Below are positions 1 through 25,322 of a DNA stretch of 25,322 bases, in pieces. A program made the position numbers and the translations under genes. The stretch's first letter is position 1. Every line of letters starts with the position of its first letter. Location: the IMG/VR virus record IMGVR_UViG_3300010885_015359, positions 1-25,322 of that record; one strand, written 5' to 3'. Source of the DNA: a virus. Under the pieces are notes generated by a model that made no database searches, had not been told where the DNA came from, and saw only the letters and a list, made by a program, of their open reading frames with translations.

Positions 1-240
1 TTTGGCATTCCAGCAACTTACTGGAACATTGGCGCTGTCCAAGAAGATTTCAAAGGCAAAGGCACTGAAATCACCTTCTACGGCTATGCCTCGCAAGAAG
101 CCCGTGATGCTGGCAAACAGCCTCTGAGTGCAGGCAAGATGCAGATTGCTGGTGATGAGTATGTGGCTGGTGCAGATCGTGCCGCACTGTACGCAATCAT
201 CAAACAAAAGCCTGAGTTTGAAGGCGCTGAAGACGCATAA
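1..240 (+). CDS. C-terminal end of a truncated phage protein, probably structural
   Basis: An open frame runs from the first base of the window to a TAA at 238-240 and gives the last 79 residues of a protein whose start lies outside. The visible part has an alternating polar/hydrophobic pattern (GTEITFYGYASQEARDAGKQ) and a short acidic tail ending EGAEDA. I do not recognise a family. It lies two bases before the next rightward gene and leads into a virion gene block, so a virion or assembly role is likely, but this is inference from position only. Confidence 0.6.
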   Translation, partial: FGIPATYWNIGAVQEDFKGKGTEITFYGYASQEARDAGKQPLSAGKMQIAGDEYVAGADRAALYAIIKQKPEFEGAEDA

Positions 241-242
241 GC

Positions 243-1265
243 ATGGCAGTCAAAACAGTATTCATCACCACCACAGGGGCAAGCACATTCATTGTTCCTG
301 GTGACTTTCTTTCAATTGTTTCTGTTGAGGCAATTGGTGGTGGCGGCGGCGCTCCTGCACAAAGTCAAGGCGGCGGCGGTGGTGCATATTCAGAGTCTAC
401 CGGGGTTCTTGGCCTTTCTGCTGGTAGCACAGCATATTGCAGTGTTGGCGTTGCGGGTGCGGCTTCTCCTTCTGGCTCTGCGGGAGATACATGGTTTAAC
501 GCTTACACCAATACTGCCCCAAACAACTTCAGCACCACAGGTAGCATTTCAGGCACAACCCTGACTGTTACCAGTGGAACTGGCGTTCAGATTGGTCAGG
601 TAATTACTGGAACTGGCGTTACTGCTGGTACGCAGATTACTGCTGGATCGGGCACTTCTTGGACTGTAACCCCATCTCAGACAGTGGCATCCACCACCAT
701 CAGCTCTACTGGAACGATGTTGGGCGTTACTGCGAGAGGCGGTCAAAACAGCGGTAATGGAGGCAACACTGGCGGCATTGGAACCACAAAATTTGCTGGT
801 GGAGACGGCGGGGCAAAAGCATCTGGCGGGGGCAACAATGCTGGCGGTGGTGGTGGCGGTGCTGCTGGTCCCGGCGGCAATGGCGGTAATGGCGGCGCTG
901 GAACTGGCAATACACTTGGCGGTGGAGGCGGCTCTGGCGCAGGCACTTCTTCTGCGGGTGTTGCGGCAGTAGCATCAGTTGGTGGAACTGCACCTACAGG
1001 TGGTGGCAATGGCGGCACAGGCACATTGTCATCAAACGCATCAAACGCTGGCAGCCCCGGTTCTGTTTGGACGCAAACTTCAAACAGCGCAACGGCTGGT
1101 CCTGGGGGTGGTAGCGGTGGCGTTGCTTCTGGCACAACAGGCGGGGCATCTGGACTATATGGCGGTGGCTCGGGTTCTGGCAACACTGGAGCGCAGGGCA
1201 TTATTGTGTTTACCTATGATGCGTCCGCAACATCAAATACGGCAGATTTTTTCCTATTGATGTAA
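243..1265 (+). CDS. Glycine-rich tail protein, putative adhesin
   Basis: This 340-residue protein begins with a short beta-rich N-terminus (roughly residues 1-30) that leads into GGGG runs, the pattern of the phage glycine-rich domain family. A beta-repeat insert lies at about residues 95-155 (GTGVTAGTQITAGSGTSWTV, then TVASTTI), a module common in phage fibres. Residues 165-320 are dominated by GG and GGG motifs with few charged residues. In T-even-like phages such glycine-rich motifs form polyglycine-II packed receptor-binding tips, so host adhesion is a reasonable inference. It precedes a nozzle-like gene and two fibre genes. The reverse strand carries a long open frame that is only a shadow of the glycine codons. 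Confidence 0.75.
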   Translation: MAVKTVFITTTGASTFIVPGDFLSIVSVEAIGGGGGAPAQSQGGGGGAYSESTGVLGLSAGSTAYCSVGVAGAASPSGSAGDTWFNAYTNTAPNNFSTTGSISGTTLTVTSGTGVQIGQVITGTGVTAGTQITAGSGTSWTVTPSQTVASTTISSTGTMLGVTARGGQNSGNGGNTGGIGTTKFAGGDGGAKASGGGNNAGGGGGGAAGPGGNGGNGGAGTGNTLGGGGGSGAGTSSAGVAAVASVGGTAPTGGGNGGTGTLSSNASNAGSPGSVWTQTSNSATAGPGGGSGGVASGTTGGASGLYGGGSGSGNTGAQGIIVFTYDASATSNTADFFLLM

Positions 1266-1289
1266 TAATACCTAGAATTAAGGTGCAGC

Positions 1290-2903
1290 ATGAGCGACTA
1301 TTCAAGAATTCGAACTCCATTTTTAGGCATGAGCTTTACGCCCGATGTGCCTAGCAATGCTTTGGGTCCAAATGAATATAACTCTGGATTAAATGTCGAG
1401 ACAGACGTTCGTGGGATTAAGAAAATCTTTGGCGAACAAGAAATCCTGACTGCTGTTCCTAACCAAGCCATTTTTATGGAAGGTGGTTTTAGGTCTGAAA
1501 CCAACTGGGTTTACATTGTTGCCACCCGTGATTCATCTGATCGTGGTCGCTGGTACATGGTCACAAGTGCTGGCATCACCAACATTACTCCCGGCGTTGG
1601 CGCTAACCCTTCTGTATATCTCAATGGATACATTAATGGCTTGAATATCACCACATCTTGGGTTGGTAATGTGTTCTTTATCAATGACACATTGTCCAAT
1701 CCGATGTATTTCTTGCCAGGAAGCACTGAAATCACAGTTACTCCTGATGCAAGTTGGAATTACGATGTTGGAGTGACTAAAACTGTTGCTGGCTTTGTCC
1801 GCAACTTTTGCTCTCCAAACGTAGGCAACATTTTGATTGCTGGCAACCTGACAAAGACATCGGGCGGCATCAACACAAACTACCCCACCACTGTTCGTTG
1901 GTCGCAGGCATTTGCCAATACAGGCGTTCCCGGCACATGGGAGCCAACCCTGACCAACGTGGCTAACGAACAAGAAGTTCCTGTTCGTGGTCCTTTGGTG
2001 GACGGCTTCTTCCTTGGCGGCAACTTCTATGTCTGCTCCTATTGGGACACAGTGGTTTTCAGCCCGATTGCGTACCAGAACAGCACAGCACCAGTATTTG
2101 GTGTTCGCTTGCTCAACCAAGGTCGTGGCCTGCTGAACAACAACTGCTGGACCAACACCGATGCCAATGTGTACGGCATTGATGCCCGTGACATTTGGAT
2201 GTTTGATGGATCAAACTTTACTTCTATTGGCAATCAGCGGGTAAAAGATTATTTCTTCTCCAATCTGAACCCAACTTACTATGACCGAATGTTCATGGTC
2301 AACAACACTCAGAAGTATCAGATTGAGATTTATTACCCCGATTTGACTTCTACTGGCTGGTGCAACAAGATGCTGTCGTACCGCTATGACCTGCAAATCT
2401 GGAATGCCCCTAAGACCATCCAAAACGCCTGCATGGGCACTGAAGGCCCCAAGGTTGTCAGTGGGCAGTTCAATCTAGCTTCCCGTGTTGTGACCTATGC
2501 TCGGGCTGACAGTACCAGCCAGAAATTGATTCAGACTGCTGTTGGCAACTCGTTCATCAATAGCGGGACTATCCCTGCAACATTTGAGCGTACCAACATG
2601 GTGATGCAAACTGCAAATGGTCCTGTGCCCTTTAGTAGCAAGGTTTATGTCCACAGATTGCTGCCTGAAATCTCGGGGTCTGGAACGATTGACATTACTG
2701 TTGGCGGTGCTAACTCAACTGCTCAACCCGCAACCTATGGTCAAACTGGCACAACTGACATTAATACCAATACGCCTTGGATTACTACCCAACAAAATGC
2801 CGTTCGCACAGTTGCTGTAAAAGTGCAATCAAATGATAATTCCAACACTTGGAATATAACTGCGATTAATTGGCAAACCACCATTGTTGAGGATGCGTTC
2901 TAA
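1290..2903 (+). CDS. Putative podovirus tail nozzle / stabilisation-like protein
   Basis: The 537-residue product is rich in Asn, Thr, Gly and aromatic residues with regularly spaced short beta strands. Motifs such as YGIDARDIWMFDGSNF (near residue 295) and GVRLLNQGRGLL resemble the beta-propeller type proteins of podovirus tails (P22 gp10 and T7 gp12 groups). There is no signal peptide or membrane segment. A good Shine-Dalgarno (AAGGTG) precedes the ATG. The stop overlaps the next start as TAATG, so the two are translationally coupled. The propeller and nozzle assignment is inferred from texture and position; a generic virion protein is the fallback. Confidence 0.6.
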   Translation: MSDYSRIRTPFLGMSFTPDVPSNALGPNEYNSGLNVETDVRGIKKIFGEQEILTAVPNQAIFMEGGFRSETNWVYIVATRDSSDRGRWYMVTSAGITNITPGVGANPSVYLNGYINGLNITTSWVGNVFFINDTLSNPMYFLPGSTEITVTPDASWNYDVGVTKTVAGFVRNFCSPNVGNILIAGNLTKTSGGINTNYPTTVRWSQAFANTGVPGTWEPTLTNVANEQEVPVRGPLVDGFFLGGNFYVCSYWDTVVFSPIAYQNSTAPVFGVRLLNQGRGLLNNNCWTNTDANVYGIDARDIWMFDGSNFTSIGNQRVKDYFFSNLNPTYYDRMFMVNNTQKYQIEIYYPDLTSTGWCNKMLSYRYDLQIWNAPKTIQNACMGTEGPKVVSGQFNLASRVVTYARADSTSQKLIQTAVGNSFINSGTIPATFERTNMVMQTANGPVPFSSKVYVHRLLPEISGSGTIDITVGGANSTAQPATYGQTGTTDINTNTPWITTQQNAVRTVAVKVQSNDNSNTWNITAINWQTTIVEDAF

Positions 2904-5056
2904 TGCCATTCTTTCTTGATGGAAATCCAACTCCCGATGAAGTATCGGAAGCAGTAAATTATTTGCTTGCCAATTTAGATAATGGTACGCCTACTGGTTC
3001 TTATACAGTTTCTAATGACCCTGTAACTGGATTTGTTTCTAACAGTTACGGCAGCATTCTCCAATATCAATATCGGTATTTGGACATTAAATATGCCGAT
3101 AATGTCAGCGGGTTGAACTTCTCTGACAACCCGTTTGGTCGCTTGTATTTCGGCATCAGCAACAGTGATTCTGTCACCGAGAGTGTCAACCCGGTTGATT
3201 ACACATGGTTCAATGTGGATGGCGGCTTTGGCATCAATAGGGTGCTGTGGATTGCTGTTACTGGTGGTCGCCATGTGGCTTACGCTGTTAGCCAAGACGC
3301 TCCTGATGCCAACCAGAACTGGCAAGTAGCCCCAATTCAGGCTGTTGACCTTGATAACCCATTCAAGACCTACGATCAGTACATGACTGTTCGTTTTGCC
3401 ACTAACTCTGTTGGCGCAGGATTCTCTACAAGCCCCACGAACGCAAAGTTCTATGGCATCTATACCAGTGCTGATGGTAGCTCATCCAGTGACCCTACAG
3501 CCTACGCTTGGTCACCATTTGACTTTGGCACAACATACAACTTGTACTACCGCAGCCTTGGTGGTCGCAATATCTCTTTCTTACCATCAACTTACCAGCC
3601 TATTGGATACATCCCGTATGCCAATCTGGTGATTAACCTTGATGTTCCAACTTCTGCTTCTGTAAATACCATTGGCATTGTCAGTGCTGTGCCTCTGATC
3701 GTTCAGTCGCCCTATCGGTATTTAATTATTCGATATGGTTCTACATCAACTGGCGGCAGTATCTCGACAGACCCAACTGGCAAGTCTTATTTTGGCATTC
3801 AGGCATCTGATGTCATCATTACCGACAACAACCCGGCAGACTACACATGGTTCTACGCTGGCGGCACTTTTCTGACGGCTGTTGATTTGTGGGCTAGAGT
3901 TTCTGCCAACAATATTGTCCAGTTCAGCTACGACTTAGCCTCGCCTGACTCGACAGGTTGGACGCAAGTAACCTATCAGCCGACAGTTGCATCACCATAC
4001 ATTGATGTGTATCTGCGTCCAGGCATGGTCGTAACCAACATCACATCACCTACTGATGGCAGGCTCGGTTATTCTTCCCTTGGTGCTAATGGGGTGGTTA
4101 ACCTGAACCTTGACCCCTATGGCGCAGGAAAGAACACTGGCGGCTTTGACATTGACATTACCACCACCTCTACAGTCTCTGTTGACCAGTTTGGACGGGT
4201 CTATCAGACGGGTGCTGCTGATGAAGTTCGATACAGCACATTGGTGACAACGGCAACTTCAGGCCAGACTGCTTTCTCCATTTCCAACTATCAAACCAAT
4301 CAGGTGTTGGTGTTCAGGAATGGCGCATTCTTGAAGCCTGGTACTGACTTCACTCGGACTACAACAACAGTGACATTGACCAACGGCTGTGTGGCTGGCG
4401 ATATTGTCCAAATCTATTACATCCGACTGATTGATGGTTCAACTTCAGCCGATAAAGTGCCATTTGTATATACATCGGGCACATTGACTTCAGGCCAAAC
4501 AGCAATTTCTTCAAGTTATCAGGATGGATCAGAACTGATATTTGTTAATGGTTGTTTGATTGTTGATACTGATTATTCGTATGCTGGTGGCAGTACAGGA
4601 TATGTATTGGGCACTCCATCTACTGGCGGCAGTTACACAATTGTTTCTTTTAGCCAAAACAGCGCCAATGTCTTGATATTTGCTGAAAACTATTCAGAAA
4701 CAGTCAGTGGTACAACCAATGTGGTTTTCCCCACCAGTTTCTATCGCAACTCTCATTTGATATGGCTAAATGGTTGTTTGCTTAAACCATCTGCTGATTA
4801 CACAATTCCCGGCTCTGGTGATGCAAGTTATAACTACACATCATCAGGATTTTTGAGTTATTCAGGCCAACCAACACAATTCTGTTCATTTAAGAGTGCG
4901 GGTTCTGCGTCATCTTTTGGCCTTGGTTCTCAGGGTGTATTGGGTTACGATATGCCAGTTGTAATTGAAAAGAAACCCACTATTCGGGATATGTTCCTTG
5001 AAATGCAAGCTCAGATTGACGATCTGAAAAATCAACTAGAACAGGTGAAAAAATGA
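2903..5056 (+). CDS. Large tail fibre / appendage protein with repeated modules
   Basis: This 717-residue protein shows internal repetition. The first half carries about three modules (near residues 57-135, 160-225 and 270-345) built around the pattern YRYLDIKYADN, then a YFGI element, then PVDYTWF. The second half carries about three shorter modules (near 445-510, 522-585 and 596-660) with an LVFRNGAFLKPGTDFT-type motif that is frequent in phage fibres. The C-terminus (about 685-717, KPTIRDMFLEMQAQIDDLKN) is a short coiled coil, likely for trimerisation or for docking the next fibre protein. The start overlaps the preceding stop by one base and the end overlaps the next gene as ATGA. A host-recognition appendage is the likely role. 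Confidence 0.75.
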   Translation: MPFFLDGNPTPDEVSEAVNYLLANLDNGTPTGSYTVSNDPVTGFVSNSYGSILQYQYRYLDIKYADNVSGLNFSDNPFGRLYFGISNSDSVTESVNPVDYTWFNVDGGFGINRVLWIAVTGGRHVAYAVSQDAPDANQNWQVAPIQAVDLDNPFKTYDQYMTVRFATNSVGAGFSTSPTNAKFYGIYTSADGSSSSDPTAYAWSPFDFGTTYNLYYRSLGGRNISFLPSTYQPIGYIPYANLVINLDVPTSASVNTIGIVSAVPLIVQSPYRYLIIRYGSTSTGGSISTDPTGKSYFGIQASDVIITDNNPADYTWFYAGGTFLTAVDLWARVSANNIVQFSYDLASPDSTGWTQVTYQPTVASPYIDVYLRPGMVVTNITSPTDGRLGYSSLGANGVVNLNLDPYGAGKNTGGFDIDITTTSTVSVDQFGRVYQTGAADEVRYSTLVTTATSGQTAFSISNYQTNQVLVFRNGAFLKPGTDFTRTTTTVTLTNGCVAGDIVQIYYIRLIDGSTSADKVPFVYTSGTLTSGQTAISSSYQDGSELIFVNGCLIVDTDYSYAGGSTGYVLGTPSTGGSYTIVSFSQNSANVLIFAENYSETVSGTTNVVFPTSFYRNSHLIWLNGCLLKPSADYTIPGSGDASYNYTSSGFLSYSGQPTQFCSFKSAGSASSFGLGSQGVLGYDMPVVIEKKPTIRDMFLEMQAQIDDLKNQLEQVKK

Positions 5057-5721
5057 CCCAAGCCGTTAATTTGGCAAACTTTGCAAACAATCTGGATTCG
5101 TCTGGTGGCGTTTCCCCGTCTGCATTGAATGCTCAAGTGCCTATTTCTAAAGGCGGCACTAACGCAACTACAGCGGCAGCAGCCCGAGCCAACTTGAGTG
5201 CTGCGGTGTTGGGTGCAAACTCAGACATAACTTCTTTGTCTGGCCTTACAACGGCTTTGTCGGTTGCTCAAGGCGGTACTGGCGCAACCTCTATTACTTC
5301 TGGTGCAATCATAAAAGGCAATGGCACTGGTGCATTTTCTGCCGCAAGTGGTTCTGATATTGCCACTGCAATTGGCTCTGCCACTGTAACCAATGCAACC
5401 AATGCCACCAACGCTACTAATGCCACAAATGCAACCAATGCTTCTACAGTAACGACTGTAACAACTTCTCAAGTTAATACTGCAATTGCAAGTTCTACTG
5501 TTGGCGCTGTAGGCACATATGCTTTTATGGTTCATTTGTCTGGCGGTTCATATAACCCCGGCGATACTAGTTCTGGCAGTAATTTGCGATATTCAAATAC
5601 TGTTTCTTATACTGCTTCCACAGTCCCATCTGGCACTTGGAGATGTATGGGATTTGGCTTTACGCTTGTAGAGCCTCCAGACACAACTTACATCCCTACT
5701 CTTTGGCTTCGCATTTCTTAA
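5053..5721 (+). CDS. Tail fibre-like protein with GGTNAT / NAT repeats
   Basis: This 222-residue protein contains elements typical of phage tail fibres: ISKGGTNATTAAAARANLSA near residue 32, then VAQGGTGATSITSGAIIKGN, and a stretch of repeated Asn-Ala-Thr near residues 114-132. The C-terminal 60 residues form a different, probably globular beta region (YNPGDTSSGSNLRYSN, then PSGTWRCMGFGF) that may be the tip. It starts inside the stop of the preceding fibre gene (ATGA), so the two products are probably made in fixed ratio. Assignment as a fibre or fibre-tip protein is good; the receptor is unknown. Confidence 0.75.
   Translation: MTQAVNLANFANNLDSSGGVSPSALNAQVPISKGGTNATTAAAARANLSAAVLGANSDITSLSGLTTALSVAQGGTGATSITSGAIIKGNGTGAFSAASGSDIATAIGSATVTNATNATNATNATNATNASTVTTVTTSQVNTAIASSTVGAVGTYAFMVHLSGGSYNPGDTSSGSNLRYSNTVSYTASTVPSGTWRCMGFGFTLVEPPDTTYIPTLWLRIS
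5389..5442 (+). repeat. Six tandem 9-bp units within fibre gene
   Basis: Six consecutive nine-base units of the form ACYAAYGCN, with small third-position changes, encode repeated Thr-Asn-Ala. The perfect 9-bp period keeps the reading frame, so unit number could change by slippage without breaking the protein. Confidence 0.85.
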
Positions 5722-5742
5722 TATATAAGAAAAGGAAAAATC

Positions 5743-6459
5743 ATGGGCGCTCCTACTCCTGTTGGTCAATCAAATCCTACCTCTGCTCCTCAAGGCAAAG
5801 GGCTTGCTAATTTGGCACAAGCTGGACAACAAAATCCTGTACAAAATCCTGTACAAAGTTTGCCCCAAGGCTTGGGCGACCAGATGATGCCGCAACAAAT
5901 GCCTGCGGAAATGGCAAATCAACTCAGGCCACAACCGGGAAGCGCCAATATGTACAATTCATTCCCAGGCCCATCAGGTATGCCACAGCCTGGTATGCCA
6001 CAGTCTGGAATGCAGGGTCTTGGCACTCAAATAAACCCGCAATTGACTTCTTCACTTGGTCAATTAAGTAGCAACATTTTTGGTCAGCCGACATCTCAGC
6101 CCTATATGCCACAACCGGGGATGCAAGGTCTTGGCGCTCAAATGAATCCGCAATTGGCATCCCAACTTGGTCAATTGGGCAGCAATATGTTTGGTCAACT
6201 TACATCTCAACCCGGTATGCCACAACCCGGCATGCCTCAAATGGGTATGCCCAATTCTGGCCCCGGCAAGGATCAATTTGGAGGTCCTCAAAACGGCATG
6301 GGGCACATGGGTCGGCATCAAGGCAAAGGCGGCAATGTGACTTATCCTGGTCAAGGCGGTCAGCCTCAAATGGGTAAGCCGAATAACTATCCAAATACTG
6401 TTGGCTCATGGGATAATTCGCCCATGAAACCGCAGTCTTTTTCAGGTAAGGGGCAATAA
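5743..6459 (+). CDS. Low-complexity Gln/Pro/Gly/Met-rich protein, unknown function
   Basis: The 238-residue product is built almost wholly from Gln, Pro, Gly, Met, Asn and Ser, with repeated MPQPGMPQ-like segments. It has no recognisable enzyme motif, no membrane segment and hardly any charge until the C-terminus. A strong ribosome site (AAAAGGAAAAATC before ATG) supports the start. Residues 85-158 are two copies of a 37-residue unit. It lies between fibre genes and putative ejection proteins, so it may be an internal virion or scaffold-like component. Intrinsic disorder is likely from composition. I do not recognise the family. Confidence 0.65.
   Translation: MGAPTPVGQSNPTSAPQGKGLANLAQAGQQNPVQNPVQSLPQGLGDQMMPQQMPAEMANQLRPQPGSANMYNSFPGPSGMPQPGMPQSGMQGLGTQINPQLTSSLGQLSSNIFGQPTSQPYMPQPGMQGLGAQMNPQLASQLGQLGSNMFGQLTSQPGMPQPGMPQMGMPNSGPGKDQFGGPQNGMGHMGRHQGKGGNVTYPGQGGQPQMGKPNNYPNTVGSWDNSPMKPQSFSGKGQ
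5995..6216 (+). repeat. Two tandem 111-bp coding repeats
   Basis: Two adjacent imperfect copies (5995-6105 and 6106-6216) encode 37-residue units starting MPQSGMQGLGTQINPQL and MPQPGMQGLGAQMNPQL and ending TSQPY or TSQPG. They differ at several codons, so the duplication is not very recent. Confidence 0.85.
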
Positions 6460-6461
6460 TC

Positions 6462-7175
6462 ATGGGATTCGGTAAAAGTTCATCACAATCTCAGGTTCAG
6501 ATGACTCCTGAGCAGCAAGAACTGCTCAAAACTCAGACTGATGCCCTTAAAGAAACCTTTCTTCCTGCTTATCAAAAAACTATTGGCATGGCGGGGGATG
6601 TTTATGGGCAAGTAAGTCCTGAAGCAAATGCTGCGGCTCAAAATGCGACAGGGGTTAGCCAGCGTGCTGGTGCTTTGCAAGAGGCTGGTGGCTCACAGGC
6701 TTATTTGCAGGGCATGCAGGGCTTGCAACAATTGTTTAGCCCAGAATATAAAGAACAACAAATTCAGGCATCAATGCAGCCTGCTCGGGAAGAAATCAGA
6801 GAGCAACTATCGGGGCAAAATGCCATGTATGGCGGTGCTGGTGGTCTAGGCTCTGCCCGTCAAGCATTGGCTGATCGAAACCTGAGCCAACTTGGTGAAC
6901 AGCGTTTGGGCACTGTTGCGGCTCAGACTGCCGCCAATGTGGAAACACAGCGTCAAAATGCGGCAAATTCGTTGCTTGGCGCTGGTCAGCAAGGTCTTAC
7001 TGCTGCTCAACAGTCTGCCGCAAGTCAGATTGGCTATGCTCAAACGCCTCAAGATGTGTTGGCAAAATATGCCCAAGTCATTTACGGCACGCCACAGGCA
7101 TCTACCACGCCTAATTTTGGCGGCACTCAAGGCAGTTCAACTTCTGGCAAGGGTGCTGGCATTAAATTTAGTTAA
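6462..7175 (+). CDS. Putative internal virion / DNA ejection protein
   Basis: This 237-residue protein starts MGFGKSSSQSQ and is mostly Gln/Ala-rich helix (for example LGEQRLGTVAAQTAANVETQ near residues 143-162) with a Ser/Gly-rich C-terminal tail ending GAGIKFS. The central GGAGGLGSARQALADRNLSQ segment (about 124-143) resembles phage proteins often labelled DNA transfer or internal virion proteins. There is no membrane helix. It is followed by three more genes of similar style up to the lysis cassette, as in podoviruses where ejection proteins sit between tail and lysis genes. Role is by position and composition. Confidence 0.6.
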   Translation: MGFGKSSSQSQVQMTPEQQELLKTQTDALKETFLPAYQKTIGMAGDVYGQVSPEANAAAQNATGVSQRAGALQEAGGSQAYLQGMQGLQQLFSPEYKEQQIQASMQPAREEIREQLSGQNAMYGGAGGLGSARQALADRNLSQLGEQRLGTVAAQTAANVETQRQNAANSLLGAGQQGLTAAQQSAASQIGYAQTPQDVLAKYAQVIYGTPQASTTPNFGGTQGSSTSGKGAGIKFS

Positions 7176-7184
7176 GGAAATAAC

Positions 7185-7532
7185 ATGGCTGATTATGGAG
7201 CGTTTAAATTTGCATCTCCAGCCAAATATGGAGATTGGGCAACCTATGCTGGATTTGACAGAGTTACTGGAGATATAAATAAATCGCCAGTAGTTTCTGG
7301 CATTCAGCCTCCCGAAGCAACAGCATCAGGCCAATCTTTTGGACAACAAATTATGGGAAGCGTTGCTCCTAATTTGCAAAAGTATGGTTCTGCTATGGAT
7401 CAATTTGGACAAGGCAATATTTCTGGAGCAGCAAATACAATGGGTCTTAAAACGCCATCATCTATTGCGTTAAAACTGCCTTCACTTGGTCAGCCTGTTA
7501 ACACCGGGATGAACAGTCAATTTGAGGATTAA
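7185..7532 (+). CDS. Hypothetical protein, putative virion-associated
   Basis: A 115-residue protein beginning MADYGAFKFASPAKYGDWAT with a good Shine-Dalgarno (AAGGAAATAAC before ATG). The middle is rich in Gln, Gly and Ser (SGQSFGQQIMGSVAPNLQKY) and the C-terminus is polar. I do not recognise a family. It sits ten bases after one ejection-like gene and three bases before another large gene, so it is likely co-expressed and part of the same internal virion set. Confidence 0.6.
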   Translation: MADYGAFKFASPAKYGDWATYAGFDRVTGDINKSPVVSGIQPPEATASGQSFGQQIMGSVAPNLQKYGSAMDQFGQGNISGAANTMGLKTPSSIALKLPSLGQPVNTGMNSQFED

Positions 7533-7534
7533 TT

Positions 7535-8998
7535 ATGGCTGAAGTAACAAATGCAGTAGCGCCACCCCAAGAAAATGTTCTTGGTGATATTACTGTTGTT
7601 GGAAAAGCAATTGCTCCCAACGCTGATGGTGAAGATCGTCTAAAAGCAACAGATATTGTTTACAAGAAAATCACTAATGATACTGAAGGGTATGCAAACA
7701 CTGATTTTCAGACATTGCCTTTTTTTGGAGCTTTGCTGCGTGGCGATACGCGAGGAATGATCCGAGCCTATAACGGTGGTGAAACTCGCCGCATTACTGG
7801 TCGGCATCCCACTTATGGCGCTTATGAAGTTGAATACAACGAACGCAATGCGCCTACTGGCCGAATCTTTAAAAACGGCAAAGAAGTTTCTGCAACTGAG
7901 GCAAACAAAATTAATGACGCTGGTGGCTTGTACACCATGCAAGACAATACTGCTTTGCAAAGTGGTGGATTTACTGCGGCTCAAGAAATCCGCAAAAACA
8001 TGGAGCAGACACTTGCCAAGCCAATTGTCGACCAATATTTAATTGCTCAAGGTGTTTCACAGCGCGGCACAACCTTGCGTGATGCCATTGACCAGCGTGG
8101 AATGCTTAATTCCAACAAGGCAATGCTTCCGGTGCTTACTGCCATCTCTAGCCTAAAGCCAGAGCAGCGCAAAGAATTGTTTGGTTTTGTTTCGGCTCAA
8201 GCAGGCAAAACAACTGGTCAGACAACTGAGCAAACAGCAAGCAAATCTGGCAGCGCAACTGTTGGCAAGAATGTTCAAGGCACTGTTGGCGGCAATATTA
8301 CTGGTGGGGTTGGTAGTGCAATTGGTGGAGTTGCTCCTCCTATGGGTGGTGCGGAAGGTGTGGCTCCAGGCGCATCAATTGGCGTTAAAGCAGGCCGCAC
8401 TGCTGGCTCAACAAATCAAGCTACCGCCACTGGTACAGAAGGCCAGCAAATCGGCACAACTGGTGGTACTTCATCAAACATTCAGACCAATGTTTCAAGT
8501 GAAGTGCAAAAGATTATTCAGATGGCCGCTGGCTCTCCTGAAGTATTTACTGGCTTGCAAAAATATCTGCAACTCAGCAATGTAATTAATAGCCAAGTTG
8601 AAGAAATGGACAAAATTTCTGGCGACAATCAAGCGCCGGGTGTTCGTAAAGTTGCTCCTCTTGAGCCACTGATGAATAGTCCCCGCGATGTGGCTTTGTA
8701 CGATAATGATGTTCGCCGCAATAATGCTTTAACTGTTGCTTACGCTGCGTTTTTGGCTAAGAAAATCCATGCAACGCATAACAAGCCAGATGAAAAAGAC
8801 ATTGGTCAATGGCGTGAAGAATTTACCAAGAGCCGCTTTTTTAAAGCAGCCAATCGTACATTTGACCATGAAAGTCAAATGATTAATGGCAAAAAGCCTG
8901 AACTTGAAGATGACGCAATTTATGTTGATAAAAACAATAAAATGCGCCGTTGGAATGCCCGTGACAAAGATTGGGAGCCTGTAAATGTCCAAAAGTAA
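7535..8998 (+). CDS. Putative internal virion protein, unknown family
   Basis: The 487-residue product has an N-terminal folded-looking region (about 1-170, including RGDTRGMIRAYNGGETRRIT and YGAYEVEYNERNAPTGRIF), a low-complexity Gly/Thr/Ala/Gln middle (about 220-330), and a more charged helical C-terminus (about 340-487). No catalytic motif, signal peptide or clear transmembrane helix is seen, and no lytic transglycosylase signature is evident. Its 3' end overlaps the next gene by 14 bases in another frame. Its place between fibre and lysis genes suggests a DNA-ejection or internal head protein. Confidence 0.6.
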   Translation: MAEVTNAVAPPQENVLGDITVVGKAIAPNADGEDRLKATDIVYKKITNDTEGYANTDFQTLPFFGALLRGDTRGMIRAYNGGETRRITGRHPTYGAYEVEYNERNAPTGRIFKNGKEVSATEANKINDAGGLYTMQDNTALQSGGFTAAQEIRKNMEQTLAKPIVDQYLIAQGVSQRGTTLRDAIDQRGMLNSNKAMLPVLTAISSLKPEQRKELFGFVSAQAGKTTGQTTEQTASKSGSATVGKNVQGTVGGNITGGVGSAIGGVAPPMGGAEGVAPGASIGVKAGRTAGSTNQATATGTEGQQIGTTGGTSSNIQTNVSSEVQKIIQMAAGSPEVFTGLQKYLQLSNVINSQVEEMDKISGDNQAPGVRKVAPLEPLMNSPRDVALYDNDVRRNNALTVAYAAFLAKKIHATHNKPDEKDIGQWREEFTKSRFFKAANRTFDHESQMINGKKPELEDDAIYVDKNNKMRRWNARDKDWEPVNVQK

Positions 8999-10613
8999 TG
9001 TTTCAGATATTGACTACAGTGCTTTCAATGAAATACAGCCTGCTGCTACGGCTGAAGCCTCTGCTGTGGCAAAGCCAAAATCTTCAAAGATTGCTGAACG
9101 TAGTATTGCCAAACCAAAATCAGAACCAAAGCCAATTGTTGGAGCAGATGTAAGCAACCCTACGGCAGTTGCTGAAAGAGCAACAGAAACTTCAAACGCT
9201 TTCCCTGGCCTTGAAATACCTGATTCGCTTGTCAACTATGCGTTGCCTGCTTTAGGTGCTCTTGGCGCTGGTTTGGCTGGATATGGTCTTTATAAAAGCA
9301 AAGGCAATCCAGATTGGGGCAAGTCAGTTGCAGGCGCTCCTCCTGAAGGAATGGGCCCAAAGCCTGATTTGCGAAATATTGGTGCTACACCTGAAGTTGC
9401 GCCTCCTGCGGCTCCTACACCTGCCGCACAAAATCTTCCTAAACCCACATTCCCTCAAGGCGCAATTCAGCAACCCATAATTTCTGGCTATGGTCAGCAA
9501 ACAATGAATGCTCCTACTGGCGTTCCCAATGTTGCTGCCCCTGCCGCACCTGTTGCCCCTCCTGCTAATGTTGCCCCTCAACCAGTTGACCCAATGCAGG
9601 CGGCTCGGATTCGTAAGGCTGAAGCAGAAGCCGCTATTGCCGAGCATAGACTTCAGCAACTGCAATCAGGTGCAAAGGTTGCCCCCGCAAACAAACCTGC
9701 TGGCTCTGTGTCTGAAGCCGACTTGCAAATGATTCAAAAGAGTGGCGAGGCATCTACAGACAAGATGTTGCGTTCTCAGGCGGCGGCAACCATTGCTGTT
9801 GACAACATTGCTCCTGTTGCCGACCCAATTCAAACAACTGCTACACCTGCTGAAAAGCAAGCCGCTGTGGATGTTGTGACTGAAGAAAACAAAAAAGCAG
9901 AAGCCAAGAAACAAGCCCCGGCAATCGAAGGCAAAGCAGGCGCTGCTGTTGAGCCATCTGAAGTTTTGCGTACTGGCACTGGTCGTGAGGTGATTGCAGG
10001 CCAAGGACCAGTACCCAAAAGATTTTCCAAAGAATACAAATCTCCTACTGATGTGCCAAAAGGATATTTTTTCCTTCCTGGCGGTCAGTACATTGACACT
10101 CTTCGCAATGACTTGGGTCAAAGCACATATACCCAACAGTTCACAAATCGAGAGTTTCCACAAACTTATCCTGAAGCTGTTGAATCTGGCAAAAACATCA
10201 ATCGTGAATTGAATCGTCCTACTCGTGAGCAATTGAAGGCGCAAGGCATTGCTCCTCCTGAAGTAACGCCGGGAATTGGCAAACAAGTTGGCACTAATAA
10301 AATTGTTAAAGTTGGCGGCGTGGCTGGCGCTTTGTTCTCTATTGCTGATATTGCAAAAGCAGAAAATGCTCAACAGCGCCGTGAAGCTGTTGGCAATGCG
10401 TTGCTTGGCTTCCTGCCGCCGGGTACAGATATTTCTTCTGCTGGAGCGCCCACATTGACTCCGCAACAAGTTGAGGCAAACAAAAAAGCATATGAGGAAA
10501 CCTTGAAACTTGGTAGCCCTTACGCTTTTTCAGAAGAAGGAAAACGATTCCGCCAAGGCAAAAAAGTCGGCGGTGGTCGTGGAATTGCACCCCCATCAGC
10601 ATATTTGAGGTAA
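8985..10613 (+). CDS. Ala/Pro-rich putative ejection protein with one hydrophobic helix
   Basis: This 542-residue protein is Ala/Pro/Lys-rich. Residues about 82-104 (LVNYALPALGALGAGLAGYG and following) form a Gly/Ala-rich hydrophobic helix that could cross a membrane. Residues about 204-228 (ARIRKAEAEAAIAEHRLQQL) are a charged coiled-coil segment, and Pro/Ala linkers flank them. The C-terminal half is more mixed and has another Ala-rich hydrophobic stretch near 445 (VGGVAGALFSIADIAKAE). The start lies within the preceding gene behind a GGGAG ribosome site. A membrane-active, disordered, late-block protein fits a component that enters the host envelope with DNA, but this is inference. Confidence 0.6.
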   Translation: MSKSNVSDIDYSAFNEIQPAATAEASAVAKPKSSKIAERSIAKPKSEPKPIVGADVSNPTAVAERATETSNAFPGLEIPDSLVNYALPALGALGAGLAGYGLYKSKGNPDWGKSVAGAPPEGMGPKPDLRNIGATPEVAPPAAPTPAAQNLPKPTFPQGAIQQPIISGYGQQTMNAPTGVPNVAAPAAPVAPPANVAPQPVDPMQAARIRKAEAEAAIAEHRLQQLQSGAKVAPANKPAGSVSEADLQMIQKSGEASTDKMLRSQAAATIAVDNIAPVADPIQTTATPAEKQAAVDVVTEENKKAEAKKQAPAIEGKAGAAVEPSEVLRTGTGREVIAGQGPVPKRFSKEYKSPTDVPKGYFFLPGGQYIDTLRNDLGQSTYTQQFTNREFPQTYPEAVESGKNINRELNRPTREQLKAQGIAPPEVTPGIGKQVGTNKIVKVGGVAGALFSIADIAKAENAQQRREAVGNALLGFLPPGTDISSAGAPTLTPQQVEANKKAYEETLKLGSPYAFSEEGKRFRQGKKVGGGRGIAPPSAYLR

Positions 10614-10615
10614 TC

Positions 10616-10822
10616 ATGGCAGACATCGATCCCGTTAAATTTGGCCTTTTGATCGGACAAGTACAGACCTTAGAAGGTCAAGTTACTGAACTCCAAAAGG
10701 ATGTAAAAGAACTTCTGGAACTTGCTAACAAAAGCAAAGGCGGATTTTGGATGGGGATGACCATTGCCAGTGGCGTGGGCGGCCTTATTTCATGGTTTGT
10801 AAGCCATTTAAAGGTGAACTAA
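10616..10822 (+). CDS. XhlA-like small membrane protein, holin-associated
   Basis: This 68-residue protein has an N-terminal amphipathic coiled coil (VQTLEGQVTELQKDVKELLE) followed by one transmembrane helix (about residues 43-64, GFWMGMTIASGVGGLISWFV). This is the layout of the XhlA family of phage lysis accessory proteins. It sits directly before a three-helix holin and an endolysin, and its stop overlaps the holin start as TAATG. It could act as a holin partner or antiholin. Domain order is seen in the sequence; the exact role is inferred. Confidence 0.65.
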   Translation: MADIDPVKFGLLIGQVQTLEGQVTELQKDVKELLELANKSKGGFWMGMTIASGVGGLISWFVSHLKVN

Positions 10823-11214
10823 TGGGACTTGATGTCACAGGGTTGGGCGCTGTAGCTGACCTGGCTACCACCGCCATCAACAAGATTTGGCCTGACAAGT
10901 CGGAGCAGGAAAAGCAACAGATTGCTGCGGCTGTCATGGTGGTCCAAGGCCAGCTTGACATCAACAAAGCCGAGGCAAGCAACCCCTCCGTTTTTGTTAG
11001 CGGCTGGAGACCATTCATTGGGTGGTGCTGTGGCGCTGCTTGCGTCTGGAACTGGCTTGGCTTGCCTGTTGCAAAGTTTGTGATGGCAGTCTCAGGGCAT
11101 CCAATTACCATGTCCCCTGCCGATCTCAGCGAGATGCTGCCCATTCTGATGGGGATGCTCGGTCTTGGTGGTCTGCGGACAGTCGAAAAAATTAACCGGG
11201 TGGCTGCTAAATGA
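10822..11214 (+). CDS. Three-helix phage holin family protein
   Basis: This 130-residue protein matches the three-transmembrane holin family also found in gene transfer agents. The diagnostic run is FVSGWRPFIGWCCGAACVWN (about residues 58-77), followed by a second hydrophobic stretch and the C-terminal MLPILMGMLGLGGLRTVEKI motif (about 105-124). The family makes inner-membrane holes that release the endolysin. I chose the ATG overlapping the preceding stop (TAATG, ribosome site AAAGGTGAAC), because an earlier in-frame ATG would extend deep into the XhlA-like gene. The end overlaps the endolysin start as ATGA. Confidence 0.85.
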   Translation: MGLDVTGLGAVADLATTAINKIWPDKSEQEKQQIAAAVMVVQGQLDINKAEASNPSVFVSGWRPFIGWCCGAACVWNWLGLPVAKFVMAVSGHPITMSPADLSEMLPILMGMLGLGGLRTVEKINRVAAK

Positions 11215-11729
11215 AGTCAAATTGGCAAAGTGCATTCACTGCGGTTTTGCATCATGAAGGCGGGTATGTCAACAATCCCAAGGACCCCGGCGGCATGACA
11301 AACTTGGGTTGCACAAAAACAACATGGGAAGAGTATTGTGGGCATCCAGTAGACGAAAAATTCATGAGAGCCTTGACCCCTGCCGATGTTGCGCCGCTAT
11401 ACAAGCGTAGGTTCTGGGACAAAATTAAGGGTGATGAACTGCCAGCAGGCGTGGACTATGTAGTCTTTGACTGCGCTATCAACAGTGGGCCAGGTCGAGC
11501 CGCAAAGTTCTTGCAAGCCTGCGTAGGCGTTGAGGTTGATGGTGGCATCGGTCCTAAGACATTGGCAGCGGTAAAGGCATTTGATGCAAAGCAATTGATT
11601 GAGGATTATTCCAAGCGCCGACTGTCTTTTTTAATGGATTTGCAAACATGGGAAACATTTGGCAAAGGATGGGGGCGCAGAGTTGGCGAGGTTGAAGCCA
11701 CTGCGCTCAATATGCTCATGAAACCCTGA
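11211..11729 (+). CDS. Endolysin, glycoside hydrolase family 108 with peptidoglycan-binding domain
   Basis: This 172-residue protein begins with the GH108 signature VLHHEGGYVNNPKDPGGMTN (residues 12-31). Glu16 in the EGGY motif is the expected catalytic acid of this muramidase-like family. The C-terminal half (about 95-170, VGVEVDGGIGPKTLAAVKAF) matches the peptidoglycan-binding domain usually paired with it. No signal peptide is present, so release depends on the holin encoded just upstream, whose stop it overlaps. Length is normal for the family, with no sign of truncation. It would cleave host peptidoglycan glycan strands at lysis. Confidence 0.9.
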   Translation: MKSNWQSAFTAVLHHEGGYVNNPKDPGGMTNLGCTKTTWEEYCGHPVDEKFMRALTPADVAPLYKRRFWDKIKGDELPAGVDYVVFDCAINSGPGRAAKFLQACVGVEVDGGIGPKTLAAVKAFDAKQLIEDYSKRRLSFLMDLQTWETFGKGWGRRVGEVEATALNMLMKP

Positions 11730-11775
11730 TGGTTGCTGTAATTTTTTTGCAATGATTCGTTGATTTAATGCGTCC

Positions 11776-12198
11776 ATGAACATTTATCAAGCCAAGCCTA
11801 GTAAACATCAGGACTTGGTTGATTTAATGTGGTTGCAATTGACCTGTCTGCCGCATGATGAGCCAATGGACGCAAATACTGGTCTGTGGTGGATTGCCAA
11901 GGATGGAGACAAACTCGCTGGATTTGCCGGGATGATTCCAAGCGTGAGGTGGATGGACACAATCTATCTGTGCCGCGCTGGAGTCGTCCCTGCATTCAGG
12001 GGCAAAGGATTACAAAAAAGATTGATCCGAGCCAGGATTAACAAGGCCAAGAAGTTGGGATACAAGTGGGTCATCACAGACACCACAGATAATCCAGCAT
12101 CTTCTAATTCACTGATTGCACATGGGTTCAGATTGTTTGAGCCAACCAAGCCTTGGGGCTTTCCAAACAGTCTGTACTTTCGGCTAAAGATTGGATAA
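11776..12198 (+). CDS. GNAT-family N-acetyltransferase
   Basis: This 140-residue protein has the GNAT acetyl-CoA binding motif A at about residues 65-84 (LCRAGVVPAFRGKGLQKRLI), in which RGKGLQ fits the R/Q-x-x-G-x-G/A loop. It also has the following AKKLGYKWVITDT strand and NSLIAHGFRLFEP near the C-terminus, typical of motif B. The substrate is not evident. It is separated by 46 bases from the endolysin and sits two bases before the phosphoesterase start, so it probably belongs to the same transcript. Small GNAT proteins in phages may modify host proteins, nucleotides or antibiotics; nothing here decides. Confidence 0.8.
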   Translation: MNIYQAKPSKHQDLVDLMWLQLTCLPHDEPMDANTGLWWIAKDGDKLAGFAGMIPSVRWMDTIYLCRAGVVPAFRGKGLQKRLIRARINKAKKLGYKWVITDTTDNPASSNSLIAHGFRLFEPTKPWGFPNSLYFRLKIG

Positions 12199-12200
12199 TC

Positions 12201-13187
12201 ATGTCGGCAAAAAAGATCACTGATTCTGAATTTATTGAATTGATTAAGAATGGCAAAACAGTAAATGAAATTGCCCGTGATTTTGACATGGATGCAAGAA
12301 ATCTAAAAAGGCGCAGAGCCAAGTTAGAAATTAAACATCGAGTTGATATGACAACTCCTGTGGATTCTGTGTTGTCCAAAAGGCCGCACAATCAAACTTA
12401 CAAAACAAGCAAAGCAAATATTGCATTGGGAATTGAAAATGGAATTGTTATTGTTTTTTCTGATGCTCATTTTTGGCCTGGTATTCGTACTACTGCATTC
12501 AAAGGGCTACTTTGGGCTATTGAGTCTATGGAGCCAAAAGCCGTTATATGTAATGGTGATGCTTTTGATGGTGCTTCCATTAGTCGCTTTCCACGTATCG
12601 GTTGGGATAACAAGCCATCTATTGTTGAGGAACTTAGAGCTTGCAAGGATGCTTTGGGCGAAATTGAAGAAGCGACTAAAAAAGCCCGTTACAACGCTCG
12701 ATTAGTCTGGGCACTAGGTAACCATGATGCCAGGTTCGAGAACCGCCTAGCAGCCAATGCGCCTGAATTTGAGGGCGTTAAGGGCTTTACCCTCAAAGAC
12801 CACTTCCCTGATTGGGAGCCTTGTTGGGCGGCATGGCCCACAGAAGATATTGTGGTCAAACATCGTTGGAAGGGGGGTATCCATGCTACTCATAACAATA
12901 CTATCAGCAGCGGTAAGACGATTGTTACAGGTCATCTGCACAGTCTCAAAGTCACGCCGTTTGCTGATTACAACGGCAACCGCTATGGTGTTGACACAGG
13001 TACTCTTGCTGACTTGCATGGCCCTCAGTTTGAGGACTACCTAGAAGCCTCGCCTGTCAACTGGAGATCGGGATTTGCTGTATTGACAATTAAAGATGGA
13101 GAACTGCTTTGGCCCGAAATCGTACACAAGTGGAATGACTCATGTATCGAGTTTCGAGGCCAAATAGTTGATGTATCAAGTTATTGA
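12201..13187 (+). CDS. HTH-metallophosphoesterase fusion
   Basis: The 328-residue product joins an N-terminal helix-turn-helix-like segment (about residues 6-45, ELIKNGKTVNEIARDFDMDA) to a calcineurin-like phosphoesterase domain. All metal motifs are visible: DAH (88-90), GD (119-120), GNHD (173-176), the HATH histidines (228-231) and GHLH (244-247). This family hydrolyses phosphomono- or diesters with two metal ions; nucleic acid or nucleotide substrates are plausible given the HTH. I chose the ATG at 12201, since an upstream in-frame ATG at 12153 would overlap the GNAT gene by 46 bases. The stop lies seven bases inside the convergent DUF3310 gene. Confidence 0.85.
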   Translation: MSAKKITDSEFIELIKNGKTVNEIARDFDMDARNLKRRRAKLEIKHRVDMTTPVDSVLSKRPHNQTYKTSKANIALGIENGIVIVFSDAHFWPGIRTTAFKGLLWAIESMEPKAVICNGDAFDGASISRFPRIGWDNKPSIVEELRACKDALGEIEEATKKARYNARLVWALGNHDARFENRLAANAPEFEGVKGFTLKDHFPDWEPCWAAWPTEDIVVKHRWKGGIHATHNNTISSGKTIVTGHLHSLKVTPFADYNGNRYGVDTGTLADLHGPQFEDYLEASPVNWRSGFAVLTIKDGELLWPEIVHKWNDSCIEFRGQIVDVSSY

Positions 13188-13399
13188 TTGTTCTTGCCAA
13201 ACTCAAGTTCAATCAGCAAGTCAATGTAGTGCTTGGCTTTCTCAAGGTCAGCCATGCCATTTTTCTGCCGCCATCTGCTGATGTACTTCACCACATTTCC
13301 TTCGCAGTAGCCAAGGTGGTTGCGGTGAATGTACTCAACAGGCTGAATGGCTTTGTCTTGGTAGTGTTGACCACCAATTTGCTTTTCTAAAGCACTCAT
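13181..13399 (-). CDS. DUF3310 family protein
   Basis: This 72-residue protein carries the hallmark pattern of DUF3310: IGGQHYQDKAIQPVEYIHRN followed by GYCEGNVVKYISRWRQKNGM and LEKAKHYIDLLIE. The family is widespread in phages. The T7 nucleotide kinase gp1.7 contains a related domain, so a nucleotide-metabolism role is suggested but not proven. It follows the MazG-like gene with an ATGA overlap, which strengthens the nucleotide-pool theme. It is the last gene of the leftward block, and its end overlaps the convergent phosphoesterase gene. Confidence 0.85.
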   Translation of the reverse strand: MSALEKQIGGQHYQDKAIQPVEYIHRNHLGYCEGNVVKYISRWRQKNGMADLEKAKHYIDLLIELEFGKNNQ

Positions 13400-13704
13400 G
13401 CTTCTTTTTGGAACACGCCAGAGGGCAGCAACATGCCTTTGCGGTGCTTGATCTGGTCGTAAGCCACCTCAAGGCAGTCAACCAGATTAAGGTCTTGCAA
13501 AGCGCAATAGTTAATCAGGCAGACCACCACATCACCGACAGCATCAACAATATCTTCTTTGCTGTTCTTCATGGTGGCATCAAACAACTCACCCATTTCT
13601 GTCTGGGCTTTGCAAAGTTGTACCAGGGGGGTCGAGTTCGGGATAATTCTTCGAGCCTCGGACCATCGAATCACATCCGACTCAAGTGCGGCAAAAGTTG
13701 TCAT
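13396..13704 (-). CDS. MazG-like nucleotide pyrophosphohydrolase
   Basis: This 102-residue all-helical protein shows the MazG-type acidic pattern: LCKAQTEMGELFDAT (about residues 30-44) and KEDIVDAVGDVVVCLINY (about 49-66). The glutamates and aspartates there would bind magnesium for hydrolysis of nucleoside triphosphates or alarmones. Size fits the compact phage MazG-like group. A clear ribosome site (AAGGAAATGAA) precedes the ATG, and the stop overlaps the next start. Together with DUF3310 it probably adjusts nucleotide pools or (p)ppGpp-like signals during replication. Confidence 0.8.
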   Translation of the reverse strand: MTTFAALESDVIRWSEARRIIPNSTPLVQLCKAQTEMGELFDATMKNSKEDIVDAVGDVVVCLINYCALQDLNLVDCLEVAYDQIKHRKGMLLPSGVFQKEA

Positions 13705-13767
13705 TTCATTTCCTTAAAGGTGGGGCCTACTCGCTGCGTCTGTCGCGGGTAAGGCTTTCGTTAGTTA

Positions 13768-13812
13768 CGGCCCCGATCTATACGGGTTACAGCATCCGCT
13801 TTCGGCCCCGAT
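13768..13812. repeat. Pair of CGGCCCCGAT direct repeats in an operon gap
   Basis: The ten-base sequence CGGCCCCGAT occurs at 13768-13777 and 13803-13812, inside the 121-base gap between the SSB-like and MazG-like genes. The gap has no plausible gene (only a nine-codon reading frame on the minus strand). It may hold a leader, processing site or internal promoter. Confidence 0.5.
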
Positions 13813-13825
13813 TCATTTCAATAGG

Positions 13826-14107
13826 TCAAAAGGGTACGTCCGACTCAAAGTCTTCCGCAGAGCCTCGGCGAGAACCTCGCGTTGGCTCAGAACTTTTGGT
13901 GGCAGTCTTGTCCTGATCGTAGGGTTCGCGCAGGCTGATCCATCCGTCCCATGTTCCACCACAAGGCATGGAATCCAACTTAACGGACACCTCACCTTTG
14001 TCGTTTACGAATGCCGAGCCCAACTTGCTGTAACGCTTTTTGGGGTTGCCCTGCGAATCTGTGTACTCGCCGACAACTGCAATAGCGTCCAATCGTTTCT
14101 TGCTCAT
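13826..14107 (-). CDS. Putative single-stranded DNA-binding protein with SSB-like acidic tail
   Basis: This 93-residue protein has a compact beta-rich region (about residues 7-63, GEYTDSQGNPKKRYSKLGSA then LDSMPCGGTWDGWISLREP) followed by a polar linker (TKSSEPTRGSRRGS). It ends with AEDFESDVPF, very like the acidic C-terminal tip of bacterial SSB (DFDDDIPF), which recruits replication and repair partners. It lies directly after the Sak-type annealing protein gene, behind a strong AAAGGA ribosome site. Annealing proteins usually work with SSB. The tail is seen directly; ssDNA binding is inferred from tail and context. Confidence 0.65.
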   Translation of the reverse strand: MSKKRLDAIAVVGEYTDSQGNPKKRYSKLGSAFVNDKGEVSVKLDSMPCGGTWDGWISLREPYDQDKTATKSSEPTRGSRRGSAEDFESDVPF

Positions 14108-14710
14108 TTACTGTCCTTTCAGGCTTTCGCCATGTTTTTTGATTGCTGACCGAATTTGCGAACTCAGTTGCTTCCAAAGAAGCCCCTTTTCCTCGGGTTC
14201 GGTGATGCCCGAGTATTCTTCCCATGCGCCAATGATGTCATCAGACTCCATGCGCTCTGTCACTGCTGCCGCCACATCAAAGATGATGCTTTCGCGCTCT
14301 GGTGATACCTTAAAACCTTCCGTAGGGGTAACCTTGGGCGCTTGTTCCAACGGCAGGTCTTCACCCGCGTATACGTTCAGTCCCAGCCCGTGGCAAGCAA
14401 TTGCCTTGACTAGGCATCGCATCATGTTCTTGTTGACCACCACAGCGTCAGGGTTCTTGACGGCTCGGTTCATGTGGTCCATGACAGGCAGGTGCATGGT
14501 TACGGGTTTGCCAAAGGCAGTGACAGTGCAGGACACCATCATTGACTCGCCAAACAGTTGGGGATCGTGGAACACCCAATTGGCTGCTGGGTCAACCCGC
14601 ATCAATTGCTCGACAGCAAAGACCCAAGACACATAAGACAATTTGCCTTTGTGTTCAATAAATGGGCGAACATCAATTGCCGCCATCTTCAAAAAGTTGT
14701 TTTCGCTCAT
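14108..14710 (-). CDS. Sak-type single-strand annealing protein (DUF1071 family)
   Basis: This 200-residue protein has the Sak/DUF1071 signature: KMAAIDVRPFIEHKGKLSYV then SWVFA near residues 8-32, and NKNMMRCLVKAIACHGLGLN near 93-112 followed by VYAGEDLP. The family anneals complementary single strands in phage recombination and is distantly related to Rad52. I prefer the ATG at 14710: it forms a TAATG overlap with the upstream stop and lies seven bases after GGAAG, while the ATG six bases earlier is too close to the ribosome site. The charged C-terminus may contact the SSB-like protein encoded next. Confidence 0.85.
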   Translation of the reverse strand: MSENNFLKMAAIDVRPFIEHKGKLSYVSWVFAVEQLMRVDPAANWVFHDPQLFGESMMVSCTVTAFGKPVTMHLPVMDHMNRAVKNPDAVVVNKNMMRCLVKAIACHGLGLNVYAGEDLPLEQAPKVTPTEGFKVSPERESIIFDVAAAVTERMESDDIIGAWEEYSGITEPEEKGLLWKQLSSQIRSAIKKHGESLKGQ

Positions 14711-14925
14711 TACCATTCTTCCTTGCTAAAGGGGTCGCCAAAACTTGACCTAACCCCGGTTTCAATGTTCACCAGATCACTGCCTTGACGCTGGATGAAT
14801 TCGCCATTTTCGCCAATCCAATCATCTCCTGACTTGATGAACAGGTCACCATCAGTCGTTGTGATTGTGCTGCTTGTCTGGTTGTAGACCTTGCCGCTGA
14901 ATAGGTTTGTGAAAAAGCCCATCAT
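14710..14925 (-). CDS. Hypothetical small protein
   Basis: A 71-residue protein starting MMGFFTNLFSGKVYNQTSS, with a polar beta-like middle (TTTDGDLFIKSGDDWIGENG) and an acidic end. There are two adjacent ATG codons; the second (14922) has better spacing from GGAG. It overlaps the preceding gene (ATGA) and the Sak gene (TAATG), so it is firmly within the operon. I do not recognise a family. Confidence 0.65.
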   Translation of the reverse strand: MMGFFTNLFSGKVYNQTSSTITTTDGDLFIKSGDDWIGENGEFIQRQGSDLVNIETGVRSSFGDPFSKEEW

Positions 14926-15113
14926 TTTGCTCCAAAGTTAGAGTCCCACTCTTCTTGGGCAATCTGCCGCTGAGTGTCGTCATCAAAGTCTTTGAATTGC
15001 AGGAAATGGACTTCTTCACAGCATGATTGCTTGTTGCCCCGCAGGCTCATGCAATAGGGGCAGTATTCAATCTCTGCCTGCTCCTGAATGAATTGTTCAA
15101 GCCACGATTTCAT
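14922..15113 (-). CDS. Small cysteine-containing protein, possible zinc binder
   Basis: This 63-residue protein contains CPYC (residues 18-21) and CC (31-32) with a nearby His at 36, a spacing that could bind one zinc ion. The remainder is acidic (FKDFDDDTQRQIAQEEWDSN). It overlaps both neighbours through ATGA junctions. The metal site is inferred from the cysteines. Function is unknown; it is too unlike Mu Com, and too far from the Mom-like gene, to propose that role. Confidence 0.6.
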   Translation of the reverse strand: MKSWLEQFIQEQAEIEYCPYCMSLRGNKQSCCEEVHFLQFKDFDDDTQRQIAQEEWDSNFGAK

Positions 15114-15316
15114 TGCCGATCCTTTTTGCCCTCAAGGGCGTTTAATGCTTTGCTGACAGCTTCCATCTTTGTGACTTCGCCACTGTCCAGTACAAATGCG
15201 TCCAACATGGCTTTGAGTGCCAAGCGCAGGTTGTAAGCCTCCGAGGAAAGCAGGCCATAGCCCACAAGCCAATCAGCGTTTTCCTGCTGCAATTCAACAA
15301 TCTGCTCTTCAGTCAT
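15110..15316 (-). CDS. Hypothetical helical protein
   Basis: A 68-residue, mostly helical protein (MTEEQIVELQQENADWLVGY, then LRLALKAMLDAFVLDSGEV). I take the ATG at 15316, eight bases after AAAGG; a GTG three codons earlier would also be in frame. The start overlaps the end of the 54-residue upstream gene. It resembles the many small acidic phage proteins seen between recombination genes. I do not recognise it. Confidence 0.6.
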   Translation of the reverse strand: MTEEQIVELQQENADWLVGYGLLSSEAYNLRLALKAMLDAFVLDSGEVTKMEAVSKALNALEGKKDRQ

Positions 15317-15473
15317 GGCTAACACCTTTCTCTACTTTGATTGCCAAAAGCCACTTGTCGCCAAGTGATCGAATAGAACGAACCCATGCGCGGCAGTTGT
15401 GGCGCACAAGGTCGCGGGGAATGTCTGACCTGTCAAAATTTTGACGCACCATCTTCAGCATTTTGGTGTTCAT
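15309..15473 (-). CDS. Very small basic hypothetical protein (54 aa)
   Basis: A reading frame from ATG at 15473 to TGA at 15309-15311 gives 54 residues starting MNTKMLKMVRQNFDRSDIPR. The protein is basic and helical (RAWVRSIRSLGDKWLLAIKV), with a single Cys. Its start overlaps the upstream stop as ATGA and its end overlaps the next start, the same coupling used throughout this operon, which is the main reason to call it real. Nucleic-acid binding is possible from charge but not shown. Confidence 0.6.
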   Translation of the reverse strand: MNTKMLKMVRQNFDRSDIPRDLVRHNCRAWVRSIRSLGDKWLLAIKVEKGVSHD

Positions 15474-15640
15474 GCTGTCACCTTACTTGCCAAAAGGTTG
15501 TACTTGATGGCCCAGAAGGCTGCTGTGGCTCTGAGAGCGCCGCAAAGGTGTGCCCTCTGCATCTGAGGCTGGTCTGGGTACTTGCCCATAGCCTCTTCTT
15601 CAAGGTTGTTGAGATACGATTCAAAATCAATGAGTTGCAT
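15470..15640 (-). CDS. Very small hypothetical protein (56 aa), first gene of its sub-operon
   Basis: A 56-residue frame begins MQLIDFESYLNNLEEEAMGK behind a strong ribosome site (CAGGAGAAAGTA before ATG) and ends in an ATGA overlap with the next gene. The second half is Ala-rich and helical (GALRATAAFWAIKYNLLASK). It is the first gene after an 80-base gap that contains an AGGG/CCCT palindrome, so transcription may restart here. Family unknown. Confidence 0.65.
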   Translation of the reverse strand: MQLIDFESYLNNLEEEAMGKYPDQPQMQRAHLCGALRATAAFWAIKYNLLASKVTA

Positions 15641-15720
15641 TACTTTCTCCTGTTACCTGACTTGCTGTCAGTGGTTGTACTGTCGCACACTTTTTTCACC
15701 TAAAACATAGGGATAAACCC
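15641..15720 (-). promoter_or_regulatory. Intergenic control region with operator-like palindrome at 15709-15721
   Basis: The palindrome AGGGATAAACCCT (15709-15721) directly follows the stop of the PAPS-reductase-like gene and lies about 70 bases before the next leftward start. It is one of five similar sites in the window; this copy has a five-base spacer while the others have four. No convincing -35/-10 pair could be assigned by eye. The small-gene and Sak sub-operon may be controlled from here. Confidence 0.5.
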
Positions 15721-16563
15721 TTAGTCGCCGCAAAAACATGGGATGGTTTCATCATTGCCAAAAAAGTCTGTTTGGGTCTCGGCAAACTTCATCATGTCGG
15801 CATAGTTAGCCCGATCTTGTCTAAAAACTCGACCTGATGGTTTTTCACAAAATGTTTTGGCTTCTTGTTCCATCTTGGCCCACCAAATAGCCCGTTCAGG
15901 CTTTTCCTGAATCAAGCTCATGGTTTGGCTTGTGCCCTTCAAAAAGCAAAGGTCGCAATTGCCGTGATAAGTAACACCATTGATGTTTGGCAATTCAAGG
16001 TCAAAAGATTGATTACGCCAAAATTCACCCACTATTTCTTTAGATACGCCAGCAGTCACCAAAGGAGTTCTGTCTCTTGGTATCTTTGCGGCTCGGCGTG
16101 GCTCATCTGCCCTGATCCCAACCCAACTCATGTATTCGCCTTGACTGCGGTTTTCACACATTCCTTTTGAAAACAAATAATTAGCAATTGGTCTAATCTT
16201 CATGTCAGTCGTACAAAACCTAGTAACCGGGTTGGGTAGGTAATTCTTTTTACGAATCACAGCCTCAAAAGGCTCACCATTCCTGCTGGCTGTTTCGTAA
16301 GTAACCTGTTTCCAACGATCTTTTGTTTCTTCTGCGTCTGTGTACTCAAGCCAAACAATTGGAACATTCCAATTTGTCTCGCAGTCATGCACAAACTTTA
16401 AAGTTGCCTCATCTTCTTTGCCTGTGTTGGCAAAACAGACAACGCAATCTTCTGGCAGGCTCATCTGGTGAGCCTCCAACACTCTGTACAACATGTATGC
16501 AGATGTTCTGCCACCAGAAAAACTGATGCAGGTCGGTTCAATAATTTCAAAAGGGTTGCTCAT
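15721..16563 (-). CDS. PAPS reductase-like / adenine nucleotide alpha-hydrolase family protein
   Basis: This 280-residue protein has the PP-loop SGGRTS at residues 16-21 (family usual SGGKDS or SGGKTS), then FANTGKEDEATLKFVHDCE (43-61) and VTRFCTTDMKIRP (113-125), all typical of the PAPS reductase superfamily. Cysteines at 117, 203 and 206 (GNCDLCFLKG) and 276 and 278 (PCFCGD) could hold a metal or Fe-S centre, as in DndC-type relatives. These enzymes activate or reduce sulfur or adenylate substrates. It lies 18 bases after the Mom-like gene, so participation in nucleobase or DNA modification is possible. Substrate is unknown. The start follows a weak GGA. Confidence 0.75.
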   Translation of the reverse strand: MSNPFEIIEPTCISFSGGRTSAYMLYRVLEAHQMSLPEDCVVCFANTGKEDEATLKFVHDCETNWNVPIVWLEYTDAEETKDRWKQVTYETASRNGEPFEAVIRKKNYLPNPVTRFCTTDMKIRPIANYLFSKGMCENRSQGEYMSWVGIRADEPRRAAKIPRDRTPLVTAGVSKEIVGEFWRNQSFDLELPNINGVTYHGNCDLCFLKGTSQTMSLIQEKPERAIWWAKMEQEAKTFCEKPSGRVFRQDRANYADMMKFAETQTDFFGNDETIPCFCGD

Positions 16564-16581
16564 TCCAAACTTTCTTTCAAA

Positions 16582-17244
16582 TTAAAACAACAAATTCTGT
16601 GTTTGCACTTTGCTTCCAGCGTCATATTTTTTGCTTTCTCCTTTTGGATATGGTTCTTTTTTGTATTTAATTGCTTGCTTGATGGCTTTGCTTTTGCCAG
16701 TGACAAAAATGTATCTATGCTTTCTTGCTCTTTCTTTTAAATAAAAATCATCGCCAAATTTTTGGCGCATGAAGTCAGCTCTTGATCCTTCGCATCTTCT
16801 GCTCATATCGGCAATAGTTTGACCATGTAAGTGTTCCATGCCTTTTATTTTCCAATCTGTTCTTTTGGCACTAAGGCCTGTGTAAATAAAGTTGCAGGCT
16901 TGATACACATATCCAACATGCTCTTGTTCGGTGTCGGCATAACTAACAACAATTGATGGCTTAGGAAGCATTTGCAGACTGCGGCCAACCAAAAAACTGG
17001 CGGCATTTTTTGTTTTTGTGTCGATACAAAGCCTGTTAAGTTCCAAAACATATTTGGCATTTTCTGGGCCTGCAATGCCATCGCGCAAAGGAGCCGCCGA
17101 TGGAGTCCCATAAGTACAGACCCCAACAAGAATTGAATCTTCATAAAGGCCAAAAGCATAACTTATGGGAGGAATACGCCTTGCATAATGCTTGTAAAGC
17201 AACCAAGGCTCAACCTCATAAGATTGAATTGGCAATACTTTCAT
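16582..17244 (-). CDS. Mom-like DNA modification protein
   Basis: The 220-residue product resembles the Mu Mom group. Diagnostic segments are YVLELNRLCIDTKTKNAASF (about residues 65-84), LVGRSLQMLPKP, IVVSYADTEQEHVGYVYQAC (about 98-117) and NFIYTGLSAKRTDW. Mu Mom has a GNAT-like fold and converts some adenines to N6-(carbamoylmethyl)adenine, protecting phage DNA from restriction. I use the ATG at 17244, which overlaps the rusA-like stop as ATGA; an upstream in-frame ATG would extend into that gene. The C-terminal 40 residues are very Lys-rich (KAIKQAIKYKKEPYPKGESK) and could bind DNA. The 3' part looks more AT-rich than its neighbours. Confidence 0.75.
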   Translation of the reverse strand: MKVLPIQSYEVEPWLLYKHYARRIPPISYAFGLYEDSILVGVCTYGTPSAAPLRDGIAGPENAKYVLELNRLCIDTKTKNAASFLVGRSLQMLPKPSIVVSYADTEQEHVGYVYQACNFIYTGLSAKRTDWKIKGMEHLHGQTIADMSRRCEGSRADFMRQKFGDDFYLKERARKHRYIFVTGKSKAIKQAIKYKKEPYPKGESKKYDAGSKVQTQNLLF

Positions 17245-17669
17245 TCCAAGCACTCTTTCACACAAATATCAACGCCTGGCACAGTCGCGTACACCTTACT
17301 TGCGTGGATGTTCACAATCTGGCTGTCATCCTTGTAGCAAATGCCATTCAATGCGTCCATGATGGCTTTCCCTATGTTGTCAAGGTCTGGCTTCTTGGTT
17401 GGCTTTTGTGAGCCGTCTAAACAAGCCGCTGTGACCTTTTTTGAGTACGATGCAGGGATTGGTACTCGGATGTACAAATAGAGGCTTATAGGCGTTTCTA
17501 GAGGCTCTGTAGACCCCATTGCTGCTTGTCCTGCTGCTTTGACTGTAGATTCGTAGTCCACAGTCTTTTTGGGCGTGTAGGTTGATACAAAGTTGCCACG
17601 CCTAGCAAATTTTGGCCTGCCTTTGCCTACAGGGATGCCCTCAACTGTAAAGGTCGTAATAAAAGTCAT
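17241..17669 (-). CDS. rusA: RusA-family Holliday junction resolvase
   Basis: This 142-residue protein shows the RusA core: VEGIPVGKGRPKFARRG (about residues 9-25) and KKPDLDNIGKAIMDALNGI (about 92-110) followed by CYKDDSQIVNI. The aspartates D95, D97, D114 and D115 are in the places expected for metal binding. RusA enzymes cut four-way DNA junctions as dimers. It is coupled to the Mom-like gene and to a 54-residue gene upstream by ATGA overlaps. Length is normal. It would resolve recombination intermediates made with the Sak protein before packaging. Confidence 0.9.
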   Translation of the reverse strand: MTFITTFTVEGIPVGKGRPKFARRGNFVSTYTPKKTVDYESTVKAAGQAAMGSTEPLETPISLYLYIRVPIPASYSKKVTAACLDGSQKPTKKPDLDNIGKAIMDALNGICYKDDSQIVNIHASKVYATVPGVDICVKECLE

Positions 17670-17830
17670 TGCTTTTCCAATCTTTGCTTTACAGCCTGCC
17701 CAAGTCCTTTGAACACGCCAGTTAAGTCTTTTTCCAGCCTCATCACCTGTTGCCTAGCGTAGTCTATCCAAGCGGGATCAGAAGCCAGTTTTGCGTAATG
17801 ATCTGCCAGCTTGTCAAAGTAGTCATTCAT
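17666..17830 (-). CDS. Very small hypothetical protein (54 aa)
   Basis: A frame from ATG at 17830 to TGA at 17666-17668 encodes 54 residues starting MNDYFDKLADHYAKLASDPA and continuing WIDYARQQVMRLEKDLTGVF. It is amphipathic and helical with no Cys. The stop overlaps the rusA-like ATG (ATGA) and the start overlaps the end of the next small gene by eight bases. These couplings support it as a real gene. Function unknown. Confidence 0.6.
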   Translation of the reverse strand: MNDYFDKLADHYAKLASDPAWIDYARQQVMRLEKDLTGVFKGLGQAVKQRLEKQ

Positions 17831-17933
17831 CTATGTCCCCTGTCAGCTTGAGTGCCCTCTCAATGATGTGGTGAGGATAAGGCTGGCCTTCACGCACCTT
17901 GTCCAAGATTTCCATAGCTTTCTTGTAGGTCAT
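17823..17933 (-). CDS. Micro-protein of 36 aa
   Basis: A 36-residue frame begins MTYKKAMEILDKVREGQPYP and ends LTGDIDE. It starts at a TAATG overlap with the upstream gene and ends inside the next gene (ATGAATGA), so it fills an otherwise unexplained gap with exact coupling on both sides. The sequence is helical and mildly charged. Too short to assign; moderate confidence that it is translated. Confidence 0.5.
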   Translation of the reverse strand: MTYKKAMEILDKVREGQPYPHHIIERALKLTGDIDE

Positions 17934-18148
17934 TACTGCCCCCTTGCTCGGATGGCTTTGGCGTATGACACCCATGTCGGCGTTGTTGTTGGCGCATGGG
18001 TTTCACACACCTTCGCACACGCCTCACGCTCTGAAGCGGCGACAAATTCGGCAAAGCGTTCAAGTTGGAACACATACCAATCGCTTCGGTAAGTGTCATC
18101 TATGAGATCAGCCTCCCGCGCCATGCGGATGATTTCGTCTCTGTTCAT
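17933..18148 (-). CDS. Small hypothetical protein of a common phage type
   Basis: This 71-residue protein starts MNRDEIIRMAREADLIDDTY and continues LERFAEFVAASEREACAKVC, a pattern often met in small proteins of proteobacterial phages; no function is established. It is helical with two Cys. The start overlaps the DUF1376 stop and the end overlaps the next micro-gene (TAATG). Confidence 0.7.
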   Translation of the reverse strand: MNRDEIIRMAREADLIDDTYRSDWYVFQLERFAEFVAASEREACAKVCETHAPTTTPTWVSYAKAIRARGQ

Positions 18149-18933
18149 TTCGTTGCACTCCTTTTGATTTGTGCCATGCGTTCAAGAACTTCTAATGATG
18201 GAGCCGCTGCTTTTTGACGATCTGCGGCAATTTTCAACAACACCGGGTCAGGACCCTTGTTAACAGCAGGAACAGTTAGCCGAGCCACATCTGCCGTCTG
18301 CTGTGCAAATGATGGTCTTGGTTGCGATTGCCTACGCACCCAATTGCGCCAGGTTGCTTCCCAATCGAGTTTGACACCCTTTTGACCCGGTTGTGCGGTC
18401 CAGTAGTCCTTAAACTGCTCAAAGACTTTCTGTGCAGTCAAGTCTGGTCTTTCTTGTTCGCAGAAAGAAATCCAATTCCCTGTTAAAGCAAAGTCTGCTG
18501 GCAAGCGCGACCCGCGCTGCTGTTCTCTATTCTTTGGTTCTTGGTTATTGGTTATTGGTTTATGGTTATTGGTTGCTATTGGGGTAGCATTAGGGAGGCC
18601 AGTAGGGGGGCTAATAGGGGGGCTATGGCCTGCCCATCTCTTAGCTGCTCCTCTTCTGCCAGCCTCGCTGAATTCTCGGTACTTTGCAATCTCAGCATCA
18701 GCGCGAGGATTGATGTACCCATTTTCTGTAGATACAAAAAATTCATTCAATACTGTCAGAACATCTTGCTCATGCTCTCTCATGCCAATCTGACGGCCAA
18801 TCTCTTTTTGTTTGATTGGTTGTTCATGAAGGTAATAAAAGTCAAGCAGACGGCGATAAGCCAAATCCTCTATCAAAGATAGATGACGGGTATGGCTAGC
18901 GTAGTCGCCAATATGGAACTGGTAGTAGTGCAT
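18145..18933 (-). CDS. DUF1376 (YdaU-type) replication-associated protein
   Basis: The 262-residue product begins MHYYQFHIGDYASHTRHLSL then IEDLAYRRLLDFYYLHEQPI, the clear signature of DUF1376. In phages this domain usually sits in a replication-initiator-like protein, in place of an O-type gene. Residues about 41-85 (KEIGRQIGMREHEQDVLTVL) look like a winged-helix region. A Pro/Asn/Thr-rich linker (about 103-135) leads to a C-terminal helical and Trp-rich region (KLDWEATWRNWVRR). It likely recruits host replication machinery. A 104-base leader and the HTH gene lie upstream. Confidence 0.8.
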   Translation of the reverse strand: MHYYQFHIGDYASHTRHLSLIEDLAYRRLLDFYYLHEQPIKQKEIGRQIGMREHEQDVLTVLNEFFVSTENGYINPRADAEIAKYREFSEAGRRGAAKRWAGHSPPISPPTGLPNATPIATNNHKPITNNQEPKNREQQRGSRLPADFALTGNWISFCEQERPDLTAQKVFEQFKDYWTAQPGQKGVKLDWEATWRNWVRRQSQPRPSFAQQTADVARLTVPAVNKGPDPVLLKIAADRQKAAAPSLEVLERMAQIKRSATK

Positions 18934-18992
18934 TGAAGCAGCCCTGCAAATCCCTCAAAAGAAACTCACGGCAGGTGGAGGGTTCACTTTTC

Positions 18993-19014
18993 GCTAGGCT
19001 CATGACTTCCTAGC
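18993..19014. repeat. Inverted repeat in the DUF1376 leader
   Basis: GCTAGG (18993-18998) and CCTAGC (19009-19014) form six-base arms around a ten-base spacer in the 104-base gap (18934-19037). Nothing else convincing is seen in the gap; no T tract follows on either strand, so it is not a typical terminator. It could be an operator or mRNA hairpin. Confidence 0.4.
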
Positions 19015-19037
19015 TAGCCGGGTTTCATATTAGTTTA

Positions 19038-19256
19038 TCACGGGTTGGGTGGTGTGCCAAAGTAAATCTTGGTCACTTTATCGTCCATCAGCTTGTAGGT
19101 GATTGTCCAGCCCTTCTCGCGCAAGTCACTGAGCCTGCGTGTCGGGGTTGTTGATGGCAGAGTCTTGGCGATCTCTACTGTCGTAGTGCCACTCCTCTTG
19201 AGAAGCAGTTTTTGCAGGCGCTCTAATTGCGTCTTAGGTTGTTTGCTGAACCACAT
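19038..19256 (-). CDS. Small helix-turn-helix protein
   Basis: This 72-residue protein contains LLLKRSGTTTVEIAKTLPST followed by TPTRRLSDLREKGWTITYKL, the pattern of a winged HTH domain found in small phage proteins. I use ATG 19256, which lies two bases after the upstream stop and six bases after AAGG; a longer frame upstream would overlap the preceding gene heavily. It could regulate early genes or assist replication next to the DUF1376 gene. It is one candidate to read the AGGG/CCCT palindromes, but nothing shows that directly. Confidence 0.7.
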   Translation of the reverse strand: MWFSKQPKTQLERLQKLLLKRSGTTTVEIAKTLPSTTPTRRLSDLREKGWTITYKLMDDKVTKIYFGTPPNP

Positions 19257-19257
19257 G

Positions 19258-19707
19258 TTATGCCTTGCTGTAGACATGGACTTTGCGCCCGGTAAAGTTC
19301 GGGTTTCTTTTGATTTTGGTCTGCATAGCAGCCAGTTCTGCTTTGCTGAACAAGCCCTGAGCAGTGTTGCGCCAATCAAAAGCATCGCCGTGTGACTTGG
19401 GCCATCCTTCAGGCCAATGTGTTTCAATCACAACTGACTTGTGTTCTGGCTCTGGGCGCTTAATTTTGGTCACTTCTTGTTGTCCAACCAGTTGCACCAT
19501 ATAGATATTCCGCAGGCGCTTTTTGTCGTACCCGGCCTCTTTCAGCACGATCATGCCCAAATCTAGCAACTTATTGCGGACGGCAGCGCCTGAGACTTTA
19601 AACTTGTCCCTCATGCCGTTTTGAATGTTTTTCTCATTGATGGGGCCATCTGAGAGTCGGCTCAAATAGTATTCAATTGCTGCGTCAAAATCATTGGTAG
19701 TAGTCAC
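19258..19707 (-). CDS. Hypothetical protein, possible DNA-binding
   Basis: This 149-residue protein starts at GTG (19707), nine bases after GAGAGG, and overlaps the preceding gene by 17 bases. The N-terminal half (NEKNIQNGMRDKFKVSGAAV then RNKLLDLGMIVLKEAGYDKK, about residues 24-65) looks like a winged-helix region. The C-terminal half includes TQTKIKRNPNFTGRKVHVY-like basic residues. I do not recognise a family; a regulatory or replication role is possible from the HTH-like segment and early position. Confidence 0.6.
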   Translation of the reverse strand: MTTTNDFDAAIEYYLSRLSDGPINEKNIQNGMRDKFKVSGAAVRNKLLDLGMIVLKEAGYDKKRLRNIYMVQLVGQQEVTKIKRPEPEHKSVVIETHWPEGWPKSHGDAFDWRNTAQGLFSKAELAAMQTKIKRNPNFTGRKVHVYSKA

Positions 19708-19873
19708 TGATGTACACCTCTCGGTTCAAAATGCGCTCGATGGCGCGGGTTAAAAGTGCAAGGATGGCGGCTTCCACGTCACCAGGATCGTCCACATAGT
19801 GCTTGACCAGTGTGTACGCATAGTTAGTCATGGCATCCGCTGCCTCGGCTTCTGCTTTGTCAAATTCGTTCAT
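19691..19873 (-). CDS. Small hypothetical protein, first gene of the leftward block
   Basis: A 60-residue acidic helical protein starting MNEFDKAEAEAADAMTNYAY, with a hydrophobic helix (DVEAAILALLTRAIERILNR) that is amphipathic rather than membrane-spanning. It is the first leftward gene after the divergent control region. Family unknown. Confidence 0.6.
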   Translation of the reverse strand: MNEFDKAEAEAADAMTNYAYTLVKHYVDDPGDVEAAILALLTRAIERILNREVYISDYYQ

Positions 19874-19981
19874 GCACCTATCCTACCCATGAAAAAAAGA
19901 TTTGTATCTAAGGGAAATCCCTAATGTTTTTCTTGGCAACAAGGTGCAAAATCAAGTTGTCTTCAACAAAAGGAAAGTAAT
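19874..19981. promoter_or_regulatory. Divergent early control region with AGGG/CCCT operator
   Basis: This 108-base gap separates the leftward and rightward early blocks. It contains the near-perfect palindrome AGGGAAATCCCT at 19911-19922 and, five bases on, TTTTTCTTGGCA at 19927-19938, a 12-mer found again before the tRNA-like element at 25058. A central palindrome between divergent operons is the usual place for an operator. I could not assign definite -35/-10 boxes by eye in either direction. Confidence 0.6.
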
Positions 19982-20176
19982 GTGATGCAAGAAATTCAAA
20001 TAACCATTTACGCCGAATCAGACGCTACTGTCTATTTAGACGAATGGAATGATGGCGGTGTTTGGCTCAAAATCAACATCAGTGGTGGCGGCGCATACAC
20101 CCCACTGACACGCAAGGAAGCGGAGCAAATGCTCCAAGGTCTGCAAGAAATTTTAAACAAAGAGGTGAAAGTATGA
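19982..20176 (+). CDS. Small hypothetical protein, first gene of rightward early block
   Basis: This protein of 63 or 64 residues begins MQEIQITIYAESDATVYLDE and has a beta-rich N-terminus and a helical C-terminus (TRKEAEQMLQGLQEILNKEV). GTG 19982 lies seven bases after AGGA; ATG 19985 is the alternative. An ATG at 19980 reads only ATG-TGA, a start-stop overlapping the real start. The end overlaps the next gene (ATGA). Function unknown. Confidence 0.6.
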   Translation: MMQEIQITIYAESDATVYLDEWNDGGVWLKINISGGGAYTPLTRKEAEQMLQGLQEILNKEVKV

Positions 20177-20505
20177 ACTATGTATCTCAACTCGATGCCC
20201 ATGCCGATTGGCAAGAATCCGAGGCTGATGCCGCTGATGTTCGCGCAGAGCGTCAAGCAGAGTACCTGTCCCAGGATTGGGACGATTGCATCAAAGAACG
20301 CAATCTGGATGCCAAGATTGGCGGCGGTTACTTTCAGGATTTGATTGAAGTACTGGGCGAGGCTTGTTCACAAGGCGACCAGACTATCAATCGTGCTTTG
20401 ATGCAAGCGGTGGTTGACCTTGCCGTCAAAGGGCATCCAGAAGCTGTGCAAGCCCTTGATCTGGTCAAAGACTTTTTCATTGAGCAAACAATGGATAACA
20501 AATGA
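20173..20505 (+). CDS. Hypothetical acidic protein
   Basis: A 110-residue protein starting MNYVSQLDAHADWQESEADA, rich in Asp, Glu, Ala and Gln and predicted helical by eye. The ATG overlaps the preceding TGA (ATGA); a longer in-frame start would run through the upstream gene. The stop overlaps the next ATG. I do not recognise a family. Confidence 0.65.
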   Translation: MNYVSQLDAHADWQESEADAADVRAERQAEYLSQDWDDCIKERNLDAKIGGGYFQDLIEVLGEACSQGDQTINRALMQAVVDLAVKGHPEAVQALDLVKDFFIEQTMDNK

Positions 20506-20693
20506 ACGACCGAATCACAATTATTTCCGCGCTCATTGTGGTGGGCGCTTTTTGGGCTTTTGCAGTCTGGCTGACTTGGCAGTTTGTGCCTGACCAGCCT
20601 CGCAGGGTTGACTGCTCCCTTGTGGAGATCAGCCCTGACTACCCGCCAGAGGTACGCAAGGCGTGCCGTGAACAACGGAGGATTCGGACATGA
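20502..20693 (+). CDS. Small single-pass membrane protein
   Basis: This 63-residue protein has one strong transmembrane helix (about residues 6-28, TIISALIVVGAFWAFAVWLT) followed by a polar, basic tail with two Cys (CSLVEISPDYPPEVRKACRE). The tail is probably periplasmic if the N-terminus stays inside. It is coupled to both neighbours by ATGA. A superinfection-exclusion or host-takeover role is possible but unsupported. Confidence 0.6.
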   Translation: MNDRITIISALIVVGAFWAFAVWLTWQFVPDQPRRVDCSLVEISPDYPPEVRKACREQRRIRT

Positions 20694-21175
20694 AAGAAGT
20701 TTTAAAGCTGGCGCTGGAGGCGTTGGAGTTAAACAATTTGCAGTGGAAAAAGCTGGCGGAGTCTGGCGACTCGGGGTATTGGTTGGCAGCGGAGCAAGAA
20801 CACTACAAACAAACCGAAAAAGCCATCACCGCCATCCGCACCGCCCTTGCACAAACTGTGCAGGAGCCTGTGGCGTGGTGGATTCCAAAGGCGGAGCAGT
20901 TTTGCCTTCAAAGCCCAAGCGGTAAACGCCCCTTTGCAAAGGCATGGGAGCCGCTATACGCCACCCCACCCGCAGCACCTGTGCAGGAGCCTGTCAAATC
21001 CGATTATCGGGATTGGGATTATCAGGACGACTTGGAAAAAGCCACCCCACCCGCACAGCGGCAATGGGTTGGGCTGACTGATGAGGAAGTAATAGCGATG
21101 AGCAAATACGATTTAGAGTATGCGGCCTTAATCGGAGAAGTTCAAAAAAAACTCAAGGAGAAGAACAATGGATAA
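20690..21175 (+). CDS. Hypothetical helical protein with VQEPV repeats
   Basis: This 161-residue protein begins with a helical region (MKEVLKLALEALELNNLQWK; about residues 1-56), then a Pro/Ala linker carrying two VQEPV motifs (near 57 and 97), and ends in a helix (EEVIAMSKYDLEYAALIGEV). Similar modular small proteins are common in phages of Burkholderiales, without known function. It overlaps the preceding and following genes. Confidence 0.65.
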   Translation: MKEVLKLALEALELNNLQWKKLAESGDSGYWLAAEQEHYKQTEKAITAIRTALAQTVQEPVAWWIPKAEQFCLQSPSGKRPFAKAWEPLYATPPAAPVQEPVKSDYRDWDYQDDLEKATPPAQRQWVGLTDEEVIAMSKYDLEYAALIGEVQKKLKEKNNG

Positions 21176-21362
21176 CAAAATTGGATGCGTTAACCATGAT
21201 TGCGAACTGTGCCAAAAGACTTGCACACCACCGACTTACGGCAGTGAGGAACTCATGAAATACCGAGCAGTGATCCGCAGTCAAGCGCAAATTATTGAAA
21301 AATTGGAAGCAGCACTTGCAGAGCAATCAGTCGTTTGGGGTGTCAACAGGGAGAGCAAATGA
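21168..21362 (+). CDS. Small Cys-rich, coiled-coil protein
   Basis: A 64-residue protein with four close cysteines at the N-terminus (CVNHDCELCQKTC, residues 7-19), fitting a small zinc site, and a helical C-terminal half (VIRSQAQIIEKLEAALAEQS) that may form a coiled coil. It overlaps the preceding gene by eight bases and the next as ATGA. Zinc binding is inferred from the cysteines. Family unknown. Confidence 0.6.
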   Translation: MDNKIGCVNHDCELCQKTCTPPTYGSEELMKYRAVIRSQAQIIEKLEAALAEQSVVWGVNRESK

Positions 21363-21826
21363 ACCGGGCAGAGCGCAGGGCAGCAAAGCACACCAAGCCC
21401 CATGTAGACCGCAACAAGCGATTTGACCCAGCATATACGCTCAATCGCACAAAGTGGATGCAGACTTACACCGAGGAAGAGGCGGCAGAACTTGCCAACA
21501 AGTCACGCATGGCTTGGTTCAAAATGACCAATGGCTTGGGCACGATTGACGATTTCGACACGCTGGCAACAATGATGAATGTCATTGGCCTTTTGTCGCA
21601 AGAAATTGACAAATCGTTGCTTGAAATCACCCAGCCTGCCTCGATGTCGTTGGCAGAGATAAAGATCAGATACATCAAGCATGGCAAATTTGGGGTTGAT
21701 GCCCAAGCACTCAAAACAGTGCCTGCGGCTCTTGACTTGCATGACGAAATTCTGCGGCACATGAATCCACAGAAGATGATTGATGCCATTGAGTTGTCAA
21801 TTAAACGTCTGAAGGAGGTTGAATGA
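21359..21826 (+). CDS. Hypothetical protein
   Basis: This 155-residue protein starts MNRAERRAAKHTKPHVDRNK, a basic N-terminus that may bind nucleic acid, followed by mostly helical sequence (LATMMNVIGLLSQEIDKSLL and LHDEILRHMNPQKMIDAIEL). I take the ATG overlapping the preceding stop (ATGA), not an in-frame ATG 24 bases upstream. The end overlaps the next gene. No family recognised. Confidence 0.65.
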   Translation: MNRAERRAAKHTKPHVDRNKRFDPAYTLNRTKWMQTYTEEEAAELANKSRMAWFKMTNGLGTIDDFDTLATMMNVIGLLSQEIDKSLLEITQPASMSLAEIKIRYIKHGKFGVDAQALKTVPAALDLHDEILRHMNPQKMIDAIELSIKRLKEVE

Positions 21827-22101
21827 GTAGCACTACCTTTTCAGACCCGTTTAAGCAGCCAAAGTTTGTTTCCCCTGAGCGCAAGGCAGAGTTGGCTAAA
21901 AAGCGCCGTGAAGCCCGTGAAAAACGCCTTGGAAGGCCAATAGGCCAGCATGGTGGCTATCGAGAGGGGGCTGGTAGAAAGCGGATAGGGGTTTACAATG
22001 TCACCATCAAGTTGACCAGGATTCAATACCTTGTCCTGATGGAAGAGGGCAAGGGCAATCTGCATTTTGCTATACAGTCCGCTTTGGACAAGCACTATTA
22101 A
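21823..22101 (+). CDS. Small basic, probable DNA-binding protein
   Basis: This 92-residue protein is highly basic over residues 20-55 (RKAELAKKRREAREKRLGRP then GGYREGAGRKR). The GGxREGAGRK motif often precedes a ribbon-helix-helix-like segment, and here VYNVTIKLTRIQYLVLMEEG follows, which would suit that fold. A regulator of early genes is a reasonable inference, and it is another candidate reader of the operator-like palindromes. It overlaps the preceding gene. Confidence 0.6.
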   Translation: MSSTTFSDPFKQPKFVSPERKAELAKKRREAREKRLGRPIGQHGGYREGAGRKRIGVYNVTIKLTRIQYLVLMEEGKGNLHFAIQSALDKHY

Positions 22102-22109
22102 GGACCATC

Positions 22110-22469
22110 ATGGAAAACATGGGATCGTTCATTTTGACTTTGTTGCACTCTGCAACGAATACGCACATTCTGCATTGGCAAACCAAGTCGTTTGCCGAGC
22201 ATATGGCCCTTGGTGAGTTCTATGAAGCGCTGCCAGACCTGATTGACAACCTGGTGGAAGCCACCCAAGGAGCCACAGGCGAGATCATCGAGTTCCCAGT
22301 GGACTACTATCCTCCTGCGAAGGATGGCTTGACAGAGTTGGAAGAGTTGCGCGAGTATTTTGTGCAGGAGCGCCATGTCATGCCTGCCGATAGTGAGATT
22401 CAGAACCTGTTGGACAGCATTGCCGACCAGATCGATTCGACCCTGTACAAATTACGCTTTTTGAAATAA
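22110..22469 (+). CDS. Ferritin/Dps-like small phage protein
   Basis: This 119-residue all-helical protein carries NTHILHWQTKSFAEHMALGE followed by FYEALPDLIDNLVEATQG (about residues 17-54). HW-x7-H-x6-Y with a following acidic DxxxxxxE pattern echoes the dinuclear ferroxidase site of Dps proteins. Similar short proteins occur in large phages. It is shorter than true Dps (about 160 residues), so it may keep the fold without the full shell. It is the last gene before a strong terminator. Iron or DNA protection is an inference. Confidence 0.6.
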   Translation: MENMGSFILTLLHSATNTHILHWQTKSFAEHMALGEFYEALPDLIDNLVEATQGATGEIIEFPVDYYPPAKDGLTELEELREYFVQERHVMPADSEIQNLLDSIADQIDSTLYKLRFLK

Positions 22470-22489
22470 TCGTTTTCTCCTTGTAGGGT

Positions 22490-22505
22490 GTTTCCTGTTG
22501 GAAAC
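22490..22505 (+). other. Short perfect hairpin
   Basis: GTTTCC-TGTT-GGAAAC forms a perfect six-base stem four bases before the terminator stem. It may add to termination or protect the 3' end of the early transcript. Confidence 0.6.
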
Positions 22506-22508
22506 TTG

Positions 22509-22534
22509 GGCCTTCTTCGGAAGGTCTTTTTTTT
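22509..22534 (+). terminator. Rho-independent terminator with UUCG loop
   Basis: GGCCTTC (22509-22515), loop TTCG and GAAGGTC (22520-22526) make a seven-base stem with one G-U pair and the very stable C(UUCG)G tetraloop, followed by eight T. It ends the rightward early operon 40 bases after the last stop. Confidence 0.9.
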
Positions 22535-22616
22535 ATAAAAACCTCCCAGCAAAAATCAAAAAATGGTGGCTTAGAAAAAACAGGGGCTAAAACTTTTTGG
22601 GGGAGGGGGGTCTCTT

Positions 22617-22660
22617 ACGTGTACGCGCACACACGCATGCACACACGCGCACATGCACAC
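22617..22660. repeat. 44-bp strictly alternating purine-pyrimidine tract
   Basis: Every base from 22617 to 22660 alternates purine and pyrimidine, mainly GC and AC steps. Such tracts can adopt Z-DNA under negative supercoiling. It is preceded by G runs (GGGGGAGGGGGG at 22599-22610). No gene is seen between 22535 and 22996. Confidence 0.75.
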
Positions 22661-22664
22661 CCGT

Positions 22665-22720
22665 CCGCGCACCCCCGCGCACCCCCGCGCACCCGCACCC
22701 GCATGCACCCGCATGCACAT
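22665..22720. repeat. 10-bp tandem repeats (CCGCGCACCC)
   Basis: Three exact copies of CCGCGCACCC at 22665-22674, 22675-22684 and 22685-22694 are followed by related 10-base units (GCATGCACCC at 22701, GCATGCACAT at 22711). A 10-bp period places each unit on the same DNA face, which suits cooperative protein binding. Confidence 0.8.
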
Positions 22721-22876
22721 GCAATCAGCAACCAGCAGCGACAATGCCCCTAGAATCGATTTAAATGGCCATTGCAGGCATTTTTATAGTTTGGTGATGC
22801 CATTGCCTACCTGAACCCCGATGGGGGCTTAAATCGCGTTTAATCAAGTTGACCATAAACCCGCGTTTTCACCCTA

Positions 22877-22991
22877 GTGCTGGCGCACCTAAGCCTGAGC
22901 CTGAGCCCATAAATCAAATTAACCAGGCGCACCTATCCCTGCCACCTAGTGGCACAATGGGCGCACCTATGCGCTAACAATGCGCCAGCAC
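22877..22991. repeat. Iteron-like GGCGCACCTA repeats within nested inverted repeats; possible origin
   Basis: GGCGCACCTA occurs three times in the same direction (22882-22891, 22926-22935, 22960-22969). The cluster is bounded by an 11-bp inverted repeat, GTGCTGGCGCA (22877-22887) and TGCGCCAGCAC (22981-22991). Inside are two more inverted repeats, TGCCAC-CTA-GTGGCA (22940-22954) and GCGCA-CCTA-TGCGC (22961-22974). Such a layout recalls iteron origins or a multi-site operator. It is noncoding and lies between the ends of two convergent transcription units. Assignment as origin is inference. Confidence 0.55.
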
Positions 22992-22996
22992 AGACG

Positions 22997-23019
22997 AAAA
23001 AACCCGGTCAAGCCGGGTT
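22997..23019 (-). terminator. Rho-independent terminator of the GP88 operon
   Basis: Read on the minus strand, AACCCGG-CTTGA-CCGGGTT forms a seven-base stem and ends in a T run (complement of A 22997-23002). It lies five bases after the stop of the last leftward micro-gene, which supports that gene and the operon boundary. Confidence 0.85.
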
Positions 23020-23023
23020 ATGG

Positions 23024-23137
23024 TTAGCAGATTAAGGGGGCATCAGGCCAGCGAGCTTTGCGCTGCTGCTGATACTCTCGTTCGCGCTCAGGTGGCCAGG
23101 GAATCGGGCCACTAGGGGCGGGGAATGGCCATGTCAT
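23024..23137 (-). CDS. Micro-protein of 37 aa after GP88-like gene
   Basis: A 37-residue frame starts in an ATGA overlap with the GP88-like stop and ends just before the terminator. It reads MTWPFPAPSGPIPWPPERER and continues with a basic, Gln-rich stretch (YQQQRKARW). The Pro/Trp-rich start is unusual. Coupling and fit to the terminator argue for translation; function unknown. Confidence 0.5.
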   Translation of the reverse strand: MTWPFPAPSGPIPWPPEREREYQQQRKARWPDAPLIC

Positions 23138-23790
23138 GCCGATGCCGTTTTCATCATAATCACGCGCTGCATTTTTTGGCCGTGTGCTGGATAGGCGATT
23201 AAATCAATAGATTTATCCCAGCAGGCGCGACAGCCAGAACATGTGCCACCATGCTCATAGGCGCGGCACAATGAAACACCAGGCGATTGGACAAAAGAAT
23301 CAGCACATGGGCCGATAACCGAACCATGTAAACCGGGCGTGTATTCCCCATTAATGCTATCGGCACTGAACCGAACCATGACATTTTCAAGGGCTTGCAT
23401 TTCACGGAATACAGCACGGAATTTGGGGAATTTGTGCATGCGAGTAGGTAGCCAGTGCTTGCACCAGGGTGTTCGCTGCATTACTTCTAAAATTTTCTCT
23501 GCAAGTCCCACGGCGTACATGTCGCCAGAGTCGAACCACCGAAAATAACGGCTTGAATCAAGAGCTTGAACCATGTCATCAACCCATTCGATGCGCTGCC
23601 AGTCTTCTTTATTGGATAGGCGCGGAGCTTTGACGTTCGGGTAATTGTAGTTACCAGTAGTTGCATAGCATCCCTTGCAAGCATCAACTAGAACGCCGGG
23701 TGATTCAATTGAACCGGGACATGTGTCTAGAGCCTGCAGGGACCATGACAAGATTCCGTCTAATTTTGATGTTTTGCTGATTTTAATCAT
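23134..23790 (-). CDS. GP88-like Cys-rich phage protein
   Basis: This 218-residue protein matches the phage gene-product-88 pattern: KISKTSKLDGILSWSLQALD then TCPGS, and CKGCYATTGNYNYPNVKAPR (about residues 38-57), with FRWFDSGDMY (83-92) and RFSADS (140-145) further on. It has nine cysteines, including CKGC (38-41) and the cluster CSGCRAC (184-190), suggesting a bound Fe-S cluster or zinc. The alternation of strands and helices could be a TIM-barrel-like enzyme. Biochemical role of the family is not established to my knowledge. The ribosome site is weak (GAAAG). Confidence 0.75.
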   Translation of the reverse strand: MIKISKTSKLDGILSWSLQALDTCPGSIESPGVLVDACKGCYATTGNYNYPNVKAPRLSNKEDWQRIEWVDDMVQALDSSRYFRWFDSGDMYAVGLAEKILEVMQRTPWCKHWLPTRMHKFPKFRAVFREMQALENVMVRFSADSINGEYTPGLHGSVIGPCADSFVQSPGVSLCRAYEHGGTCSGCRACWDKSIDLIAYPAHGQKMQRVIMMKTASA

Positions 23791-23804
23791 TTCATTACTT
23801 TCAT

Positions 23805-24038
23805 TTATTCAATTTCTACGACTTGCCATTTGAAGTCGCCCACAATTCCAAAATCGGCTTTGTCTAGGTTAGATGCAATATCAACAAAAACAAAATCGCC
23901 CAAATCTGCGGTTGCTTTATCAGTGTTGTAAAAATCGTAATAAGCATCGCAAAGCTTCCAAATGCCATTTTTAAAATACCAATCATTGCCGCCAAAACTT
24001 TGACTTGTGCTGATTTGAGTAATTTCAATGTGTTTCAT
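23805..24038 (-). CDS. Hypothetical acidic protein
   Basis: A 77-residue acidic protein rich in aromatic residues, starting MKHIEITQISTSQSFGGNDW, then YFKNGIWKLCDAYYDFYNTD, ending DFKWQVVEIE. It appears beta-rich. It lies 14 bases before the GP88-like gene in the same direction, so the two are probably co-expressed. Family not recognised. Confidence 0.6.
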   Translation of the reverse strand: MKHIEITQISTSQSFGGNDWYFKNGIWKLCDAYYDFYNTDKATADLGDFVFVDIASNLDKADFGIVGDFKWQVVEIE

Positions 24039-24077
24039 GGTAGTTACTTTCGGTCTTTGTTGAGGGGATCGGGAGCT

Positions 24078-24173
24078 TTAACCGCCGTACATCGCGAACC
24101 ACGCGATTAGGGGGCCAAATAGAACGGCTGCAAAGATAGCAGCGTGCATGAGGTCAACAAAAAATGATTTCAT
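24078..24173 (-). CDS. 31-residue membrane peptide
   Basis: A frame from ATG 24173 to TAA 24078-24080 encodes 31 residues starting MKSFFVDLMHAAIFAAVLFG and ending PLIAWFAMYGG, essentially one transmembrane helix. A good ribosome site (AGAGGAAAGT before ATG) supports translation. It is the first gene of the leftward unit downstream of the double palindrome at 24246-24293. Role unknown; small single-helix peptides can modulate host membrane proteins. Confidence 0.55.
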   Translation of the reverse strand: MKSFFVDLMHAAIFAAVLFGPLIAWFAMYGG

Positions 24174-24245
24174 ACTTTCCTCTGTTAAGCCCAGCACCGC
24201 GCCAGGCATGCACGAATTATCGGCATGTAGCTAACTAAAAACACT

Positions 24246-24293
24246 AGGGAAAACCCTAACTCAGCAGACTAAAAACCCTTAAGGGTTAACCCT
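24246..24293. promoter_or_regulatory. Pair of AGGG/CCCT operator-like palindromes
   Basis: AGGGAAAACCCT (24246-24257) and AGGGTTAACCCT (24282-24293, perfect palindrome) lie 25-36 bases apart, upstream of the leftward micro-gene at 24173. A further perfect 14-bp palindrome AACCCTTAAGGGTT (24274-24287) overlaps the second. The doubled sites would allow cooperative binding. Confidence 0.6.
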
Positions 24294-24482
24294 ACTAACT
24301 CAGCACCTGGGCAACTCAATTGATTCTGTAATGGTCAATTTACATATAGGCTTAGGCTATCAATAGGCAGGGTTTAATAGCGTTTAACTATATAGACTGG
24401 CTTGGCATGAAACCCGCGCTGACCCGCGCCAGTACTAGGCGTGAGCTTGTCTGGTGATGCCTGGGTGATTCTATTAAATGGC

Positions 24483-24525
24483 GATTGTCGTTGAATGTCA
24501 CCGGGCCCCTATCTTGGCGACAATC
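24483..24525. repeat. 8-bp perfect inverted repeat with 27-base loop
   Basis: GATTGTCG (24483-24490) and CGACAATC (24518-24525) are exact reverse complements in gene-free sequence. Could be an operator or RNA stem. The rest of 24294-24553 shows no gene. Confidence 0.55.
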
Positions 24526-24553
24526 TACACCCCCCTATAGCCTAGCCATAAGT

Positions 24554-24581
24554 GGGGGGGGTTAAGGGGGAGGGGGTAGGG
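24554..24581 (+). other. G-quadruplex motif
   Basis: Four G runs of 8, 5, 5 and 3 bases are separated by TTAA, A and TA, fitting a short-loop quadruplex on the plus strand. Further G-rich sequence follows to 24609. It sits in noncoding DNA between the palindromes and the structured RNA region. Confidence 0.65.
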
Positions 24582-24953
24582 CTGGAACGGGGTAGAAGAT
24601 GGGGGGCCCGCTGAGTCGTTCCCGAAATTTATTTAAAAACTTTTTCCTAAAGCCCGACAAAGCCGCAGGGTTATTTGTACATTGAATTAAATGCTGGGTT
24701 GTTGTCAGATTGGACAACACTGTTGTTTTATTAGATTGGGTAGCTGTGGACGAACTATGGCATCCACTGTGTGTGGTAGTTCTTCAAAGAAGAGTAGCAC
24801 CTTGTTTATCTAACCTGACTTACCTTGGTAAGCTCCACCTGTATGTTCCCGTTCATTGCTTACTAGAGAGACTGATGGATTCGGTACGTTTATCTGGGTT
24901 GGTAAGCTACCTGCCGTCCCAAGGGCTGGATGATGGCCCCGTGTTCATTCTAT

Positions 24954-24965
24954 AGGGTTTTCCCT
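24954..24965. promoter_or_regulatory. Operator-like palindrome AGGGTTTTCCCT
   Basis: The fifth copy of the AGGG/CCCT palindrome, with TA on both flanks as in the other copies. It lies 92 bases before the -35 of the promoter that leads to the tRNA-like element. Confidence 0.55.
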
Positions 24966-25045
24966 AATTGCAATGCAATAAGTCTACTGTTCTAGTTGGA
25001 CTTTCTGTGGGCAAATTGTGTATAAGTTGTCCTGTATAAAAATTT

Positions 25046-25075
25046 TTTACTCAAAACTTTTTCTTGGCATAGAAT
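25046..25075 (+). promoter_or_regulatory. Sigma70-like promoter before the tRNA-like element
   Basis: A -35-like TTTACT (25046-25051) and a good -10 TAGAAT (25070-25075) are 18 bases apart. Transcription would begin about seven bases downstream, at 25082, exactly the 5' end of the tRNA-like fold. The -10 matches consensus at five of six bases; the -35 is weaker. Confidence 0.5.
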
Positions 25076-25081
25076 GCGCCT

Positions 25082-25150
25082 GCTGGGATGGTGTAAATCT
25101 AACATGTGGCTATTGCCATAGATGTGAGTCAAACCTCACTCTCAGTTCCA
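25082..25150 (+). ncRNA. tRNA-like element with CCA but no anticodon loop
   Basis: All four cloverleaf stems can be drawn. The acceptor is GCTGGGA/TCTCAGT (25082-25088 with 25140-25146, two G-U pairs). The D stem is GTGT/ACAT (25091-25094 with 25102-25105, one G-U pair), and the D arm resembles that of some tRNA-Gln. The anticodon stem is GTGGC/GCCAT (25106-25110 with 25115-25119, one G-U pair). Four variable bases follow, and the T stem is GTGAG/CTCAC (25124-25128 with 25135-25139). T147 and CCA (25148-25150) end it. The anticodon loop has four bases (TATT) instead of seven and the T loop six (TCAAAC). It is therefore either a decayed tRNA or an RNA mimic that cannot decode. Confidence 0.45.
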
Positions 25151-25320
25151 ACACGCATGGGGATTGAGTGCGGGTATAGCAAGAATGTGATGACGATTGC
25201 ATTTCTGCTCCGACAATCTCCAGCCGTGTTGGAATGTTAAGCCAGCATTCAAGGATGTTGACGCAGGGAATTTTCTGGCTTTCTGCCCTGCCGTGTTGAA
25301 GACCAAATTGAGTTCCAACA
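25144..25320. repeat. Recurring hairpin arms near the right edge
   Basis: AGTTCCAACA occurs at 25144-25153 and 25311-25320; CCGTGTTG occurs at 25224-25231 and 25291-25298. They are mutually complementary over TGTTG/CAACA, so several alternative stems are possible. A separate stem GCAGGG/CCCTGC (25263-25268 with 25286-25291) sits between. The pattern is cut by the window edge. Confidence 0.6.
25146..25234 (+). ncRNA. Long nested imperfect hairpin
   Basis: Arms TTCCAACACG (25146-25155) and CGTGTTGGAA (25225-25234) are perfect complements. Inside them pair GGGGATTG (25159-25166) with CAATCTCC (25214-25221), CGG (25171-25173) with CCG (25210-25212), and AGCAAGAATG (25178-25187) with CATTTCTGCT (25200-25209, one mismatch, one G-U). 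About 30 pairs stack over 89 bases. The outer 5' arm includes the CCA of the tRNA-like element, so the two folds compete. Confidence 0.55.
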
Positions 25321-25322
25321 AA

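Follow-up and report, generated by a model that had tools for sequence, protein, structure and literature searches.

The tRNA-shaped cloverleaf at 25082-25146 is best explained as the head of a 5' leader RNA in freshwater phages, one that is built of modules, is highly structured and may protect the mRNA, with the cloverleaf as a presumed tRNA-shaped cap; we give this reading about an even chance of being right. The anatomy of the leader (its modules, their covariation, the spacing to promoter and start codon, and a tRNA in the slot of the cloverleaf) is well supported by sequence comparison. The window, i.e. the whole stretch of DNA analysed, is a 25.3-kb linear virus record (25,322 nucleotides), and it stops 2 nt past the last module of the leader, inside the RNA (Table 1). 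A preliminary description, made from the letters of the window, had ended the element at 25150 and had considered that it might be a domain of a larger RNA. The former boundary does not hold, because the RNA runs on into a conserved hairpin (A-B) and a domain of type W; the latter suggestion is supported, and the cloverleaf heads this modular RNA.

Table 1 Features of the leader and its surroundings in the window
Feature	Position	Strand	Remarks
Second conserved non-coding block, upstream of promoter	24721..24970	+	71-79% to L026, L030, L039, L064, L066, L305
Conserved promoter segment	25031..25076	+	-35-like 25046-25051, -10 25070-25075, predicted +1 = 25082
5' domain, tRNA-shaped cloverleaf	25082..25146	+	Acceptor-like helix begins at predicted +1; same slot holds tRNA-Asn in MW202484.1
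Acceptor-like helix	25082-25088/25140-25146	+	7 bp
Anticodon-like stem	25105-25110/25115-25120	+	6 bp, 4-nt loop
T-like stem	25124-25128/25135-25139	+	5 bp, 6-nt loop TCAAAC; directly abuts acceptor; TTCCA after cloverleaf
A arm, outer strand TTCCAACACG	25146..25155	+	Contains 'CCA'; pairs with 25225-25234
A arm, inner strand TGGGGATTG	25158..25166	+	Pairs with 25214-25222; compensatory changes across 225 modules
Variable tip of A-B hairpin	25167..25213	+	241 distinct tips among 279 modules
B arm CAATCTCCAGCCGTGTTGGAA	25214..25234	+	3' part doubles as 5' strand of domain II
Domain II type W	25227..25320	+	Closing helix TGTTGGAA/TTCCAACA, hairpin, pseudoknot; covariation; covariance model R1 106 bits
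W pseudoknot	AAGCCAG 25239-25245 / CTGGCTT 25275-25281	+	

Taken alone, the fold of 25082-25146 is weak evidence. Its minimum free energy of -20.5 kcal/mol (z = -2.47) was equalled by 3 of 200 shuffles, and in a 241-nt fold by a pseudoknot-free method the acceptor helix was lost to competing pairs. A geometric cloverleaf scan, with a descriptor written after the element had been seen, returned this element as its single match on both strands of the window; because 24 shuffled strands gave three matches, the fold is only mildly unlikely by chance. Chance is made less likely by the placement of the cloverleaf, which has its first base at the predicted +1 and its last against a conserved hairpin. 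Sequence searches with 25082-25140 found no relatives, exact-pattern scans (GCTGGGATGGTGTAAATCTAA, ATGTGAGTCAAACCTCA) gave zero matches, and a 77-aa gene at 23805-24038 used as a route to relatives led to none; consequently, the cloverleaf itself is without covariation support.

The element had been described as a four-stem cloverleaf with an encoded CCA, an anticodon loop of four bases and a T loop of six. The drawing and both loop lengths stand, while the D-like arm is weak (3-4 bp) and the CCA letters (25148-25150) lie in a predicted 10-bp helix with 25225-25234; in the complete genome MW202484.1 they form a true tRNA end. Where a tRNA has 7-nt anticodon and T loops, each on a 5-bp stem, the window has a 4-nt loop on a 6-bp stem and a 6-nt loop on a 5-bp stem. 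ARAGORN reported no tRNA at the cloverleaf, and the tRNA covariance model RF00005 had no match in the window at the gathering cut-off or at E ≤ 10, which is the outcome of the low-cut-off search that the preliminary description had proposed. Because both programs came back empty and the 'CCA' is predicted to form a strand of the next hairpin, we conclude that the cloverleaf is not a tRNA.

From 25141 onward the sequence is conserved in other phage contigs, whereas 25082-25140 is not. The arms of the conserved hairpin are the motifs A (ACACGCATGGRGATTG) and B (CAGTCTCCAGCCGTGTTGG), and its tip is hypervariable; both motifs and the covarying inner helix are present at 25146-25234 of the window. 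Across 225 modules, collected by motif searches that are biased toward members near the consensus, 99.3% of cells in the inner helix are paired, with 15 double compensations against a mean of 1.6 and a maximum of 6 in shuffles. A-B modules stand in one to four tandem units, and the B pattern occurs in more than 120 IMG/VR contigs among the matches listed; of 27 genome matches to the B motif, a single one, the Burkholderiales MAG contig L213, also has an A motif. Four tandem A-B/domain II units lie ahead of a glutaredoxin-like gene at about 8790-9420 of locus L177.

After B comes a domain II that is closed by TGTTGGNN/NNCCAACA, and the 161 examples fall into 66 sequence clusters, i.e. at least 66 kinds. 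Internal domain IIs, which are delimited solely by the next A, show all six tested pairs in 28 of 32 cases, and identical cargo was found as domain II, as tip or as 5' domain. In the window this place is taken by W, whose closing helix uses the B strand. Among 13 W sequences, both sides changed in 19 of 25 pairs, and the 60 double-change cells compare with 19.5 in shuffled alignments, none of 500 shuffles reaching that number. The covariation score was 0.539 against 0.194 when shuffled and at most 0.10 when slid, the slid control being one that favours W, as its structure was drawn by eye from the same alignment. The compensations in W are far beyond both controls, and its unpaired bases are highly conserved. 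Folded by a pseudoknot-free method, W alone does no better than shuffled sequence (z 0.26), as would follow from an important pseudoknot. Many contigs carry W by itself, closed by other helices; the count of 75 such cases is an upper figure, because some members of arrays (the window, L156, L329) were wrongly labelled so. A lone W, as at 5760-5880 of L154 and at about 70 other loci, opens the phage transcript predicted there, and stand-alone W is a candidate for a new Rfam family of its own. In another kind of domain II (L288, L307, L272, L096, L298), two hairpins have complementary loops (GCTGAT/ATCAGC, also ACTGAT/ATCAGT), which resembles the tRNA elbow made by kissing loops.

The position of these modules relative to genes argues for a leader. 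In 72 of 108 cases (67%), a start codon accompanied by a Shine-Dalgarno-like motif follows the terminal domain II at no more than 60 nt, compared with 123 of 708 (17%) for random positions, and 66 of the 72 lie at 15-30 nt or close to it. Stand-alone W stands shortly before a Shine-Dalgarno-like motif and start codon in 32 of 69 cases. Some arrays are not ahead of a gene, and one (L091) ends at a terminator-like hairpin. Comparison places the RNA of freshwater phage relatives as the predicted 5' leader of virus mRNAs. The downstream proteins form 29 clusters, including TerS-like proteins, TerL, GNAT and exonuclease, so that there is no single regulated gene; for the same reason we regard a gene-specific riboswitch as unlikely. 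The window's own start codon lies beyond its end, and the gene there is probably a GNAT gene, judging from MW202484.1, L014, L015 and L021.

At the other end of the leader, the preliminary description had assigned the element its own promoter, with transcription starting exactly at its first base. The position is supported, since L014, L015, L021, L044 and MW202484.1 all conserve the segment 25031-25076, which predicts +1 at 25082; the match to consensus is not, TTTACT-18-TAGAAT (25046-25075) being no better than shuffles. More generally, 50 of 146 distinct modules have a strong -10 box whose end lies 8-16 nt ahead of the first A, compared with 28 of 730 in the control, and in 11 of 21 scored cases of stand-alone W such a strong box lies 14-15 nt ahead of GTTAAGCC. 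In L279, L288, L307, L173, L120 and L258 the slot of the cloverleaf is taken by other 5' domains, each closed by a helix near +1. A helix test over all 5' leaders gave a modest excess (28 versus 9 of 156 at a score ≥20), modest because many leaders have no 5' domain.

Upstream of the promoter, the block at 24721-24970 often lies just upstream of the array in relatives and is possibly a companion element of the leader; its fold is no better than shuffled (z 0.13). Another non-coding block, at 24564-24647, is conserved at 73-84% in L005, L007, L014, L015, L017, L021, L032 and L044. Elsewhere on the minus strand, the window encodes a PAPS reductase-like protein (15721-16563; PHROG 424, E 4e-49), an auxiliary metabolic gene, and a Gene product 88 family protein (23134-23790; Pfam PF17338) that is present in hundreds of related contigs.

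Among relatives with a complete genome, the nearest is MW202484.1 from Manatee Spring, with a structural gene 73% identical to that of the window. It was recovered only by a motif scan of fetched records, and blastn against INPHARED found neither the array nor W. Its order is the same promoter, a tRNA-Asn(GTT) at 41503-41578, A, B, a domain II and a GNAT gene, and its large terminase gene starts at 2718. The CCA of the tRNA-Asn is joined directly to A (ACACGCATG, ACACGCATGAGGATTG), and compensatory changes recur between the A arm TGAGGATTG and the B arm CAGTCCTCA of this genome. The same promoter is found in L014, together with a tRNA-Asn(GTT), and in L015 and L021, where it lies ahead of a GNAT gene. 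Because MW202484.1 carries a tRNA-Asn between the same promoter and A-B, the cloverleaf of the window occupies a slot that is able to hold a real tRNA. tRNA homology is also found further inside the leaders of relatives. With scores of 39-49 bits, five kinds of domain II exceed the Rfam cut-off for tRNA; they keep intact D and T arms, and in place of the normal anticodon arm they have insertions (L106, L247, L109), a lengthened arm (L276) or an arm with a 6-nt loop (L201). Because these five kinds lack a normal anticodon arm, a tRNA shape without decoding is a recurring feature of the modular RNA class, and it is more convincing in relatives than in the window. The preliminary description had also suggested a mimic that engages tRNA-processing or aminoacylating enzymes; such a role would be conjectural, although tRNA-homologous domains of abnormal anticodon arm do exist in the related RNAs.

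We suggest the following working model. Transcription would begin at the first base of the cloverleaf, and the acceptor-like helix would base-pair the 5' end of the RNA; the A-B hairpin and the pseudoknotted W would come next, and soon after them a coding sequence, by comparison the GNAT gene ahead of the terminase genes. Such a leader would most likely hold the 5' end of the mRNA double-stranded and thereby slow 5'-end-dependent decay of the RppH/RNase E type, without covering the ribosome-binding site. The cap could be any compact fold closed by a helix at +1, and this could be why the cloverleaf, a true tRNA-Asn and other domains exchange in the slot. That a transcript is made and protected, with the cloverleaf as its cap, is what the model predicts. 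A point against a protective leader is that the diversity of domains exceeds the needs of simple end protection.

The element might instead be a decaying tRNA-Asn at the head of a leader operon, a working tRNA in the slot having lost its decoding arm in the window phage. Consistent with this, a tRNA-Asn(GTT) lies behind the same promoter in two relatives, joined to A by its CCA in MW202484.1, and the geometry of acceptor and T stem is preserved in the cloverleaf. The preliminary description had argued from the retained stems and CCA that the element is no decayed tRNA; this argument is weakened, because CCA is frequent at this place in relatives, where it can pair with UGG of the next hairpin, and a true tRNA-Asn fills the slot in MW202484.1, yet the element is without sequence similarity to that tRNA. 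Aligned to the tRNA-Asn of MW202484.1 or of L014, the cloverleaf scored no better than shuffled letters, and we reject sequence homology between them; a tRNA has either changed past recognition here or given way to another domain. The blindness of the Rfam tRNA model at E ≤ 10 also speaks against decay, as do the relatives: their tRNA-homologous domains keep D and T arms, so that loss of decoding recurs with the fold retained. We consider decay unlikely, although a serious candidate. A chance cloverleaf, in front of the A-B hairpin in a 5' leader that is otherwise ordinary and unstructured, would fit the matches in shuffled strands, the modest z and the failure of searches to find relatives of 25082-25140; the element, however, reaches from +1 to the border of A, the very place at which other members have closed domains or a tRNA, and we judge chance to be quite improbable.

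Two further readings concern function. The tRNA-like and pseudoknotted domains could bind a protein or ligand and so put the downstream operon under translational or transcriptional control, as in the thrS leader and the T4 gene 32 pseudoknot. The distance of mostly 15-30 nt from leader end to start codon and the conserved unpaired bases of W agree with such control, and a switch is possible because A and domain II can both pair with the B strand; the 29 downstream clusters and the free exchange of domains are, however, ill-suited to one fixed signal, and we think such control rather unlikely. A tRNA-shaped decoy array, directed against tRNA-directed nucleases or other RNA-binding proteins of host defence, would make sense of the five tRNA-homologous domain kinds without a normal anticodon arm and of the many fast-changing kinds, and phage tRNAs are known to counter tRNA-directed defences (PMC11555353). 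Because most domain kinds are not tRNA-like and the known cases provide intact tRNAs, we regard a decoy function as very improbable.

Beyond the protective leader itself, we tentatively propose, at slightly less than an even chance, that the RNA represents an undescribed and widespread phage RNA class, in which folded domains exchange freely on constant joints (the A-B hairpin and a closing helix of 8 bp), some of these domains being tRNA-derived and without decoding arms; together they would serve phage mRNAs as combinatorial 5' armour or as an effector array. Rfam 15 would then lack a structured RNA that is common among environmental phages. Domain shuffling at this scale is usual for proteins, and here the tRNA shape would be reused repeatedly without decoding. 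With the leader one could test directly whether phages armour the 5' ends of their mRNAs, and new pseudoknots and tRNA mimics could be drawn from it.

In comparison with known systems, Rfam 15 gave no family above cut-off in the window and the scanned array loci except tRNA, in array loci; Y RNA, T-box, tmRNA, pRNA and its other models were without a match, as far as Rfam models them. The searched literature, from which most subscription papers fall outside, holds no description of the modular RNA. Integron attC sites and cassettes were considered and rejected: the GTTRRRY/RYYYAAC boxes are absent (by eye, the B arm reads GTTGGAA or GTTGGTG and the A arm TTCCAAC), and W covaries at the RNA level. 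Like GOLLD and ROOL, the modular RNA is phage-encoded, pseudoknotted and non-coding, and the GOLLD linker can house tRNAs (PMC12286853); the modular RNA, however, has no GOLLD or ROOL match in Rfam, its small units repeat and exchange, and most end before a start codon. With tRNA (RF00005) it shares the cloverleaf geometry, with the T stem against the acceptor, and several domains of relatives score 39-49 bits, whereas the window element is unmatched, has 4-nt and 6-nt loops, and its CCA is predicted to lie within a helix. The phage tRNAs known to act against tRNA-cleaving defences are tRNA-shaped and phage-encoded like the cloverleaf, but they are complete tRNAs (PMC11555353, PMC13096335). 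According to works cited in PMC3997798, 5'-terminal pairing stabilises E. coli mRNAs or slows their decay; as in the ompA-type 5'-terminal stem-loops, the 5' end would be paired at +1 with the ribosome-binding site free, whereas the modular leader is far larger, contains pseudoknot and tRNA-like domains, and its stabilising effect is putative. Finally, the T4 gene 32 leader contains a pseudoknot in a phage mRNA leader (PMC3014915), as does W, a likeness by description only; there a single autoregulated gene follows, whereas many unrelated genes lie behind the modular leader.
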